Shown here: one piece after another, positions 1 to 64,000 of the stretch
Layout: each line of letters begins with the position of its first letter
Position numbering within the stretch: the stretch's first letter is position 1
Assembly (NCBI RefSeq): GCF_004117055.1
Contig: NZ_CP026363.1
Span: 1,589,001-1,653,000, forward strand
DNA: 64,000 nucleotides
From: Brevibacillus agri
GTDB taxonomy: Bacteria > Bacillota > Bacilli > Brevibacillales > Brevibacillaceae
Reading direction: 5' to 3'
Notes under the pieces: generated by a model
The model's input: only the letters and a program-made list of their open reading frames with translations
The model's database searches: none
What the model was told of the DNA's origin: nothing
Position numbers and translations under genes: made by a program

Positions 1-492
1 GTCGGTCGTTCCTTGTTCTTCGTGCTGCGCAATCGTCTGCTGAACCTCTTTTGGCAGGCGGGCGATCAGGCGGTCTGCGTCTTCCTTCCAGCGCTGGGCG
101 CTCAGGCACGGGCTGGAAAAAATCACGCTCGAGACGCCAGCAGGCTTGGTGTCAAGCAAGTACGCCGCCGCCAGCATCGTTCCCCACGAATGGCCGAGGA
201 TGTGCGCTTGCGCCAATCCGAGCGCTTGCCGGATGCAGGCCAGCTCTTCCACGAACCGCTCCGTTTTCCACAAGGACGCATCGGTCGGCCTGTCGGAGTT
301 GCCCGAGCCGAGCTGGTCGTAAAAAATGACGGGGCGCTCGTCGCCCAATACGTGCAGTGTTGACTTGAGCGGAGCGTGCGTATTGCCGGGTCCGCCGTGC
401 AACACGATCAGCGGTGTCTGTTCGCCTGTGCCGACGCGGGTGTACCACACTCTGCCGCCAGGAACCTCTATGTAGCCTTCCTGCTTGTTCAT
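1..492 (-). CDS. Proline iminopeptidase-like alpha/beta hydrolase, partial
   Basis: The reading frame is open from an ATG at 492 to the window edge, so the C-terminal part is missing. The N-terminal 164 residues show the alpha/beta-hydrolase features of the peptidase S33 (prolyl aminopeptidase) family: an oxyanion-hole motif HGGPG near residue 40 and a nucleophile elbow GHSWG near residue 107. A purine-rich site (GCGAGG) lies about 9 bases before the ATG. The catalytic Asp and His would lie outside the window. It is probably a cytoplasmic aminopeptidase or related hydrolase; the substrate cannot be told from this half. Confidence 0.85.
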
Positions 493-597
493 CGTTTCCA
501 ACCTCGCTTTTCGTCCATTCTTGTAAAGTTATTTTTACCAATATACCATGTCTGGAAGATTTGTGCGCCGCAGATGCGCTGTGGGCACGGGCCTGTT

Positions 598-651
598 TTT
601 ACACTTTTTTTAGAATTGGTTTAGAGCGCGTTTAGACCTCGCCTTTATCAT
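598..651 (+). promoter_or_regulatory. Four 11-bp-phased TTTAGA/TTTACA boxes and a -10 element
   Basis: TTTACA at 598-603 and TTTAGA at 609-614, 620-625 and 631-636 start exactly 11 bp apart. Direct repeats of a 6-bp box every 11 bp are the usual binding pattern of OmpR/PhoP-family response regulators. A -10-like TATCAT (646-651) follows and no good -35 is present, which fits an activated promoter. The first gene downstream is the exported protein at 706, followed by an OmpR-type kinase/regulator pair, so autoregulation of this operon is the simplest reading. Binding itself is inference. Confidence 0.6.
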
Positions 652-705
652 CGCAGGTAGAGAAAGTGAAGCAGTCGCTTTCGAACTGAACTGGAGGGAT
701 GAGGA

Positions 706-1611
706 ATGCGAAAAAAATGGCTGGCAATCGGACTGGCTGTCGGGATCGGCGGAGCGATGGCGTGGGGAATCGGCGTATCCGCGAATGCGGACAGCACGGG
801 CTTTGCGGTGTACCAATCGGCTCTGCGCCAGACGAAAGAAGCGGGGAGCATGACCGCGCACGCGCAGCTTGAGCTGACGGACAACAAAACGACGCTGCTC
901 GCAGTCGACGGGGTGGCAAAAGTCGACCACGAACAGCGGCTGGGCAGCGTGAACGGGACTTTTTCCGGCGCGAACGGCGAGGGTAGCTTTCAGGTGTTTC
1001 GCAAGCAGGATCAGGTTGTTTTTAAGCAAGGGGATCGCGACGTGTATCGCGTCATGGAAGCAATGGATTGGGGACGCGAGGGTCGGCGAGGCGCTCATGG
1101 GGAGCCGAGTGCGATGATGAGCCAGTTGCACAACGCCTTGTTCGGCGAGATTGGCAGAGAGGCGACCGTCGAGAATTTGCCGAACGGAGGCAAGCAGGTC
1201 ACCTTGCAGCTCTCCCGGGAGCAACTGCCGATGTTCGCCAAATTCGCCGGGCCGATGATCTATGCGAAGATCGCCGAGCGCAGTCAGGAAGCGGCGGCTC
1301 GCGAGCACGGGCCAGCCGTGAAGCTGCCGCTTCTGCAAGAAGACGTCCAGCTTGCGCAAGTCGTGCTGAACGCGACGATGAACGAAAAGAACCAGATCGA
1401 GCGGCAAACCGCCGAGGTAGAGCTGGTGGGCACAGACGCGGCAGGTACTGAGCACACGCTGCGCCTGTCTGTGGACATCCGCCTGTCCGACCTGGCCGCA
1501 ACTGTGCCTGAGCAGATTGACTTGACGGGAAAACAGGTGGAGAAGGTCACCCGCGAGGAGCTGCGAAGCCACTGGAAACAAGGCGGCTGGGGACAGCACG
1601 AGGCGCAGTAA
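706..1611 (+). CDS. Exported protein of unknown function
   Basis: The protein has 301 residues and starts with a clear signal peptide (two Lys/Arg after Met, a hydrophobic stretch to about residue 24, likely cleavage after SANA). No lipobox and no further membrane segment is visible. The mature part is hydrophilic and rich in charged residues and contains no motif I recognise. GGAGGGATGAGGA provides the ribosome binding site. It lies 60 bp before a two-component operon and directly behind an array of phased OmpR-type boxes, so it may be an input protein or a target of that system. Function is unknown. Confidence 0.8.
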   Translation: MRKKWLAIGLAVGIGGAMAWGIGVSANADSTGFAVYQSALRQTKEAGSMTAHAQLELTDNKTTLLAVDGVAKVDHEQRLGSVNGTFSGANGEGSFQVFRKQDQVVFKQGDRDVYRVMEAMDWGREGRRGAHGEPSAMMSQLHNALFGEIGREATVENLPNGGKQVTLQLSREQLPMFAKFAGPMIYAKIAERSQEAAAREHGPAVKLPLLQEDVQLAQVVLNATMNEKNQIERQTAEVELVGTDAAGTEHTLRLSVDIRLSDLAATVPEQIDLTGKQVEKVTREELRSHWKQGGWGQHEAQ

Positions 1612-1671
1612 GCCTTTTGCAAACGACTGTAGTATAATGGCAGCAATCATACGCGCGGGAGGGGAACGGCC

Positions 1672-3168
1672 ATGTCGATCAAAACGAGACTGCTGCTATC
1701 ATATATCGCCATGATTGTCGTTCCCGTCGTCTGCTTCGCACTGGTGGCCTCGTTGCTGGGCGCTTTTTTTCTGGGGGAGTCGTTCCCGCACGGAACAGGA
1801 AAAGAGCCGGGGAAGCCCTTGTTCCGGCAGACGCAAGAACGGCGGGACGAGCTGTTCGCCGGGCTTGCTTTTCTGGCCCGCTACGACGCGGAGCGGCTTT
1901 TGCAGCAGGACGTGCTGGCCGAGACAGACGAAGAGTTGCGGCGTCTTGGCGGAGCGCTGATGTTAGCTAAAAACGGGGCGGTGCTGTTCGCTTCCCCTTC
2001 GCTTGAGCAGGCGGACTGGGCGAAGTATATGCAGCCGCCTGCGCACGATGAGCGCACGCGCCGCTTGCCGCCGTGGAGCAGCAAAGGCTACGCCGTCGAG
2101 ACGCATTCGTTTGCCTTTGCGGACAAAAGCGAGGGCACGCTCTATTTTCTTCGCGATGACAGCCCTGCGTTTACGTCAGGCGTTTCTTTCTTTGCGGCCA
2201 TGGTCGTCAGTTTCCTCGCCATTGTCGGGCTGACGAACGGCGTGTTGACCTACCTCGTCTCGCGCAGCATCATCCGCCCGCTGTACGCGCTCAAGCAGGC
2301 GGCGCACGAGATCAAGGAAGGCAACCTGGAACGTCCTGTCCTGCTCGGGCGAAAAGACGAACTGGGCGAGCTGGGCGAAGCGTTCGAAGAAATACGCGTT
2401 CGCCTGCACGATTCGATCCGGCTGCAACTGCAATACGAGGAAAACCGCAAAGAGCTGATCTCCAGCATCTCGCACGATTTGAAAACGCCGATTACGGGGA
2501 TCAAGGCGTGCGTGGAAGCGGTGCTGGACGGAATTGCCGACACAGAGGCCAAGCGCGAAAAATATATGCGGATGATCGCGGGCAAATCTGTGCAGATGGA
2601 TCGCTTGATCGACGAGCTGCTGCTGTATTCGCGGCTGGATTTGAACAAGCTGCCGTTTCATCTGGAGCCGGTCGACATTCGCGCCTATGTGGCAGACTGC
2701 GTGCAGGAGCTGCGTCTAGAGCCGCGGCTGTCCGGTGTGCACATCAGCGCGGCAGGGACGGCGGGCGAGCCGCTTATCGTCATGGCGGACCGCGAAAAGC
2801 TGCACCGGGTGTTAATGAACATCGTCGACAACAGCCTGAAATACATGGAGCAGGAAAACAGGCGGCTTTCGATACAACTGGAAGCGACAGCCGACGAGGC
2901 GATCGTGACGGTTGCCGACAACGGGACGGGGATCAGCGAGGAAGCGATGCCTTACATCTTCGACCGCTTTTACCGCGCGGACCGTGCCCGCACTACCGCT
3001 ACAGGCGGCAGCGGGCTCGGGCTTGCCATCGTCAGGCAACTGGTGGAAGGACACGGCGGACGGGTCTGGGCGCACAGCGAGGTCGGTCGCGGGACGAGCA
3101 TTCATGTTTCCTTGCCACTGCAAAAAGGGACAGGGGGTGAAGCGGATGAAGCACATTCTCATTATTGA
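1672..3168 (+). CDS. Two-component sensor histidine kinase
   Basis: A 498-residue membrane kinase. TM1 spans about 8-32 and TM2 about 168-195, enclosing an extracytoplasmic sensor of about 135 residues; a HAMP linker follows (about 195-250). The phosphoacceptor is H268 in SSISHDLKTP. ATP-binding boxes are visible: N box NIVDNSLKYM, G1 DNGTGI and G2 GSGLGLAI. The gene overlaps the response regulator gene by 23 bp, so the two are translationally coupled. The signal is unknown; the short exported protein just upstream could take part in sensing. Confidence 0.93.
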   Translation: MSIKTRLLLSYIAMIVVPVVCFALVASLLGAFFLGESFPHGTGKEPGKPLFRQTQERRDELFAGLAFLARYDAERLLQQDVLAETDEELRRLGGALMLAKNGAVLFASPSLEQADWAKYMQPPAHDERTRRLPPWSSKGYAVETHSFAFADKSEGTLYFLRDDSPAFTSGVSFFAAMVVSFLAIVGLTNGVLTYLVSRSIIRPLYALKQAAHEIKEGNLERPVLLGRKDELGELGEAFEEIRVRLHDSIRLQLQYEENRKELISSISHDLKTPITGIKACVEAVLDGIADTEAKREKYMRMIAGKSVQMDRLIDELLLYSRLDLNKLPFHLEPVDIRAYVADCVQELRLEPRLSGVHISAAGTAGEPLIVMADREKLHRVLMNIVDNSLKYMEQENRRLSIQLEATADEAIVTVADNGTGISEEAMPYIFDRFYRADRARTTATGGSGLGLAIVRQLVEGHGGRVWAHSEVGRGTSIHVSLPLQKGTGGEADEAHSHY

Positions 3169-3841
3169 AGACGATACAGTGATCGCCGAGGTGGAAAAAG
3201 ATTATTTGGAAGCGAACGGCTATGCGGTCGAAGTCGCGCACTCCGGCGAGGTCGGCTTGCAAAAGGCGCTGGCGGAGGATTACGACCTCATCATCCTGGA
3301 CTTGATGCTGCCCGTGGTAGACGGATTTGCCATTTTGCGCGAGGTGCGCGCGGCGAAAAACATTCCGATCCTGCTCGTCTCCGCGAAAAAGGAAGACGTA
3401 GACAAAATTCGCGGGCTGGGCCTGGGCGCAGACGACCATATCAGCAAGCCGTTCAGCCTGGGCGAGCTGGTGGCGAGGGTGAAAGCACATCTGGCGCGCT
3501 ACGACCGCCTCGTGTCCGAAGCGGCGCAGCGCGCGCCGAAGGACGAGCTGCGCATCCGCGGCATCCGGATCGACAAGCTCGCGCGCAAAGTGTACGTCAA
3601 TGGCGGGGAAGTTCCGCTGACCTCGAAGGAGTATGAGCTGCTGCTTTTTTTGGCGACGCATCCGAACTGGGTGTTCAGCAAAAACGAGCTGTTTGAAAAA
3701 ATATGGGGACTGGATTCCCTTGGCGACATTGCGACTGTGACCGTGCACATCAGCAAGCTGCGCGAAAAAATCGAAAGCGATCCATCCAAGCCGCAGTACA
3801 TCGAAACGGTCTGGGGAGTCGGGTACCGTTTTCAACTGTAG
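3146..3841 (+). CDS. OmpR/PhoB-family response regulator
   Basis: The start chosen is the ATG at 3146 (MKHILII), preceded by AGGGGGTGAAGCGG and overlapping the kinase gene; the frame is open further upstream, but only inside the kinase gene. The 231-residue protein has a receiver domain with acidic pocket E8-D9-D10, phosphoacceptor D52 (ILDLMLP) and the conserved SAK lysine. It ends in a winged-helix Trans_reg_C domain (LTSKEYELL, VTVHISKLREK, ETVWGVGYRF). It should bind direct repeats, and the TTTAGA/TTTACA array at 598-636 is a natural candidate operator. Confidence 0.94.
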   Translation: MKHILIIEDDTVIAEVEKDYLEANGYAVEVAHSGEVGLQKALAEDYDLIILDLMLPVVDGFAILREVRAAKNIPILLVSAKKEDVDKIRGLGLGADDHISKPFSLGELVARVKAHLARYDRLVSEAAQRAPKDELRIRGIRIDKLARKVYVNGGEVPLTSKEYELLLFLATHPNWVFSKNELFEKIWGLDSLGDIATVTVHISKLREKIESDPSKPQYIETVWGVGYRFQL

Positions 3842-3868
3842 CGGTGGGGAGCGCACAGAGGTGAAACC

Positions 3869-4369
3869 ATGGCCAGAATCGGTTTGAACCAGAAAAAATG
3901 GCTGCTGCTTTTGCACTTGCTCTTTTCCGCGATCATGCTGGGCGGAGCCGTCATCTTTCTCGTGTTGAGCATCGTGGCGGCGAATACGGACGATGCGGGC
4001 ATTTTTACTGCCTGCTACACCGCCATGCATGCGCTGGCGAAAACGAGTGTGCGGGCGTCGACGATCGGGACGATTGTGACCGGAGTGCTTTTGTCTGTCT
4101 GGACGCACTGGGGACTGTTTCGCTACTACTGGATAATCGCCAAGGAAGTGCTCACGCTGGTCGCTGTACTGCTCGGGCCCATCGGCATGTATGTGTGGAC
4201 ACTGCAGGCGGTGACGATTTCCCGGGCAGAAGGGCTTGGGGCGGCGGAAAACTCGGCTTTTCTCGTCAACAGCGGGCAGCTCTGGACGGGCATTGTCTTG
4301 CAGGTGCTCTCGCTTTTCCTGTTATTTCTTTTGTCTGTTTTCAAGCCGTGGGGGAAACGAAAAAGCTAG
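3869..4369 (+). CDS. Four-helix membrane protein, DUF2269-like
   Basis: The 166-residue protein has four predicted membrane helices (about 12-36, 50-78, 84-108 and 138-158) with polar loops containing a conserved-looking HALAKTSVR stretch. Layout and length resemble the DUF2269 integral membrane family, whose function is not established. It follows the response regulator by 27 bp on the same strand and precedes a strong terminator, so it is probably the last gene of the two-component operon. Confidence 0.75.
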   Translation: MARIGLNQKKWLLLLHLLFSAIMLGGAVIFLVLSIVAANTDDAGIFTACYTAMHALAKTSVRASTIGTIVTGVLLSVWTHWGLFRYYWIIAKEVLTLVAVLLGPIGMYVWTLQAVTISRAEGLGAAENSAFLVNSGQLWTGIVLQVLSLFLLFLLSVFKPWGKRKS

Positions 4370-4389
4370 CACAAACGTCTTTGTTGGAG

Positions 4390-4424
4390 ACTACCTTTTG
4401 CGTACAGGCGAAAGGTAGTTTTTT
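4390..4424 (+). terminator. Rho-independent terminator
   Basis: A perfect 9-bp stem, ACTACCTTT (4390-4398) pairing with AAAGGTAGT (4411-4419), is followed by a T run. It closes the operon that contains the two-component system. Confidence 0.9.
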
Positions 4425-4525
4425 GCTTTTGAGAAATAATCCCCACAAGCTGCCATTCTTTTTCGTAAAATGGATAAAAGTGACGGCATACAGTGTGAGA
4501 GACATCAAAACCGAGGGAGAGCCAG

Positions 4526-5524
4526 ATGATGGAGAGAAGAATCAAGTTGTTGGGCACCGGGAAGTACCTGCCTGCACGGCAAGTGACGGCAGCCGAGCTG
4601 GATGAGCGGCTGGGGCTTGCCGCCGGATGGACGGAAAAGAAATCCGGGGTTCGCGTCAGACATTATGTGACGGGGGAAACTGCGGCACAGATGGGCGCAA
4701 GCGCGGCGCGGCAGGCAGTCGCGGCGGCGGGCATCGCGCTTTCAGAGCTCGACTGCATCGTGTGTGCGAGCGGTACGGCCCAGCAGGAGATTCCGTGCAC
4801 GGCGGCGCTGATTCAGGAAGAGCTGGGGCTTGCAGGGACGGGGATCGCCTGCTTTGACATCAATTCTACCTGCCTGAGCTTTGTAACGGCACTGGATGTC
4901 ATGTCCTGTACGATGGCGCTCGGCGTGTATGAGCGCGTGCTGATCGTTTCGACGGAGATCGCCTCGGCGGGACTGAACTGGAAGCAAAAAGAAAGCTGCG
5001 TGCTGTTCGGAGACGGCGCGGCGGCTGTGGTCGTCGGCCGGACGCCGGATCACGAGGCGTCCCGCATCCTTGGCTCGGCGATGAAAACGTATAGCGAAGG
5101 GGCCCACTACTCGGAAATTCGCGGCGGCGGAACGATGCTGCACCCGCGCGAGTACGTGAACGGGTACGAGGACGACTTTGCTTTTGATATGGATGGGCGC
5201 AAAATTTTTCGGCTGACCTCGCAGTTGATTACCGGGTTTGTAGACAGCCTGCTCGCCAGTGCGGCTGTCGGCAAAAAACAGCTTCGGGCCGTGATCCCTC
5301 ACCAGGCGAGCGGCATGGCGCTGCGCATCATGCAAGGCAAGCTGGGCTTTTCCGCCGAGCAGATGGTCAACATCATGGAAGACCACGGCAATGTGATTGC
5401 GGCTTCCATCCCGATGGCGCTGCACGAGGCGATCAGCCAAGAGCGGGTGGCGCGGGGAGACTACATGCTGCTCTTGGGCACGTCCGCTGGCTTGTCGCTC
5501 GGGGGCATCGTCCTTGCGTATTGA
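4526..5524 (+). CDS. 3-oxoacyl-ACP synthase III family (KAS III / OleA-like) condensing enzyme
   Basis: The 332-residue protein is a thiolase-fold initiating condensing enzyme. The triad is visible: C116 (NSTCLSF), H259 (IPHQAS) and N289 (DHGNVIAAS). KAS III proteins join an acyl-CoA or acyl-ACP to a second acyl unit. This is the first of six overlapping genes that also encode an ATP-grasp protein, an OleD-like reductase, a metallo-beta-lactamase fold, an adenylating enzyme and a GNAT-like protein. That context favours a specialised pathway over housekeeping fatty-acid initiation (FabH). It may act like OleA in head-to-head condensation, but this is inference. The second ATG (4529) is an alternative start. 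Confidence 0.88.
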   Translation: MMERRIKLLGTGKYLPARQVTAAELDERLGLAAGWTEKKSGVRVRHYVTGETAAQMGASAARQAVAAAGIALSELDCIVCASGTAQQEIPCTAALIQEELGLAGTGIACFDINSTCLSFVTALDVMSCTMALGVYERVLIVSTEIASAGLNWKQKESCVLFGDGAAAVVVGRTPDHEASRILGSAMKTYSEGAHYSEIRGGGTMLHPREYVNGYEDDFAFDMDGRKIFRLTSQLITGFVDSLLASAAVGKKQLRAVIPHQASGMALRIMQGKLGFSAEQMVNIMEDHGNVIAASIPMALHEAISQERVARGDYMLLLGTSAGLSLGGIVLAY

Positions 5525-6713
5525 GCGGACGGTTTTGCTGACCGGAGGCAGGGCGCCTGCCACGCTGGAGCTGGCCCGTTTGCTGCGTGCAGCGGGACAG
5601 CGCGTGATTGTGGCCGAGAGCGCGGCCCGGCATTTGTGCGCGCATTCCCGCTACGTGCAGCGCTCGTATCGCGTCCCGCCGCCCAGGACGCAGCCAGAGG
5701 CGTACATCGACGAGCTGTGCCAGATCATGCGCAAGGAACGGGTCGACCTGCTCATTCCGACGTGCGAGGAAATTTTTTACGTCGCGCACGGCCGCGAGCG
5801 TCTGCTTGCGCATGGCGATGTGCTGGTAGAGCCGCTTGCCGTGCTGCGGACGCTGCATGACAAATCGGAGTTCGGGAAGCTGGCGCGAGGCGCGGGGGCG
5901 CTCGTTCCGCATACGGTTCGGGCGGAATCGGCAGATGAGCGGGATGCGGCGATTCGCCAGGCGACAGGCCCGGTCGTGCTAAAGCCCGTCTACTCCAGAT
6001 TCGCTGCCCACGTCCAGATCATCTCCGAGCCGTCCCGGGCCAGGCTGTCTGCGCTGCCCGTCCCTTCCGCCCGTCAGCCGTGGCTCGTCCAGCGGTTTAT
6101 CGCGGGGCGCCAGTTGTGCAGCTACGCGGTCGCGCGCGAAGGGGAGCTTGCGCTGTACGCGGACTACGAGACGGTGCATACGGCGGGGCAGGGGGCGACG
6201 ATTCATTTCGCCTATGCCGCGCACGCAGGCGTCAAAGATTTTGTCACCCGCTTTGTGCGCAGGCACCGGCTTAGCGGGCAAATCGCTTTTGACTTCATCG
6301 AGAGCAAGACAGGCGAGCTGTACGTGATCGAGTGCAACCCGAGGCTGACGAGCGGCATCCATCTGTTTGCGGGACAAACAGCCGCAGCGGACGCTTTTTT
6401 GGCGGGCAAATCGCAGGGCGGAGCGGAAGGCAGGGCGGAAGCGGTCGTCCCGCAGGCGGGCCAGACCTGCATGCTGACGATGGCGATGCTGACCTACGGA
6501 CTGGCGAACGTCAAAGACTGGCGCGGCTGGACGCGCTGGGTCCGCGACCTGTGCAACGCAAGAGACGTGCTGTTTCGCGCGGAGGACCCGCGGCCGTTTT
6601 TCGACCAGTTTATGATGCTCGGCGATCTGGCCTGGCAGAGCTTGCGGACGAAGACGAGCCTGCTCGCTTGCAGTACGAGCGATATCGAATGGAACGGAGA
6701 AACGCCGCAGTAA
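5514..6713 (+). CDS. ATP-grasp ligase-like protein
   Basis: I place the start at TTG 5514, eight bases after GGGGG, overlapping the KAS III gene by 11 bp; longer frames are only shadows of that gene. The roughly 399-residue protein has a carbamoyl-phosphate-synthase-like ATP-grasp core. VLKPVYSRF holds the ATP-binding lysine, GQIAFDFIE a central strand, and IECNPRLTSGIH the metal-binding Glu/Asn motif. Such enzymes form an acyl-phosphate and then an amide, ester or thioester. Its substrate is unknown; a carboxylic acid made by the neighbouring condensing enzyme and reductase is possible. The exact start is uncertain. Confidence 0.82.
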   Translation: MRIERTVLLTGGRAPATLELARLLRAAGQRVIVAESAARHLCAHSRYVQRSYRVPPPRTQPEAYIDELCQIMRKERVDLLIPTCEEIFYVAHGRERLLAHGDVLVEPLAVLRTLHDKSEFGKLARGAGALVPHTVRAESADERDAAIRQATGPVVLKPVYSRFAAHVQIISEPSRARLSALPVPSARQPWLVQRFIAGRQLCSYAVAREGELALYADYETVHTAGQGATIHFAYAAHAGVKDFVTRFVRRHRLSGQIAFDFIESKTGELYVIECNPRLTSGIHLFAGQTAAADAFLAGKSQGGAEGRAEAVVPQAGQTCMLTMAMLTYGLANVKDWRGWTRWVRDLCNARDVLFRAEDPRPFFDQFMMLGDLAWQSLRTKTSLLACSTSDIEWNGETPQ

Positions 6714-6758
6714 CGGCCAAAAGCGGATTTTTTCTACCGGAAAGGAAGGGAAAGGCAG

Positions 6759-7760
6759 ATGAAAAAACGCGTGCTCGTTACAGGGGGCACAGGCTTCCTT
6801 GGGCAAAAGCTGGTGCAGCGGCTGCACGAAGAGGGGCATGAGGTGACCGCGCTGGGGCGGGATGAAACGATCGGGCGCAAGCTGCAGGAGCGCGGCATCC
6901 GCTTTGTCCGCGCCGACATCCGGGACAGGCAGGCTGTAGCGGACGCCTGCCGCGGCCAGGAGATTGTCCAGCACGTTGCCGCGTTTTCCTCGCCATGGGG
7001 AAAGTACGGGGACATGTACGAGACGAATGTGAGCGGCACCGTTCACGTCATCGAAGGCTGCAAGCAGCACGGGATCGAGCGGCTCGTTCACGTATCCAGC
7101 CCGAGCATTTACTTTGCGTTTGCCGATGCGTACGGCATCCAGGAAGAGCAGCCGTTGCCGCGCCGATTCGCCAATACATATGCAGAGACGAAGCACCTGG
7201 CAGAGCTTGCGGTGGCCAAGGCGTACCGCGAAGGGCTGCCGACGATTACGATTCGGCCGCGCGCGCTGTTCGGGCCGGGAGACAATGCGATCCTGCCGCG
7301 GCTGATTCGCGCCAACGAGCAGAAGTACGTCCCGCTGATCGGCGGGGGAAAAGCGCTGATCGACTTGACGTATGTGGACAATGTCGTCGACGCGCTGCTG
7401 TTGTGCATGGACTCGCCCGGCAGCACGTTTGGGCAAGCTTACAACATTACGAACGGAGAGCCTGTCACGCTCGTTGACGTGCTGACAGACGTGTTCAGGC
7501 GGCTGGACATGCCGCTGCGGGCAAAGGAAGTGCCCTACTGGAAAGCCTACGCGGCCGCATGGGTGCTGGAGAGCCTCTCGCGCACCGTCCTGGGCTACCG
7601 CGAGCCTGTGCTGACGCGCTACTCGGTCGGGGTGCTCGCCAAATCGCAGACGCTGGACATTTCCAAGGCGCGGCGGGAGCTTGGCTACAAGCCGCGCGTG
7701 AGCATCGCGGAAGGGATCGACACTTTTGCAGCATGGTGGAGGACGGAGCATGGACGTTAA
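6759..7760 (+). CDS. NAD(P)-dependent reductase, 3-beta-HSD/OleD-like
   Basis: The 333-residue protein is an extended short-chain dehydrogenase. It has a Rossmann motif TGGTGFLG (residues 8-15), a catalytic Tyr-x3-Lys (YAETK) and the SSPS and GPGD signatures shared by the 3-beta-hydroxysteroid dehydrogenase group. In particular it resembles OleD, which reduces 2-alkyl-3-keto acids in bacterial olefin/beta-lactone synthesis. Next to a KAS III-type enzyme, reduction of a beta-keto acid or thioester is the most economical role. The ribosome binding site is GGAAAGGCAG. It overlaps the downstream gene by 11 bp. Confidence 0.85.
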   Translation: MKKRVLVTGGTGFLGQKLVQRLHEEGHEVTALGRDETIGRKLQERGIRFVRADIRDRQAVADACRGQEIVQHVAAFSSPWGKYGDMYETNVSGTVHVIEGCKQHGIERLVHVSSPSIYFAFADAYGIQEEQPLPRRFANTYAETKHLAELAVAKAYREGLPTITIRPRALFGPGDNAILPRLIRANEQKYVPLIGGGKALIDLTYVDNVVDALLLCMDSPGSTFGQAYNITNGEPVTLVDVLTDVFRRLDMPLRAKEVPYWKAYAAAWVLESLSRTVLGYREPVLTRYSVGVLAKSQTLDISKARRELGYKPRVSIAEGIDTFAAWWRTEHGR

Positions 7761-8607
7761 ACTGACATGGCTGGATACGGGCTACTGCCGCCAGTTGGAG
7801 CTGTTTTCGCGCCAAGGCGGGAAGTTGAAAATGATCCGCTTCCATGCGCTCGCCGGGCTGATCGAGCACCCGGAGCACGGCCTGTGGCTGTTTGACACGG
7901 GCTACTCGCCGCGGTTTTTCGAGGCGACGAGCGCGTTTCCGTATTCGCTCTACAGCAAAATCACGCCTGTCGTCACACAGGCCGAGCAAAGCGTCCGGGC
8001 GCAGCTTGCGCGGCACGGAATCGCGGCGGACGCGGTGCAGGGCATTTTGCTCTCGCATTTTCACGCCGACCATATCGGCGGCTTGCGCGATTTTCCGCGC
8101 GCCCGGCTGTATTGCTTCGAGAGCGCCTATTTGCACGTCAAGGGCAAAACAGGCTTGGCGGCCGTGCGCGAAGCGTATTTGCCGGACCTCATGCCGGATG
8201 ATTTCGAAGAGCGCGCGACGTTTGTTGACCGCATGGCGCCGACTGCTTTGCCGCAAAAGTACGCGCCCTATACGACAGGGTACGACCTGTTTGCGGACGG
8301 GAGCCTGCTCGCAGTCGACCTCCCCGGCCATGCCAAAGGGCAATTCGGGCTGTTCCTGCGCGACCGCGATCACGGCGAGCTGTTTTTATGCGCAGATGCG
8401 GCCTGGTCGAGCGAGGCGTACCGGGGCAATTTGCTGCCGCATCCGCTGGCCAGGCTCATCATGTCCGATCGCCAGGCATACCGGGATGAGCTGCACAGGT
8501 TGCACCTGTTGTCGCGCCAGTGCGCGGACGTGCGGATCATGCCGACCCATTGCGGGGAAGTGTGGGAGACGACGAGAGAGGGCGGAGATTTTTCATGGAG
8601 ATCATGA
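7750..8607 (+). CDS. Metallo-beta-lactamase-fold hydrolase
   Basis: The ATG at 7750 follows GGTGGAGGACGGAGC and overlaps the reductase gene by 11 bp. The 285-residue protein contains the MBL zinc motif HFHADH (H103, H105, D107, H108), a later CADAA site and a C-terminal PTHC. The layout resembles lactonase or thioesterase-like MBL proteins (AHL-lactonase type), with no DNA/RNA-processing insertions. In this cluster it could hydrolyse an ester, lactone or thioester intermediate or product. Confidence 0.87.
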   Translation: MDVKLTWLDTGYCRQLELFSRQGGKLKMIRFHALAGLIEHPEHGLWLFDTGYSPRFFEATSAFPYSLYSKITPVVTQAEQSVRAQLARHGIAADAVQGILLSHFHADHIGGLRDFPRARLYCFESAYLHVKGKTGLAAVREAYLPDLMPDDFEERATFVDRMAPTALPQKYAPYTTGYDLFADGSLLAVDLPGHAKGQFGLFLRDRDHGELFLCADAAWSSEAYRGNLLPHPLARLIMSDRQAYRDELHRLHLLSRQCADVRIMPTHCGEVWETTREGGDFSWRS

Positions 8608-9932
8608 CGCTGCTTGGGCAATACATACGGACGAAATGGCTTGCGCGGCGCTTTTCCACGCGCGAGCAACTGGAAAAATGGCAGGATCGCCAAGTACAGA
8701 CGCTGCTTGCCCGCGTGCTGCCGGCCTCTCCCTTTTACCTGAAACGGATGGGGACGCTGCGGCTCGACGAGTGGCGCAAGCTTGCGCCGATTGACAAAAA
8801 GCTGATGATGGAGCATTTTGACGAACTGAACACGCGGCGCATCGCTAAAGAAGAGGCGTTTCGCATCGCGCTTGCGGCGGAGAACACGCGCGACTTCACG
8901 CCGCAGATCAAAGGGATTACGGTCGGCCTGTCGTCGGGCACGTCCGGCAATCGCGGGCTGTTTCTCGTCGGGCCACAGGAACAGGCGAAGTGGGCCGGAA
9001 CGATTCTCGCCAAAGCGCTGCCAGGGCAGCTCTGGTCCGAGCAGCGGATTGCCTTTTTCCTGCGGGCCAACAGCAATTTGTACGAGGCGGTCGACAGGCG
9101 GCGCATTCAGTTCGCCTTTTTCGACTTGCAGCATGCGCTGGCCGAACATCTGGAGCGGCTGAATCGCTATCAGCCGACTGTTCTGGTGGCCCCGGCGTCC
9201 ATGCTGCGCATGCTGGCAAAAGCGCAGCGGCAAGGAAGCCTGCGGGTGTCACCTGTGAAAGTGATCTCGGTGGCGGAGGTGCTCGACCCGCTGGACGAGG
9301 CGTACATCGAGGCGAGCTTCGATCAGCGGGTTCACCAGATTTATCAATGCACGGAAGGGCTTTTGGCGGTCAGTTGCGCGCACGGGACGCTGCACGTAAA
9401 CGAAGACATTTTGGTGATGGTAAAAGAGTACCTCGATGAGCGAAAAGAGCGGTTTTTCCCGATCCTGACCGATTTTTCCCGCGAGACGCAGCCGATCATC
9501 CGCTACCGTCTGAATGACATTTTGACGGAAAGGCGCACGCCGTGCCCGTGCGGTTCAATCTTCATGGCGCTGGAGTCGGTCGAGGGCCGCTCGGATGATC
9601 TGTTTTGGTTTTGGCATGAAACCGAGAACCGCCCCGTCTCGATCTTCCCGGACTTCATCCGGCGGGCGGTGATCGCCGCGTCTGCCGAGATCGAGGAATA
9701 TACGGTTCGTCAACTGAGCATGGAGCAGGTGGAAGTCGCGCTGCTCGTGAACGGCGCACAGGCGGCGGACGCAAAGCGGCAAGTGCGGCAAAGTCTCGCG
9801 GCGGTCATTCGCTCGCATGGGGGAAAAGTGCCAGCGATTGACTTTGTTCCGTACCAGCTTCACTCGGGCACGAAAAAACTGCGGCGCGTGGAGAGGGTGT
9901 TTGCGTTCGATGAGCAGCAAGGACGAAATTAG
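8595..9932 (+). CDS. CapK / F390-synthetase-like adenylate-forming enzyme
   Basis: The ATG at 8595 (MEIMTLL) follows GGGCGGAGATTTTTC and overlaps the MBL gene by 13 bp. The protein has 445 residues with the ATP-loop SSGTSG (113-118), the CTEG core motif and a C-terminal RYRLNDI/CPCG segment typical of the PaaK/CapK/F390 synthetase branch of the ANL superfamily. Members activate carboxylates as acyl-adenylates. No carrier domain is present. It may activate the acid formed by the upstream enzymes, either for lactone formation (OleC-like chemistry) or for transfer by the next gene product. Confidence 0.85.
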   Translation: MEIMTLLGQYIRTKWLARRFSTREQLEKWQDRQVQTLLARVLPASPFYLKRMGTLRLDEWRKLAPIDKKLMMEHFDELNTRRIAKEEAFRIALAAENTRDFTPQIKGITVGLSSGTSGNRGLFLVGPQEQAKWAGTILAKALPGQLWSEQRIAFFLRANSNLYEAVDRRRIQFAFFDLQHALAEHLERLNRYQPTVLVAPASMLRMLAKAQRQGSLRVSPVKVISVAEVLDPLDEAYIEASFDQRVHQIYQCTEGLLAVSCAHGTLHVNEDILVMVKEYLDERKERFFPILTDFSRETQPIIRYRLNDILTERRTPCPCGSIFMALESVEGRSDDLFWFWHETENRPVSIFPDFIRRAVIAASAEIEEYTVRQLSMEQVEVALLVNGAQAADAKRQVRQSLAAVIRSHGGKVPAIDFVPYQLHSGTKKLRRVERVFAFDEQQGRN

Positions 9933-11070
9933 GCTTTGCGAGGCACAAGAGCTGGCTCGCATGGATTGGGGGCAGCTTGAGGACGGGGAGTACGCTCGCG
10001 ACTATTTGACGGCGCTTCTGGCAGATACGCCGACGCGCCACGTCCACAACGTGCGCACGCAGTTGCTCGGGCTGCTGGCAGGAGGGCGAGTCATGCCTGT
10101 GACGGTCAATGACGCGGAGTACGACAACTCGTATGTGTGCTCGCCGTACACGCACTTTGTCGCCTATGCGCGCGAGGAACTGGACATGCTGGATTCCCGG
10201 CTGTTGAAGAGGCTGTTTACCCCCGTTCTGGCAGGAGTTGGACTATGGATGAAAAGAAGCCGCTGCAATCAGATTGCGATCGTGAACAACTGGTTGTTGT
10301 CGACGAATTTGTACCACGCCTGGACGGCGGAGCAGGCCGGGGAGATTGCGCGCTTTTGCGCCAAAAAGTTCCCGCGCCACGTCATTGCTTTTCGCTCTGT
10401 TTGCCAGCGGCTGTGCCCGGAGCTGTACAGCGGTCTGAAGCAAGCGGGCTGCATCATGGTGCCGAGCCGCTACGTCTACCTGTTCCACCCGGATTGGCCG
10501 GGCGAGGGCACGTGGCGGGTGCGCAATACGCTGTCCCGCGACCGCAAGCTGCTGGCGAAATCGGGCTACCGCGTCCTGCGCCACGATGAGCTGGCGGAAG
10601 GGCAGGCAGAGCGGATCGTCGAGCTGTACAACGCTTTGTACCTGGACAAATACTCGCGGCTAAACCCGCAGTTTAGCGAAGAGTTCGTCCGGCTGGCGAT
10701 GCGCAGGCGGACTTTGACTTTGATCGGACTGGAAAAGGACGGGCGGCTGGACGGGATTCTCGGCTACTTCGTGCGCAACGGAGTCATGACCACGCCTTTG
10801 TTCGGCTACGATACGAGACTGCCGAGAGAGACGGGGCTGTACCGGATGCTGTCAAGCCTGTTGGTGCAGGAGGCGGAGCGGGAAGGACTGCTGCTGCATC
10901 AGAGCGCGGGAGTGGGCGCCTTCAAGGCGGACAGGGGCGCGATCGGCGAGCCGGAGTACACCGCGGTCTACGTCAGGCATCTGCCGCCCTATCGGCGCTG
11001 GATATGGCAGGCGCTGGCCTTTTTGCTGGAGCGAATCGGGATCAGGCTGGTGGAAAAATACGAGCTGTAG
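9910..11070 (+). CDS. GNAT-like protein closing the six-gene cluster
   Basis: The ATG at 9910 (MSSKDEI) overlaps the adenylating enzyme gene by 23 bp. The 386-residue protein is soluble. Its C-terminal half (about 230-360) resembles the GNAT/FemAB acyltransferase fold, with an RNTLSRDRK stretch and a beta-strand-rich section ending in SAGVGAFKADRG. The N-terminal half is not recognised. As the last gene of the coupled operon it could transfer the activated acyl group, but catalysis is inference. No terminator was seen directly after it. Confidence 0.7.
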   Translation: MSSKDEIRLCEAQELARMDWGQLEDGEYARDYLTALLADTPTRHVHNVRTQLLGLLAGGRVMPVTVNDAEYDNSYVCSPYTHFVAYAREELDMLDSRLLKRLFTPVLAGVGLWMKRSRCNQIAIVNNWLLSTNLYHAWTAEQAGEIARFCAKKFPRHVIAFRSVCQRLCPELYSGLKQAGCIMVPSRYVYLFHPDWPGEGTWRVRNTLSRDRKLLAKSGYRVLRHDELAEGQAERIVELYNALYLDKYSRLNPQFSEEFVRLAMRRRTLTLIGLEKDGRLDGILGYFVRNGVMTTPLFGYDTRLPRETGLYRMLSSLLVQEAEREGLLLHQSAGVGAFKADRGAIGEPEYTAVYVRHLPPYRRWIWQALAFLLERIGIRLVEKYEL

Positions 11071-11166
11071 CGACGGCGAACTTATACACTTCGATCCGCA
11101 TCGTAACTTCCTTTGTGTACACTGACGGTATCACTTGCTACCTGTTTGCAAGAAGGAGGAAACGAG

Positions 11167-12063
11167 ATGAATCGGTTGTGGTTCGGAATGCTCGTGGTGG
11201 TCACGACGTCGCTGATGGGCTCGTCGTTTGCGGTAGGAAAAATCGGCTTGGCCTACTTCTCGCCGCTTTTGCTCGTCGGTCTGCGCTTTACGCTCGCCGG
11301 GCTGTTGCTGGCGCTGTGGGTACGGAAAAAACCGCTCCCGAGATCGGGGCGTGAGTGGGGGCAGCTTGGTTTGATCGGCTTTTTGCAGACGGCGGCGGTC
11401 ATGGGCTGTATCTTTTTGAGCCTGCGCACGATTACGGCGGGCGAGTCTTCGATCTTGACGTTCCTAAATCCGCTGCTCGTCGTCATCTGGGGGACGTTGT
11501 TTCTCAGAGTCACCTACCGGCTCTCGCAATGGCTCGGGGTGCTGATCGGGCTGTGCGGCGTGTTCATCACGCTCGGCTTTCATTTGCAGTGGGAGTCGGG
11601 GACGTTGTTCGGGCTAGGCTCGGCACTCGCCTGGTCGATTGCCACGATCCTCGTCAAACGGTGGGGCGTCCGCTTTAACGTCTGGGTGATGACGGCCTAT
11701 CAAATGCTGTTCGGCGGCCTGCTGCTTCTGCTCATGGGCGTGACGCTGGAGACGCCCAAGCTGATCGTGACCACTGCTTCGCTGTTGATCGTGCTGTGGC
11801 TTGCGATCATGGCTTCCATCGTGCAGTTCGCCACCTGGTTTTACTTGCTCAGTCAGGGAGATCCGGGCCGCACCAGCGCTTTTCTGTTTCTCGCCCCGTT
11901 TTTCGGCGTGCTCTCGGGCTGGGTGCTGCTGGGGGAGGTCGTCATGTGGCACGTGTACGCCGGGGGCCTGTTGATTTTTGCGGGCATATTTCTCGTCAAC
12001 TGGACGTTTGGCCCCCAAAAACAGTTGCTTGCTTCCTCGCATGCGGCAAAGGCGAAAGCGTAA
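11167..12063 (+). CDS. EamA-family DMT transporter
   Basis: The ATG at 11167 lies behind AGAAGGAGGAAACGAG, which decides the start over upstream in-frame codons. The 298-residue protein has ten hydrophobic segments arranged as two EamA repeats (about 1-140 and 145-285), as in drug/metabolite exporters. It directly follows the six-gene biosynthetic operon on the same strand, with a 96-bp gap, so export of that pathway's product is possible but not shown. Confidence 0.9.
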   Translation: MNRLWFGMLVVVTTSLMGSSFAVGKIGLAYFSPLLLVGLRFTLAGLLLALWVRKKPLPRSGREWGQLGLIGFLQTAAVMGCIFLSLRTITAGESSILTFLNPLLVVIWGTLFLRVTYRLSQWLGVLIGLCGVFITLGFHLQWESGTLFGLGSALAWSIATILVKRWGVRFNVWVMTAYQMLFGGLLLLLMGVTLETPKLIVTTASLLIVLWLAIMASIVQFATWFYLLSQGDPGRTSAFLFLAPFFGVLSGWVLLGEVVMWHVYAGGLLIFAGIFLVNWTFGPQKQLLASSHAAKAKA

Positions 12064-12081
12064 GGCCTCAGGAAAGCTCGC

Positions 12082-12789
12082 CTAGACGCGTTCCTTGCCG
12101 CTTTTGACTTCCAAGCCAAATTCAGCGAGAAATCCGGCCGCGCCGTCCGGCGTGACGCGTACAGCCCGGCCGCCGGGAATTCTTTCGATCCAGCCTAGCT
12201 CAAACAAGCGGTTGGTCAGAGAAGCGCCGAGGCTGCCTGCGAGATGATGGCGGCGTTCGCTCCAGTCCAGGCATTGGCGGGCAAAGCGCCGTCTGCTTTT
12301 CGGGCGGGCGTCCACCTCGACGCCGAGTGATTGCAGCTTAACTTTGCCAGCTTCATTCAGCACAAAGTCTTGGCCGGATGCTTCCAAAAGCCGCAGCTCT
12401 ATCATTTTTTGCGTCAGGGCGACGCCGACTTCTCCTGCGAGATGGTCATAGCACGTGCGCGCATAGCGCAACACCCGCAGTTGCTCGGACTCGCGCAACG
12501 AGCGCACAGGCACCGGGTTCGCAATCGTCAAAAGCGCCTCCATGGCGTGAGCGACCTCGGGGCTTGCCAGTCGGTAGTAGCGGTGTCTGCCATGGGATTC
12601 GCTTTGCAAAAGCCCCCCTTCGACCAGCTTGGCCAGATGGGTGCTGGCTGTTTGCGGGGTGATCCTGGCGAGGCGGGCAAGCTCGCTGGCCGGAAGCGCT
12701 TTGCCGCCCATCAGGCTGACCAGCATGGAGACGCGGGACGGCTCGCCGATCAGGGAGGTAATTTCCGCAATATTCGGGCTAGTGTTCAT
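12082..12789 (-). CDS. ArsR-family winged-helix regulator
   Basis: AAGGAG lies inside the first seven codons of the longest frame, so I use the second ATG (12789, MNTSPNIAE), giving 235 residues. The N-terminal 85 residues are an ArsR-type winged helix (SELARLARITPQTASTHLAKLVEGGLL, in pieces SELARLARIT and ASTHLAKL). The C-terminal 130 residues resemble the ligand domain of longer ArsR repressors. Convergent with the EamA gene and divergent from the LysE gene at 12987. Target and ligand are unknown. Confidence 0.87.
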   Translation of the reverse strand: MNTSPNIAEITSLIGEPSRVSMLVSLMGGKALPASELARLARITPQTASTHLAKLVEGGLLQSESHGRHRYYRLASPEVAHAMEALLTIANPVPVRSLRESEQLRVLRYARTCYDHLAGEVGVALTQKMIELRLLEASGQDFVLNEAGKVKLQSLGVEVDARPKSRRRFARQCLDWSERRHHLAGSLGASLTNRLFELGWIERIPGGRAVRVTPDGAAGFLAEFGLEVKSGKERV

Positions 12790-12986
12790 TTGGCGACACA
12801 CTCCTTTCATTCATGATTCGATCATAAACGAAGTGTGTGTGCGAAGACAACGGCGAAAAAATGCCCGAGGCATTGGCTGCGCAATGATATTACACAACAG
12901 ACGTATCGGCATCCTGCAATAATGTACTATATCGCCATTCATTTTAAGGTGTAAATTACATGAGAATCCTGAAAGGAGTTTTTCTC

Positions 12987-13517
12987 ATGAATATTACATC
13001 TTTGCTAATTTACTGTTTTATTGTTACGTTTACACCAGGACCTACTAACATCGTCATATTGTCCACAGTGAATCATTTGGGGACAAAAAAGGCAATGGAA
13101 TATACGTATGGAGCAACGATTGCTTTTGGAATCTTACTTGCTGTTTCTGGTACGTTGAATACGATGCTGGCGACGATCATCCCCAAAATTTTCATTATCA
13201 TGCAGATAATCGGAACCATTTATATGTTCTATCTCGCTTACCAAATTTACAAAATGGATTCATCAGACCGAACTGTAAACCAGACCGGCCCCTTTCTGAC
13301 CGGCTTCCTTATGCAGTTTTTAAATGTTTTTCCCAGCTATATCATGCCCTACTACAACGCTATGCCTGCGGTGACTCTCAGTGTGATCGCGATAACGATG
13401 ATTACCTGGATTGTTTTCGGTACAATCTTCAGGCAGTTTTTACAGAAGCATAAAAAGACAGTGAATGTAATCATGGCGTTATTTTTGGTTTATGCTGCCA
13501 TAATGATATGGGTGTAG
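12987..13517 (+). CDS. LysE/RhtB-family exporter, short
   Basis: The ATG at 12987 follows GAAAGGAG. The 176-residue protein carries the LysE hallmark FTPGPTN near residue 14 and several membrane helices, but is shorter than the roughly 200 residues usual for the family. The middle loop after GFLMQFLN seems compressed. Base composition is clearly lower in GC than the flanking operons, as is that of the next two genes, which suggests recent acquisition. It is followed by an AraC-type regulator remnant, a pairing often seen for LysE exporters. Confidence 0.85.
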   Translation: MNITSLLIYCFIVTFTPGPTNIVILSTVNHLGTKKAMEYTYGATIAFGILLAVSGTLNTMLATIIPKIFIIMQIIGTIYMFYLAYQIYKMDSSDRTVNQTGPFLTGFLMQFLNVFPSYIMPYYNAMPAVTLSVIAITMITWIVFGTIFRQFLQKHKKTVNVIMALFLVYAAIMIWV

Positions 13518-13543
13518 GGAAGCGAAGGAAGAGGTGAACCGGG

Positions 13544-13957
13544 ATGGACAAATTTATCTATAAAAAATCGGCAGGTATTACTGCCCTAGCGGCAAGTATT
13601 ACGGAGTTTACGTATAAAAAGCATTCCCACAAGGAATATGCAATCGGTGTCACATTGCGGGGGATTCAACATTATACGTTGGATGGCAGTTTGCAATTAT
13701 TGTATCAAAATGGTGTGATGCTTTTTCATCCGGAACAGGCGCATACCGGAATTTCACCATACCAGTACTTTCTTAATTGCAAGATAGAACGTGCCAAACA
13801 ACTCATAGAAAAAAAGAGAGATATTTATTCAGCAGTCGCCGAATGTGGTTTTGTTGATTTGGCGCATGTAAATAAACACTTTAAAAGCGTGTATGGAACA
13901 ACTGCCTTTGAATATTTGTCGCATGTGAATGGCGGAGGACGCAGGCCATGTAGATGA
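13544..13957 (+). pseudogene. AraC-family regulator with an in-frame internal deletion
   Basis: The 137-residue frame starts like an AraC regulator with an N-terminal cupin-type sensor (H at KHSHKEYAIG, then FHPEQAHTG near residue 68). It jumps directly to the second half of the AraC DNA-binding domain (SPYQYFLNCKIERAKQLI, AECGFVDLAHVNKHFK). Family members have about 270-290 residues, so roughly 140 internal residues are missing. That includes the rest of the cupin and the first helix-turn-helix. The frame is kept, but a functional regulator is unlikely. It probably once controlled the adjacent LysE gene. Confidence 0.75.
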
Positions 13958-14021
13958 TTGAGCGAAGTTATCTGGACGAGCGCGAATCAGTCGGCATTCG
14001 AAAATAAGGGAGGAGATTCCT

Positions 14022-14396
14022 GTGTCATTAAAAGTGGGAGAGGTTATCACGTTTGAACGAACTTTTACGGCAGAAGACGTGAAAGGGTTTACGAAAATTT
14101 CCGGTGATGAAGGAGTTCATCATGTTACCCCGGACGAACAGGGAAGGCTGGTCGTCCAAGGGTTATTAACTGCTACCTTGCCAACCAAAGTAGGGGGAGA
14201 TTACAACGTACTCGCCCGCACGATGAATTTTGAGTTTATAAGGCCGGTATTTACGGGAGATACAATCATTTGTGAGGTCACCATTGAGCGATTTGAAAAG
14301 CAAGCGAATCGAACGGCTATTTGTGCATCCTTTTTATGTAAAAATCAGCATGAGAAAGAAGTTTTGAAAGGGAATTTTTCAGGCGTAATCTTGTAA
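14022..14396 (+). CDS. MaoC-like hot-dog-fold protein
   Basis: The GTG start at 14022 follows GGGAGGAG. The protein has 124 residues with the MaoC/hydratase architecture: an N-terminal strand segment with VGEVITFERTFT, a central helix GLLTATLPTKVGG, and strands MNFEFIRPV and GDTIICEV. The usual catalytic Asp/His pair of R-hydratases (D-x4-H) appears here as GDEGVHH. An enoyl-CoA hydratase or thioesterase-like role is possible. It is low in GC like the two genes before it and has no obvious pathway partners. Confidence 0.75.
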   Translation: MSLKVGEVITFERTFTAEDVKGFTKISGDEGVHHVTPDEQGRLVVQGLLTATLPTKVGGDYNVLARTMNFEFIRPVFTGDTIICEVTIERFEKQANRTAICASFLCKNQHEKEVLKGNFSGVIL

Positions 14397-14428
14397 ACGG
14401 TGTCTGTTTTTTTAACAACGAAAGGCAT

Positions 14429-14881
14429 TCACAGCGTCACAAAGCGTATGCAGGACCGGAAAACCGATCCAGCAGGAGGGGGGAAATGGGCATGAAAAAG
14501 GGAATGGAAGGAATGGCTCTGCTGGGGACGTTTTTCGTCCAGTACAAACATGTAGCCGCTCGCACCGGAGTCGATGTTCGGGTTGATCGTTCGTGTTCCG
14601 TCCGCTTGCTTCGGACCGAGGATGTGCTGCTTCACTTGCTCTTGTGCATCTTCTATGCTGATTTTGCCTGCGTCGACTTGTTTTTGCAGGACTTCGATCA
14701 TCTCTATCGTCAGATGCACGTTGTTTTTCAGGATGCGCGAACCTAGTTCGCTCAGTCCAGCGCTGGCAGAGTTGTAGCCTTGAAAGCCGATGATAAGGCT
14801 GGGGATTGCCAGCAGCAGCAGACACATCATCACGAGCTTGGTACGCAATGATACGGATTGGGAATGCTGGACTGCTTTCAT
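14429..14881 (-). pseudogene. N-terminal stump of a methyl-accepting chemotaxis protein
   Basis: The first ~118 residues match the start of a chemoreceptor: a membrane helix (about 13-33), then a small Cache sensor domain with SRILKNNVHLTIEMI and SGYMFVLDEK. After DEK the sequence changes to unrelated residues and stops at about 150. The rest of the sensor, TM2, HAMP and the whole signalling domain are absent. The break lies near 14525. No good ribosome binding site precedes the ATG. This is a dead remnant. Confidence 0.75.
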
Positions 14882-15202
14882 AAAACTGAAAAACTCACTG
14901 CTTCATAAGATTTCGGATGAATGAAACACCAAGATGATCTCGACGGGCCGACCATTTTTCATAGACGCACAGTAGGGAAAAAGATTCGTCTAGGTTTAGT
15001 CTAAAATACCTATGTATAGTTATCGACAAAAGCTAGAAATAGATTTAGTCTAATTCAGCAGAAAATTTTAAATTTTTCCGAACGATGTGTAGCAAGTCTG
15101 CCTGGCAATGTTCAGGAATGGAGAAAAGGCGATCTTGCAGTGTTTGCCAGCGAGTCGTGGTATGATAGAAGAGAGAGAACGAATTGGGATGGAGGCTGCG
15201 TG
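14882..15202. other. Intergenic stretch with two TTTAGTCTAA copies
   Basis: No gene is seen in these 321 bp. The decamer TTTAGTCTAA occurs twice in the same orientation (14995-15004 and 15044-15053), 49 bp apart, in an AT-rich stretch between the chemoreceptor stump and lplJ. The function is unknown; it may be an operator pair or part of an older promoter region. Confidence 0.4.
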
Positions 15203-16195
15203 ATGAAATTCATAGATAACCAAGGCATTACAGACCCCCGCATCAATCTGGCTATTGAGGAATACGCGCTGAAACATTTGCCCGCAAGCGAAGATTACTT
15301 GTTGTTTTACATAAATGAACCTTCGATCATCATCGGAAAAAATCAGAACACGATCGAAGAAATCAATGCCGCCTACGTCGAGGAAAACAACATCCACGTC
15401 GTGCGCAGGCTGTCTGGCGGCGGGGCCGTCTACCACGACCTCGGCAACCTCAACTTCAGCTTCATCACCAACGACGACGGCGAGTCTTTTCACAACTTCC
15501 GCAAATTCACCGAGCCGGTCGTCCAGGCGCTGAAAAAGCTGGGCGTCGAGGCGGAGCTGACCGGACGCAACGACATTCAGGTCGGAGAGCGGAAAATTTC
15601 CGGCAATGCGCAGTATTCGACCAAAGGCCGGATGTTCAGCCACGGCACGCTGCTGTTTGACTCCGAAATGGAAAACGTGGTGTCTGCCCTGAAAGTAAAC
15701 GCCGCGAAAATCCAGTCGAAGGGCATCAAGTCCATTCGCAGCCGCGTCGCCAACATCTCCGAGTTTTTGCCGCAGCCGATGACGATTGAAGAGTTTCGCC
15801 TGGCGATTCTCCATTCCATTTTCGGGGAGGGCCAGGTCGAGGAATACAAGCTGACCGACGAAGACTGGGCGAAGATTCACGAGCTGTCCAAAGCCCGCTA
15901 CCAGAGCTGGGACTGGAACTACGGCAAATCGCCGAAGAGCAACTACCGCCAGACGAAGCGGTTTGAGAACATTGGCAGCATTGAGGTGCAGCTCGATATC
16001 GAGAAGGGAAAAATCAAGGAAGCGAAAATATACGGAGACTTCTTCGGCGTGCGAGACGTAGCCGAGTTGGAGGAACTGCTGCGCGATACGCCGTATGATC
16101 GCGCGTCTGTCAGCGAGCGGCTCGCCGGCGTCAACCTGCAGGAGTTTTTCGGCAACCTCGACCGGGAAGCGTTCGTCTCCTTGCTGATCGCATAA
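15203..16195 (+). CDS. lplJ: Lipoate-protein ligase
   Basis: The ATG at 15203 (MKFIDNQG) follows GGAGGCTGCGTG. The 330-residue protein is a full-length LplA/LplJ-type ligase: a catalytic domain with the lipoate-binding RRLSGGGAVYHD motif (near residue 72) and GRNDIQVGERKISGNAQ, then the C-terminal accessory domain. It adenylates free lipoate and transfers it to the lipoyl domains of GcvH and 2-oxoacid dehydrogenase E2 subunits in the cytoplasm. It stands alone, flanked by unrelated genes. Confidence 0.94.
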   Translation: MKFIDNQGITDPRINLAIEEYALKHLPASEDYLLFYINEPSIIIGKNQNTIEEINAAYVEENNIHVVRRLSGGGAVYHDLGNLNFSFITNDDGESFHNFRKFTEPVVQALKKLGVEAELTGRNDIQVGERKISGNAQYSTKGRMFSHGTLLFDSEMENVVSALKVNAAKIQSKGIKSIRSRVANISEFLPQPMTIEEFRLAILHSIFGEGQVEEYKLTDEDWAKIHELSKARYQSWDWNYGKSPKSNYRQTKRFENIGSIEVQLDIEKGKIKEAKIYGDFFGVRDVAELEELLRDTPYDRASVSERLAGVNLQEFFGNLDREAFVSLLIA

Positions 16196-16376
16196 AACAC
16201 GCATCGTCCGAAGCGGATTCGCGGACCGCCGCCAGTCTGTTGTTTTTTGGCACAGGCAAGAACAGGCACGGCAAAAAAACAAACGGACGTGACGGTTTCG
16301 CTGATCGCAAGCGGTTGCTGCCGCTTCGCCGGAAAACGGCGAGCCGCCTGTCACAAAAAAAAGGTGGTAGCAGACG

Positions 16377-17249
16377 ATGAGAAGTGAACGAGAAATGATG
16401 GAGCTGGTGCTGGACTTCGCGCGCGCAGACGAACGGATTCGCGCCGTGACGCTGGAAGGCTCGCGGAGCAACCCGCGCGCTCCGAAAGATATGTTTCAGG
16501 ATTACGACATCAGCTATCTTGTCACAGACATGCAATCGTTTTTGGATGACCCTGACTGGATTGATGTGTTTGGCGAGCGAATCATTTTGCAAACGCCCGA
16601 AGATATGGCGATGTTTCCGCCAGACCTGGGCAGACGCTTTTCCTACCTGATGCTGTTTACGGACGGCAACCGGATCGACCTGACCTTGATTCCGCTGGAC
16701 GAAAAGGACGAGTACTGCCGGGAGGACAAGCTGCTGCGCGTGTTGCTGGACAAAGATCAATGCTTGCCGGAGGTGCCGCCGTCGACGGACGAGGACTACT
16801 GGGTGAAGCGGCCTTCCGCGGAATACTTCCGCGACTGCTGCAACGAATTTTGGTGGGTCTCGACGTACGTGGCAAAAGGCTTGTGGCGACGGGAAATTTT
16901 GTTTGCCATCGAGTATCTGGAGCGCTACGTCCGGCCGATGTTGATGAAAATGGTCGAGTGGCGGGTAGGCATTCAAACCGATTTTTCCGTGAGCATCGGG
17001 AAGGGCGGCAAATATTTGGAGGCACATCTGACAGCCGAGCGGTGGCAAAAGCTTTTGTCCACCTATCCCGGCGGCAGCTACGAAGGCGTCTGGGCGGCAC
17101 TGTTTGCGATGGGGGAGCTGTTCCGCGAGGTCGCAAACGAGGTGGCGGCTGCCTTGGGCTACGCGTACCCGCAGGGGGATGACGAGCGGGTGACGCACTA
17201 TTTGCAGCGTGTTTCCCGGCTTGCGCCCGATGCCACGGAAATTTTTTGA
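16377..17249 (+). CDS. Aminoglycoside 6-adenylyltransferase (ANT(6)-type)
   Basis: The 290-residue protein has the usual length of the streptomycin adenylyltransferase family (AadE/AadK). The nucleotidyltransferase site is visible: LEGSRSNPRAPKDMFQDYDI, with GSR and the metal-binding DYD, and a third carboxylate in NRIDLTLIP. It should adenylate streptomycin at O-6. AGGTGG lies before the ATG. It is isolated and of native base composition, so it looks like an intrinsic chromosomal copy, as known for aadK of B. subtilis, and not a recent mobile resistance gene. Resistance itself cannot be read from the sequence. Confidence 0.92.
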   Translation: MRSEREMMELVLDFARADERIRAVTLEGSRSNPRAPKDMFQDYDISYLVTDMQSFLDDPDWIDVFGERIILQTPEDMAMFPPDLGRRFSYLMLFTDGNRIDLTLIPLDEKDEYCREDKLLRVLLDKDQCLPEVPPSTDEDYWVKRPSAEYFRDCCNEFWWVSTYVAKGLWRREILFAIEYLERYVRPMLMKMVEWRVGIQTDFSVSIGKGGKYLEAHLTAERWQKLLSTYPGGSYEGVWAALFAMGELFREVANEVAAALGYAYPQGDDERVTHYLQRVSRLAPDATEIF

Positions 17250-17425
17250 CCACACGAGCAGGGGAGGGTCCTAGCCCTAGCAGGTAGCCAGGACGCGGAT
17301 CGCACAGTGGCTGCTCGGTTGGCTCGGGAGCAAGCGTTATCATGGTGATCCCCGTGACCGTGATACGGCCGGGCAGACGTGATCGTTTGCACCAAGTTAA
17401 AAGGTAACGTTTCAAAATGAAAAGG

Positions 17426-17469
17426 AGGCTGTCCCAATCGTCGCAAGACAACGGGACGGCCTCTTTTTT
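17426..17469 (+). terminator. Rho-independent terminator
   Basis: AGGCTGTCCC (17426-17435) pairs with GGGACGGCCT (17453-17462), with one G-T pair, followed by six T. It ends the ANT(6) transcript and insulates the Fur-type promoter downstream. Confidence 0.85.
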
Positions 17470-17500
17470 GATTTTATATGCACGACGTAAATAAAAATCA

Positions 17501-17561
17501 TTGACATAAGCGTTCGAATATGTGATTATCAACTCCGTAACTGATAATGAGAATTATTATC
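17501..17561 (+). promoter_or_regulatory. Promoter with Fur box
   Basis: A perfect -35 TTGACA (17501-17506) is followed 17 bp later by a weak -10 GATTAT (17524-17529). The 19-bp GATAATGAGAATTATTATC at 17543-17561 matches the Fur consensus GATAATGATAATCATTATC at 17 of 19 positions and sits over the expected start site. Iron-loaded Fur should therefore repress the siderophore-binding lipoprotein gene at 17610. Confidence 0.88.
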
Positions 17562-17609
17562 ATAAAAATGGTTTACACCAAACACCATGGAGCAAGGAGA
17601 AATGAACGC

Positions 17610-18547
17610 ATGAAAAAAACAGCACGAATCGCACTGGCCTGCTTGGTTGCCGTAGCCGTATTGGCGGGTTGTGGCACAAGCCAAACCGCTTCGGAAGCAG
17701 ATACGCAGCCAAAGACACGCGTCGTCAAGCATCTGATGGGGGAAGTGACGATTCCGGCGGAGCCGAAACGGATTGCAGACGTGTCGGGGGCAGCCGAGGA
17801 ACTTTTGATTTTGGGACACAAGCCGGTGGCAACGGCGAATACATACAAAACAAAGATCATGTCCCACATAGCGGACAAGCTGACAGATGTAAAACCGGTT
17901 GGCTGGATGTGGGATGACTCCATCAATCTGGAGGCGGTAGTGGAAACAAAGCCAGACCTGATTATTATGAACAACCGCCAGCAAAAGCTGTACGAGCAAA
18001 TGTCCAAAATCGCGCCAACGGTCGTGCTGGAAACAGACATGGACAAATGGCGGGACAAGTTTAAAGAAATCGGCCGCCTGTTCGGACAGGAAGAAGATGT
18101 GAACAAATGGCTGGCTACGACGAGAAGACGAAAACAATGCGCGAGCAGCTCAAGCAGACATACGGCGACCAGAGCTTCATGTTCCTCGCTGTAACGCCGA
18201 AACTGTTCCGCGTGTACGGAAACTACGGCTATGCGGACATCCTGTTCTCGGATCTCGGCTTAAAGCCGGCAGCGGGAACACCTGCCGATAAAACAATGGA
18301 AATGGTCGAGCTGGAAGGACTGTCGAAGTTTCAGCCGGACCATCTGTTCCTCGTCAACTTCGGCGGCAAAGCGGATGAGGTTTACGCAGAGCTGAAAAAG
18401 AGCCCGGTTTGGAACAGCAACAAAGCCGTTCAACAAGGCCATCTTTATGAAGTGACGAACGAAACGTTCAACATCAAAGCGTTTGGCCCAATCGGCAAGG
18501 AAATGCTGCTTGGGGAGATCGGGGCGATGTTGCTGAAAAAGCAATAA
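17610..18547 (+). pseudogene. Iron-siderophore ABC substrate-binding lipoprotein, frameshifted
   Basis: The ATG at 17610 follows AAGGAG. The product starts with a lipoprotein signal (VLAGC lipobox, Cys about residue 21) and a Peripla_BP_2 domain (RIADVSGAAEELLILGHKPV, in part EELLILGHKPV; KPDLIIMNN). Near 18112-18116 the frame changes: the first frame ends in low-complexity residues, while a second frame (from about 18114) continues the domain through GDQSFMFLAV, FQPDHLFLVNFGG and GPIGKEMLLGE. One lost base (a G in CTGGCTAC) explains it. No permease genes adjoin, as for orphan hydroxamate receptors such as YxeB. It may be a true mutation or a sequencing error. Confidence 0.85.
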
Positions 18548-18566
18548 CCATGCGCTCGGCACAGTA

Positions 18567-18609
18567 GAAGCGGGAAAGAAACGCAATGTTTCTTCCGGCT
18601 TCTTTTTTT
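18567..18609 (+). terminator. Rho-independent terminator
   Basis: GAAGC-GGAAA-GAAAC (from 18567) pairs with GTTTC-TTCC-GCTTC, ending near 18602, and seven T follow. It closes the siderophore-binding gene. Confidence 0.85.
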
Positions 18610-18765
18610 GGGGAAGACTGTTGGACAGACGAGCGTTTCCTTTTTTAAAATATTCCTTTACGAGAATATTCCCTATCGCGTATATTGTGGATAACAGACA
18701 GATGACCGGAGTGGCAAAGGAGATGAGAAAATACCGAGAAATCATCATGTAATGAGGTGAATGAC

Positions 18766-18855
18766 ATGTCAGGGAACAATCCGGACATGGGCATGCTGCA
18801 AGGCATCACGGAGACGTGGGACCGTTTGGAAGAGCGCTTGAACGAAATAAAATAA
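18766..18855 (+). CDS. Possible 29-residue small protein
   Basis: The ATG at 18766 follows AATGAGGTGAATGAC, a good ribosome binding site at normal spacing. The 29-residue product is amphipathic and acidic, and its second half (WDRLEERLNEIK) is likely helical. Before the IS3-family insertion the frame was followed at once by a terminator hairpin (18869-18874 joined to 20153 onward), which supports a short real transcription unit. I do not recognise the protein. Confidence 0.45.
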   Translation: MSGNNPDMGMLQGITETWDRLEERLNEIK

Positions 18856-18958
18856 GAGATCGAGCAAGGCCGCCTGGTATTATCCCCTCATGGTAGACAG
18901 TAAAAAAAGACCTCATGGTATGATGAGATCAACACTGTTGACCGGAGGGGATTTTCTT

Positions 18959-19297
18959 ATGCCGCCACGTAAAGGGCAAAAACAGCAGCAATATGACGAA
19001 GCAACGAAGAGCGAAGCAGTACGTTTGCGGGTTGAGGAGCATTGGAGCTACCCAATGATAATGGAGAAATTAGGCATTAAAAGTAAGACACAGATTCGGG
19101 AGTGGGTACAGAAACGGCAAAACGGTGAAACGTTTGAAGACTATAGAGGGCGATGGATCAAGAAGTATTTCAGCAGTCTAGAGGAAGAGAACAACTACTT
19201 GAAAGCGCAGGTCGAATACCTAAAAAAGCTCAATCCAAATCTACACGGGGAGGGAAGTTGGATAAGCAAACCCGGTTTAGGACCATCGAAGAAATGA
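18959..19297 (+). CDS. IS3-family transposase OrfA
   Basis: The ATG at 18959 follows CGGAGGGG. The 112-residue protein has a helix-turn-helix DNA-binding domain (KSEAVRLRVEEHWSY, MIMEKLGIKSKTQIREWV) and a leucine-zipper-like coiled coil (LEEENNYLKAQVEYL). Near its end lies A-AAA-AAG at 19222-19228 in the correct frame for -1 slippage, which would make the OrfAB transposase. Confidence 0.92.
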   Translation: MPPRKGQKQQQYDEATKSEAVRLRVEEHWSYPMIMEKLGIKSKTQIREWVQKRQNGETFEDYRGRWIKKYFSSLEEENNYLKAQVEYLKKLNPNLHGEGSWISKPGLGPSKK

Positions 19298-20109
19298 GTT
19301 GCAAGTACGCTGTGGTCATGCTATGCGAAATAGCGGAAGTCTCCCGGGCGGGTTACTACAAGTGGAAGGCGACGGAGAAGGATCGTAAGGTACGTGTGGA
19401 GCAGGATGCCGACCTAAAGGAACATATACTGGCAATTCACCGCATTCGCCCATACTTTGGGTATAAACGAATGCGCACGGCTCTACGCAAAGAGGGACTA
19501 CAAGTAAATACTAAGAAAGTTCGCCGACTGATGCGAGAATTGGGCATCCGCTCAGTGATCCGCAAAAAGCGTCCATTTGTCGGCCGCAAGCCCTCCATCG
19601 TGTTCAATAATGTCCTCAATCGCCAGTTCGCTGCGGACGAGGCTAGAAAGAAATATGTAACCGATATTACCTATATTCGAGTCGTCGATGACTTCATTTA
19701 TCTGTCCGTGGTCCTGGATCTGTATAATAACGAAACGGTTGCTTGGGAAGTGTCGGAGAGGAACGATCTTGATCTTGTGCTGTCTACGGTGAAGCAACTG
19801 GGTATTGGAGATGCGATCCTGCACTCCGACCAAGGATTCCAGTACACTACCAAGACATACGCAAATCTGTTGCAAGAACAAGGGCTAACCGGAAGCCATT
19901 CCAGACGGGGGAACTGCTTCGACAACGCTTGTGTTGAATCGTTTTTTTCACACCTGAAGACGGAAAAGTTGTATCTGGAGAAACCAAGAGATATAGCTCA
20001 CGCTCGCAAGCTGATCGCTGAATACATCGAATTCTACAATACAGAGCGGTTCCAGAAAAAACTCGGCGACCTCTCCCCAGTCCAATACCGGGAATCGATC
20101 GCCGCTTAA
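19153..20109 (+). CDS. IS3-family transposase OrfB (DDE catalytic part)
   Basis: The frame covers HTH_21 (LCEIAEVSRAGYYKW, RPYFGYKRMRTAL) and a complete RNase-H-like rve domain. The catalytic residues are visible: D in VTDITYI, D in LHSDQG and E in CVESFFSHLKTE. It is probably translated mainly as OrfAB through the heptamer at 19222. The first residues up to about 19220 overlap OrfA and are probably not used on their own. Confidence 0.92.
   Translation: MDQEVFQQSRGREQLLESAGRIPKKAQSKSTRGGKLDKQTRFRTIEEMSCKYAVVMLCEIAEVSRAGYYKWKATEKDRKVRVEQDADLKEHILAIHRIRPYFGYKRMRTALRKEGLQVNTKKVRRLMRELGIRSVIRKKRPFVGRKPSIVFNNVLNRQFAADEARKKYVTDITYIRVVDDFIYLSVVLDLYNNETVAWEVSERNDLDLVLSTVKQLGIGDAILHSDQGFQYTTKTYANLLQEQGLTGSHSRRGNCFDNACVESFFSHLKTEKLYLEKPRDIAHARKLIAEYIEFYNTERFQKKLGDLSPVQYRESIAA
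19222..19228 (+). promoter_or_regulatory. Slippery heptamer A-AAA-AAG for -1 frameshifting
   Basis: In the OrfA frame the codons are CTA AAA AAG, giving the X-XXY-YYZ pattern. The -1 frame entered here runs on into the OrfB catalytic domain. This is the classic way IS3-family elements make the fused OrfAB transposase. Confidence 0.85.
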
Positions 20110-20197
20110 GATAGCGTCTTTTTTTAGTGTCTACTTGACGGGGCTATGACCAGCCTGGCTGTGGAGCTGGCGGCTTTTTCTTTTTTTGCGCAAAAAA

Positions 20198-20222
20198 TGT
20201 AAGCAAATTTTATTTTTTCGTC
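20198..20222 (+). promoter_or_regulatory. Possible ECF-type promoter (autoregulation)
   Basis: TGTAAG (20198-20203) and CGTC (20219-20222), 15 bp apart, resemble the SigX/SigM-type -35 (TGTAAC/TGCAAC) and -10 (CGTC/CGAC). They stand 39 bp upstream of the ECF sigma gene. The spacing is one base short of the commonest value. Autoregulation is typical for such sigma factors. Confidence 0.5.
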
Positions 20223-20260
20223 TAATCAATAAGAACAACGTTAGATGAAGGAGCGAAGCA

Positions 20261-20791
20261 ATGGAGCCGGATGACAGAATCGAGCAATGGTTTCTACGAT
20301 ACGGCAACGATGTGTACCAGTACCTGGCCTATTTTACAGGCCGAAGAGACGTGGAGGATTTGGTTCAGGAAGTATTCACGAAGGCGCTGAAAGCCTTGTC
20401 CGGCTATGAAGGCAGGGCGCAGCCCAGGACGTGGCTGCTTGCGATCGCGCGGCACACGGCGATCGACCATCTGCGCAAGCAAAAAATGATCGACTGGTTC
20501 CCGGAGTCGATCCTCCGGTTTCTCCGTTCCAGGGAGCGCACGCCGGAGAAAGCATTGGTGTTAAAGGAGCAGCTACAAGAGGTGTACCAGACGATGAACC
20601 AGCTCAAAAGGACGTATCGCGAAGTTTTGATCTTGCGCCTGATCGAAGGCGTATCGACGGAGGAGACAGCCGAAATTTTGGGGTGGAGCGAAGCAAAAGT
20701 GAGCACCACGCTGCACCGGGCAGTCAAAGAGCTGCAAAAACGAATGCGCAATCGCGGCAAGGAGGTCCAGCTACATGACGTCATCTTCTGA
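20261..20791 (+). CDS. ECF RNA polymerase sigma factor, SigX-like
   Basis: The 176-residue protein has sigma region 2 (RRDVEDLVQEVFTKALKAL, e.g. DVEDLVQEVF; RTWLLAIARHTAIDHLR) and region 4 (REVLILRLIEGVSTEETAEIL, e.g. EGVSTEETAEIL; SEAKVSTTLHRAVKEL). Length and region-2 wording resemble SigX of Bacillus, which answers to cell-envelope stress. It overlaps the next gene by 17 bp; that gene begins like the anti-sigma factor RsiX, so the pair forms a regulatory switch at the membrane. The IS3 element ends about 110 bp upstream and leaves the putative promoter intact. Confidence 0.92.
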   Translation: MEPDDRIEQWFLRYGNDVYQYLAYFTGRRDVEDLVQEVFTKALKALSGYEGRAQPRTWLLAIARHTAIDHLRKQKMIDWFPESILRFLRSRERTPEKALVLKEQLQEVYQTMNQLKRTYREVLILRLIEGVSTEETAEILGWSEAKVSTTLHRAVKELQKRMRNRGKEVQLHDVIF

Positions 20792-22091
20792 AGAAAAAGA
20801 GATTAGCAGGCTGCTGCAATCATTTCCGAGGCTCAGCATGGAGGAGGACAAGCAGCGCGACATCATTCGTCAGCTTCGCCAGGACAAGGCGCTGCTCGAA
20901 AAGCGGAAAGGACGGACAACGTCCCGCAAAGCTATCGGAGGGATCGCTGCTTTTTTGGCAGCGGTGTGGCTCGCTTCTCCGTTTCTGCCCCCGTCACAAG
21001 CTCCATCCCCTCCCGGTAGCCAGAAGACAGAGGGCGAGAGTCGGCCGGCTGCGGGAGCGACGGAGACAGACCTTGTGCTGACGATCGACTCGCAAATCCA
21101 GTCGTATGTGGAAAAGGCGCTCGCGCAGACGCACGAAGCTGTTCGTCCGAAAAGCGTGACAGTCATCGTCGCCGACCCGAACAGCGGCGAGATTTTGGGG
21201 ATAGGCAGTCGGGGGAAGGATGAAAGCGAAAGTCGTTTTGACGGCGCGGTAAAAGCAATGCCTGACCCCGGCGCGGCCTATCAGATTGTGACGCTGGCGG
21301 CAGCGATACAGGAAGGCAAGTTTGATCCGCGCGAAATTTACGAATCCGGGACGTACACCGATATTCCGGGCGAACCGATCAAAGATTTCAACAACGGCAT
21401 CGGCTGGGGGAAAATCACCTATCTGGAAGGAGTTCTTCGTTCCTCGAATGTGGCATTCGCCAAGCTTGCCCACGAACGATTGCAGCGGGAGACGATGCAA
21501 CAATATTTGCAGCGATTTGGCTTCGGGCAAAAAACTGGGGCAGGGGTGGCAGATGAAGAGGCGGGGCAGCTTCCCAAGCTGGACGAGCCGCGCCAGGTAG
21601 CTTTGGCGGCCACGGGGCTGGGCGGTGCGGTTACTCCTCTGCAACAGGTTGCTGCGGTGGGGGCGATCGCCAATGGCGGAAAACTGATGCAGCCGCATCT
21701 GTTTAAACAGGCGGGAGCGGGGGAGAACAGCCGTTACATGATCCGCCAGGTCGTCTCGGAGGAAACGGCGGAAAAAGTTCGCGACATATTGGACTCTGTG
21801 GTCAACCGCGTTCACGGCTCCGGAGTTGGCCTTCGTCTTGCGCAGGAAGATTATTCGGTAGCGGGAAAGCCTAGTGTGATAGAGAAGACCGATCAGCAGG
21901 GGAACGCAACCGGAAAGTACGTTGTTTCCGTGATCGGATTTGCGCCCAGTGACGATCCGAAAGTTTTGGTGTATATCGGGGTGGACGAGCCGCAAAGGGA
22001 GTGGCCAGAAGTGCTCAGTTGGAGAAAAATCGTCGCTGAGCCATTCCAGCAGGTCTTGCAAAACAGCTTGCAGCATATACAGAAGCGATGA
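20775..22091 (+). CDS. Anti-sigma-factor-like protein fused to an inactive penicillin-binding transpeptidase domain
   Basis: The 438-residue protein starts within the sigma gene. Residues 1-50 are a short charged cytoplasmic segment (ISRLLQSFPRL, RDIIRQLR) like RsiX, and 53-70 form one membrane helix. Pro/Ser-rich residues 71-95 link to an outer domain (about 98-430) with the fold signature of class B PBP transpeptidases. The active site is lost: the Ser-x-x-Lys box (normally PGSTFK) reads PGAAYQ, so Ser is A167 and Lys is Q170. SxN (S223-S-N225) remains, and KTG reads K365-P-S. It cannot acylate, so a sensing or binding role is likely. Confidence 0.88.
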   Translation: MTSSSEEKEISRLLQSFPRLSMEEDKQRDIIRQLRQDKALLEKRKGRTTSRKAIGGIAAFLAAVWLASPFLPPSQAPSPPGSQKTEGESRPAAGATETDLVLTIDSQIQSYVEKALAQTHEAVRPKSVTVIVADPNSGEILGIGSRGKDESESRFDGAVKAMPDPGAAYQIVTLAAAIQEGKFDPREIYESGTYTDIPGEPIKDFNNGIGWGKITYLEGVLRSSNVAFAKLAHERLQRETMQQYLQRFGFGQKTGAGVADEEAGQLPKLDEPRQVALAATGLGGAVTPLQQVAAVGAIANGGKLMQPHLFKQAGAGENSRYMIRQVVSEETAEKVRDILDSVVNRVHGSGVGLRLAQEDYSVAGKPSVIEKTDQQGNATGKYVVSVIGFAPSDDPKVLVYIGVDEPQREWPEVLSWRKIVAEPFQQVLQNSLQHIQKR

Positions 22092-22133
22092 GCGGCGGCG
22101 AGGCGAAAACAGGATAGCTGATTGGCAGAAACA

Positions 22134-22181
22134 GGGATTCGCGAAGGGCAGGGCATGCTCTCGCGAATCCCGTTGTTTTTT
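22134..22181 (+). terminator. Rho-independent terminator
   Basis: A perfect 11-bp stem, GGGATTCGCGA (22134-22144) with TCGCGAATCCC (22161-22171), is followed by TTG and six T. It ends the sigma/anti-sigma operon. Confidence 0.92.
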
Positions 22182-22205
22182 CGGCTGATCGTCCCGATAG
22201 ATGAA

Positions 22206-22895
22206 TCACGCAGTCGGCGCCCCGGCCCGCTTGGTTTTTTCCGGCCTTTTCCCGTATCGGAGCTGTTTTCGCTGAAAATGGTTGTTGCGGATCAGGGCAA
22301 AAATGACCAGCAACGTGCCGTAAAACTCGAACATGCTGATTTCGTAGTCTTGAAGCGCCATCAAGGCAAACGTCGTGACCGGAACCAGATTGATGAACAA
22401 GATCCCGTTGAGCGGAGTGAGCCTTTTTATCCCTTCATTCCAGCTTAACAGGGCGACTAGTCCCGGTAGCAGGACCATGAAGGCCATTTCATAGCGGATC
22501 GAGCTGATGCTTTCCCAGCTCGGGGCGGGTATCCATTGAAGCAGAGTGGCAGTCGCGACCACGCCAAAAGAGACGCCTGTGCCGAGCAAGCACGTCAATG
22601 TCGAGTAGCGCAGCGTCGACCAGCCGCCAAAACGCGCGCTCCCCATCGAGTAGACGACCCAGCCGACGACGCCTGTGAAGATGAGCAGCAGCGGGAAAAG
22701 CTGGTCGCTTGCCGTGACGAAGAAGGCCAGGCTCCCGTTTGTAATGACCAAGAGCGCCCCGGCCAAAGCGATGGCAATGCTCGTGATCGCATAAGCCGGC
22801 GGCCATTTTCTGGTATGCAGGGCAAGCAGCGCGATGGGGATCATCGGCATGAGCACTTCCATGATGGAGGCAGCGATCGTGCCTGTTTCTCCCAT
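22206..22895 (-). pseudogene. DMT (EamA) transporter lacking its N-terminus
   Basis: The 229-residue frame covers the end of the first EamA repeat and the complete second repeat (GVVGWVVYSMG, PLNGILFINLVPV). The usual 70-80 N-terminal residues with the first two or three helices are missing. The frame continues upstream of the ATG for a few family-like residues (KYRAKKL) and then meets the truncated LysR gene reading away from it. This indicates a deletion that removed the 5' ends of a divergent gene pair. Confidence 0.75.
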
Positions 22896-22915
22896 AAGCT
22901 TTTTCGCGCGATATT

Positions 22916-23522
22916 TTGGCGAAAATGGAGGATATGCACCGATTTTTTCATCAGACGTCCGTGCCGTCCGGCGTGCTTTCCATCGGCATGGTCGAGACGA
23001 TCAATCAGCTTCCTGACCTGTTGTCGGCCTATTGCAGCCGGTATCCGCAGGTCGATCTCTCGCTTACGGCTGGCGTAACCGAGCGTCTGCTCCAGCACGT
23101 ACTCGATGTGGAGCTGGACGGGGCGTTCGTGACGGGGCCGATCAGTCATCCGTTGATCGAGCAGGTGCAGGTTTTTACCGAGGAGCTGGTGCTCGTTACC
23201 AAAGGAAGCTCCTTTGCGCTTGAGGAGGTTACGGGAAAGGCGCTGCTTTTGTACAACAAAGGCTGCGGGTTCCGCGAGCGGCTGGAGAGCTGGATGAAGC
23301 TGGAAGGCTTGATTCCGAAAAAGGTCATGGAGTTTGGAACGTATGAAACGATCATCGGCGGTATCGCAGCAGGCATCGGCATGACGATTTTGCCCAGGTC
23401 GGCGGTACGGCATATGGCTGAAAGCGGGCAAGTTCATCTGCATGCGGTGCCGAAGCCGTACCGGGACGTGACGACGGTTTTCATCCGCCGAAAAGACGCC
23501 GTCATCACGAGCACGATGCAGT
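22916..23522 (+). pseudogene. LysR-family regulator fragment without DNA-binding domain
   Basis: Residues LAKMEDMHRFF onward match the LysR linker helix, followed by the substrate-binding domain (SGVLSIGMVETI, DGAFVTGPI, GGIAAGIGMTILPRSAV). The N-terminal helix-turn-helix (about 90 residues) is absent, and the 3' end stops near 23522 where the sequence turns into an AraC gene. Head-to-head with the truncated EamA gene, it was probably that transporter's regulator. Confidence 0.8.
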
Positions 23523-23535
23523 CAACCTCTGCCAC

Positions 23536-23849
23536 TTTCCCGTTTGGCCAGTCATGTTGCCTACAGCCAATACCATTTTGCGCGTATTTTCATGGAAAGG
23601 ATCGGCCTGTCTCCGCTGTACTACGTCTCCTCGATGCGCTTGCAGAAGGCGAAGGATTTGCTGCTGCGCACGAACATGAGCGTTCGCGATATCGGCCGGG
23701 AAATCGGGCAGCAGAGCCTTGGGACGTTTTCCAGCCGATTTGCCGAAAAAGTGGGCGTATCGCCGAGCGAATTTCGCGAGTCTGCACAGCGGGCTGACGA
23801 CCAACTGCGCTCTTTGCGGTTGCTTTCCGACTGGAGGCAGTTTTATTGA
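23536..23849 (+). pseudogene. AraC-family C-terminal DNA-binding domain fragment
   Basis: From about 23536 the reading frame gives an almost complete AraC HTH_18 domain (LASHVAYSQYHFARIF, MRLQKAKDLLLRTNMSV, FSSRFAEKVGVSPSEFRE) but no sensor domain. The frame differs from that of the LysR fragment before it. Only a TTG (23544) could start it. It is the tail of an AraC regulator fused by deletion to the LysR remnant. Confidence 0.75.
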
Positions 23850-23980
23850 TCTTGGCATCATAGCAATCGAAAAGAAATCACAAGCTATGGGTCATGGTAG
23901 GATAGGATGGGTTACCGATTTAGAGAAGAGATGAAGTGAGTGCGCATACTCGCAATTGGACGATCGAAAGGAGAAACCAA

Positions 23981-24820
23981 GTGGAAAATCATCAAGATGC
24001 AAAGCAGAGCGGAGGGACGTTCGGGAGCAGGAGCAACTTCCTCGTCGTCATGGTCATGATCCTCGGCGTTTTTGTAGCCATTCTCAACGAGACGCTCCTG
24101 AACGTGGCCTTGTCGAAAATTATGGATGACATCGGCATTTCTCCTAGCAAGGCGCAATGGCTGGCAACGGGCTATTTGCTGGTGATTGGCGTATTGATCC
24201 CGATTACCGCCTTTCTCATTCAACGGTTTACAACGCGGGCGTTGTTTTTGTCTGCGATGGGGCTGTTCGCGCTGGGGACGCTCGCGGCGGCGATTGCGCC
24301 GGGATTCGGCCTGCTTTTGGTCGGCAGGGTGCTGCAAGCTGCGGGAACGGGGCTGTTGTTCCCTTTGCTGACGAATGTGGTGCTGTCCGTCGTCGCGATT
24401 GAAAAACGCGGTTCCGCGATGGGAACGATCGGGATTGTCATTACGTTTGCACCGGCGATCGGACCGACGCTGTCCGGCATCGTCGTCGAACATTTCAGTT
24501 GGCGCGCGCTCTTTTACGGCGTATTGCCGATTGCTTTGTTCGTGATCGCTTTCGCCTATTTCCGACTGAAAAACGTGACGGAAACTTCTCGCCCGCGCGT
24601 AGACGTGCTTTCGCTGCTGCTGTCTACCTGTGGCTTCGGGGGCATCGTGTTTGGCTTCAGCAGCGCGGGAGAAGGTTCTGGCGGCTGGGGGAGCAACGAG
24701 GTGCTTTGGCCGATCGCCATCGGGGTTGTCGCCCTCATCCTGTTCACCTGGCGGCAGTTGCGCCTGGCCGAGCCGCTGCTTGATCTGCGCACTTTTACGT
24801 ATAAAGTATTTCGGATGTAA
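23981..24820 (+). pseudogene. DHA2-type multidrug MFS transporter, C-terminally truncated
   Basis: The GTG at 23981 follows GAAAGGAG at ideal spacing. The protein begins as an EmrB/QacA-type 14-helix transporter (NETLLNVALSKIMDDIGIS, e.g. NETLLNVALSKIM; GRVLQAAGTGLLFPL, motif C region TFAPAIGPTLSG). It ends after 279 residues at LLDLRTFTYKVFRM, where family members continue for about 200 residues. The cut lies near 24818, just before a long inverted repeat starting at 24836, so the rearrangement probably involved that element. Confidence 0.8.
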
Positions 24821-24835
24821 CCCCCGCAAGCCCCT

Positions 24836-25046
24836 GACGAGGAAAGAGAAGAAATAAGCGAAAGCTCTTTGGGAACCCAACCGAGGTGGAGGGGAAAAAG
24901 CGAAACACGCCTTTAAGCGTCCACTCTGAGACGCTTCCTCGAAAGGACCACTTTGGACGCGGTTTCGCTTTTTCCCCGGAGCCGGGCAGTGAAGCTTCCG
25001 CGCAGGGAGCCCAAGAAGCTACAGCGATTTCTCCTCTTTCCTCGCC
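24836..25046. repeat. Long imperfect inverted repeat (about 210 bp)
   Basis: The two halves are imperfect reverse complements. Outer arms are GACGAGGAAAGAGAAGAAAT (24836-24855) and 25027-25046. A perfect 16-bp inner arm is GGGGAAAAAGCGAAAC (24891-24906) against 24962-24977. The tip is AAGCGT (24915-24920) with ACGCTT (24931-24936). Further arm parts also pair, such as AGCTCTTTGGGAACCC against GGGAGCCCAAGAAGCT. No protein is encoded. As RNA or single-stranded DNA it would form one long branched hairpin. Origin and function are unknown. Confidence 0.75.
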
Positions 25047-25279
25047 ACCACTATGGCCGCGATAAAGGGCTTTTAGTAACCACTTTCAACGATTCAAAAT
25101 AACTAATAAACCCTGGCTAAACTTCTTCCCCCACATCCAAAAACTAATGACTTCCCACCCAAAGGGAAAAACTAGCTGCAAATCGTCGAACTTTTATTTG
25201 CGGGCAGGAAAAACGAACGACACGCGAAATGTTTACAAGGCGTGAATGCGCGCAAACGAAAAGAAAGCAGGGAAAACAA

Positions 25280-26461
25280 ATGTCAGCACCTTACAAAAAA
25301 GTGTTTTGGGCAGCCGGCTTTGGCTGGATGTTCGACGCGATGGATGTTGCCCTTTTATCATTTATTATGGTTGCACTCAGGCAAGAATGGGGATTGTCTC
25401 CGGAAGAAGCCGGCCTCTTGGGGACCGGCAACCTCGTAGGCATGGCTATCGGGGCGATTGCAGGCGGCTACATGGCAGACCGGATCGGGCGAAAGCCAGT
25501 CTTTCTCCTCACACTCCTGCTGTTTGGCGCGGCCAGCTTCGCCAGCGCTTTTGCCACAGGCTTTCTCACCATGCTGCTCTTCCGCTTTTTGATGGGCTTG
25601 GGCCTGGGCGCAGAGCTGCCTGTTGCCTCCACGCTCGTCAACGAGTTCGCACCCCCGGAAAAACGCGGGAGTACCGTCGTGCTGCTGGAAAGCTTTTGGG
25701 CCGTTGGCTGGATCGCGGCAGCGGTGATCTCGTACTTCATCATCCCGGAGTACGGCTGGCGAGTGGCGGTCATCATCGGGGCCTTGCCGATTGTGTACGC
25801 GTGGTACGCGCGCAGGGCCATTCCCGAATCGCCCCAGTTCCAGCAGCGCGCCGAGCAGGTGCCGCTGCAGAAGCTGCTCACCTCGCACAAGCGGGAAACG
25901 ATCGCCTTGTGGGCGGTCTGGTTCGCCATCGCCTTTTCCTACTACGGCATGTTTTTGTGGATGCCGTCCGTGCTCGTGGACAAAGGCTTTACGATGATTA
26001 AAAGCTTTCAGTACGTCCTCATTATGACCTTGGCGCAGTTGCCGGGCTACTTCGCCGCAGCGTATCTCGTGGAAAACTGGGGCCGCAAAAAGACGCTGGC
26101 AACCTTTTTGTTGATGACCGCCGTGATGGCGTTCGCCTTCGGGCAGAGCAGCGGGACGACCGAGCTGCTGGTCACAGGCGCGTTGCTCTCCTTTTTCAAT
26201 CTCGGCGCTTGGGGCGCTTTGTACGCCTACACGCCGGAAAACTACCCGACGCCTCTGCGCGCGACAGGCACTGGCGTCGCTTCCGGCATCGGGCGGATTG
26301 GCAGCATTATCGCGCCTTATCTCGTCGGCTACTATTCGGCCTTGCACTACAGCTATACGTTCATTTTCAGCGTGTTTACGATCGTGCTGTTCGTCGGCAC
26401 AACCGTCCTGCTCGTGTACGGAAAAGAAACGCGGCCGTCTGACGCCGCGAGCGTAAGCTAA
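25280..26461 (+). CDS. niaP: NiaP-like MFS transporter (niacin uptake)
   Basis: The start at ATG 25280 (MSAPYKK) is preferred over an upstream in-frame ATG for its family-like N-terminus and nearby CAGGGA. The 393-residue protein has 12 helices, MFS motif A (GGYMADRIGRKPV) and segments I recall as near-identical in B. subtilis NiaP/YceI: GWMFDAMDVALLSF, LGAELPVASTLV, LLESFWAVGWIAAA, FSYYGMFLWMPSVL and LSFFNLGAWGALYAYTPE. It likely imports nicotinate, although related members carry other aromatic acids. No NiaR-type operator was recognised. Confidence 0.85.
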   Translation: MSAPYKKVFWAAGFGWMFDAMDVALLSFIMVALRQEWGLSPEEAGLLGTGNLVGMAIGAIAGGYMADRIGRKPVFLLTLLLFGAASFASAFATGFLTMLLFRFLMGLGLGAELPVASTLVNEFAPPEKRGSTVVLLESFWAVGWIAAAVISYFIIPEYGWRVAVIIGALPIVYAWYARRAIPESPQFQQRAEQVPLQKLLTSHKRETIALWAVWFAIAFSYYGMFLWMPSVLVDKGFTMIKSFQYVLIMTLAQLPGYFAAAYLVENWGRKKTLATFLLMTAVMAFAFGQSSGTTELLVTGALLSFFNLGAWGALYAYTPENYPTPLRATGTGVASGIGRIGSIIAPYLVGYYSALHYSYTFIFSVFTIVLFVGTTVLLVYGKETRPSDAASVS

Positions 26462-26470
26462 GCGGCGGTC

Positions 26471-26630
26471 AGGCAAGCGGAAGGCCGAGCGAACAGGCAA
26501 GCGGAAGGCCGAGCGAACAGGCAAGCGGAAGGCCGAGCGAACAGGCAAGCGGTTAGTCGTTTGAACAGGCAAGCGGTTAGTCGTTTGAACAGGCAAGCGG
26601 AAAGTCGCGCGATCAGTTAAGCGGTCAGCC
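26471..26630. repeat. 24-bp tandem repeat, six copies plus a partial one
   Basis: The unit AGGCAAGCGGAAGGCCGAGCGAAC is repeated exactly at 26471, 26495 and 26519. Variants with TTAGTCGTTT start at 26543 and 26567, a sixth variant starts at 26591, and a decayed seventh starts at 26615. It starts 9 bp after the stop of the MFS gene and ends just before the convergent WYL regulator. There are no spacers, so this is not a CRISPR array. It is a likely length-variable minisatellite. Confidence 0.92.
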
Positions 26631-26635
26631 AGACC

Positions 26636-27604
26636 TCAGTTGGCAAGGCCCCCGCCCCCATACAACCGCAAGATACCAGCAGCACTCGCTACGACTTCTG
26701 CCCGCAGCTCATCCGGCTGCAGCACTTCGAGCGCCGGACCGTATCCGAGCACCAAAATGCAGGCAGAGTCCAGCGTATGAAATTCCACCTCGGCTTCCAG
26801 CCAACCGTTTGTGGCAACGGATTGGATGGAAGCTATTTTTACGTAGCGCTCCTGTTTCAGCCGGGGCAGCGCCTCTTCGCGGACGCGAATGACAGCCGGA
26901 TAGCGCGGAAGGCTTGCCTTGAACTGTTTCGTCGATTCTTCCCAATAGCTGGCGAGATCAAAGTTTTCAGGCCGGACGAAAGACTCCTCCAGCACCCGCG
27001 CCTCCGTAAACCGGGAGATCCGGTACGTGCGCATATCCGCGTCGACCTGCGCCACCAAATACCAGACGCTACGCTTGGCGACCAGTCCGAGTGGGTGCAC
27101 GATTCGCTCGACAAGCGCGTCCTCACGCTGGTAGCGGACCCAGAGCTTGCGGGTGAGCCAGACGGCGTCCTGGATGGTGGCGAGCAGGGGAAACGATTCA
27201 TCTGACTCGTGCCAGCCAGCTCCGTCGATATGCAGCCGCTGCCGCACGTGCCAGGCGTCCTGCTGAACGCTCTGCGGCAAGGCGGACAGCAGCTTGAGAA
27301 AAGCTTGCTCGTACTCGTCCCGAAGCCCCAGGTCGTTCAACAGAGCGGACGGGGAGGATAGCATGAGCGATTGCAGTTCATCTGTTTTCAACCCGGTCAA
27401 ATTGCTGCGATAGCCCTCCGCCAAAACCCATCCGCCAGCAGAGCCCCGTTCGGCGTAGACGGGCACGCCAGATGCGCTCAAGGCTTCCATGTCCCGATGG
27501 ATCGTCCGCTCGGACACCTCCAGTTTTTCCGCCAGTTGCCTGGCTGTCATCCGGCCGTGATTTTGCAGGTGCAGCAAGATCGAGAGCAGTCGGTCAGCCC
27601 GCAT
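26636..27604 (-). CDS. YafY-type HTH/WYL-domain transcription regulator
   Basis: The ATG at 27604 (MRADRLL) has GAGGAG eight bases upstream and is preferred to the GTG three codons before. The 322-residue protein has an HTH_11 winged helix (MTARQLAEKLEVSERTIHRD, in part SERTIHRDMEAL) and a WYL domain (WVRYQRED, HPLGLVAKRSVWYLVA, YRISR) with a C-terminal WCX extension. WYL domains bind small ligands or nucleic acid. It is divergent from an SDR gene across a 187-bp region holding a perfect palindrome, its probable operator. Confidence 0.92.
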   Translation of the reverse strand: MRADRLLSILLHLQNHGRMTARQLAEKLEVSERTIHRDMEALSASGVPVYAERGSAGGWVLAEGYRSNLTGLKTDELQSLMLSSPSALLNDLGLRDEYEQAFLKLLSALPQSVQQDAWHVRQRLHIDGAGWHESDESFPLLATIQDAVWLTRKLWVRYQREDALVERIVHPLGLVAKRSVWYLVAQVDADMRTYRISRFTEARVLEESFVRPENFDLASYWEESTKQFKASLPRYPAVIRVREEALPRLKQERYVKIASIQSVATNGWLEAEVEFHTLDSACILVLGYGPALEVLQPDELRAEVVASAAGILRLYGGGGLAN

Positions 27605-27653
27605 GATAATCACTCCTCACCAAAAGATCGTTTGCTATGTCTGTTCATTTTAC

Positions 27654-27682
27654 TTTACCCAATATGACAGACGATGTCATAT
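27654..27682 (+). promoter_or_regulatory. Palindromic operator over a promoter between WYL regulator and SDR
   Basis: ATATGACA-GACGA-TGTCATAT (27662-27682) is a perfect 8+8 bp interrupted palindrome. It covers the spacer and -10 (TCATAT 27677-27682) of a promoter whose -35 is TTTACC (27654-27659), with a 17-bp spacer. Binding by the adjacent WYL regulator would block SDR transcription. The protein-site assignment is inference from position. Confidence 0.6.
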
Positions 27683-27791
27683 ATAAAACGCTACACTTGT
27701 TCCATGTGGTCAACCGACCGCCGGCATGCAGCGTAACATCGCGCGTCAGGCACTTATGCGTGGTGCGAAACGAAAAGGGAGGAATGCGAAG

Positions 27792-28667
27792 ATGAAAGCC
27801 TTGCAAGGAAAAGTCGCAGTAGTCGCAGGAGGAACGAGAGGGGCAGGGCGCGGGATTGCCGTCGGCTTGGGGGAAGCGGGCGCAACCGTGTATGTAACGG
27901 GACGCAGCGTGAGAGGCCAGCAGTCTGACTTGGGCCGGCCCGAGACGATTGAGGAGACGGCCGAGCTGGTGACGGCCAGCGGCGGAGTCGGCATTGCGGT
28001 CCGAGTCGATCATTCGCAGGAAGACGAAGTGAAAGCGCTGTTTGAACGGGTAAAAGCAGAGCAAAACGGCCAGCTCGACATTTTGGTGAACGACATCTGG
28101 GGCGGAGAGAAGTTGACTGTCTGGGGAAAAACGTTTTGGGAGCATTCTTTGGCAGATGGTTTGCTGATGCAACAGCGCGCAGTCCACACGCATATGATTA
28201 CGAGCTACTATGCCGCACCGCTTATGGTGCAGCGGAAAAAAGGGCTCATCATCGAGATCACGGACGGGGTCGACTATCGGTATCGCCAGCACTTGTACTA
28301 CAGTCTGGCCAAAATTTCAGTGATCCATCTGGCTCAGGCGATGGCCGAGGACCTGCGTCCGCATGGCGTTACCGCTCTGGCGCTGACACCGGGGTTCTTG
28401 CGTTCAGAGGAGATGCTCGACTATTTTGGCGTGACGGAAGAGACGTGGAAAGAGGCGGTCAAAAAAGATCCGCATTTCATCGTGTCGGAAACTCCGCTGT
28501 ATATCGGGCGGGCAGTCGCCGCGCTCGCCGCTGATCCCGCCATCGCCGAAAAAGCGGGGCAGGCACTGAGCACGTGGGGGCTTTCCGACGAGTATCCGTT
28601 TGTCGATCGGGACGGCAGCCGCCCGCATTGGGGAAACTACGCCCGCGAGCAAGGGCTGTATCGGTAA
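27792..28667 (+). CDS. Short-chain dehydrogenase/reductase
   Basis: The ATG at 27792 follows AAGGGAGGAATGCGAAG. The 291-residue classical SDR has a Rossmann motif GGTRGAGRGIA (about 14-24) and an active-site Tyr-x3-Lys (YSLAK). The usual catalytic Ser position lies in IEITDG, where Thr or Asp replaces it. The C-terminus is longer than usual, ending in an HWGNYAREQGLYR tail. This form occurs in many Bacillota as an uncharacterised SDR. It is divergent from, and probably controlled by, the WYL regulator. Confidence 0.87.
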   Translation: MKALQGKVAVVAGGTRGAGRGIAVGLGEAGATVYVTGRSVRGQQSDLGRPETIEETAELVTASGGVGIAVRVDHSQEDEVKALFERVKAEQNGQLDILVNDIWGGEKLTVWGKTFWEHSLADGLLMQQRAVHTHMITSYYAAPLMVQRKKGLIIEITDGVDYRYRQHLYYSLAKISVIHLAQAMAEDLRPHGVTALALTPGFLRSEEMLDYFGVTEETWKEAVKKDPHFIVSETPLYIGRAVAALAADPAIAEKAGQALSTWGLSDEYPFVDRDGSRPHWGNYAREQGLYR

Positions 28668-28723
28668 CGGCACGACAAAGACAGCGTTCATCACGCAGGC
28701 TCACGCGACGAAACGGCAGCAGC

Positions 28724-28763
28724 AAAAAAGCGGGTATCTCTCAAAGAGGACGCCCGCTTTTTA
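28724..28763. terminator. Bidirectional terminator
   Basis: AAAAAGCGGG (28725-28734) pairs with CCCGCTTTTT (28753-28762). The A run on one side and T run on the other allow termination of both the SDR transcript and the convergent benE operon. Confidence 0.88.
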
Positions 28764-28871
28764 GTTTGCGAAAGAAAAATGTATTTATTTTTCCGATGGA
28801 TCAAGAGCTGGAAGGGGGGCGTAGGCCAGATTTTCCATGTACAGGGAGACATTTCCTGCAAAGCAGCCCAA

Positions 28872-30122
28872 CTAAGCCAACGGCCGCGCGTCCTTTTTCC
28901 GCCGCACGAACCACTTGCGCACGTTTCCATTCAAAATCAAATTCGTAATCACTCCCGCAATCAGCCCCCAGAAGGCGGCGCCGATCCCGCCGATGGAGAT
29001 GCCCGATATCGTGACGAGGAAGGTGACGAGGGCGCATTCCCGTTCCTTGATATCGCTCATCGCTTGGGCGAGGCTCGAGCTGAGCGAAGCGAACAAAGCC
29101 AGTCCCGCAATGACGGCGATCAGCTCCTTCGGCAGCCCGAAAAAGACAGAGGTGATCGTAGCGCCAAACATGCCGAACACGAGGTAAAAGGCACCGCAGG
29201 CAATTCCCGCAATGTAGCGCTTCGACAGGTCCTGGTGCGCTTCTTTTCCCGTGCAGATGGCAGCCGTAATCGCAGCGAGGTTGATCCCATGCGAGCCAAA
29301 CGGAGCGAGCAAGAGCGAAGCGATCCCGGTCGTGGCTACGAGCGGGCTTGCAGGCGTGTCGTAGCCGTCTGCCTTCAGGACGCCGATTCCCGGCGCGTTC
29401 TGCGAAGCCATCGTGACGATGCACAGCGGAATCCCCAGGCCGACAATCGCATCGAGCGAGAAGGTCGGCAGCGTGAACACGGGATTGACCAACGCCATCT
29501 GGACGGAATCGAGTTGCAGGCGCCCCATCGCGAAGGCAACGGCCAGCCCGACCAGGAGCGTGAGCACGACCGCGTAGCGCGGAGACCAGCGCTTGGCGAA
29601 CAGGTAGCAAAAAATCATCGGCAAAGCCAGGGCAGGCAAATGCTGCATCGAAACGAACACATCGACGCCAAAGGACAACAGTATCCCGGCGAGCATCGCG
29701 GTCGTGATCGACTGCGGCACGTATTTCATCAAGATGGAAAACAAGCCGGAGACGCCGAGCAGGGTGATGACGGCGGCGGAAAACAGGTACGCCCCGATCG
29801 CATCGCTGTACGGATAGACGGTCAGGCTCGATACGAGCAGGACGGCACCAGGCGTCGACCATGCCGTAATGACTGGCGTTTTGAACCAGATGCTGAGAAT
29901 AATCGCGGTCAGGCCGCTGCCGATCGAGATGGCCCATATCCAGGAGGACAGCTCGGCTTCGCTGAGGCCCGCGCCTTGCGCTGCCTGAAACACGATCAGA
30001 AGCGGCCCCGCATACGACACCATCGTAGCGATCAGGCCGACGATAACGGCAGAGAGCGAAAAATCAGCCGGGATGTTTTTGAGGTTGGCGATCAACCCAG
30101 ATTGCTGTTTTTGGGGTACCAC
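28872..30122 (-). CDS. benE: BenE-family benzoate/H+ symporter-like permease
   Basis: The 416-residue membrane protein has about 12 helices and the BenE family pattern (LSSWIWAISIGSGL, KTPVITAWSTPGAVLL, SQNAPGIGVLKADGY, FGSHGINLAAITAAICTG; each a family block). BenE proteins import benzoate or related aromatic acids with protons. It is the last gene of a minus-strand operon with an iron-dependent ADH and an NtrB/NtrC-like pair, so uptake of an aromatic or alcohol-derived acid may belong to the same regulon. Substrate is not proven. Confidence 0.87.
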   Translation of the reverse strand: MVPQKQQSGLIANLKNIPADFSLSAVIVGLIATMVSYAGPLLIVFQAAQGAGLSEAELSSWIWAISIGSGLTAIILSIWFKTPVITAWSTPGAVLLVSSLTVYPYSDAIGAYLFSAAVITLLGVSGLFSILMKYVPQSITTAMLAGILLSFGVDVFVSMQHLPALALPMIFCYLFAKRWSPRYAVVLTLLVGLAVAFAMGRLQLDSVQMALVNPVFTLPTFSLDAIVGLGIPLCIVTMASQNAPGIGVLKADGYDTPASPLVATTGIASLLLAPFGSHGINLAAITAAICTGKEAHQDLSKRYIAGIACGAFYLVFGMFGATITSVFFGLPKELIAVIAGLALFASLSSSLAQAMSDIKERECALVTFLVTISGISIGGIGAAFWGLIAGVITNLILNGNVRKWFVRRKKDARPLA

Positions 30123-30167
30123 AACGTATTGCCTCCTAACAGGGGATCAGCGCAGGTCGGCGAGGCA

Positions 30168-31631
30168 TTACCCCTTTTCATTGAGAATGTAGCGGATCGT
30201 CCGCTTGGTGATATTCAATTTCTTGCTCAACAACTGCCTGTCTCCTTTTGTCTCGCTCAGTCCTTTTTCGATGATCGCCCGCCCGATTTCCCCTTCCAGG
30301 AGCTTGATTCGTTTTTGCAAATATTCGAAGTCGACGCCTTCGATGGAAGGGATGTTGCGGGTGAGCGATTCCACGAAGCGCGCGCATTCCCGCTCGATCG
30401 CCTGCTCGATGCTGCCGGGCTGTGGCTGGTCTTCGGCGGGCTGCTCTCGCCCTTGCAGCTTCGGCTGCGCCGCTCTTTGCCGAAGCTGGGCTGGCAGATG
30501 CTCTGCGCGCAGCCGCTCGCATTCGTGCAGGGCGATGGTCTGGTTGAGCACGTTAAGCAGTTGTCTGACGTTGCCAGGCCAGTCGTAGCGCTGCAAAAGC
30601 TCCAGAGCGTCCGCCTCGATCTCGCACGGGGTGCCGCTGCGCTTTTGCAAATAGTAGTGGGCGATGGCCGGGATATCGCAAGTCCGCTCGCGCAGGGGAG
30701 GAATCGCCAGCTTGATTCCTTCCAGCCGATAGAGCAAATCGCTGCGAAAACGGTTCATTTCGACTTCGTGCTCCAGGTTGCGGTTCGTGGCCGAGATGAA
30801 GCGGATGTTGCTCTGGCCGACCTGTTCGCCTCCGACCCGCATGAACTCTCCCGTTTCCAGCGTGCGGAGCAGCTTGACCTGAATCGAGAGAGGGGCTTCA
30901 CCGATCTCATCGAGAAACAGCGTGCCGTTGTGCGCAAGCTCAAACAAGCCTTTTCGCGACTTGATCGCCCCGGTAAAAGCGCCTTTTTCAAAGCCGAACA
31001 ACTCGCTTTCCAACAGCGACTCCGGAACGGCACCGCAGTTGAAGGCGACGAACGGCTGCTGAGCGCGGTTGCTCGCTCCGTGGAGAAAACGGGCCATCAG
31101 CTCCTTGCCCGTGCCTGTTTCTCCTTCAATCAGGACGTGAATTGCTTTTTTTGCCAACTTTTTGGCAATGGCCGTCACTTGGGCCATCGGACTTTCTGCT
31201 GAATACACGATACCATATTGCGCGGCCTCTTGGGATAGGTCATCTTTTTGCTTCGCCGAGGCAGACAGAACAGAGTCGATGACATGCTCCAGGCTGTCCA
31301 GGTCGTCAAACGGCTTTTCCAAATAGTCTTTGGCGCCCCACTGCATGGCGGTGACCGCCGATTTGATCGTGCTGTAGCCCGTCATAATCAGCACCTCGCA
31401 CGCGGGATGGACCGCCTTGATCTCGCGCAAAAGCTCCAGGCCGTCGGCGTCCGGCAGCTTCAAATCGACGAGGGCGGCATGAAAGTGCTGGGAGGCGTCA
31501 TGCAGCAGCCGCTCGACCTGTTTGCCTGTATTCGCCACGACGACCTCGCAGTTTTTGCGCTGGAGAAAATAGGTGAAAAAGGTGGTTACTTCTGTCTCAT
31601 CATCGACAATCAAAATTCGTTTCGGCTCCAT
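30168..31631 (-). CDS. NtrC-family sigma-54 response regulator
   Basis: The ATG at 31631 ([12 protein letters not shown]) follows GAGAGGAGGACAACC and overlaps the kinase gene by 32 bp. The 487 residues comprise a receiver (phosphoacceptor Asp in [12 protein letters not shown]), a sigma-54 AAA+ domain (Walker A GETGTGKE, sigma-54 contact loop GAFTGA, Walker B LFLDEIG) and a Fis-type HTH ([19 protein letters not shown], e.g. [13 protein letters not shown]). When phosphorylated it should open sigma-54 promoters; the one at 34253 before the zinc ADH is the nearest candidate. Confidence 0.93.
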
Positions 31632-32913
31632 GGTTGTCCTCCTCTCTCTCAAGCAGCGGCAGCAGCAGCGTGAACTTGCTGTAGCCGTTCTCTTCGCTTT
31701 CCGCAAACAGCCTGCCGCCGTGCGCTTCCGCGATGCCGAGACTGACGGATAAGCCCAGTCCGGTTCCTTTTGTCCGTTCCTTTGTGGAAAAGAACGGCTG
31801 GAAGATTTGCGGCAGTTGCTCCTTCGGGATGCCTGTCCCGTTGTCGTAAACGGACAAGCCTACGTAGCGGACGCCAGCTTCTTCTGCGAGAAACGAGCGA
31901 ATGACAATTTGCGGCGCTTCACTGTCTGCGAGCGCGTCTCTGGCGTTCAGCAGCAGATTGATGACGATTTGCTCGATTTGATGGCGGCTTCCGTGGAACA
32001 GCAGGCTCGGCACGTTCATTTCCCGGGTTATGGTCAGGCCGGAGACAGACAACTGGTAGCCGATCAGCCCGAGCACATCTTCCACGACCTCGTCGATGGA
32101 GACAGTCTCAAACAAATATTCCTCCTGCCGGGAAAAAGTCAGCAAGTTTTGGATGATCTTTTTGCAGCGCACCCCGCACTGGTAAATGTCCCGCATGAGC
32201 GGAGCGGTGGGGCCATCCGCCATGTCGCGCAGGAGCAACTGGGAATTGCCGAGAATCGCAGTCAGCGGGCTGTTCAGCTCGTGGGCGATTCCGGCCGCCA
32301 TTTCCCCGATTGCGGCCATTTTCGCGGATTGGATCAGTTGCGCCTCGATCTTGATTTTTTCGTTCACATCCTGGAACAAGAGGCTGTTTTCCACGACGAC
32401 GCCAACGTGTCTGGCGACCAGCTCGATCAGCTCTGTTTCCTCCTTGTCTGCCTGGCGCTTTTCCTGGTGCAGCAAGGTCAAAAAGCCGAACGTCTGGTTC
32501 AACTGGCTGCGCAGCGGAACGGACGTGGCAAAATGCTGCGGCAGCACCTCCGCCAGCTTTTGGTGGACCTGCTCGATAAACAGCGCCGGATCGGCAGCCG
32601 CGGGCTGGGTCAAGGTGCGGCATTGCCAGTCGGAGTCGGTCCAGATGCACAAGTAAGAAGCGGGCATGCCGCCTTTTACGATTGTCAGCGCAAAGTGCTC
32701 GAAGGCGAGAATTTGCGACAGTTGCGCGGCGAGATAGCTGCTGGTTTGCGGCCAGGTGGCGTTGATCTGGATTTGCGTCAGCTCGTTGATGACGGCGAGC
32801 TGGCGGTTTTTCTTTTTCATTTCTTCCACGAGATAGACAAGCTCGCTGTAGTAGCTTTTGCGCGAGGACGATATCCCGGTGAGCTTTTCCAATATCTCCT
32901 GTTTGTTTTGCAT
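31600..32913 (-). CDS. Cytoplasmic GAF-domain sensor histidine kinase (NtrB-like)
   Basis: The 437-residue protein has no membrane helix. An N-terminal coiled coil (about 15-45) leads to a GAF-like sensor (about 50-190) and a second short coiled coil. It ends in HisKA with GIAHELNSPLTAILGN (phosphoacceptor His) and HATPase_c (NLLLNARDALADS, YDNGTGIP, GTGLGLSVSLG). Sensor type and HELNSPL wording are typical of kinases that phosphorylate NtrC-type regulators. It lies between the iron ADH gene and its cognate regulator gene. A cytoplasmic metabolite is the probable signal. Confidence 0.92.
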   Translation of the reverse strand: MQNKQEILEKLTGISSSRKSYYSELVYLVEEMKKKNRQLAVINELTQIQINATWPQTSSYLAAQLSQILAFEHFALTIVKGGMPASYLCIWTDSDWQCRTLTQPAAADPALFIEQVHQKLAEVLPQHFATSVPLRSQLNQTFGFLTLLHQEKRQADKEETELIELVARHVGVVVENSLLFQDVNEKIKIEAQLIQSAKMAAIGEMAAGIAHELNSPLTAILGNSQLLLRDMADGPTAPLMRDIYQCGVRCKKIIQNLLTFSRQEEYLFETVSIDEVVEDVLGLIGYQLSVSGLTITREMNVPSLLFHGSRHQIEQIVINLLLNARDALADSEAPQIVIRSFLAEEAGVRYVGLSVYDNGTGIPKEQLPQIFQPFFSTKERTKGTGLGLSVSLGIAEAHGGRLFAESEENGYSKFTLLLPLLEREEDNHGAETNFDCR

Positions 32914-32922
32914 GGCGGCCTC

Positions 32923-34071
32923 CTATAATGCTTGGCGAAAAAGGGCAGCGACGTCCTGGACGCTCATGTCGCGCGGGTTGGTGGTCATGCAGACGTCGAG
33001 CAGGGCGAGCGAGCTTAATAGCTCGATTTGCTCCGGGTGCAGCCCGATGGCAGACAGCGAGTGGGGGACGTCGAGGTCGTTTGCCAGGTCCTTCACCGCT
33101 TTCAGCGCGAGGCGGGAAGCGTCATGGGTGCTCAGGCCCGAAGTGTTCTCGCCCAGGCATTCGGCGATTTGCCTGTATTTTTCCGGGGCGGCAATGTAGT
33201 TGTATTCGAGTACGTGAGGCAAAAGGATCGCATTCACTTCCCCGTGCGGCGCGTCGAGAAAGCCGCCCAGTTGATGGGACATGGCGTGTACGGCTCCGAG
33301 GATGGCGTTGGAAAAAGCAATACCCGCCTGCAAGCTCGCCATGGCCATCGCCTGCTTGGCGCAAGCGTTGTACTGGCTGGCGGCAGATGGGCGCAAATGC
33401 TGGGCGATAAGCCGCATCGCCTGCAGCGAGTGTACCTCGGTGAGCGGTGTCGCGGCGAGGGAAATATACGATTCGATGGCATGCGTCAGGACGTCCATGC
33501 CTGTATTGGCGGTGAGCTGTCGGTCTTTGGTCATCAACGTTTGCGGGTCGATGATGGCGATATCGGGAATGAGCGATTTGGAGACGATCGTCATTTTTAC
33601 TTTTCGCTCGCTGTCGACAATAATGGAAAACTGCGATACTTCCGAGCCGGAGCCAGCAGTGGTCGGCACCATGACCATGGGCGGGAGCGGATGCAGGATG
33701 CGATCGACGCCTTCGTACTGGACGATGCTGCCTTCGTTGGTGGCAAGCAGGGCGATGGCTTTGGCCGCATCAATGGCGCTGCCGCCGCCAACGCCGAGAA
33801 TCGCGTTGCACTCGCCCGCGCGGTAAGCGGCGATTCCGGCGTGAATCTCGTAATCTTTGGGATTGGCTGTCACGTTTGTCCACAGATGATAATCGAGGTG
33901 TTGCTGCTGCAAGTAGTGGATGATCCGCTCGACCCAGCCTGCCTTCACGACACCGGGGTCGCTGACAAGAAAGACACGGGAGGCACCCAATCTGCGAAGA
34001 CTTTCCCCGACTTGGCCGATGGACTGGTTTCCGAAGATGATCTCCGGTGTCATGAACTTGGATATTTGCAT
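32923..34071 (-). CDS. Iron-containing alcohol dehydrogenase
   Basis: The ATG at 34071 (MQISKFMTPE) follows AAGGGGGT; longer frames have no site. The 382-residue protein is a full-length group III ADH: NAD-binding GGGSAIDAAKA (in GVGGGSAIDAAK), VPTTAGSGSEV and the iron-site region MSHQLGGFLDAPHGEVNA (in parts AMSHQLGGF and PHGEVNA). It would oxidise or reduce a primary alcohol or diol. First gene of the minus-strand operon ADH-kinase-regulator-benE; 10 bp separate it from the kinase gene. No sigma-54 promoter was found in front of it. Confidence 0.93.
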   Translation of the reverse strand: MQISKFMTPEIIFGNQSIGQVGESLRRLGASRVFLVSDPGVVKAGWVERIIHYLQQQHLDYHLWTNVTANPKDYEIHAGIAAYRAGECNAILGVGGGSAIDAAKAIALLATNEGSIVQYEGVDRILHPLPPMVMVPTTAGSGSEVSQFSIIVDSERKVKMTIVSKSLIPDIAIIDPQTLMTKDRQLTANTGMDVLTHAIESYISLAATPLTEVHSLQAMRLIAQHLRPSAASQYNACAKQAMAMASLQAGIAFSNAILGAVHAMSHQLGGFLDAPHGEVNAILLPHVLEYNYIAAPEKYRQIAECLGENTSGLSTHDASRLALKAVKDLANDLDVPHSLSAIGLHPEQIELLSSLALLDVCMTTNPRDMSVQDVAALFRQAL

Positions 34072-34173
34072 GCTTTTACCCCCTTTTTCCGCTATGTAGT
34101 AATACCGCAGACAGGGGAGAATCCCCTTTTTTGGCCAAAAGCTTGGCTGGCTGGCCGAATTTTTGGCTGAGTG

Positions 34174-34268
34174 GGCCGAAAAAACGGCCAGTCCGAGTGC
34201 GAATTTCCGCGACATATCGCGAAAAACCGCGAAATGTAAAGCGCTTACAGTTTGGCATGCTGCTTGCA
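34174..34268 (+). promoter_or_regulatory. Sigma-54 promoter with upstream palindromes (zinc ADH)
   Basis: TGGCATGCTGCTTGCA (34253-34268) has GG and GC exactly 12 bp apart, as required at -24/-12. Upstream lie two interrupted palindromes: GGCCG-n6-CGGCC (34174-34189) and CGCGA-cata-TCGCG (34208-34221). They are possible enhancer sites for the NtrC-type regulator encoded nearby (30168-31631). The inner palindrome is closer to the promoter than usual for an enhancer. Confidence 0.8.
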
Positions 34269-34344
34269 ATGATAAAGGGACGTAAGCGGATTACCGTCGA
34301 ACAGGCATACATAATGCCCAGGGGGAAAGAGGAGGATGGTCCAA

Positions 34345-35358
34345 ATGAAAGCAGCAGTGGTCAACGAGTTCCATCAAAAGCTGGAAGTGAAGGAAGTAGC
34401 GGTCCCAGAGGTCGGCTACGGCGAGGTTTTGGTGAAAATCAAGACGTGCGGCGTCTGCCATACTGACTTGCATGCGGCGCACGGAGACTGGCCAGTCAAG
34501 CCAAAACTGCCGCTGATTCCGGGACACGAAGGCGTAGGCGTGGTTGAAAAGCTCGGCGAAGGCGTCACGTCGCTCAAGCTGGGCGATCGCGTAGGTATCC
34601 CGTGGCTGTTCTCGGCGTGCGGCGAATGCGACTACTGCCTCACAGGCTGGGAGACGCTGTGCCTGCAGCAGCTCAATGGCGGCTACTCCGCAGATGGAGC
34701 TTACGCAGAGTATTGCGTAGCGCCGGCAGCTTATGTCGCGCGCATTCCGGATGAGCTGGGCGACGTAGAGGCAGCGCCGATTTTGTGCGCAGGAGTCACT
34801 ACTTACAAAGCACTGAAGGTCGCGAACGTGAAGCCGGGCGAATGGGTAGCGATTTACGGCATCGGCGGACTGGGCCACGTAGCGTTGCAATATGCAAAGG
34901 CGATGGGCTACAACGTCGTCGCGGTAGATATTCACCAGGAAAAACTGGACTTGGCAAAAGAACTAGGGGCTGACCTGACCGTCAACGGCAGCGAGGTTGA
35001 TCCTGTGCAGGCGATTCAGGAGCAGATCGGCGGCGTACACGGCGCGATCAGCGTGGCTGTGACGAAAAAAGCGTTTGAACAGGCGTACAAGTCCGTTCGC
35101 CGCGGCGGCTCGCTCGTCGTAGTCGGCTTGCCGAATGCGGAGTTGCCAATCCCGATTTTCGATACAGTGCTCAACGGCGTAACCGTCAAAGGCTCGATCG
35201 TCGGAACGCGCAAAGACATGCAGGAAGCGCTCGACTTCGCCGCGCGCGGCAAAGTCCGCGCCATCATCGAAACCCAGCCACTCGATAAAATCAACGAGGT
35301 GCTGGAGCGCTTGGAAAAAGGCCAAGTCAATGGCCGCGTCGTTTTGACAATGGAATAA
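34345..35358 (+). CDS. Zinc-dependent alcohol dehydrogenase (AdhP/AdhT type)
   Basis: AGGAGG lies nine bases before ATG 34345 (MKAAVVNEF), and the upstream ATG 34336 touches it, so 34345 is the start. The 337 residues include the catalytic zinc site [16 protein letters not shown] with GHEGVGVV, the structural zinc site [15 protein letters not shown], and the nucleotide fold [18 protein letters not shown]. Close in type to thermostable ethanol dehydrogenase AdhT. It is driven by a sigma-54 promoter and divergent from an operon encoding a second ADH, so the two ADHs may work on the same alcohol. Confidence 0.95.
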
Positions 35359-35381
35359 TCGCATAAGGGAAGAGGGGGGAG

Positions 35382-35429
35382 CTGCTGCTCGCCAGTCGTT
35401 TTCATTGACTGGCGGGTGGCAGTTTTTTT
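35382..35429 (+). terminator. Rho-independent terminator
   Basis: CTGCTGCTCGCCAGTC (from 35382) folds back on GACTGGCGGGTGGCAG with a core of eight pairs (CGCCAGTC/GACTGGCG), followed by seven T. It ends the zinc ADH transcript. Confidence 0.88.
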
Positions 35430-35508
35430 GTGGAGGCTCAAAAGTGTATTCACATGTCGAGCAAGCAAAAAGTCGGTTTTGCTAGAAGCGTAACCGACTT
35501 TTTGACGT

Positions 35509-36036
35509 TTAATTTGAAGCTTTTTCTTGCACAAAGGCATCGAATGATTGCGGCGCAGCTACTTTTACCGGCTCGCCATCAACCGCTTCTTGTTCCACTA
35601 GCTTCCATCTTAATTCTGCCGTGTCATCTTTTTGATAAGTAAACTTTTTATTCTCGCCATTTTGCTTCTTCAAAAGGACAACTGCTTCATCCAGGCTATT
35701 TTTAATGTAAATCGCCGGGGCAAAATCTCCTTTCTCAATTTCGTTAGTGTCGAAGATGGTTTCGCCCATGGCCAATCGTAAAAAGACATAGTCTTCTTTC
35801 GACATCTTTTCTGGTCGGTCAAGACTGTCAGCTCGATAAAGCTGGTAATCACTGTCATCAAAATCAAATGCTTCTGCCGCACTATCATAAGCAACTTCAA
35901 GTTTCTCTTCAATGTGATTTTCTAAATAGCTTCTATATTCGGCTACATTACTCTTGCTTGCAAAAACAGATGCACCAGTAATGGATACAGCGGCGATGAG
36001 TAAACCACTAAACATGATTTTTACTTGCTTTTGCAT
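35509..36036 (-). CDS. Secreted protein of unknown function
   Basis: The ATG at 36036 (MQKQVKI) stands eight bases after AAAGGAG; a GTG two codons upstream is less likely. The 175-residue product has a signal peptide (hydrophobic to about residue 26, cleavage near VFA-SKS). The mature domain is acidic with two parts: a helical YLENHIEEKLEVAYDSAAEAF stretch, and a later YIKNSLDEAVVLLKKQNGE segment that may be a strand-helix sensor. I recognise no family. The gene is lower in GC than its neighbours, suggesting acquisition. Confidence 0.75.
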   Translation of the reverse strand: MQKQVKIMFSGLLIAAVSITGASVFASKSNVAEYRSYLENHIEEKLEVAYDSAAEAFDFDDSDYQLYRADSLDRPEKMSKEDYVFLRLAMGETIFDTNEIEKGDFAPAIYIKNSLDEAVVLLKKQNGENKKFTYQKDDTAELRWKLVEQEAVDGEPVKVAAPQSFDAFVQEKASN

Positions 36037-36256
36037 AAACACTGCTCCTTTTTGGAGATTCTATCACAAAATTACCATGTTTTTCTATTTTGTATAGGAT
36101 CAAATTTTTATCTAAGTCGGATGAAATTGCAAAGAAAAAGTTAACCCCATCCATGAAAACAGGTCGATCTGGCTTCTCTTTCGCAAAATGTTTATTATAA
36201 TTAGATATAAGTAATTATATTTAGATATATATATAGTATGGGGGTGCGAAAGAGTC

Positions 36257-36571
36257 ATGGTAACCGCACAAGAGCAAACAGAAAAGCTGTGGCTGGTCGC
36301 CAAGCGGATGGAGCCGCATCTGGCCCGGAGGCAGGCGAAGATGGACAAGCTGTTGAACATGCTCCTGGTGCACGAGCTTGTCAGCCACGGCGGCGAAACC
36401 GGCCAAAACGCCGCGCCGCTGAAGGGGGCCATACAGACAAGGGCGGGCCGCAGCGACCTGCTCACTCACGAAGAACAGGAGCAACTATGGAAAGAACTGT
36501 GCAGCAAGGAAAGCTACGAAGCAAAAGTCGCGCAGGCCATCATCCATATGAGTGACCAAATCAAATGGTAA
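36257..36571 (+). CDS. Small helical protein of unknown function
   Basis: The 104-residue protein is charged and probably all-helical (QEQTEKLWLVAKRMEPHLARR, in part LWLVAKRMEPHL; HEEQEQLWKELCSKESYEAKV, in part EEQEQLWKELC). No signal peptide, membrane helix or known motif is visible. A GGGGGTG site lies 10 bases before the ATG, and an AT-rich stretch (36185-36240) with several TATA-like hexamers may hold its promoter. A terminator follows directly, so it forms its own transcription unit. Confidence 0.65.
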   Translation: MVTAQEQTEKLWLVAKRMEPHLARRQAKMDKLLNMLLVHELVSHGGETGQNAAPLKGAIQTRAGRSDLLTHEEQEQLWKELCSKESYEAKVAQAIIHMSDQIKW

Positions 36572-36577
36572 TCCGAC

Positions 36578-36619
36578 GCCATTGCCGTCTTCGCAAAGAC
36601 TGGTATTGGCATTTTTTTT
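36578..36619 (+). terminator. Rho-independent terminator
   Basis: GCCATTGCCGTCTT (36578-36591) pairs with AAGACTGGTATTGGC with few mismatches, followed by A and eight T. Confidence 0.85.
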
Positions 36620-36676
36620 GCCCGCACACAATGGGCGAATGTGCCATAGGTTGATGGTAGCTTTTCAGGAGCTGAG

Positions 36677-37159
36677 GTGGTGCTTGTGAGACGCCCGCAC
36701 AACCGGGCTGATTGGATCGGCGCGTTGTTTTGCATGGCGATTGGCGTCATGATTTCGCTGGAGGCGTATCGGTTACAAGCTTATGCGCAGTCCTTGTACG
36801 TAGGAGACCATACGCTGCCTGCGATACTCGGGTTTTGGTTCGTCATGCTCGGGGGCGTGCTTTTGGTACAGTCTTATCCCGGCAAAGCGCACGCTGCGCC
36901 GCCGCGTCAGGCAGTTGCGCCGGGAGACGAAAGACCGCGCGTTTTGTTTGCATGGTTGAGTCTTCTACTCTACGCGTGGCTGATTGGCGCGATGGGTTAT
37001 TTGCTTGCTACGGCGCTTGCTTCCGTTGCCTTTTTTATGTTGATCGGCTTTTATCGATTGTACGTCGCTGTTTTCTACTCGCTTCTGTTGACTGGCGCTA
37101 TGTACGCGGTGTTTATTTTGTGGCTGCAAATGCCTTTCCCTGGCGGGGATTTGTGGTAG
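36677..37159 (+). CDS. tctB: Tripartite tricarboxylate transporter small membrane subunit (TctB)
   Basis: The protein of about 160 residues has four membrane helices in the TctB layout. It pairs with the TctA channel to make a secondary transporter for di- or tricarboxylates fed by the binding protein TctC. Three GTG codons (36677, 36680, 36686) could start it. GAGGTGG favours 36686, CAGGAG the first two. The stop precedes the likely tctA start by 12 bp. Confidence 0.85.
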   Translation: MVLVRRPHNRADWIGALFCMAIGVMISLEAYRLQAYAQSLYVGDHTLPAILGFWFVMLGGVLLVQSYPGKAHAAPPRQAVAPGDERPRVLFAWLSLLLYAWLIGAMGYLLATALASVAFFMLIGFYRLYVAVFYSLLLTGAMYAVFILWLQMPFPGGDLW

Positions 37160-37171
37160 GAGGTGCTGACC

Positions 37172-38689
37172 ATCGATACGCTGCAGCTTTTGCTGGTCGG
37201 ATTTGCGACTGCGTTTAGCCTGGAAAATCTGCTCATGGCAGCGCTCGGGGCTTTGATTGGCACCTTTGTAGGGGTGCTGCCGGGGCTGGGGCCAACTTCG
37301 GCGATCGCGATCTTGCTGCCGGTGACGACCGTGCTGGAGCCGACCCAGGGCATGATTATGCTGGCTGGCATTTATTACGGGGCGATGTATGGCGGCTCTA
37401 CGACGGCGATTCTGCTCAATATACCGGGCGAGCTGTCGTCCGTTCCTACTTGTCTGGATGGTTACCCGCTGGCCCAGCAAGGGAAGGGCGGGCCAGCGCT
37501 CGGCATCTCGGCCATCGCGTCGTTTGTCGCCGGGGTAGTCGGCGTGATCGGGCTGGTGTTTTTCGCGCCGTTGCTCGCCGATCAGGCATTGAAGTTCGGG
37601 CCGCCTGAATATTTTGCGCTGATGCTGCTCGCGCTCACCTTGATGGTCAGCCTGTCGGGCGGCTCGCTGTTGAAATCGTTTTTGATGGGGGCGTTCGGCT
37701 ATGCGCTGTCATTGGTCGGCCTGGGGCCATCGTCCGGCATGCCGCGCTTTGACTACGGCATCTCGTCGCTCGTGGGCGGCTTGGACATGATTAGCATCAT
37801 CATCGGGCTGTTTGCCATTACCGAGGTGCTCAAGGGCATCGCGGAAAAGCGCAAGGCGACCGTAATTGGCAAGCCTGGTAGCGTTTATCCGCAAAAGGCG
37901 GACATGAAAAAAAGCGCCGCGCCGATGCTTAGAGGCGGGCTTGTCGGGTTTTTCCTCGGGCTGCTTCCAGGCTGCTCGGCGGCGATTACGGCTTTTTTGG
38001 CTTACGATCTGGAGAAAAAAGTTTCCCGCCAGCCGGAGAAATTCGGAACCGGAGCGATCGAAGGTGTGGCAGCGCCGGAAGCGGCCAACAACGCGACCAG
38101 CAGCGCGGGCTTCATCCCGTTGTTTTCGCTCGGCATCCCGTCTTCTCCGCCGCTCGCGATCTTGCTCGCGGGTCTGATGATTTACGGCCTGACGCCTGGC
38201 CCGGTGTTGTTTGCGCAGCATGCCGACTTCGTCTGGACGGTGATCGCCTCCATGTTCATCGGCAACATGATGCTTTTGGTGCTGAATTTGCCGATGGTCT
38301 GGCTCTGGGTGAAACTGACCCGGGTTCCGTTTGGCATCATGGCCCCTGTCATTTTGATGCTGTGCACGATCGGGGCGTACAGCGTGCGCAACAGCATGTT
38401 TGACGTCTGGATTGCCTTTTTGTTCGGCGGACTTGGCTACCTGTTTGTGAAGTATAAATGGCCTGTCGTGCCGCTGATTTTGTGCTTCATTCTCGGGCCG
38501 CTGCTGGAGGAATCGTTCATCCAGACGATGGCGATGGGAAGCGGCTCGCTCGGTATCGTGCTGTCCCGCCCTTTGTCGCTGTCGATTTTGCTTGCGGCCG
38601 CGGTACTGTTGATCGTATCCCTTGTGCTGAACAGGCGAACCCGCCAGCGGTTGCGGGAGGAGCAGAAAAAAGGCGTGGACGTAGCCTAG
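37172..38689 (+). CDS. tctA: Tripartite tricarboxylate transporter large membrane subunit (TctA)
   Basis: The protein is a full-length TctA with about 12 helices (GVLPGLGPTSAIAILLP, YYGAMYGGSTTAILLNIPGE, LGIPSSPPLAILLAGLMIYG: each a family block). The start is unusual. A perfect AGGAGG (37158-37163) stands eight bases before ATC 37172, and reading from that codon gives MDTLQLLLVGF, the typical TctA beginning. The only canonical codon upstream (GTG 37163) overlaps the ribosome binding site itself. I therefore take ATC as start; GTG 37163 is the alternative. Confidence 0.92.
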   Translation: MDTLQLLLVGFATAFSLENLLMAALGALIGTFVGVLPGLGPTSAIAILLPVTTVLEPTQGMIMLAGIYYGAMYGGSTTAILLNIPGELSSVPTCLDGYPLAQQGKGGPALGISAIASFVAGVVGVIGLVFFAPLLADQALKFGPPEYFALMLLALTLMVSLSGGSLLKSFLMGAFGYALSLVGLGPSSGMPRFDYGISSLVGGLDMISIIIGLFAITEVLKGIAEKRKATVIGKPGSVYPQKADMKKSAAPMLRGGLVGFFLGLLPGCSAAITAFLAYDLEKKVSRQPEKFGTGAIEGVAAPEAANNATSSAGFIPLFSLGIPSSPPLAILLAGLMIYGLTPGPVLFAQHADFVWTVIASMFIGNMMLLVLNLPMVWLWVKLTRVPFGIMAPVILMLCTIGAYSVRNSMFDVWIAFLFGGLGYLFVKYKWPVVPLILCFILGPLLEESFIQTMAMGSGSLGIVLSRPLSLSILLAAAVLLIVSLVLNRRTRQRLREEQKKGVDVA

Positions 38690-38711
38690 TGTAGAGACGG
38701 GAGGAAAAGTA

Positions 38712-39722
38712 GTGAAAGGATACAAACATTGGGTGTCGGTCACGATGTCTTTTTTGCTGGCGGCAACCGTGAGCGCCTGCGCGACCGGGCAGTCCGTCCA
38801 GGGCGAAACGGCTGCGGCCTATCCGACCCGGCAAATCGAGTACATCGTGCCGTATTCAGCCGGAGGCGGCGTCGATCTCGTCGCGAGAGCCACCGCTGAC
38901 TATTTGAGCAAGGAATGGGGCCAGCCGATCGTCGTGGTCAACAAGGCGGGCGGCGGCGGTGCCGTGGGAGCCGAATTTGCCTTGAAGCAGGCGAAAAACG
39001 ACGGCTACACGGCACTGGCGGTCAACGTGTCGAATACGACGATGCTGGCCGCTGGCATGAAAAATCCCCCGATTCAAAACGAAGACCAGATTTATACAGC
39101 GCGGATCGGCAAAGGGACGCTCGCCTTTGCCGTCAAAGCCGACGCGCCGTGGCAAGACTTCGCCGCTTTTTCCCAGTGGGTCAAGGAAAACCCGGAAGAG
39201 CTGACCTGGACTTCGGTGGGACCCGCGGGCTTTTCCGCATTCGGCGTGGCCCAGTGGCTGGATGCCATCGGCGCGGATTTTTCCAAGACGAGGATGATCG
39301 TGACCAAAGGCGCTTCCGATTCCGTCCCCAAAGTAGCGGGCAGCCACGCGGTATTGGCTGTGCACACAGTCGGCGAGATCATGCCGATGCTTGCGGCGGG
39401 CAAGGTGAAAATTCTCGCGGTTGCCGGAGAGGAGCGCAGCCCGTTTTTGCCTGATGTCCCTACCGCGCAGGAGCAGGGCATCGACGGCCTGACGGTGTTC
39501 TGGTGGACCGGAGTGTCGTTTGCCAAAGGCACGCCTGATGCCGTCATCCAAAAGTGGGAAGAAGGCATCGCCAAAATGACGAGCGACCCGGCCTATTTGC
39601 AAAAGCTCGGCGAGATACAGGTCGAGCCTGCCTATGCGGATCGCCAGCAGTTCACGCAGGACACGGAGAAGGAGACGGGTGCGTACACCGAGCTGGCGAC
39701 GAAAAAAGGCATCCGCAAATAA
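38712..39722 (+). CDS. tctC: Tripartite tricarboxylate transporter binding lipoprotein (TctC/Bug)
   Basis: The GTG at 38712 follows GGGAGGAAAAGTA. The 336-residue protein has a lipoprotein signal peptide (VSAC lipobox, Cys about residue 23) and the Bug-family pattern: PTRQIEYIVPYSAGGGVDLVAR (in part PYSAGGGVD), VVNKAGGGGAVGAE, and a late VPTAQEQGIDGL. Outside the membrane it binds a carboxylate for TctAB. The ligand is unknown. A strong terminator follows, so tctB-tctA-tctC form one operon. No two-component or metabolic gene for the ligand adjoins it. Confidence 0.92.
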   Translation: MKGYKHWVSVTMSFLLAATVSACATGQSVQGETAAAYPTRQIEYIVPYSAGGGVDLVARATADYLSKEWGQPIVVVNKAGGGGAVGAEFALKQAKNDGYTALAVNVSNTTMLAAGMKNPPIQNEDQIYTARIGKGTLAFAVKADAPWQDFAAFSQWVKENPEELTWTSVGPAGFSAFGVAQWLDAIGADFSKTRMIVTKGASDSVPKVAGSHAVLAVHTVGEIMPMLAAGKVKILAVAGEERSPFLPDVPTAQEQGIDGLTVFWWTGVSFAKGTPDAVIQKWEEGIAKMTSDPAYLQKLGEIQVEPAYADRQQFTQDTEKETGAYTELATKKGIRK

Positions 39723-39768
39723 ACAGGGGCGGGGTCCGGATGAGGAGTCCGCACGAGCAGTTCGCGCG

Positions 39769-39812
39769 CAAAACCCCGGAAAAGGGCACACCGCTCTTTT
39801 TCCGGGGTTTTT
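39769..39812 (+). terminator. Rho-independent terminator
   Basis: AAAACCCCGGAAAA (39770-39783) pairs with TTTTTCCGGGGTTTTT (39797-39812). It can work in both directions and separates tctC from the convergent gene ending at 39823. Confidence 0.9.
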
Positions 39813-39822
39813 GGTGCACGGT

Positions 39823-40347
39823 TCATTTGGCTGGCTGCTGGCAGATGTCGCTGATCGCATCGAAAAGGGACAAGTACCAGGCATAGCGCTGCTCGGGAAT
39901 AGGCAGCAGATGGCGGATGTTCAAAGGCAATCCGTAATCAAGCTCGGCGATATCTCCATACGCTTCCGAAACGGGAGCAGTCCCCCAGCAATTGTACACG
40001 CGCAAGGAAGTAGATCCGTCCTCTGCCTGATAGCCGGAAGCGAAGACGACGTATTCCACGCCACGTTCAAACCGGTAATGGCAGCTTCCGGGAGCGGACA
40101 ACGTGCGGCGCTCCGGGAGCTTGTCCCCTTTCCACGTTTTCGTGACCGCGAAAATCACCTCTTCATCCGCGCCGTTTTGGCGGATGTCCGTGACGACGCC
40201 CTGAAAGACAGCTTCTGTTTTTTCCAACCGCTTCGTCGCACTCTGTTCTCCGCAGGAGCAGGCTTGGGCGGAAGGGGGAGGATAGCCGAGCAGGATGAAT
40301 GCCAAAACAGCCGCTACGTATTTGCGTAACCATTTGTGGAAGTGCAT
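39823..40347 (-). CDS. Secreted TIMP/netrin-domain-like protein
   Basis: The 174-residue protein has a signal peptide with probable cleavage before ACSCGE (about residue 29). The mature protein therefore begins near Cys-x-Cys, followed by ATKRLEKTEAVFQGVVTDI, VIFAVTKTWKGD, and Cys at GSCHYRFERGVEYVVFA. That pattern (N-terminal CxC, OB-like strands, later Cys) is the bacterial TIMP-like or NTR-domain layout. Animal TIMPs inhibit metalloproteases through the N-terminal Cys; the bacterial role is unknown. GAGGTG precedes the ATG. Confidence 0.7.
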   Translation of the reverse strand: MHFHKWLRKYVAAVLAFILLGYPPPSAQACSCGEQSATKRLEKTEAVFQGVVTDIRQNGADEEVIFAVTKTWKGDKLPERRTLSAPGSCHYRFERGVEYVVFASGYQAEDGSTSLRVYNCWGTAPVSEAYGDIAELDYGLPLNIRHLLPIPEQRYAWYLSLFDAISDICQQPAK

Positions 40348-40813
40348 GTTGGAATCACCTCATGGAAGAGACGGGCGAAGGGGTGGAAAAGTTACCATAT
40401 TATAGGAAGGGTGATGATGCTCGTTTGGGGCGTAGCAGGGCGCTTACGGGTAAAAGGAAGGGATAGGAGACGGGAGGAGATGGGAGGAGACAGGTGGAGA
40501 CAGAGACAGGAATTGTCGTTTTGTGATTTTTTGGCAGGCGAGTTCGGAGGGACGAATTTGTCGTCGGCATGAGCGGGCGGGGGGCAGGATTCGCTCGCAA
40601 GTAGCCAGCAGCAATGTGCATCATTGCCGTAAAAGTTGGGAGCGGGGAGGCAAGGGGCCAGGTATTCAGCAAGAAAGGGAAGGAGTGCTCGGAGTCTGTC
40701 AGCTCTCCAGCCGGAAAACGAAGGGACGTCCCCAACCAGCTTCCCAACCAGAAAACAAGGATCGCCGAAACCAGCCCCTCTGCCAACTGGCAAGTAACCC
40801 CCTCCCCTTGAAC
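40348..40813. other. Gene-free stretch with a polypurine tract
   Basis: No convincing gene is seen. From 40446 to 40511 one strand is almost entirely purine, made of short GGGAGGAGA/GGAGACAG variants. The long frames here encode low-complexity Pro/Ser/Arg residues and lack ribosome binding sites. It lies between the 5' end of the TIMP-like gene and the 3' end of the sigma-54 activator gene. Confidence 0.5.
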
Positions 40814-42196
40814 CTATTCCAACTCACCCAAATCCCGACAATACTTCTGAATCAGCTTCGTCGCTTTCGTCTGGCTCACGCCCAGGTCAGCGGCGACTTT
40901 GCGGGTTGTGCGGTGCTTTTGGTACGAGCGCCGGACCATCTGTTTTTCCACCTCTGCCAGCGCTGCGTCGAGCGTCTGGGGCAGCGGAGGACTTCCGGAC
41001 GAAGACAAAGGCAGATGATTCCGGTTATGCTGATGAATAATGTCCGGCAAATCGGCCGGGGTGATGATCGACTCTGTCGTGACTACGAGCCGCTCGATCA
41101 TGTTTTCCAGTTGGCGCACATTGCCCGGCCAGGAATAGCTGCTCAAAGCTTGCAGCGTCTCCTGGGAAATCAGTCGGTCCACGCCGTATTTTTTGTTGCA
41201 GCGGTTGATGAAATAATAGGTGAGGGGTACGATGTCTTCAGGGCGCTCGCGCAGCGGCGGGATTTTCAGGTCGATCACGTTGAGCCTGTAGTACAGGTCC
41301 TCGCGAAACTGCTTGTTTTCCACCATCTTGGACAAGTCCCGGTTGGTCGCGGACAAAATACGAATGTCCACCTGCTTGTACTCGGTGCCGCCGACAGGCA
41401 AAAAGCGGTGCTCCTGAATCACCTGCAGCAGCTTGGCCTGGATTTTCAGCGGCAGTTCGCCGATCTCGTCCAAAAAGATCGTGCCGTTGTTCGCCGCCTC
41501 GATCAGCCCAAGCTTGCCGCTTTTGCTCGCTCCGGTAAACGCGCCTTGCGAATAGCCGAACAATTCTGACTCCAGCAGCTCCTCCGGGATCGCAGCGCAG
41601 TTGATCGTCAAAAACGGCCCGTTTTTGCGGCGGCTCATCTGGTGAATGAAAGCGGCGAACGCGCCTTTTCCCGTGCCGGACTCGCCTTGCAAAAGAATCG
41701 TCGAGTCGACCAGGGCGATTTTGTGGCAAAAGGTGAGCAAGTCCTTCATCTTCTGGCTGTTCGTGATGATGTTGTTAGGCAGTTGGTTTTGGTCGGCGGG
41801 TTCCTGATCGGTGTGCATGATTTTCTTGAAGTTCTGCTCATGGGCGGTAATGACGACGAGCTCGATCTCCTTCGTCCGGTTCAGGATGGGGACGGCTGTC
41901 GTGACAAGCTCGCCGCCGTAGTAGGTCGTCTGCTTGATGGTGACGGGCTTCTTTTCCTGCATGACGATCGGGATGATCGAGGGCGTCCAGTAGCCTTGCT
42001 TGAACAGCTCCTCGTTGCGCTTGCCGATGACCTCCGAGCGCTTGAGCCCGTAATGCTGGGCGCATATTTTGTTCATGAAGACGATCCGTGTCTCGCCGTC
42101 GACCACGTAAATTTCATCGGTGGAATGGTCGAGGATTTTTTCCAAAATATCCGTGCTCATTTCAATGATGAAGCCATTTTCCGACTCTTTGAACAT
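40814..42196 (-). CDS. PAS-domain sigma-54-dependent activator (enhancer-binding protein)
   Basis: The ATG at 42196 (MFKESENGF) follows GCGGAGGTTCCC; longer frames reach into the intergenic region. The 460-residue protein has a PAS sensor (about 15-125, VVDGETRIVFMN), a sigma-54 AAA+ domain (Walker A GESGTGKG, GAFTGA loop, Walker B IFLDEIGELPLK) and a Fis-like HTH (TRKVAADLGVSQTKATKLI, in part LGVSQTKATKL). No receiver domain, so it senses a ligand directly. It is divergent from the Rieske operon, which has a sigma-54 promoter and palindromes, and is its likely activator. Confidence 0.93.
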   Translation of the reverse strand: MFKESENGFIIEMSTDILEKILDHSTDEIYVVDGETRIVFMNKICAQHYGLKRSEVIGKRNEELFKQGYWTPSIIPIVMQEKKPVTIKQTTYYGGELVTTAVPILNRTKEIELVVITAHEQNFKKIMHTDQEPADQNQLPNNIITNSQKMKDLLTFCHKIALVDSTILLQGESGTGKGAFAAFIHQMSRRKNGPFLTINCAAIPEELLESELFGYSQGAFTGASKSGKLGLIEAANNGTIFLDEIGELPLKIQAKLLQVIQEHRFLPVGGTEYKQVDIRILSATNRDLSKMVENKQFREDLYYRLNVIDLKIPPLRERPEDIVPLTYYFINRCNKKYGVDRLISQETLQALSSYSWPGNVRQLENMIERLVVTTESIITPADLPDIIHQHNRNHLPLSSSGSPPLPQTLDAALAEVEKQMVRRSYQKHRTTRKVAADLGVSQTKATKLIQKYCRDLGELE

Positions 42197-42252
42197 GGGA
42201 ACCTCCGCGCGTGCAGCCGTTTTTCCCATCATACCACGCGTGAGTGCAAATC

Positions 42253-42348
42253 GGTTCGAAATGAACCTGAATAAACTCAATTTTCTCAATAATTTTACTA
42301 TTATCACCGTGATAACCGTGGTTTTCGCATGTGGCATCGTTTTTGCAA
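42253..42348 (+). promoter_or_regulatory. Sigma-54 promoter and palindromic sites (Rieske operon)
   Basis: TGGCATCGTTTTTGCA (42333-42348) fits TGGCAC-n5-TTGCW with one mismatch and exact GG-GC spacing. Two palindromes lie upstream: GGTTC-gaaat-GAACC (42253-42267), about 65 bp before the -24 box and thus well placed as enhancer, and TTATCAC-C-GTGATAA (42302-42316), near the promoter. The latter could also be a repressor site. The divergent PAS activator is the expected binder. Confidence 0.85.
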
Positions 42349-42415
42349 AAAGGAGGGGCAAGACCGTAACCAATAATGATGCCGCATGGTGCGAAAACGA
42401 AAGGGGTCATGGCAG

Positions 42416-43513
42416 ATGTCTATCCAAGAAGCAAAGGTTGGTTCCACTACCCGCGAGGTGAAAACGCTTCCTTACCGTCTATATACCGATCCGGAGGTGC
42501 TCCTCGCAGAGCAGGAAAAGATTTTTGCCCGCTCGTGGCAGTTTGTCGGGCATATCAGTCAGGTCGAAAATCCCGGCGACTTTTTTACCTGTGACGTGGC
42601 AGGTGAGCCGATCCTTGTCGTGCGAGGGCGGGAAGGTACGCTGCGCGCATTTTACAACGTCTGTCCGCACCGCGCGACGAAGCTGGAGAAAAACGCCGAG
42701 GGCAACAAGAAAATTTTGCAATGCGGCTACCACGGGTGGACGTTCCAGCTCGACGGTTCGCTGAACAAGGCGCCGAACTTTAAAAACGGCGAGCAACTGT
42801 GCGCAGCAGAAGCCTGTCTGCGCCAGGTGAGGCTGGAGGTGCAAGCGTCGCTGATTTTCGTCAACCTCGATGATGACGCGGTTCCGCTGGCGGCTTCCTA
42901 CGGCGACTTTTTCGCTGATCTGGCGGCGTTTCCGTTTTTGGGCGAGTTGAAAAAATACAGCGTCAACACGCGGGTCATCAAATCGAACTGGAAAGCGTTC
43001 ATCGACAACTACCTGGAATGCGACCATTGCCCGATTGCCCATCCCGGCTTTACCGCTACGCTCGATTTGACGAAGTACCAGATCATCCAGTGCGAAAATT
43101 ACTCCGTGCAAGGGACGGTCGTCAAGCCGGATAAGCAACTCGGCTCGGTTGAACTGAATAAGGCGGAGATGCAGGGCGGCCGTTTTTACTGGCTGTGGCC
43201 GAACCTGATGCTGACGATCTATCCGGGGCCGGGCAACATGTCGCTGATCCAGATGGTGCCGATCGACCACGAGACGACATTGGGCGTGTACACGTATTTG
43301 TTCCGCCATGACGAGTTGACGCAGGAAGAAAAAGATTTGATGGCGTTTACCGAGCAGGTGCGGGTCGAGGACGTGGAGCTGGTTGAGCTGGAGCAGATCG
43401 GCTTCAAGTCCCGCGCCTTCCAGAAAGGGAAGTTTTCCGCAACCGAGCACGCCGTCCTGCAGTTCCACGAGATGGTGCTGAAGACGTTGGGGATCGAAGA
43501 GGCGCAAGCATGA
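42416..43513 (+). CDS. Rieske non-heme iron oxygenase, quaternary-amine type (CntA/GbcA-like)
   Basis: The 365-residue protein has a Rieske [2Fe-2S] site C83-x-H85 and C103-x2-H106 and a mononuclear iron site H204/H209 in NYLECDHCPIAH. The residue that bridges the two centres, usually Asp, is Glu here (E201), a trait reported for carnitine monooxygenase CntA and its relatives. Such enzymes demethylate or cleave betaine, carnitine or stachydrine. With an OpuC-type transporter, an aldehyde dehydrogenase and a D-malate-type dehydrogenase in the operon, carnitine cleavage to trimethylamine and malic semialdehyde is likely. No reductase gene is adjacent. Confidence 0.9.
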   Translation: MSIQEAKVGSTTREVKTLPYRLYTDPEVLLAEQEKIFARSWQFVGHISQVENPGDFFTCDVAGEPILVVRGREGTLRAFYNVCPHRATKLEKNAEGNKKILQCGYHGWTFQLDGSLNKAPNFKNGEQLCAAEACLRQVRLEVQASLIFVNLDDDAVPLAASYGDFFADLAAFPFLGELKKYSVNTRVIKSNWKAFIDNYLECDHCPIAHPGFTATLDLTKYQIIQCENYSVQGTVVKPDKQLGSVELNKAEMQGGRFYWLWPNLMLTIYPGPGNMSLIQMVPIDHETTLGVYTYLFRHDELTQEEKDLMAFTEQVRVEDVELVELEQIGFKSRAFQKGKFSATEHAVLQFHEMVLKTLGIEEAQA

Positions 43514-43533
43514 AAAGAGGGGAGGGACCAGCG

Positions 43534-44967
43534 ATGCACACGATGCAAAAAAGCTTGTTCATCAACGGCGAGTGGGTAAAAGCGGGGCAGTACACGGAGC
43601 TGCGCTCTCCGTATTCCGGGGAAGCGCTCGCCGAGATTCCGGCGGCAAACGAAGAAGAGACAAAGCAGGCAATCGCGGCTGCCTACGCGGCAAAAGCCAT
43701 CATGGCGAAAATGCCGGCGCATCGCCGCGCTGCGATTCTCGAAAGCCTGGTGAGCCTGCTTCGCGAACGCAGCGAGGAGGCGGCCACGATCATCGCGCAG
43801 GAGGCGGCGAAACCGATTGCGGTAGCGAGAGGCGAAGTCGCGCGCACGATTGAAACGTACAAGTTCGCCGCCGAAGAGGCCAAGCGCATTCACGGAGAGA
43901 CGTTGCCGCTCGACGCCGCTCCCGGCGGGGAAGGCCGGCTCGCCTATACGCTGCGCGAACCGATTGGCGTAATTGGCGCGATTACCCCGTTTAATTTTCC
44001 GATGAATCTCGTCGCGCACAAGGTCGGGCCTGCCATCGCAGCGGGCAACACGATCGTGCTCAAGCCCGCCTCGCAGACGCCGCTGTCCGCCTTTTTCATC
44101 GCAGAGCTGTTGGCAGAAGCGGGCTTGCCTGCCGGGGCATTGAATGTCGTGACGGGGAGCGGCCGCGTCGTCGGCGATCTGATCGTCACGGACGAGCGGG
44201 TCAACATGGTGACGTTTACAGGCAGTCCGGGTGTCGGCATTGGCATCCGCAACCGGGCGGGCTTGAAGCGGACGACACTGGAGCTTGGCTCCAACTCCGC
44301 CGTCATCATCGACAAAGGCGTCGAGCTTGAGCCGCTGATTGCCCGCTGCATCACCGGAGCGTTTTCGTTTCAGGGGCAGGTGTGCATCTCGTTGCAGCGC
44401 GTGTACGCGCATGCGGAGGTGTACGACGCGTTCGTGGAAAAATTCGTCGCAGCCGCAAAGGCGCTGCGGTTAGGCAGCCCGCTCGACGAGACGACAGACA
44501 TCTCCGCCCTGATTTCCCCGGGTGACGTGCAGCGGACGCTGGACTGGATTGACGAGGCGCGACGGGCGGGAGCGACGGTGGCCGCAGGCGGCAGGGCAGA
44601 GGGCAACATCCTGCAGCCGACCGTGATTCTCGATGCCGGGCCTTCGCTCAAAGTCTCCTGCCAGGAAGTGTTTGCCCCAATTGTTTTGGTGAACCGGGTG
44701 AACTCGGTCGAGGAAGCGATTGAGCGCGTGAACGATTCCCGGTTCGGGCTGCAGGCAGGCATTTATACGGAAAACGTGCACACAGCGCTCGACGCCGCAG
44801 AGAAACTGCATGTCGGGGGCGTGCTGATTAACGACATCCCGACCTTCCGCGTGGACCACATGCCGTACGGCGGCGTCAAAGAAAGCGGAACGGGCCGGGA
44901 AGGGATCAAATACGCGATCGAAGAAATGACGGAGTTGAAGCTGGTGATCTGGAACCGGCGGCAATGA
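43534..44967 (+). CDS. NAD(P)-dependent aldehyde dehydrogenase (possible malic semialdehyde dehydrogenase)
   Basis: GGGAGGG stands seven bases before ATG 43534 (MHTMQKS), preferred to ATG 43510, which overlaps the oxygenase stop. The 477-residue protein is full length. E250 (TLELGSNSA) and C284 (GQVCISLQR) are the catalytic pair, and TGSPGVG the NAD-binding motif. It resembles succinate- or glyceraldehyde-3-phosphate-type ALDHs. If the oxygenase makes malic semialdehyde, this enzyme would give malate. Substrate is inferred from context only. Confidence 0.92.
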   Translation: MHTMQKSLFINGEWVKAGQYTELRSPYSGEALAEIPAANEEETKQAIAAAYAAKAIMAKMPAHRRAAILESLVSLLRERSEEAATIIAQEAAKPIAVARGEVARTIETYKFAAEEAKRIHGETLPLDAAPGGEGRLAYTLREPIGVIGAITPFNFPMNLVAHKVGPAIAAGNTIVLKPASQTPLSAFFIAELLAEAGLPAGALNVVTGSGRVVGDLIVTDERVNMVTFTGSPGVGIGIRNRAGLKRTTLELGSNSAVIIDKGVELEPLIARCITGAFSFQGQVCISLQRVYAHAEVYDAFVEKFVAAAKALRLGSPLDETTDISALISPGDVQRTLDWIDEARRAGATVAAGGRAEGNILQPTVILDAGPSLKVSCQEVFAPIVLVNRVNSVEEAIERVNDSRFGLQAGIYTENVHTALDAAEKLHVGGVLINDIPTFRVDHMPYGGVKESGTGREGIKYAIEEMTELKLVIWNRRQ

Positions 44968-44994
44968 TCTATTTCATGACGAGGAGAGATGCGG

Positions 44995-45759
44995 ATGATT
45001 TGCTTTGACAAGGTCACGAAGACGATCAATGGCGCGCCGATTATCAAAAGCCTGGACCTGTACATCGGCGCGGGCGAGCTGTTTGTGCTGATCGGGCCGA
45101 GCGGCTGCGGCAAGACGACCACGATGAAAATGATTAACCGCCTGATCGAGCCGACATCAGGAAAAATTACCATCAACGGCGAAGACATCGCGAAAAAAGA
45201 TCCGGTTATGCTCAGGCGGGGCATCGGCTACGTCATCCAGCAGATCGGCCTGTTCCCGCACATGACCATCGCGCAAAACGTCGCCCTGGTCCCGAAGCTG
45301 AACAAGACCGATCCGGCCGTCTACGAGAAACGGGTAGATGAGCTGCTCGCTCTGGTCGGACTGGAGCCGAAAAAATACAAGGACAGGTACCCGGCCGAAC
45401 TGAGCGGCGGACAGCAGCAGCGCGTCGGGGTGATTCGGGCGATGGCGGCAGACCCGCCGATCATTTTGATGGATGAGCCGTTTTCCGCCCTGGACCCGAT
45501 CAGCAGAGAGCAACTCCAGGATGAGTTTGTCCGTCTGCAAAAGACGATTCATAAAACCATCGTCTTCGTCACGCACGACATGGATGAAGCGATCAAAATT
45601 GCCGACCGCATTTGCCTGATGAACGACGGGGCTGTCGTGCAAATCGACACGCCGGACCGCCTGTTGCAGCACCCGGCCAACGATTTTGTCGCGGATTTTA
45701 TCGGCGTCAAGCGGCTCAAACGGCCGAGCGAAAAGTTTCCGCGCTCCGGCGCTTTGTAG
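44995..45759 (+). CDS. Quaternary-amine ABC transporter ATPase (OpuCA/ProV-like)
   Basis: GAGGAG stands eight bases before ATG 44995 (MICFDKV). The 254-residue ATPase has Walker A GPSGCGKTT, a Q loop, signature LSGGQQQR, Walker B ILMDEP and H loop VTHD. It lacks the C-terminal CBS pair found in osmoregulated OpuCA. This supports a catabolic rather than osmoprotective uptake role. It works with the permeases at 45774 and 47402 and the lipoprotein at 46453. Confidence 0.92.
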   Translation: MICFDKVTKTINGAPIIKSLDLYIGAGELFVLIGPSGCGKTTTMKMINRLIEPTSGKITINGEDIAKKDPVMLRRGIGYVIQQIGLFPHMTIAQNVALVPKLNKTDPAVYEKRVDELLALVGLEPKKYKDRYPAELSGGQQQRVGVIRAMAADPPIILMDEPFSALDPISREQLQDEFVRLQKTIHKTIVFVTHDMDEAIKIADRICLMNDGAVVQIDTPDRLLQHPANDFVADFIGVKRLKRPSEKFPRSGAL

Positions 45760-45773
45760 GGGGAGGGACGGGC

Positions 45774-46412
45774 ATGAGCGATTTCTTTGCCTTTTTGTCC
45801 GAGCGGCACGAGCAAATTCTCTCGCTTGTCTGGGAGCATTGCTACATTTCCTTGCTCGCTGTGCTTGCGGGATTCATCCTTTCCGTTCCCCTTGGCATTT
45901 TATTGACGAGAGCAGAGCGAATCAGCCAGTATGTCATCGGCGTCGTCAACATTTTGCAGACGATTCCGAGCCTGGCGCTGTTGGGCTTCATGATTCCGTT
46001 TTTGGGCATTGGCGCTTTTCCGGCCGTCGTCGCGCTGTTTTTGTACTCGCTTTTGCCGATGCTGCGCAACACCTACACAGGTATCCGCGAGGTGGAGCCG
46101 TCGCTGATCGAAGCGGCTCGCGGGATGGGCATGACCAATCTGCAAATTTTGTTCAAGGTAGAAATTCCGCTGGCGATCTCGATCATCATGGGCGGCTTGC
46201 GGACAGCGACGATCTATACGATAAGCTGGGCGACGCTCGCCGCTGTCGTGGGGGGCGGCGGCTTGGGCTACCTCGTCTTCACGGGGCTTGGCAACTCGAA
46301 TGACAACATGCTGTTGACAGGGGCGCTCCTGACTGCCCTGCTCGCGGCGCTCGCCGACCTCGTCACGCGCGAGTTCCAGCGCATGTGCACACCGCGAGGC
46401 TTGCGGAAGTGA
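45774..46412 (+). CDS. Quaternary-amine ABC transporter permease 1 (OpuCB-like)
   Basis: The 212-residue membrane protein has about five to six helices and the BPD_transp_1 loop EAARGMGMTNLQILFKVEIPLA (EAARGMGM being the EAA motif). NILQTIPSLALLGFM is typical of the OpuC/OsmY betaine and carnitine branch. GGGGGAGGGACGGGC precedes the ATG. It follows the ATPase by 14 bp. Confidence 0.92.
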   Translation: MSDFFAFLSERHEQILSLVWEHCYISLLAVLAGFILSVPLGILLTRAERISQYVIGVVNILQTIPSLALLGFMIPFLGIGAFPAVVALFLYSLLPMLRNTYTGIREVEPSLIEAARGMGMTNLQILFKVEIPLAISIIMGGLRTATIYTISWATLAAVVGGGGLGYLVFTGLGNSNDNMLLTGALLTALLAALADLVTREFQRMCTPRGLRK

Positions 46413-46452
46413 GCAGAGCGATCCAATAACAGGTTGAGAGAAAAAGGGGGCA

Positions 46453-47370
46453 ATGAATGTGGGGATGAGAGTGCTTTTTCGCACGCTGTTTTTGGCGGTC
46501 CTGGCGGTTGCGCTGGTCACGGGCTGTTCGAAGGGGGGAGCTGGAAACACCGTTCAGCTCGGTTATCAGCCTACCTCCGAGCAAGAGATTATCGCCAACA
46601 TGCTGAAAAAACTGATTGAAGCCAATTCCAGCCTGAAGGTGGAAATGGTCGGCGGGCTCGGCGGAACGCCTGTCGTGCTCAAAGCGATGCAAAACAACGA
46701 CATCCAGATTTCCGCCGTCCGCTACGTAGGGACAGATCTCACGAGCAGTCTCGGCATGACCGAATTTCCGAAAGACCCTGCCGCCGCCTTCGACCTGGTC
46801 AAGCAGGGCGTCAAGGAAAAGTTCGACCAGGAATGGTTTCCGTCCTACGGCTTTGACAACACGTACATTTTTACGGTGCGCAAAGATATCGCGGAAAAAT
46901 ACGGCCTGAAAAAGATTTCCGACCTGCAGGCGCACGCCGCCGAAATGAAGCTGGCAACAGACGCGGGCTGGCTGGAGCGGACCAACGACGGCTATCCGGC
47001 GTTCAAAAAGGAGTACGGCCTGGAATTTGCCAAGGCGATTCCGATGGACATCGGGCTGGTCTACAAAGCGGTGAAAAATGGCGACGTGGACATCGTGCTC
47101 GCCTATTCGACGGACTCGCGCCTGAAGGAGTACGATCTGGTCACGCTGGAGGACGACAAGCATTTCTTCCCGAACTACACGGCCTCGCCTGTCGTGCGCA
47201 ACGACGCGCTCAAAAAGCATCCCGAGCTGGCGGACATTTTGAACAAGCTGGCGGGCAAAATCGACACGAAGACGATGACGGCGCTCAATTACCAGGCGGA
47301 TGTGGAAAAGCTGGAGCCAGCGGAAATCGCCCAAAAGTTTTTGACCGAGCAAGGGCTTTTGCAGCCGTAG
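46453..47370 (+). CDS. Quaternary-amine ABC transporter binding lipoprotein (OpuCC-like)
   Basis: The 305-residue protein has a lipoprotein signal (VTGC lipobox, Cys about residue 25) and an OpuAC-type binding domain (VQLGYQPTSEQEIIANMLKK, in part SEQEIIANML; VYKAVKNGDVDIVLAYSTD, in part GDVDIVLAYSTDSR). It captures the substrate outside the cell. This type carries aromatic residues for cation-pi binding of trimethylammonium groups; which ones here cannot be told without a model. ATG 46453 lies close behind AAGGGGG; ATG 46465 is an alternative start. Confidence 0.92.
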   Translation: MNVGMRVLFRTLFLAVLAVALVTGCSKGGAGNTVQLGYQPTSEQEIIANMLKKLIEANSSLKVEMVGGLGGTPVVLKAMQNNDIQISAVRYVGTDLTSSLGMTEFPKDPAAAFDLVKQGVKEKFDQEWFPSYGFDNTYIFTVRKDIAEKYGLKKISDLQAHAAEMKLATDAGWLERTNDGYPAFKKEYGLEFAKAIPMDIGLVYKAVKNGDVDIVLAYSTDSRLKEYDLVTLEDDKHFFPNYTASPVVRNDALKKHPELADILNKLAGKIDTKTMTALNYQADVEKLEPAEIAQKFLTEQGLLQP

Positions 47371-47401
47371 CGACCTTTTGCCAGAAAAGGAGGCAGATTC
47401 G

Positions 47402-48058
47402 ATGGACAGCATCCTCGACATAATCGGCGTCATGAACAAATATTCGGAGCAAATCCTGGAGCTGACGGGGGAACATCTGTTCATGAGCATCAGCGCCATC
47501 GTCATTGCGATTGCACTCGGCCTTCCCCTGGCGATCCTGATGACGAAAAACCGGACGCTGGCCGTGGCGATCCAGACGACGATCAACATTATCCAGACCA
47601 TTCCGTCCATTTCCATGCTGTTGATTATCATGATTTTCCTCGGCCTGGGCTATGACACGGCCATCGTCGCCCTGGCGCTGTACTCGATGCTGCCGATCAT
47701 CGCCAACACGTACGCGGGACTGACTGGCGTGGACAAAAACATGATCGAGGCGGGAACAGGCATGGGCATGACGTCCGGCCAGCTCTTGCGCATGGTCATG
47801 ATCCCGCTGGCGATGCCGATTATTTTGGCGGGAGTGCGGGTAGCGGCCGTTGTAGCGATCGGGGCGGCCACGATGGCGACGTTTGTCGGCGCGGGCGGTC
47901 TGGGCGAAATGATCTTGCGCGGCATCTCCACGACTGACGATCAAAAAATTTTGGCCGGGGCCATACCAGCCGCGCTGCTCGTCATCCTCGTCGACTTGCT
48001 GCTCGGGCTTGTCGAGAAAAAATCGAGCTTCCGCCTGCGCGCAGCGAAAAACAAATAG
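47402..48058 (+). CDS. Quaternary-amine ABC transporter permease 2 (OpuCD-like)
   Basis: The 218-residue permease has the EAA-type loop EAGTGMGMTSGQLLRMVMIPLA (EAGTGMGM) and NIIQTIPSISMLLII, paralogous to the permease at 45774. AAAAGGAGG precedes the ATG. The order ATPase-permease-binding protein-permease equals that of the Bacillus opuC operon. Confidence 0.92.
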   Translation: MDSILDIIGVMNKYSEQILELTGEHLFMSISAIVIAIALGLPLAILMTKNRTLAVAIQTTINIIQTIPSISMLLIIMIFLGLGYDTAIVALALYSMLPIIANTYAGLTGVDKNMIEAGTGMGMTSGQLLRMVMIPLAMPIILAGVRVAAVVAIGAATMATFVGAGGLGEMILRGISTTDDQKILAGAIPAALLVILVDLLLGLVEKKSSFRLRAAKNK

Positions 48059-48075
48059 GAAGGGGCGAGCAAACG

Positions 48076-48675
48076 ATGAGAAAACTGGTGTGCATCGGCG
48101 ACAGCTTTACGGAAGGGCTGGGCGTGCCGAAAACGGCGGCCTGGCCCGCGCTCCTGCAGCGCGAACTGGGGGTGGAGGTCATCAACAAAGGCATTTCGGG
48201 GGACACGACAGGGGGAATGCTCGGCCGGTTCACCCACGATGTCGTTTGGCAAAACCCTTCGCATGCGCTCATCATCGGCGGCGGCAACGATTTGTGGTGG
48301 GATGTCAGCGAAAATGCGCTGCTCGCCAATATGTACGCCATGGTCAAGCAAGCGCTGCACCACGGCATCGTGCCGATCATGGGCGCGTCCGGCTCCGGCT
48401 TCGACCCGGGCCAGGTAGACGGCGAGCAGGTCTGGGAGCCTGTAGCCGGCTATGGCACGCTGTTGCGGCGCGGCAAGGAATACGCGGCGGCGCTGGAAGA
48501 GATGGCGAAAAAAAGCGGCCTGTTGTTCCTGAGCTTTCAGGGCATTTTCCACGACGAGCGGGGCGAGGTCGACCAGACGTACTTTGCGGGCATAGACGGA
48601 CTGCATCCAAATCAAGCGGGGCATGCGAAAATCGCCGGAGCGGCCGCTTCGTTTTTACGGGAAGTGATCGTATGA
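48076..48675 (+). CDS. SGNH/GDSL-family esterase
   Basis: The 199-residue protein shows the SGNH blocks GDSFTEGLG (Ser), G in NKGISGDTT, GGGNDLWW (Asn) and DGLHPN (Asp/His). There is no signal peptide, so it acts in the cytoplasm. It lies between the transporter genes and the dehydrogenase of the Rieske operon and overlaps the latter by 4 bp. An esterase here could remove acyl groups from O-acylcarnitines before oxidation; this is inference. Confidence 0.88.
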   Translation: MRKLVCIGDSFTEGLGVPKTAAWPALLQRELGVEVINKGISGDTTGGMLGRFTHDVVWQNPSHALIIGGGNDLWWDVSENALLANMYAMVKQALHHGIVPIMGASGSGFDPGQVDGEQVWEPVAGYGTLLRRGKEYAAALEEMAKKSGLLFLSFQGIFHDERGEVDQTYFAGIDGLHPNQAGHAKIAGAAASFLREVIV

Positions 48676-49766
48676 AAAAAACGTGGCAGATCGCAGTGAT
48701 TGCAGGAGACGGCATCGGGCCGGAGGTGCTTCGGGAAGGGATCAAGGTGCTGGACACGGCGGCGCGGCTCGACGGCAGCTTCGAGCTGCAATTTCACGAT
48801 TTTCCATGGGGCTGCGAGTACTACGCCAAACACGGCAAGATGATGGACGAGGACGGAATGGAGCAGCTCCGCAAGTTTGACGCGATCTACCTGGGGGCTG
48901 TCGGCTATCCGGGAGTGCCGGACCACATTTCGCTGTGGGATTTGCTTTTGCGCATTCGCAAAGGGTTCGAGCAGTACGTCAACATCCGCCCGATCAAGCT
49001 GCTGCGCGGCGCTCCTTGCCCGCTCGCTGGCGTGCCGCGAGAGGCGGTCGACATGCTGTTCATTCGCGAAAACAGCGAAGGCGAATACGCGGGGGCAGGA
49101 GAGTGGCTGTTTCGCGGAAAGCCGGAGGAAGTGGTGCTGCAGACAGGCGTGTTCTCGCGCAAAGGGACGGAGCGGATTATCCGCTACGCGTTTGCGACGG
49201 CCCGCGAACTGGGCAAGTCGCTGACAAGTATCAGCAAAGGCAACGCGCTCAACTACTCGATGGTTTTCTGGGACGAGGTGTTTGCAGAAGTCGCCAAGGA
49301 ATACCCCGATGTGCCGACGCATTCGTATTTGGTCGATGCGGCGAGCATGTTCATGATAAAAGAGCCGCAGCGGTTCGAGGTCGTCGTCACTTCCAACCTG
49401 TTTGGCGACATTTTGACCGATCTGGGCGCGGCGATTGCCGGAGGGCTGGGCCTGGCGGCGGGGGCCAACATCAACCCCGAGCGCACGTATCCGTCGATGT
49501 TCGAGCCGATTCACGGGTCTGCCCCGGACATCGCGGGAAAAGGCATCGCCAACCCGCTGGCGGCAATCTGGTCGGCGAGCCAGATGCTTGAATTTTTCGG
49601 CTACAAGCACCTCGCTGAGCTGGTGCTGCAAGGGATCGAGGAGACGCTGGTGGAACACGAGGTGCTCACGCCGGACATGGGCGGGACGTCCGCGACCGCA
49701 GAGGTGGGGGACGAGGTCGCAGGCAAAATCATCCGCCTGTTTCAGCAGAGTGGACATATAGTCTGA
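48672..49766 (+). CDS. Beta-decarboxylating D-malate/tartrate-type dehydrogenase
   Basis: The ATG at 48672 overlaps the esterase stop (ATGA). The 364-residue protein is of the isocitrate/isopropylmalate dehydrogenase family, TtuC/DmlA branch: VIAGDGIGPEV, WDLLLRIRKGFEQYVNIRP (diagnostic WDLLLRIRK), RENSEGEYAG, TSNLFGDILTDLGAA (in part NLFGDILTD) and EPIHGSAPDIAGKG. These convert D-malate to pyruvate and CO2, or tartrate. (R)-carnitine keeps its configuration as D-malate, so this enzyme would complete a carnitine route to pyruvate. Confidence 0.9.
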   Translation: MKKTWQIAVIAGDGIGPEVLREGIKVLDTAARLDGSFELQFHDFPWGCEYYAKHGKMMDEDGMEQLRKFDAIYLGAVGYPGVPDHISLWDLLLRIRKGFEQYVNIRPIKLLRGAPCPLAGVPREAVDMLFIRENSEGEYAGAGEWLFRGKPEEVVLQTGVFSRKGTERIIRYAFATARELGKSLTSISKGNALNYSMVFWDEVFAEVAKEYPDVPTHSYLVDAASMFMIKEPQRFEVVVTSNLFGDILTDLGAAIAGGLGLAAGANINPERTYPSMFEPIHGSAPDIAGKGIANPLAAIWSASQMLEFFGYKHLAELVLQGIEETLVEHEVLTPDMGGTSATAEVGDEVAGKIIRLFQQSGHIV

Positions 49767-49776
49767 ACCGATGGGA

Positions 49777-49810
49777 GGCTCCGCCGCTTGGATGGCGGAG
49801 CCGACTTTTT
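49777..49810 (+). terminator. Rho-independent terminator
   Basis: A perfect 9-bp stem, GGCTCCGCC (49777-49785) with GGCGGAGCC (49794-49802), then GAC and five T. It closes the Rieske operon. Confidence 0.9.
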
Positions 49811-49826
49811 GAGGAGAGGGTGTCGC

Positions 49827-50330
49827 ATGATTTATGTGACGATTGCGTTGATCCAGATTATTTACGTCGCGCTCAATTCCCTGCGGGTCGTGCTGATGAT
49901 AAAAGGCCGAAACTATGCGGCCGCGAGCTTGTGCACGGTCGAGATTTTTGTCTATTTGTCCGGGTTGTCGATCGTTTTGAACTACATGGATTCGTTCTGG
50001 GGGATTTTCACGTACTGCCTGTCGTATGGAGTGGGGACGTTGCTCGGCATGTACATCGAACAAAAAATCGCCCTCGGCTACATGACGCTGCAAGTGATTA
50101 CGGCCAATGAAGCGGAGCTGACCAGCGTGCTCAAGGAAAAGGGCTACGGCGTGACCAAGTGGCACGGCTCCGGCCTGTACGGGACGCGGATGATTTTTCT
50201 CATTTTGGCCAAGCGCAAAAATTACCTGGATGCGATCAAAACGATCCAGCAAATCGATCCCGGCGCCTTTATCATCTCCTCGGAGCCGAAGACGTTTGTC
50301 GGCGGGTTTACGCCGGGGAAGCTAAACTGA
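49827..50330 (+). CDS. UPF0316/DUF2179-type membrane protein
   Basis: The 167-residue protein has three N-terminal helices (about 1-22, 35-55 and 58-78), then a soluble C-terminal domain with GYGVTKWHGSGLYGTRMIFLI (core GYGVTKWHGSG) and a KRKNYLDAIKTIQQIDPGAF end. This is the DUF5698-DUF2179 layout of the YebE/UPF0316 family; the function is not established. GAGGAGAGGG precedes the ATG. It is separated from the Rieske operon by a terminator. Confidence 0.88.
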   Translation: MIYVTIALIQIIYVALNSLRVVLMIKGRNYAAASLCTVEIFVYLSGLSIVLNYMDSFWGIFTYCLSYGVGTLLGMYIEQKIALGYMTLQVITANEAELTSVLKEKGYGVTKWHGSGLYGTRMIFLILAKRKNYLDAIKTIQQIDPGAFIISSEPKTFVGGFTPGKLN

Positions 50331-50372
50331 AAGCACGCCTGTTCCAAGCCTGCCTGCGCCAAGCCCGCGCAT

Positions 50373-50415
50373 AAAAAGGTGCCGTGCAGCATCAGGGGAG
50401 CGCGGCCTCTTTTTG
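50373..50415 (+). terminator. Possible rho-independent terminator
   Basis: AAAAAGG-T-GCCGTGC can pair with GCGCGGC-C-TCTTTTT with one G-T pair and one mismatch. It stands 43 bp after the UPF0316 gene and is weaker than other terminators in the window. Confidence 0.45.
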
Positions 50416-50871
50416 CTGTCTGCCCTGGGTGGTGCGGCAGCTTGTGACGACCCGGCTTGCGGAATCGCGTTTTTGCCCGTGCAGGCGTTAGGCTGGTTGG
50501 CCCGGGTGTTTGTGAAGGCAGTTGCCATTTTCTTTGCCGTCTGCTCATAAAATACTATCTGATAGACGAATTGCCAGCTTTTGGTTTGGGGCGACTGAGT
50601 GGCAAGGTTGCGGTCGGAGAAAAAAGGCGGCTCTGGCAGCGGAGCAAAGCCGGATTGCCGAGGCGAACCAGTGCCAAGCGGTCAGAGTTGTCCAATCGCC
50701 GGACACAGTTGTCTCGTCACTGTCCGCTGTCCGCTGCGCGGATGTGCCCGGACCGCGACATGGACAGCAGTGTTTTAGACAAAGCGGGAGCTGATAACGC
50801 TTTTGCGGGCTGGTGCAAAACTTGCATAGGTAATGTTGCGAATGCCGATTTGAAGGAAGGGAGAGAATGGC
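50416..50871. other. Gene-free stretch
   Basis: I see no supported gene, repeat or clear promoter in these 456 bp. Open frames exist on both strands, but they lack ribosome binding sites and protein-like composition. A purine-rich GGAAGGGAGAG at the end belongs to the SDR gene start. Confidence 0.5.
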
Positions 50872-51642
50872 GTGGAAATTCGGGATGTGGTTGCCATGGT
50901 AACGGGTGGAGCTTCCGGATTGGGGGAAGCCACAGTAAGGAATGTGGTTGAGCACGGAGGAAAAGTAGCCATTCTTGATCTGGACCTCGAACGGGGGTAC
51001 GCCCTCGCCAGCGAGCTGGGACGTGAGCAAGCCCTGTTTGTACAGACGGATGTGACGAGCGAGGCGAGCGTGCGGGAGGCGATTGACCGCGCAGCGGGAG
51101 CTTTTGGCACCATTCATGCTGCGATCAATTGCGCGGGCACGGTCCTGGGGCAAAAGACGCTTTCCAGAAACGGCCCGCATTCGTTGGAGGCATTTGCCAA
51201 AGTCATCCAGCTCAATCTGATCGGCACGTTCAATGTCGTGCGCCTGGCGGTCGAGCAGATGGCAGGCAATGAGCCAGCCAGCACGGGCGAGCGCGGCATC
51301 ATCATCAATACGGCTTCTGTCGCCGCTTTTGACGGGCAGGTGGGGCAGGTGGCCTACAGCGCCTCCAAAGGCGGAATCGTCGGCATGACATTGCCATTGG
51401 CACGTGACCTGGCGCCGTACGGGATTCGGGTGATGACGATCGCTCCTGGCTTGTTCGATACGCCGATGTTTGACAAGCTGCCGCGCTCTGTAAAAGACGC
51501 GCTGGGAGCGACCGTTCCTTTTCCATCGCGCCTAGGTCAACCCGGCGAATACGCCAGGCTGGTGAACAGCATCATCACCAACCCGATGTTAAACGGAGAG
51601 ACGATTCGGCTGGACGGGGCGATTCGGATGCAGCCGAAGTGA
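50872..51642 (+). CDS. SDR, 3-hydroxyacyl-CoA dehydrogenase type-2-like
   Basis: The GTG at 50872 follows GGAAGGGAGAGAATGGC. The 256-residue classical SDR has [10 protein letters not shown] (Rossmann), NCAG, Ser in [13 protein letters not shown] and YSASKGG. The insert [20 protein letters not shown] (family wording [14 protein letters not shown]) and the end [16 protein letters not shown] are typical of the HSD17B10/type-2 3-hydroxyacyl-CoA dehydrogenases. It would act on branched or short 3-hydroxyacyl-CoA. No beta-oxidation partners adjoin. Confidence 0.9.
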
Positions 51643-51675
51643 GCGAAGGGGGAAGCAAGCGGGCAAGCTTTTGTT

Positions 51676-52515
51676 TCAGCTTTGCGGTTTGACGCGGCTG
51701 GGCGCTTCCGTTTCCAACAGCGACCGTTCCTGCGCCTTGAGCAGCGCCTGCGTGCGGTTGGCGACGCCGAGCTTGCCGTAGATTCCGTGCAGGTACACTT
51801 TTACCGTCCCGCCCGTATTGCCCAGCGTTTCGGCAATTTCCTTATTGGTAGCTCCCTTGCCGAGCATGGACAAAATGATCCGCTCCTTGCCTGTCAACGG
51901 CTCTGCAAGCGGCGCGGAGCGATTGTCTTTGATGGTTGCGCCCGTTTGCGGAAAGAGGGCGAGCAGGCGGGCGACGTAAGCGGGAGATACGGCAGGAGCA
52001 AACGGCTCTGTCCGGGCTTTTTCCCGCTGCTGATAGGCGAGCAGCAAGCTGTGCATGGCCGGTCCTTCGTCGAGAAAGCTGCGCACGTACAAATTCCGCT
52101 CTCCGATTGTGAGCGCCTCGTGCAAGCATGCCAGGGCCTGCGGCTTGTTGCCTTGCTGCCATTCGGCCAGCGCCTGCACCACGTATTTGTTAATCAGCAA
52201 GTCGCCCCAGCCGTGCGTCTCCAGGATGCGGGAAAACTGCTTGCCGACCAGCTCTGTCTCATCGGACATCATCCCTTTCAAGCCGAAGCGCGTCTTTCGG
52301 ATAAAAGGCTCTGTCGCGTTGTAGTTCAGATGGTAGAACAGCGGGTTTTGGGGCAGCTCGTCCTGCAATTGGGCAGCGCTTGCCACCCAGCTTGCAAAAT
52401 CGCCGTTTGCGAACACGAGGTTGGCCCGGACAAAAAACAGGCCGCTGGCAAATTGCTCGCGTTCCGCGGAGGCTGGCATGTTTGACAAGTCTTTATCCTC
52501 TTTCTTGCAGCGCAA
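51676..52515 (-). pseudogene. C-terminal part of a MalT/LAL-type LuxR regulator
   Basis: The 279-residue frame ends in a LuxR helix-turn-helix (PLTGKERIILSMLGKGATNKEIA, in part GATNKEIAETLGNT; VKVYLHGIYGKLGV). Before it stands a TPR-like helical region as in the sensor domain of MalT-type regulators. Those have 800-900 residues with an N-terminal P-loop ATPase, which is wholly missing. No ribosome binding site was found at the first ATG. It is probably a 5'-truncated remnant, though expression of a small regulator cannot be excluded. Confidence 0.65.
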
Positions 52516-52676
52516 AAGTATCCTTCTATTATACTAGCAGACATGCGCCGTTCGACACGGGAAAAACGCGGCGTCAAAATAGGGCGAGAAATTCCTTTCC
52601 CCGCCGGACACGCTTCAACAAGCTTTTCGCAGCGCGCCTTCTACAATGAAAGGTAAAAAAAGGACGTGCGCGGCGA

Positions 52677-53735
52677 ATGCAGATTATTCGATGGAAAAGG
52701 GCGGCCATGGTAGCGGTCGCAGCGGCTTTGCTGGCTGCTGCGAGCGCAAGCCCGGCTTTCGTCCAGGCGACAGAGGCGGGCGAGCGGCAAATAGCAGCAG
52801 AGGAAATCCGCATCGCGTTTGTGGGAGACATCATTTTGGATAAAAGCGTAGGGGTACAGATCGCGCGGCACGGGGTTGACTACCCGTTTCAAAAAACAGC
52901 GGATTTTTTGCGGCAGGCCGATCTGGCTATCGGCAACCTGGAAACGCCTGTCAGCACACGCGGCAAGCCGGAGAAAAAGGAGTTTACGTATCGCGCCAAG
53001 CCGGAAGCGTTGCAGGGGCTTAAAACTGCCGGAATCGACGTGGTCAATCTGGCGAACAACCACACGCTGGATTACGGTGTGGATGCCCTGCTCGATACGT
53101 TTGCCCATTTGCAAAAGCAGCAAATCGGCTACGTGGGCGCAGGCAAAAACGAAGCGGAAGCGTTTGCGCCGTACGTACAGACGATCAAAGGCAAACGCGT
53201 TGCGGTGATCGGGCTTGGCCGCGTGCTGCCCAATCAGCGCTGGTACGCGGGCAAAAACAGGCCAGGGCTTGCGCACGCCTACGCCTATGAGCCGATGCTC
53301 TCCTATGTGCAGCAGGCGGTGGCGCAGTCAGATATCACGATTGCGGTCATGCACTGGAATCTGGAGTACAAGGACACGCCCGAGCCGTATGCCCGCGAGC
53401 TGGCGAAAAAGCTGATCGACCACGGCGTGGATGCGGTAGTCGGCTCGCATAGCCATTCGGTCATGGGCGTCGAGTTTTACAAAAATGCGCCGATCTACTA
53501 CAGCGTAGGCAATTTTGTGTTCACGACCTCGCACAATCCGAAAGGCCGTGAAGCCATCATGGCGGAGCTGACATTTGCCGCAAGCGGCACGAGGACGCGG
53601 GTCATCCCGGTCAAGATTGCAAACGGACAGCCAGCCCCGATGGACAGCCAAAACAGGCAGCGGATGGTGGACAAGCTGAACCGGATTTCCTACGGGGCAA
53701 CGGTCGCAGCGGACGGCGAAGTGAAAAAGAAGTAG
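52677..53735 (+). CDS. CapA-family metallophosphatase-like exported protein
   Basis: The 352-residue protein starts with a signal peptide (hydrophobic to about residue 30, VQA cleavage). It continues with the PGA_cap (CapA) domain: FVGDIILDKSVG, GNLETPVS, NLANNHTLDYG, MHWNLEYKD and VGSHSHSVMGVE. These carry the Asp/Asn/His metal ligands of the calcineurin-like fold. CapA/PgsA is tied to poly-gamma-glutamate capsules, but no capBC lies near, so this is a stand-alone paralogue whose substrate is unknown. Confidence 0.9.
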   Translation: MQIIRWKRAAMVAVAAALLAAASASPAFVQATEAGERQIAAEEIRIAFVGDIILDKSVGVQIARHGVDYPFQKTADFLRQADLAIGNLETPVSTRGKPEKKEFTYRAKPEALQGLKTAGIDVVNLANNHTLDYGVDALLDTFAHLQKQQIGYVGAGKNEAEAFAPYVQTIKGKRVAVIGLGRVLPNQRWYAGKNRPGLAHAYAYEPMLSYVQQAVAQSDITIAVMHWNLEYKDTPEPYARELAKKLIDHGVDAVVGSHSHSVMGVEFYKNAPIYYSVGNFVFTTSHNPKGREAIMAELTFAASGTRTRVIPVKIANGQPAPMDSQNRQRMVDKLNRISYGATVAADGEVKKK

Positions 53736-53763
53736 GGAGGCTTTTGGAGAAGCCTCCCTTTTT
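53735..53763 (+). terminator. Rho-independent terminator
   Basis: A perfect 9-bp stem, GGGAGGCTT (starting at the last base of the CapA stop codon) with AAGCCTCCC (53750-53758), then five T. Confidence 0.93.
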
Positions 53764-53817
53764 GCATGGCTTTGGCTGGTCGCTCAGGCGTGCCCGACGG
53801 ACAACGGACAACGCCGC

Positions 53818-54234
53818 TCACACAGACTCTGCCTGCCTGCGCATCATCTCTCTGCGCACGAAGCCGTACTGCTCGTACAGTCCATGCGCATCCCGCGTAC
53901 CCAGCGTCATGTTCGTATGACGAATGGCCGGATGGTGGATGACGATCTCCATCATCCACTTGCCAAGCCCTTTTCCCCGATGCGCCGGATCGACGAAGAC
54001 ATCGCACACCCAGGAAAAAGTCGCGTAGTCCGTCACGACCCTGACGAATCCAGCCTGTCCGTTCTCGTGGTGCAATCCGAAGCAGAGCGACTGCTGGATG
54101 CTTTTGCGCACGATCTCGCACGGACGCTCGCTGGCCCAATAGGTGGTAGCCAGCCACGCACAAATTTTGTCCTCGTCGAGCAAAGCCTTGTCATCGCTCA
54201 TCGTATAAGGCCATTCGCCGTGCTTCCACTCCAT
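53818..54234 (-). CDS. GNAT-family N-acetyltransferase
   Basis: The 138-residue protein covers a compact Acetyltransf domain. VFVDPAHRGKGLGKWMME contains the acetyl-CoA pyrophosphate loop (R-G-K-G-L-G), and LYEQYGFVRRE the closing motif. GGGAGGGG stands before the ATG. It is divergent from the MocR-type regulator at 54359, 124 bp away, which may control it. Confidence 0.9.
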   Translation of the reverse strand: MEWKHGEWPYTMSDDKALLDEDKICAWLATTYWASERPCEIVRKSIQQSLCFGLHHENGQAGFVRVVTDYATFSWVCDVFVDPAHRGKGLGKWMMEIVIHHPAIRHTNMTLGTRDAHGLYEQYGFVRREMMRRQAESV

Positions 54235-54358
54235 CTGTACCCCTCCCGCTTTCCTGTTTACTGCCTGACTTACGATTTACTATACTGTAAGGAACAAAAA
54301 GAGAGCTACGCACAAAAAGCGCATCTGTACCCACACAGAGCGGAGAACGGGGGACAGG

Positions 54359-55744
54359 ATGGAGACAAAATACGAAGCGGTCAAGCAAGAGATCAAGGAG
54401 CGACTGGCGGCGGGCAACATACGGCCGGGCGAGAAGCTGCCTTCGATCCGCACAGCCTCTGCGCTGTGGAATTGCAGCATCAACACGGCGATCCGGGCCT
54501 ATCAGGAGCTGGAAAAAGAGCACTTGATCTACTCCGTGCCAAAAAGCGGCTATTACGCAGTGCTTCGCTCGCAGGAAAGCGCGCGCCGGATGGAGGAGCA
54601 CATTGATTTTTCAGCGGCGTGTCCCGATCCGGAGGTCATGCCGTACAAAGACTTCCAGCATTGCCTCAACCGCGCCATCGAGCTGTACCGGGAGCAGCTT
54701 TTCACCTATTGCGATCCGCAAGGCTTTTCCTCTTTGCGCCGCGAATTGGAGAAGCATCTCGCCCATTCGCAAGTATTCGCGCATCCGTCCCGAATCTGCG
54801 TAGTTTCGGGCGCGCAGCAAGCTTTGCACCTGCTTGCGTCGATGCCTTTTCCCAACGGAAAAAGCGCGGTTCTGGTCGAGCAGCCCACTTTTCACGGCAT
54901 GCTTCGTTCGCTGCGGCTGCTGGGCGTAACGGCGCTCGGAATCGCGCGGACTGCGGCAGGCATCGACCTGGACGAGCTGGAGCGACATTTTCGCAACAAT
55001 CCGATCAAGTTTTTTTATACTGTGCCGCGCTATCACAATCCGCTCGGGACAAGCTATGCGGCAGAGGAGAAAAAGCAAATCGCCAGGTTGGCGGAGCGCT
55101 ACGGGGTATTTGTCGTCGAGGACGACTACCTGGCTGACATGGAGACGAAGGCGAAGGCCGACCCGATCTACAGCTACGATTCAGCGGGACAGGTTATCTA
55201 CGTCAAAAGCTTTTCCAAAATCATGCTGCCGGGACTGCGACTGGCTGCGGTCGTGTTGCCGCCGTCGCTTCTGGAGACGTTTCGCCTGTTCAAAGCATCG
55301 GCTGATTCCAGCACGTCGGTCCTGTCCCAAGCTGCTCTGGAACTGTATCTGAACTGCGGCATGTACGACCGTCATGCGGCGATGGTTAGGGAGCGCTATC
55401 AGGCGCGGATGGAAGCGCTGGATGCAGCTTGCCGCCGCCATCTGGACAAGGGGCTGGGCTTTCGGTATGTCGCGGCGCACGGGGGAATTTTTACGACCAT
55501 CGTCCTGCCGGAAGGAATCGCAGCCCCCGACATGATCGCGGCCTTGCAGCAGCGCCATGTACGGGTGTTCTCCACGGAGCAAAACTACTTGCCGAGCTTT
55601 GCTAGCGACAACGGGCTGCGCCTCAGCATCATTCAGACGGATGCCGCCGAGATCGACAGAGGAATGGCGCTCATGGCCGAGGTCGCCGGCGCGCTTGCGC
55701 AAAAACGGGAAATGGACAGGCGGCGAGTCATCGACTGGCGATGA
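54359..55744 (+). CDS. MocR-type GntR/aminotransferase regulator
   Basis: The 461-residue protein has an N-terminal GntR winged helix (about 1-72, GEKLPSIRTASALWNCSINT) and a fold-type I aminotransferase-like domain. The PLP lysine lies in VKSFSKIMLPGLRLA, and the cofactor residues in YHNPLG and VVEDDYLAD. MocR proteins use PLP or its adducts as signals, as PdxR and GabR do. The target may be the divergent GNAT gene. Confidence 0.92.
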   Translation: METKYEAVKQEIKERLAAGNIRPGEKLPSIRTASALWNCSINTAIRAYQELEKEHLIYSVPKSGYYAVLRSQESARRMEEHIDFSAACPDPEVMPYKDFQHCLNRAIELYREQLFTYCDPQGFSSLRRELEKHLAHSQVFAHPSRICVVSGAQQALHLLASMPFPNGKSAVLVEQPTFHGMLRSLRLLGVTALGIARTAAGIDLDELERHFRNNPIKFFYTVPRYHNPLGTSYAAEEKKQIARLAERYGVFVVEDDYLADMETKAKADPIYSYDSAGQVIYVKSFSKIMLPGLRLAAVVLPPSLLETFRLFKASADSSTSVLSQAALELYLNCGMYDRHAAMVRERYQARMEALDAACRRHLDKGLGFRYVAAHGGIFTTIVLPEGIAAPDMIAALQQRHVRVFSTEQNYLPSFASDNGLRLSIIQTDAAEIDRGMALMAEVAGALAQKREMDRRRVIDWR

Positions 55745-55836
55745 ATAGGAGCTGCTGCCAATGAATTGAATTATCAAAATATTTACCGTTGACTCGACTG
55801 TTCGGAAAAATTTAATATATATAAATTGAAAACTAT

Positions 55837-57299
55837 GTTTTGTATCACTAGCGTTGCATAAAAAATGCGTTCGTAATTTGTCAAAGTATTCTGAATGACA
55901 TTTTCAGCTACACAACCAAAAACGGCAGCAACCAAGCAAAAGGTAGCCACTGTCCATTTGGTAGTTTTATACATTTATTACAATCGTGATAACAGCAACC
56001 AATACCTAATTCCTTTTCTGTCGCCCTCTGGATGTTCGTTTGGACTGGTAATTCATTCTACCTATCCATTGTTCGAACGTTTGCCAAAGAAACACTTTTA
56101 GCCATCTCCTGATCTGCAACAAGCTGTGCTGACTGTTTTGTTCCAGTTTGACAAGGAGCAACAGGCAGTAGGCAATGAGTGCGAGTAATACTTGGTTTCG
56201 TACCGCATTTTCACTCGTTCCATAGAAGTTCTTGATCTTTACATGCTGCTTTATCCACTTGAAAAACAGCTCAATTTGCCAACGCCAACGATAGATGTCG
56301 CTGAGTTCTTCTGCTTCCAGGTCGAACCGATTCGTAATGATTCGAATGAGATTTCCCTTCGAATCAAGCGTTTCAATGAGTCGCAGCACGTTATCTACCC
56401 GCTTTTGAGGCGTTCCAAGAAGGATCATGGAATCCGATAAAACGGAGCTTTCCAAGGGGATTTTGAATTCATAAAGATGACGGATTTCGGCGTTATCTTT
56501 TAGACGAGAAGCGAAAAAGATGCCTTTGTCCGTGTATTCATCAAATTTTTCATAATCCACATACCCTCGATCAAAGACGTACATCATACCGATCTCATCA
56601 ATCAACGATTCCATTTGAGTGCGGTCATTGGACTTGGCACCCGTGATGGTTATTTTTTCAGGATACACATCCCCCTGGTCGGCAAAGACGAGACGAAGAT
56701 GAAGTTTGATGCCAGCCTTGGTTTTACGGAAAGTTGCCCATTTGTACTTCTGCAAACACAGCCCAATCGTTGTAGAATCAATGATTTTCATGTCTTTTCG
56801 AAGGGAATACGTGTTGCCCGAGTGTCTCTGAATTTGCCCTACAAGGTCAACAAATATTTCTTCAAGCAAAGCTGGATCTACTCGATTGTTTTTGCGACTA
56901 AGCTGAGCGGGACTAATCGACGACAGTCCTAACTCTCGCTGGAATTTCTTTGATAAAACATCATCTGCAATGGCTCGGAGTCCTTCTCGTTGCTGAAGTT
57001 GAGCATGCAAAAACAGGAGTAGATATGCTTTGGTCGTTAACTTTTTCACGTACTTGTCCTGATCCGTTTCGTCTATCCGTTGTTGAAATTTCACAATATT
57101 AATGGGTGAAATGTATTTACCAAATGAAGAAAATAGGGTATTCTTGTCCATGGTCTATCCTTTGCGTTGGATTTGGACAGGAACTACCTGACCTTTCCAG
57201 TGTAAAGGATTTTTTTATGCCTGAGAACACTTGAACGCTGAAAGTTATGATGATTTTGAATGGTATGAAAAGATTAATGCAACGCTAGTGGTTTTGTAT
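55837..57299 (-). mobile_element. Intact IS4-family insertion sequence with 9-bp target duplication
   Basis: The element spans 55846-57290 (1445 bp). Its ends are inverted copies of CACTAGCGTTGCAT (55846-55859; complement 57277-57290). The 9-mer GTTTTGTAT is directly duplicated outside both ends (55837-55845 and 57291-57299). It encodes one full transposase on the minus strand. Composition is much lower in GC than the genome around it. The flanking target was already AT-rich and lies 40 bp from a second, decayed IS. Confidence 0.94.
56006..57151 (-). CDS. IS4-family transposase
   Basis: The 381-residue transposase has an N-terminal DUF4372-like helical domain (about 1-85) and a DDE_Tnp_1 domain. 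The catalytic residues are visible: D in KIIDSTTIGL, D in YVFDRGYVDY and E in RWRWQIELFFKWIKQ, which also fits the IS4 Y-R-E-K signature. The frame is uninterrupted, so it may be active. Confidence 0.94.
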   Translation of the reverse strand: MDKNTLFSSFGKYISPINIVKFQQRIDETDQDKYVKKLTTKAYLLLFLHAQLQQREGLRAIADDVLSKKFQRELGLSSISPAQLSRKNNRVDPALLEEIFVDLVGQIQRHSGNTYSLRKDMKIIDSTTIGLCLQKYKWATFRKTKAGIKLHLRLVFADQGDVYPEKITITGAKSNDRTQMESLIDEIGMMYVFDRGYVDYEKFDEYTDKGIFFASRLKDNAEIRHLYEFKIPLESSVLSDSMILLGTPQKRVDNVLRLIETLDSKGNLIRIITNRFDLEAEELSDIYRWRWQIELFFKWIKQHVKIKNFYGTSENAVRNQVLLALIAYCLLLLVKLEQNSQHSLLQIRRWLKVFLWQTFEQWIGRMNYQSKRTSRGRQKRN

Positions 57300-57339
57300 A
57301 TAAAACAAAAAACGATTTAAACCAGAAAAATCAGGAGAA

Positions 57340-57870
57340 TGATATTATCCCCTTTAGGTAGACGGTGAAAAAAGACCAAGTTAACGAGCTTGGATGATAC
57401 ACTGATACTTGGAGGGGATTTTCTTTGGCTAAAAAGGGGCAGTCATTTGTGAAGTATTCAGAGGAGACAAAACAAAGAGCCGTTGATTTATATGAAAAGG
57501 GTGGACGAAGTTATCAAGCTGTGGCGGATGCTCTGGGAATACGCAGTTCTAGTCAGGTAAAGAGCTGGGTAAAGAAATGCCGCAACCACGAAACACTGCA
57601 GGATCAGCGGGGCAAACAAGCAGCTTCCCATCCTTTTATTGGACGGCCCCGCACCAGGTTTTCCAGCGTGGAGGAAGAACGGGATTATTTGAAAGCGCAG
57701 GTCGCGTTTCTAAAAAAGCGCAATCCCAATCTATTCGGGGAGGGATCATTCCGAAAATAAATCGCTTTGACATCCTTTCTTCGTTAAAGGACATGTACCC
57801 CATTACTTGGTTGGTGGAGATCGCCCAAGTATCGCGGGCAGGTTATTACAGATTTTCCGAAAGAGAAAGC
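57340..57870 (+). mobile_element. Left part of a decayed IS3-family element
   Basis: TGATATTATCCCCTTTAGGTAGACGGTGAAAAAAGACC (given here by position 57340-57377) matches the left end of the intact IS3-family element at 18875 in most places. orfA is complete and the slippery AAAAAAG recurs at 57712-57718. OrfB stops after about 45 residues near 57868, so the DDE domain and the right end are lost. It cannot move by itself. Confidence 0.87.
57425..57760 (+). CDS. IS3-family OrfA of the decayed element
   Basis: A TTG start at 57425 follows GGAGGGG. The 111-residue protein has the HTH (KQRAVDLYEKGGRSYQAVADAL, in part SYQAVADALGIRS) and the zipper (VEEERDYLKAQVAFLKK) of IS3-family OrfA, similar to the one at 18959. 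Since OrfB is cut off, it is a relic. Confidence 0.87.
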   Translation: MAKKGQSFVKYSEETKQRAVDLYEKGGRSYQAVADALGIRSSSQVKSWVKKCRNHETLQDQRGKQAASHPFIGRPRTRFSSVEEERDYLKAQVAFLKKRNPNLFGEGSFRK

Positions 57871-57871
57871 C

Positions 57872-57922
57872 CGCTACGGTGCGATAGCACCCCCTTTAGG
57901 GGCGGGATGAGAGTGAGTAGCG
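57872..57922 (+). other. Compact three-stem structured element at the IS break point
   Basis: An outer stem CGCTAC (57872-57877) / GTAGCG (57917-57922) encloses GGTGC-gata-GCACC (57878-57891) and CCC-CTTTA-GGGG (57892-57902). Such CCCCTTTAGGGG hairpins occur at right ends of IS200/IS605-type elements and their guide-RNA genes. This may be the trace of another element or part of the RNA leader of the oligopeptide operon. No ORF of that element type remains. Confidence 0.4.
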
Positions 57923-57943
57923 AATGGCTGCACCCGTGAGTTG

Positions 57944-57975
57944 TGCCCGGCCCTGGGGCTGGGCATTCTTCTTTT
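57944..57975 (+). terminator. Hairpin with T-rich tail before the oligopeptide operon
   Basis: TGCCCGGCC pairs with GGCTGGGCA (57944-57965, one G-T pair, loop of four), followed by TTCTTCTTTT. It could end transcription from upstream or attenuate the downstream operon, whose AAAGGAGG begins 8 bp later. Confidence 0.6.
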
Positions 57976-57996
57976 CCACCCGAAAGGAGGCAAACG

Positions 57997-58953
57997 ATGA
58001 CCGCCTATTTCCTGAAAAGACTGTTGTACATGGCGCTGAGCCTCTTCGGCGCATCCGTTCTGATCTTTCTTTTGTACGCCATGACGCCCGGCGACTTCGT
58101 CGATACGAACCCGAAGCTGACGGCGGAGCGCAAGCTGGAGCTGAAGGCGATGTACGGACTGGATAAGCCTGTCGGGGAGCGGTATGTCATCTGGATGAAA
58201 AACGCTTTGCGCGGCGACTTCGGCTACTCCCTGCAATACCAGCAGCCGGTGATGTCGCTTTTGAACGACTACATCTGGAACTCGTTTTTGCTCGCCATCA
58301 CCTCTACGTTTTTCACCTGGCTCATCGCCATTTCCATCGGGGTGCTGTCTGCGGCAAAGCAGCATTCGTGGTTCGATGCGCTCGTGACGATCGGGGTGTT
58401 TGCCGCGATGTCGCTGCCTGTCTTTTTCGTCGGCTTGCTGTTCATCAAATTGTTCGCGGTCGATGCCAAGCTGTTTCCTGCGGGCGGGATGATGCAGATC
58501 GGCAGCAAGGAGACGGGGCTTGCTTACGCATGGGACGTCATTCGCCACATGTTTTTGCCTGTGGCTGTCCTGACGCTGTTGAGCGTAGGGGCGCTGACCC
58601 GCTATTTCCGTACGAACATGCTCGAGGTCATCCAGCAAGACTTCGTGCGCACAGCCAGGGCCAAAGGGCTGAAAGAAAAAGTCGTCCTGCACAAGCACGC
58701 CCTGCGCAATGCGCTTTTGCCAGCGATTACGCTGCTCGGCTTTGAGCTGCCGGCGCTTTTTGGCGGCGCGATCATCACGGAAAAAATTTTCAACTGGCCC
58801 GGTGTCGGACAGTTGTACATGCAGGCGTTTTCGGTGCGGGACTACCCGCTGTTGATGGGCTTCACGATGTTTTTGGCGATTCTCACCGTCGTGGGCAACC
58901 TGTCCGCCGATCTGCTGTACAGAGTGGCTGACCCGCGCGTCCGGCTGAAGTGA
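57997..58953 (+). CDS. oppB: Oligopeptide ABC transporter permease (DppB/OppB)
   Basis: The ATG at 57997 follows GAAAGGAGGCAAACG. The 318-residue protein has six helices and the peptide-transporter B-subunit layout. It starts with FLKRLLYMALSLFGASVLIF and carries the EAA loop RTARAKGLKEKVVLHKHALRNAL (core RTARAKGL) and a late GGAIITEKIFNWPGVGQL. It is the first gene of oppB-C-D-F. A peptide or nickel/opine-type substrate is possible; the binding protein gene at 63071 may serve this system. Confidence 0.92.
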   Translation: MTAYFLKRLLYMALSLFGASVLIFLLYAMTPGDFVDTNPKLTAERKLELKAMYGLDKPVGERYVIWMKNALRGDFGYSLQYQQPVMSLLNDYIWNSFLLAITSTFFTWLIAISIGVLSAAKQHSWFDALVTIGVFAAMSLPVFFVGLLFIKLFAVDAKLFPAGGMMQIGSKETGLAYAWDVIRHMFLPVAVLTLLSVGALTRYFRTNMLEVIQQDFVRTARAKGLKEKVVLHKHALRNALLPAITLLGFELPALFGGAIITEKIFNWPGVGQLYMQAFSVRDYPLLMGFTMFLAILTVVGNLSADLLYRVADPRVRLK

Positions 58954-58966
58954 GGGAGGAAACGAG

Positions 58967-59899
58967 ATGGCGACAGTAGCGAGGGAAGCAGCGGAGCTGG
59001 CGAGAGACGGGCGGACTGCCTCCCGCCGATCCTCCTTGTGGCGCGAGGCGTTTTCGCGGCTGAAAAAGAAGCGTTTGGCGATGGGCGGACTCGTGTTTTT
59101 GCTGGTGATGGCCGCAGTTTGTTTGATCGGGCCGTTTTTTTCGCCCTACGCCAGCGGCAGCGTGAACACGGAGAGCATCAACAAGCCGCCAAGCCTCGCG
59201 CATTGGCTCGGGACGGACAATTTGGGGCGGGACATTTTGACGCGGATGATGCAGGCGGGTCGCATCTCGCTGACGGTCGGGATCGCCTCGATGGTGCTGT
59301 CCGTCACGATCGGGACGGTGCTCGGGGCGCTCGCAGGCTTTTACCGTGGTTGGGTCGACCAGTTGATTATGCGGCTGGCGGATGTGTTGATGACCATTCC
59401 CGGCTTGCCGCTGCTTTTCATCATGGGCGCGGTGCTCTCCGAGTGGAAAATCCCGACTGATTACCGCATCTACATCGTGATGGTCATGCTCAGCCTGATC
59501 GGCTGGCCGGGCTTGGCGCGGCTGGTGCGCAGCCAGATGCTGACGCTGCGCGAGAGCGAGTTCATGCAGGCGGCAGAGGTGCTCGGCCTGCGGGATCGGC
59601 GCAAGCTGTTTCACCATTTGCTGCCCAATCTGATGCCGCTGCTCATCGTCGTGGCGACCTTGAACGTCGGGGGAGCGATCCTGAGCGAATCGGTGCTCTC
59701 CTATTTCGGGCTGGGCGTCGTCCCGCCGACACCGACGTGGGGCAACATGATGGACGCGGCGAACTCCCTGATTGATTTTCAAAAGCGGCCGTGGCTGTGG
59801 GTACCGCCGGGCGTCGCCATTTTTGCCACCGTGATTTCGATCAATTTGCTCGGGGACGGACTGCGAGACGCACTGGACCCGAAGCAGAAGGGCAGGTGA
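58967..59899 (+). CDS. oppC: Oligopeptide ABC transporter permease (DppC/OppC)
   Basis: The 310-residue permease has an N-terminal OppC_N segment ([18 protein letters not shown]), the [17 protein letters not shown] signature of C subunits and the EAA loop [27 protein letters not shown] (core AAEVLGLRD). GGGAGGAAACGAG precedes the ATG; the gap to oppB is 13 bp. Confidence 0.93.
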
Positions 59900-59906
59900 G
59901 CCGGAC

Positions 59907-60893
59907 GTGAACAAGCTGGTGGACATTCGCAAGCTGAGTACGCATTTCAAGTCGGAGCTGGGCGTGGTCAAGGCGGTAGACGGCCTCGACTTGCGCGTGC
60001 AGCCTGGCGAGACGGTGTGCATCGTCGGCGAGTCGGGCTGCGGCAAGAGCGCTGCGGCCATGTCGCTGATGGGGCTGATCTCGGAGGCGGCGGGAAAAAT
60101 CGTCGGCGGAGAAGTGTGGTTCGCGGGCCGCGACTTGCGCAAGGTGAGCAAGGAGGAACTGCGCAAACTGCGCGGCAACGAACTGGCGATGATTTTTCAG
60201 GAGCCGATGTCGTCGCTCAATCCGGTGTTGACGATCGGCGAGCAAATCATGGAGCCGCTGATCGAGCACAAGCGGCTGCGCAAAAAAGAAGCGCTGGCAA
60301 AAGCGATCGAGCTGATCGAGCTGGTCGGCATTCCCCGCGCCAGGGAGATCGCCAAAGCGTACCCGCACGAGCTGAGCGGCGGGATGCTGCAACGGATCAT
60401 GATCGCGATTGCGATTTCCTGCCATCCGCGCCTGTTGATTGCCGACGAGCCGACGACCGCGCTCGATGTGACGATCCAGGCGCAAATTCTCGATCTCTTG
60501 CGCAAGATCAAGCAAGAGTCAGGCACGGCGATCCTGCTGATTACGCACGATCTGGGTGTGGTCGCAGAAATGGCCGATCACGTGGTGGTCATGTACGCCG
60601 GAAAAGTGGTCGAGGAAGCTCCCGTCGAAGCGCTGTTCGAATCGCCGCTGCACCCGTACACGCAAGGCTTGCTTCGCTCGAAGCCCGTGCTGAACCAGCG
60701 GCAGGCCAAGCTGTACTCGATCCCCGGCCAGGTGCCGCATCCGGCGACGCTCGGCGAGTCCTGCTACTTCCACGACCGCTGCGCGCATTGCCTGGACAAG
60801 TGCCGGGTGCAACATCCGCCGCTGCGCGAGCTGGGCGACGGGAGGAAGGTAGCCTGCTGGCTGCACGAGGAGGAATTTGGCTATGACCGGTAA
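59907..60893 (+). CDS. oppD: Oligopeptide ABC transporter ATPase (DppD/OppD)
   Basis: The GTG start at 59907 lies eight bases after oppC. The 328-residue ATPase has Walker A GESGCGKS, signature LSGGM (LSGGMLQRI), Walker [13 protein letters not shown] and a C-terminal oligo_HPY zinc/iron-sulphur-like domain ([14 protein letters not shown]). It hydrolyses ATP for the permeases and works with OppF. Confidence 0.94.
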
Positions 60894-61848
60894 TCTGGTG
60901 GAAGTGCATCGGCTGAAAAAATATTACCCGATCACAGGCGGGCTGTTGGGGCGGACGGTCGGCCACGTCAAGGCAGTGGACGACGTCAGCTTTTCGATCA
61001 AAAAAGGCGAGACGTTCGGGCTGGTCGGCGAGTCCGGCAGTGGAAAAAGCACGACCGGGCGCACGATTTTGCGGCTGCTGGAAAAGACGGCAGGCGAGGT
61101 GCGCTTTCAAGGAATCGACGTGCACGCCCTGTCCAAAGCGGAACTGCGCGCCCTGCGCCCGCGCATGCAGTTTATTTTCCAGGACCCGTACAGCTCGCTC
61201 AATCCGCGCATTCGCATCGGGGAGGCGCTGGGCGAGGCGCTTCTGGACCACGGGCTTGCCGCGCCCGCCGAGGCGAGAGAGCGGGTGCTTGCCGTCATGG
61301 AGCTGTGCGGGCTTGCGCCTTATCACATCGACCGCTACCCGCATGAGTTTTCCGGCGGTCAGCGCCAGCGGATCGGGATTGCGCGCGCGATCATCCTCAA
61401 CCCGGATTTCATCGTGGCAGACGAGCCGGTTTCAGCCCTGGACGTGTCGATTCAGGCGCAAATTATTAATCTGTTTGCGGAGTTGCAGGAGCAGCAGCAG
61501 TTGACGTATTTGTTCATTTCCCACGACTTGAGCGTCGTCGAGCATTTGTGCTCGCGGATTGGCGTCATGTACCTCGGCTCATTGGTGGAGCTGTCCTCCC
61601 GCGACGAGCTGTTTGCCGAGCCGCTTCATCCGTACACGAAGGCGCTCTTGTCGTCCGTTCCGCTACCGATTCCGCGGCACAAGCGCGAGCGGATCGTTTT
61701 GCAGGGAGACATGCCAAGCCCTGCCAATCCGCCCGCAGGCTGCAAGTTCCACACGCGCTGCCCGTACGCGATGGAGCTGTGCAGCGAGCAGGCCCCGGCT
61801 TTTCGCGAAGTAAGCCGGGACAGATTCGTCGCCTGCCATCTGGTCTAG
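60883..61848 (+). CDS. oppF: Oligopeptide ABC transporter ATPase (DppF/OppF)
   Basis: AGGAGG stands nine bases before ATG 60883 (MTGNLVE), favouring it over TTG 60877. The 321-residue ATPase has Walker A GESGSGKS, signature FSGGQRQRI, Walker [13 protein letters not shown] and a C-terminal [14 protein letters not shown] block. It overlaps oppD by 11 bp. Confidence 0.94.
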
Positions 61849-62131
61849 CTGCTGCGAAAAAGGGAGAGTAGAGGCATTGACCGAGAGAGAAAGTATATGA
61901 TAAACTCGTTATAAATCAAAGTAAGTATATCGGTTTTTGTTAAATAGCTGATCGGACTACCGAAGGCTCCCGTGCAGACAACCAGCATGTCTTGTTCATC
62001 GGGAGTCTTTCTGCTATCAACCGGAAAAGAGGTGAAGTACCAAAGCAACCGCACAGCGTGGAAATGCAATGGACATACATGAACGCCAGCGATACCGGAT
62101 TTGCGCAGCCTCTCGAAGCCCCGTGCTCTCA
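61849..62131 (+). other. Gene-free region with a putative promoter and leader hairpin
   Basis: A possible promoter TTGACC (61877-61882) - 16 bp - GATAAA (61899-61904) precedes a hairpin AAGGCTCCCG / CGGGAGTCTT (about 61964-62014). That hairpin encloses a smaller AGACA/TGTCT stem. The region up to 62131 has a short frame ending MQWTYMNASDTGFAQPLEAP without a good start site. I recognise no known riboswitch class. It may encode a small RNA or an attenuated leader for the YezD gene. Confidence 0.4.
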
Positions 62132-62161
62132 TTGACAAAAAAGGGGACCGAGGGGTATCAT
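62132..62161 (+). promoter_or_regulatory. Sigma-A promoter of the YezD/DUF2325 unit
   Basis: A perfect -35 TTGACA (62132-62137) and -10 TATCAT (62156-62161) are separated by 18 bp, about 78 bp before the YezD start codon. Confidence 0.7.
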
Positions 62162-62238
62162 TAGGAAACAAAACATACTAAATAGGTAGGAATAATATAC
62201 ATTGATTTTTTTCGCCAAAAACAGGGAGGAGTGACCAT

Positions 62239-62433
62239 ATGGCAAAGAAAGAGAATGCCCTGGATGAACGGTTGTGGGAGAGAATCGCGCGTGCGTTGGA
62301 CAGCTTGGAATACGGCTCCATTCACATCGTGGTTCACGACTCGCAGGTGGTCCAGATCGAGCGGACCGAAAAATACAGGCTCCCTGCTGAAAAGGCGGAG
62401 ACGAAGTACAATCAGGCACGAACAGGCAGATAG
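62239..62433 (+). CDS. yezD: YezD-family small protein (DUF2292)
   Basis: GGGAGGAG stands before the ATG. The 64-residue protein matches the YezD pattern: a helix LDERLWERIARALDSLEYGSI followed by strands IHIVVHDSQVVQIERTEKYRL (core VVQIERTEK). Family members are small cytoplasmic proteins often found beside sulphur-uptake genes; their role is not known. Confidence 0.88.
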   Translation: MAKKENALDERLWERIARALDSLEYGSIHIVVHDSQVVQIERTEKYRLPAEKAETKYNQARTGR

Positions 62434-62504
62434 CAAGCGGAGCAAACAGGCCCAGCGCACGACAGATTGATACTGACGGGAGAATAGAGAGGAGGAGCTT
62501 TGTT

Positions 62505-62786
62505 ATGGCAGGCGTTCTTGTAGTAGGTGGAGATCGGGTAGGGGAAATCGAGAGCTTGTTGCAGGATAAAGGGTTTCGCAATGTGTATCACGTTTCCGGA
62601 CGAAAAAAATCGGACGTAAAGGCGACGATTCCTGCCGATACGGAGCTGGTTCTCGTCTTTATCAACTTCGTCAGCCACAGTCTCAGCAAAAACATCAAGA
62701 AGCTGGCGAAGCAAAAGCACGTCCCGATCGTCTTTTGCAGACGGTCGTGTGACGCGGTTTCCATGCACCAGCCAGCGATCAGCTAA
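62505..62786 (+). CDS. DUF2325 small protein
   Basis: The 93-residue protein has the DUF2325 fold pattern: VLVVGGDRVGEIESLL, HVSGRKKSDVK, VLVFINFVSHSLSKNIKKLAK (core NFVSHSLSKNIK) and PIVFCRRS. That is a small Rossmann-like domain with conserved GGD and Cys-Arg-Arg. AGAGGAGGAG precedes the ATG. It follows YezD by 71 bp and ends before a terminator-like palindrome, so both probably share a transcript. The function is unknown. Confidence 0.88.
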   Translation: MAGVLVVGGDRVGEIESLLQDKGFRNVYHVSGRKKSDVKATIPADTELVLVFINFVSHSLSKNIKKLAKQKHVPIVFCRRSCDAVSMHQPAIS

Positions 62787-62825
62787 CCCCTGTCTACCGG
62801 ACAATTCCATATTCGCGCGTGAATA

Positions 62826-62855
62826 GAAGTATTCAAGACTGAATACTTCTTTTTT
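62826..62855 (+). terminator. Terminator-like palindrome (also possible operator)
   Basis: A perfect 10-bp stem, GAAGTATTCA (62826-62835) with TGAATACTTC (62840-62849), loop of four, then six T: a good terminator for the DUF2325 gene. Its core GTATTCA-n4-TGAATAC is repeated at 62959, so it may also bind a regulator. Confidence 0.75.
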
Positions 62856-62958
62856 GCGTAATCGGAAAACGAAAAAATGGGCAGCCTGATCGTGTGGGCC
62901 GCGTTTTTTCCCAGGGAAGACAGGCGGAAATTTTTGCCGGAACTGCCCAAAGCAAAAA

Positions 62959-63022
62959 GTATTCAGCGTTGAATACGCGAAGGGAACAGCGCCCGCAAAA
63001 ACGATCTGGCACAAAATTTGCA
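62959..63022 (+). promoter_or_regulatory. Sigma-54 promoter with GTATTCA-n4-TGAATAC enhancer-like sites
   Basis: TGGCACAAAATTTGCA (63007-63022) is a perfect -24/-12 element (TGGCAC-n5-TTGCA). GTATTCA-gcgt-TGAATAC lies at 62959-62976, and the same half-sites occur at 62829-62846, about 30 and 160 bp before the -24 box. Two identical palindromes ahead of a sigma-54 promoter are typical of an enhancer-binding protein's sites. The start codon of the binding-protein gene is at 63071. Confidence 0.85.
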
Positions 63023-63070
63023 GAATATTTATGCATCAACCGTTCGCCGAACCAAAAAATGGGGGTAAGC

Positions 63071-64000
63071 ATGAAAAAACCAGTTGTCATCACAAGTCTC
63101 TTGGTTTTGCTATCCGGATTGTTTGCAGGCTGCAGCAACAGTGCGCCCACGAATCAGGCAGCGCCAGACTCGCAAGGGCAGCCGTCATCCGAAGCGGCTT
63201 CGCCTGCACCGGCAGCCAGCCAGATTTTGCGCATGAACGCCTCCGAGCCGGAAACATTGGACTCCGGCATGTCCAACGACGTCATTTCCGGCGCGTTTAT
63301 CCGCTCTTTGTACGACTCGCTCGTGCGGCTGGACAAGGATGGCAAGCCGGTCAATTCCGTAGCCTCGGACATTTCCATATCGGACGATAAAAAGGTGTAC
63401 ACGTTTACGCTGCGCGACAGCAAATGGAGCAACGGCGACCCTGTGACGGCCAACGAATTCGCTTTTGCCTGGATGCGCGTGCTCGATCCGAAAACAGCGA
63501 GCGGCTCCGCCTACAAATACTACCCGATCAAAAATGCCCGCGCCTTTTTCGAAGGCAAGGCGCAGGCAGCAGATGTCGGCATCAAGGTGATCGACGCCAA
63601 GACTTTGCAGGTCACGCTGGAAAATCCGACCCCGTACTTCCTGACGCTCGCCACCTTCTACTATCCGGTCAACCAAAAAGTGGTCGAGTCCAACCCCGAC
63701 TGGGCGAGAAAGCCGGAAACGATCGTGACAAACGGCCCGTTCAAGCTGGTGAACTGGGAGCATAAAAACAAGATCGAGCTGGCGAAAAACGACCAGTATT
63801 GGGACAAAGACGTCGTGAAGCTGGACGAAATCGAGTTTTCCATGATTGAAGATACGAATACCGAGCTGGAGCTGTTCAACAGCGGCGAACTGGACTGGGC
63901 AGGCGGGCCGATCAGCAGTTTGCCAGCGGATGCAATCGGGCCGCTGCGCGACGAAGGCAAGCTCAAGACGATGGAGCGCGCGACCAACTACTACTTGCTG
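63071..64000 (+). CDS. Peptide ABC transporter binding lipoprotein (OppA/DppE, family 5), partial
   Basis: The ATG at 63071 follows TGGGGGTAAGC. The frame is open to the window end (310 residues seen of about 540). It has a lipoprotein signal (FAGC lipobox, Cys about residue 21), an Ala/Ser/Pro-rich spacer (about 23-50), and the SBP_bac_5 domain: LRMNASEPETLDSGM, SIYDSL-like SLYDSLVRLD, and the family signature region with WSNGDPVTANEFAFAWMRVLD (core NGDPVTANEF). It binds oligopeptides outside the cell, perhaps for the permease genes at 57997-61848, but has its own sigma-54 promoter. Confidence 0.93.
   Translation, partial: MKKPVVITSLLVLLSGLFAGCSNSAPTNQAAPDSQGQPSSEAASPAPAASQILRMNASEPETLDSGMSNDVISGAFIRSLYDSLVRLDKDGKPVNSVASDISISDDKKVYTFTLRDSKWSNGDPVTANEFAFAWMRVLDPKTASGSAYKYYPIKNARAFFEGKAQAADVGIKVIDAKTLQVTLENPTPYFLTLATFYYPVNQKVVESNPDWARKPETIVTNGPFKLVNWEHKNKIELAKNDQYWDKDVVKLDEIEFSMIEDTNTELELFNSGELDWAGGPISSLPADAIGPLRDEGKLKTMERATNYYLL

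Follow-up and report, generated by a model that had tools for sequence, protein, structure and literature searches.

Penicillin-binding proteins (PBPs) share the catalytic motifs SxxK, SxN, and KTG, and domains of the PBP type that can be acylated are known to act as sensors. As described in PMC8092216, BlaR1 and MecR1 are membrane sensors with an extracellular transpeptidase-like domain that reacts covalently with beta-lactams and with a cytoplasmic protease domain. The sigma-P/RsiP/PbpP system of Bacillus thuringiensis comprises an ECF sigma factor, a membrane anti-sigma factor, and a PBP tied to activation, with PbpP being a separate protein that senses beta-lactams through an active S301 (PMC8092216, PMC8844934). 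In RsiV of Bacillus subtilis, the ectodomain of the anti-sigma factor is itself the receptor and acts by binding its ligand lysozyme, with which it was co-crystallized, and RsiV is subject to regulated intramembrane proteolysis (PMC5014341). Release of Bacillus ECF anti-sigma factors is described as site-1 cleavage followed by RasP (PMC8844934 for RsiP, PMC8092216 for PbpP).

We analyzed a 64,000-nucleotide stretch (the window) of the Brevibacillus agri genome, which is a single contig of 5.37 Mb, and focused on a pair of genes whose products resemble these systems in some respects. Judged by its domains, the second protein is built like an anti-sigma factor of the RsiX/RsiV type with a SpoVD-like domain, and it is neither a SpoVD nor an active transpeptidase nor a BlaR-type sensor. 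It seems that these soil bacteria took a cell-wall enzyme, removed its chemistry, and made it the outer portion of a gene switch, which may thereby sense the wall without any reaction. Unlike PbpP, the transpeptidase domain here is built into the anti-sigma-like protein itself, and both the serine and the lysine are missing. The arrangement is like that of RsiV in that the ectodomain of an anti-sigma-like protein would be the receptor, but RsiV has a different ectodomain and a known ligand. No report of an anti-sigma factor with a transpeptidase ectodomain was found in the open-licence literature (listings and beginnings of abstracts), which most subscription papers lie outside of, and by term look-up the words penicillin and transpeptidase do not occur in PMC8103513 and PMC7406223.

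The first-pass annotation had described an ECF sigma factor gene overlapping the second gene. Its coordinates are exact (Table 1), and all 15 full-length copies of the second gene that we found have a sigma gene in front, so that the proposed sigma/anti-sigma architecture holds as an overlapping pair in every case. The overlap is accompanied in 15 of 15 pair loci by a GGAGGT ribosome-binding site inside the sigma gene, just 5' of the overlap. The 438-residue product consists, in this order, of a tip of about 50 residues, a hydrophobic segment, a linker, and the transpeptidase domain. Behind the two genes, folding of positions 22120-22190 gave -37.9 kcal/mol (z -6.27), a value that none of 200 shuffled sequences reached. 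Taken as a signaling unit, the two-gene operon is probably self-regulated.

Table 1. Features of the sigma/anti-sigma-like locus (positions in the window)
Feature	Position	Strand	Basis or occurrence
ECF-type promoter motif TGTAAGCAA-N12-CGTCTAAT	20198..20226	+	upstream of sigma in 15/15 pair loci
ECF sigma factor gene, 176 aa, SigX/SigM-like	20261..20791	+	Pfam and NCBIfam
Gene for anti-sigma-like membrane protein with pseudo-transpeptidase ectodomain, 438 aa	20775..22091	+	
Overlap of sigma gene and second gene, 17 nt	20775..20791	+	15/15 pair loci
Residues 1-50, putative cytoplasmic anti-sigma segment	20775..20924	+	tip homology
Residues 53-71, single candidate membrane helix, N-in, net +5 just before	20931..20987	+	hydropathy
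Residues 72-97, outer linker	20988..21065	+	pLDDT <50
Residues 98-438, SpoVD-type transpeptidase domain, catalytic residues lost	21066..22088	+	
P165-G-A167-A-Y-Q170 replacing P-G-S-T-F-K	21267..21284	+	Ser and Lys absent in 16/16
S223-S-N225 motif, kept	21441..21449	+	S223 16/16, N225 13/16
K365-P-S367 replacing K-T-G	21867..21875	+	
Terminator-like hairpin and T run, 3' of the two-gene operon	22134..22181	+	folding

The sigma factor has both regions expected of an ECF sigma factor, Sigma70 region 2 (PF04542, 2.8e-17) and region 4 (PF08281, region 4_2, 2.7e-15), each scoring above the Pfam cut-off. Its best NCBIfam model is SigX (NF007220) with 139.1 bits, below the curated cut-off of 260, and by this comparison it is SigX-like without being filed as SigX. 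Orthologues are 79-91% identical to the window sigma, and among the named relatives with the pair, a B. parabrevis genome is the nearest (91% for the sigma factor, 66-67% for the second protein). Paralogous Brevibacillus sigma factors reach up to 58% identity; 41 ECF sigma factors are reported for B. brevis (PMC3171730).

Paralogues also form SigX-like pairs of the same layout, with an overlapping second gene and a homologous tip, but with ectodomains of the DUF4309 type or others instead of a transpeptidase. Across 53 loci with an orthologous or paralogous sigma gene (some genomes being represented twice), the start codon of a long frame invariably overlaps the end of the sigma gene. When compared to the transpeptidase domain, 7 of the 53 downstream products, all from orthologues, score 851-1198, whereas the other 46 score 26-71; 14 of the 50 sigma loci listed (L104-L107, L109-L118) were left out of the downstream-gene check. 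This difference suggests that the ectodomain has been exchanged on a common chassis, and the tip looks like a reused module with the ectodomain as the changing part. Domain scans of nine paralogous proteins found DUF4309 in three, DUF4901 with a weaker FTP match in one, and nothing above the curated cut-off in five. More widely, sigma-linked anti-sigma-like proteins with similar tips (L076-L103, L127, L128, L144-L158) carry ectodomains of the DUF4309 or DUF4901 type, and several of them have no known domain. The sigma loci also include a single Paenibacillus record (L091), in which the sigma factor is 45% identical and the downstream protein lacks a transpeptidase domain.

The tip itself had been called RsiX-like in the first-pass annotation, and this is supported by its homology to tips encoded behind paralogous sigma genes. 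An hhalign comparison of residues 1-48 from 12 of the 15 orthologues with 14 paralogue tips gave a probability of 96.7 (E 4.1e-10) without the membrane helix; a comparison that included the helix gave 98.3. This similarity is somewhat favored by the choice of sequences, since 12 of 15 orthologues and 14 of the 18 paralogous proteins prepared were used, with L085, L157, L087, and L092, divergent ones among them, left out; the partners in the comparison are anti-sigma factors by position only, and B. subtilis RsiX itself is not among them. From position and homology, we infer that residues 1-50 bind the sigma factor. No zinc anti-sigma domain (zf-HC2 / ASDI) matched the N-terminal 101 residues in Pfam at E <=1, and the window protein contains no cysteine.

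The best 19-residue hydropathy of the following segment is 1.94 (1.58-2.64 across 15 orthologues), and together with the preceding positive charge it fits a single N-in helix; the structure model does not form a helix here and leaves residues 46-97 unstructured with pLDDT below 50, while the tip (residues 1-45) has a pLDDT of about 48-69. By eye, there is no clear signal-peptidase site in the second protein. The linker is variable except for Q83, which is invariant in all 15 full-length proteins, that of the window included, and follows A, S, or G; it is a possible protease-related site.

The assignment of the ectodomain to the class B PBP transpeptidase fold was borne out by both sequence and structure comparisons. 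Residues 129-407 match PF00905 (2.1e-54; 185.2 bits at a cut-off of 22.1), and Pfam at E <=1 gives only one further hit for the protein, an insignificant one to TMF_DNA_bd, so there is no metalloprotease domain. In the structure model, 233 of 438 residues have a pLDDT of at least 90, and ten-residue blocks between positions 101 and 438 average 69-98, mostly above 85. The model aligns by VIA-align to SpoVD of C. difficile (7rcz_A) with Z 43.6 and an rmsd of 2.4 over 333 residues, although the alignment from which it was built contained SpoVD sequences and the fold is therefore not independent of the sequence match. Structural matches range from Z 40.5 to 43.6 among the 50 entries listed, and the best Foldseek matches are S. 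aureus PBP1 entries.

Within the PBPs, SpoVD stands closest: the domain is 44-49% identical to the transpeptidase domain in 15 SpoVD-type rows of the taxonomic family, and the best NCBIfam model is that of SpoVD (TIGR02214) with 222.9 bits, below the equivalog cut-off of 688. Unlike SpoVD, the second protein has a different N-terminus and has lost the catalytic residues. A close kinship with this sporulation PBP is what one would expect if the second protein were a target or decoy, for example a competitor of SpoVD for its partners, that merely shares the operon and is not an anti-sigma factor. However, proteins that are encoded behind paralogous sigma genes with the same kind of overlap carry homologous tips, and SpoVD's N-terminal half is missing (the match covers model positions 206-558 of 636), which makes this explanation quite improbable to us.

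The first-pass annotation also proposed that A167 and Q170 replace the catalytic Ser and Lys, which is exact and extends to the whole clade rather than being specific to the strain: both residues are absent from all 16 pseudo-transpeptidase members compared (15 full-length copies and one shortened remnant) and present in 15 of 15 SpoVD comparison rows. The Ser position is occupied by A in 10 members, by V in 3, and by T, I, or P in the remainder, and the Lys position by P in 13 and by Q in 3. A homologue keeping Ser-x-x-Lys, as would be expected if the window copy were simply a decayed PBP, was not found among the 16. The claims of an altered KTG (K-P-S) and a retained S-S-N are likewise exact for the window protein and are refined by the clade, in which the residue at the K of KTG is K in 6 members, R in 8, N in 1, and Q in 1, and some orthologues retain K-S-G; T368, after the K of KTG, is replaced by I or V in 16 of 16. 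Around the former serine, G166V is found in 14 of 16 members, the window protein not among them, and T168A in 15 of 16. The genome encodes seven other PF00905 proteins, of which two (L001, L002) were checked for these motifs.

Since A167 makes acylation at the usual serine impossible, covalent sensing in the style of BlaR is ruled out on sequence grounds. The proposed difference from the BlaR/MecR principle is thereby upheld, as those sensors need an acylatable serine that is missing in 16 of 16 members, and the Brevibacillus protein lacks the covalent beta-lactam reaction as well as the cytoplasmic protease domain.

The original suggestion for how such a domain could sense was that the dead cleft retains non-covalent binding of its former ligand (stem peptide, lipid II, or a beta-lactam), with occupancy gating the anti-sigma factor. 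This main rival to our own reading draws on the kept fold, on S223-S224 being retained in all members and N225 in 13, and on the frequent change of K170 to P (13/16). By their titles, the structures listed include gonococcal PBP2 S310A, in one case as a pre-acylation complex with ceftriaxone, and overproduced PbpP S301A is described to still activate the sigma-P system (PMC8092216). At native expression, however, PbpP S301A fails to do so according to the same source. In the pseudo-family, moreover, S167, K365, and T366 rank with the domain's more variable positions (78th, 75th, and 91st entropy percentile), K170, N225, G367, and T368 lie at the 48th, 53rd, 53rd, and 56th, and S223 is invariant, while G166V, T168A, and T368I/V are found in most members. 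Variable catalytic columns with non-polar replacements do not indicate a fixed ligand in the cleft, which weakens the suggestion to the point that we consider it unlikely. The mixture of variability and non-polar changes at these positions instead favors, as far as can be judged from the alignment, a non-covalent contact through a surface other than the cleft.

A family-profile search in 39 genomes of the taxonomic family found the full-length gene in 15 of 26 genus genomes (the window genome included), a remnant in one, and nothing in the other 10; it was found in none of 13 genomes from other genera of the family. Carriers of the pair include B. parabrevis, two B. reuszeri, B. fortis, B. formosus, B. 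porteri, and an uncultured Brevibacillus, and an artefact of a single genome can be rejected on these counts. In a sample of 299 class genomes, the N-terminal profile matches at least 40 at E <=0.1; strong matches (E <1e-40) come from 8 genomes, all of the genus among the matches listed, 5 more near 1e-9 come from the genus and family and lie directly behind paralogous sigma genes, and 27 weaker class matches (1.7e-4 to 0.1) were left out of examination. The full profile at a limit of 1e-90 matches 4 of 398 phylum genomes, and among the matches listed only that of the window genome, the sole genus member of this sample, covers the N-terminal part. At least 210 plasmid records match, none of which covers 80% of the query among the matches listed. 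No homologue with an active site fused to an anti-sigma segment was seen in the class, phylum, and plasmid samples, in searches that would miss a diverged fusion or a fusion on another tip.

Phylogenetic analysis of 32 transpeptidase domains places the 16 members in a single clade (100/100), whose stem of 0.51 adjoins SpoVD of the family. The outgroup is a single PBP2B row on a long branch, so the capture is compatible with an origin inside or before the diversification of the family's SpoVD. Most simply, the catalytic center would already have been dead in the ancestor of the group. The median dN/dS of the transpeptidase domain is 0.24 (range 0.15-0.35; 52 usable of 120 pairs), compared to 0.29 in the tip and 0.42 in the region of helix and linker. 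These values exclude pairs whose dS fell outside 0.1-1.5 or could not be computed, namely 68 of 120 domain pairs, 5 of 105 tip pairs, and 32 of 105 pairs of the helix-linker region. None of the 15 full-length copies has an internal stop, and of 153 columns that are invariant in SpoVD, 58 are also invariant in the pseudo-family and 109 have the same majority residue. The loss of SxxK in every member, the altered KTG in many, the 10 genus genomes without a copy, and the shortened copy in another could be read as a decaying PBP fragment, fused by chance and left with a transpeptidase domain of no remaining function, but the dN/dS, the intact frames, and the 58 shared invariant columns speak against it, and we give this explanation hardly any credence. 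By these estimates, the protein is an old, maintained pseudoenzyme under purifying selection.

The remnant (G001; L024/L053) is a pseudo-transpeptidase open frame of 341 codons without tip, sigma gene, or exact promoter motif, in which an internal start codon would give 327 residues; its open frame may reflect either a recent deletion or a use of the domain on its own. Another genome (G018) has an exact promoter motif on the minus strand at about 3726-3754 of L200 with neither a sigma nor an anti-sigma gene behind it. This site lies behind permease-like genes, presumably of the siderophore type by their look, and a few kb from a gene for a binding protein whose family is also represented close to the pair in the loci of the window, parabrevis, and reuszeri. 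It is an apparent scar of a lost operon, and with moderate confidence we interpret both genomes as losses of the two-gene unit.

The promoter motif ends 34 nt before the sigma start in the window and is probably autoregulatory, with the window sigma as the factor that we infer to read it. Exact sites of the longer pattern number 16 across the 26 genus genomes, 15 before the pair and the one in G018 described above, and the shorter pattern adds one further exact site (in G025). With two mismatches allowed, the longer pattern has 8 sites in these genomes compared to 12 for a reversed control and is thus not in excess, and a looser pattern has fewer matches than the control in four of four genomes among the matches listed. 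One exact site of the loose pattern besides that of the operon is common to G000 and G016, but it is located inside an open frame on the opposite strand and was therefore not taken as a promoter. Promoter-pattern searches of the genus genomes thus found no convincing target promoter beyond the operon's own. Upstream in the window, an IS3-like transposase gene pair (18890-20109; the second frame has rve and HTH_21 domains, and no domain was found in the first) ends about 90 bp before the intact motif. Near these IS-like genes, the gene of a Peripla_BP_2 binding protein (17547-18547) is apparently frameshifted, as it is read in two overlapping frames.

We consider it fairly probable that the second protein is an RsiX-like anti-sigma factor whose sensor of wall synthesis is a dead SpoVD domain and which is released by regulated proteolysis, freeing the sigma factor. 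In this mechanism, the tip would hold the sigma factor inactive, and the dead domain outside the membrane would sense by non-covalent means how cell-wall synthesis is proceeding, most likely via a non-catalytic surface contacting a protein of the wall machinery. By analogy, an altered contact would expose the linker to a site-1 protease, with the dead domain controlling protease access, before RasP/RseP cuts within the membrane and the freed sigma factor transcribes its own operon. A homologue of RseP/RasP is encoded in the host genome (312 bits). More tentatively, a synthase domain could have been captured and stripped of catalysis to serve as a genus-specific sensor that follows wall synthesis non-covalently on an exchangeable anti-sigma chassis, where it might compete for, or dock on, the partners or products of SpoVD-type PBPs.

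If true, the conservation of such a pseudo-PBP as part of an anti-sigma factor would mean that the PBP fold is usable for sensing without its chemistry, and the sensor would copy the shape of the machine that it watches. The pair would then also offer a genetic entry point to the way in which Gram-positive cells monitor their wall synthesis. In Brevibacillus, a genus rich in ECF sigma factors, one short tip appears to be reused with quite different ectodomains.
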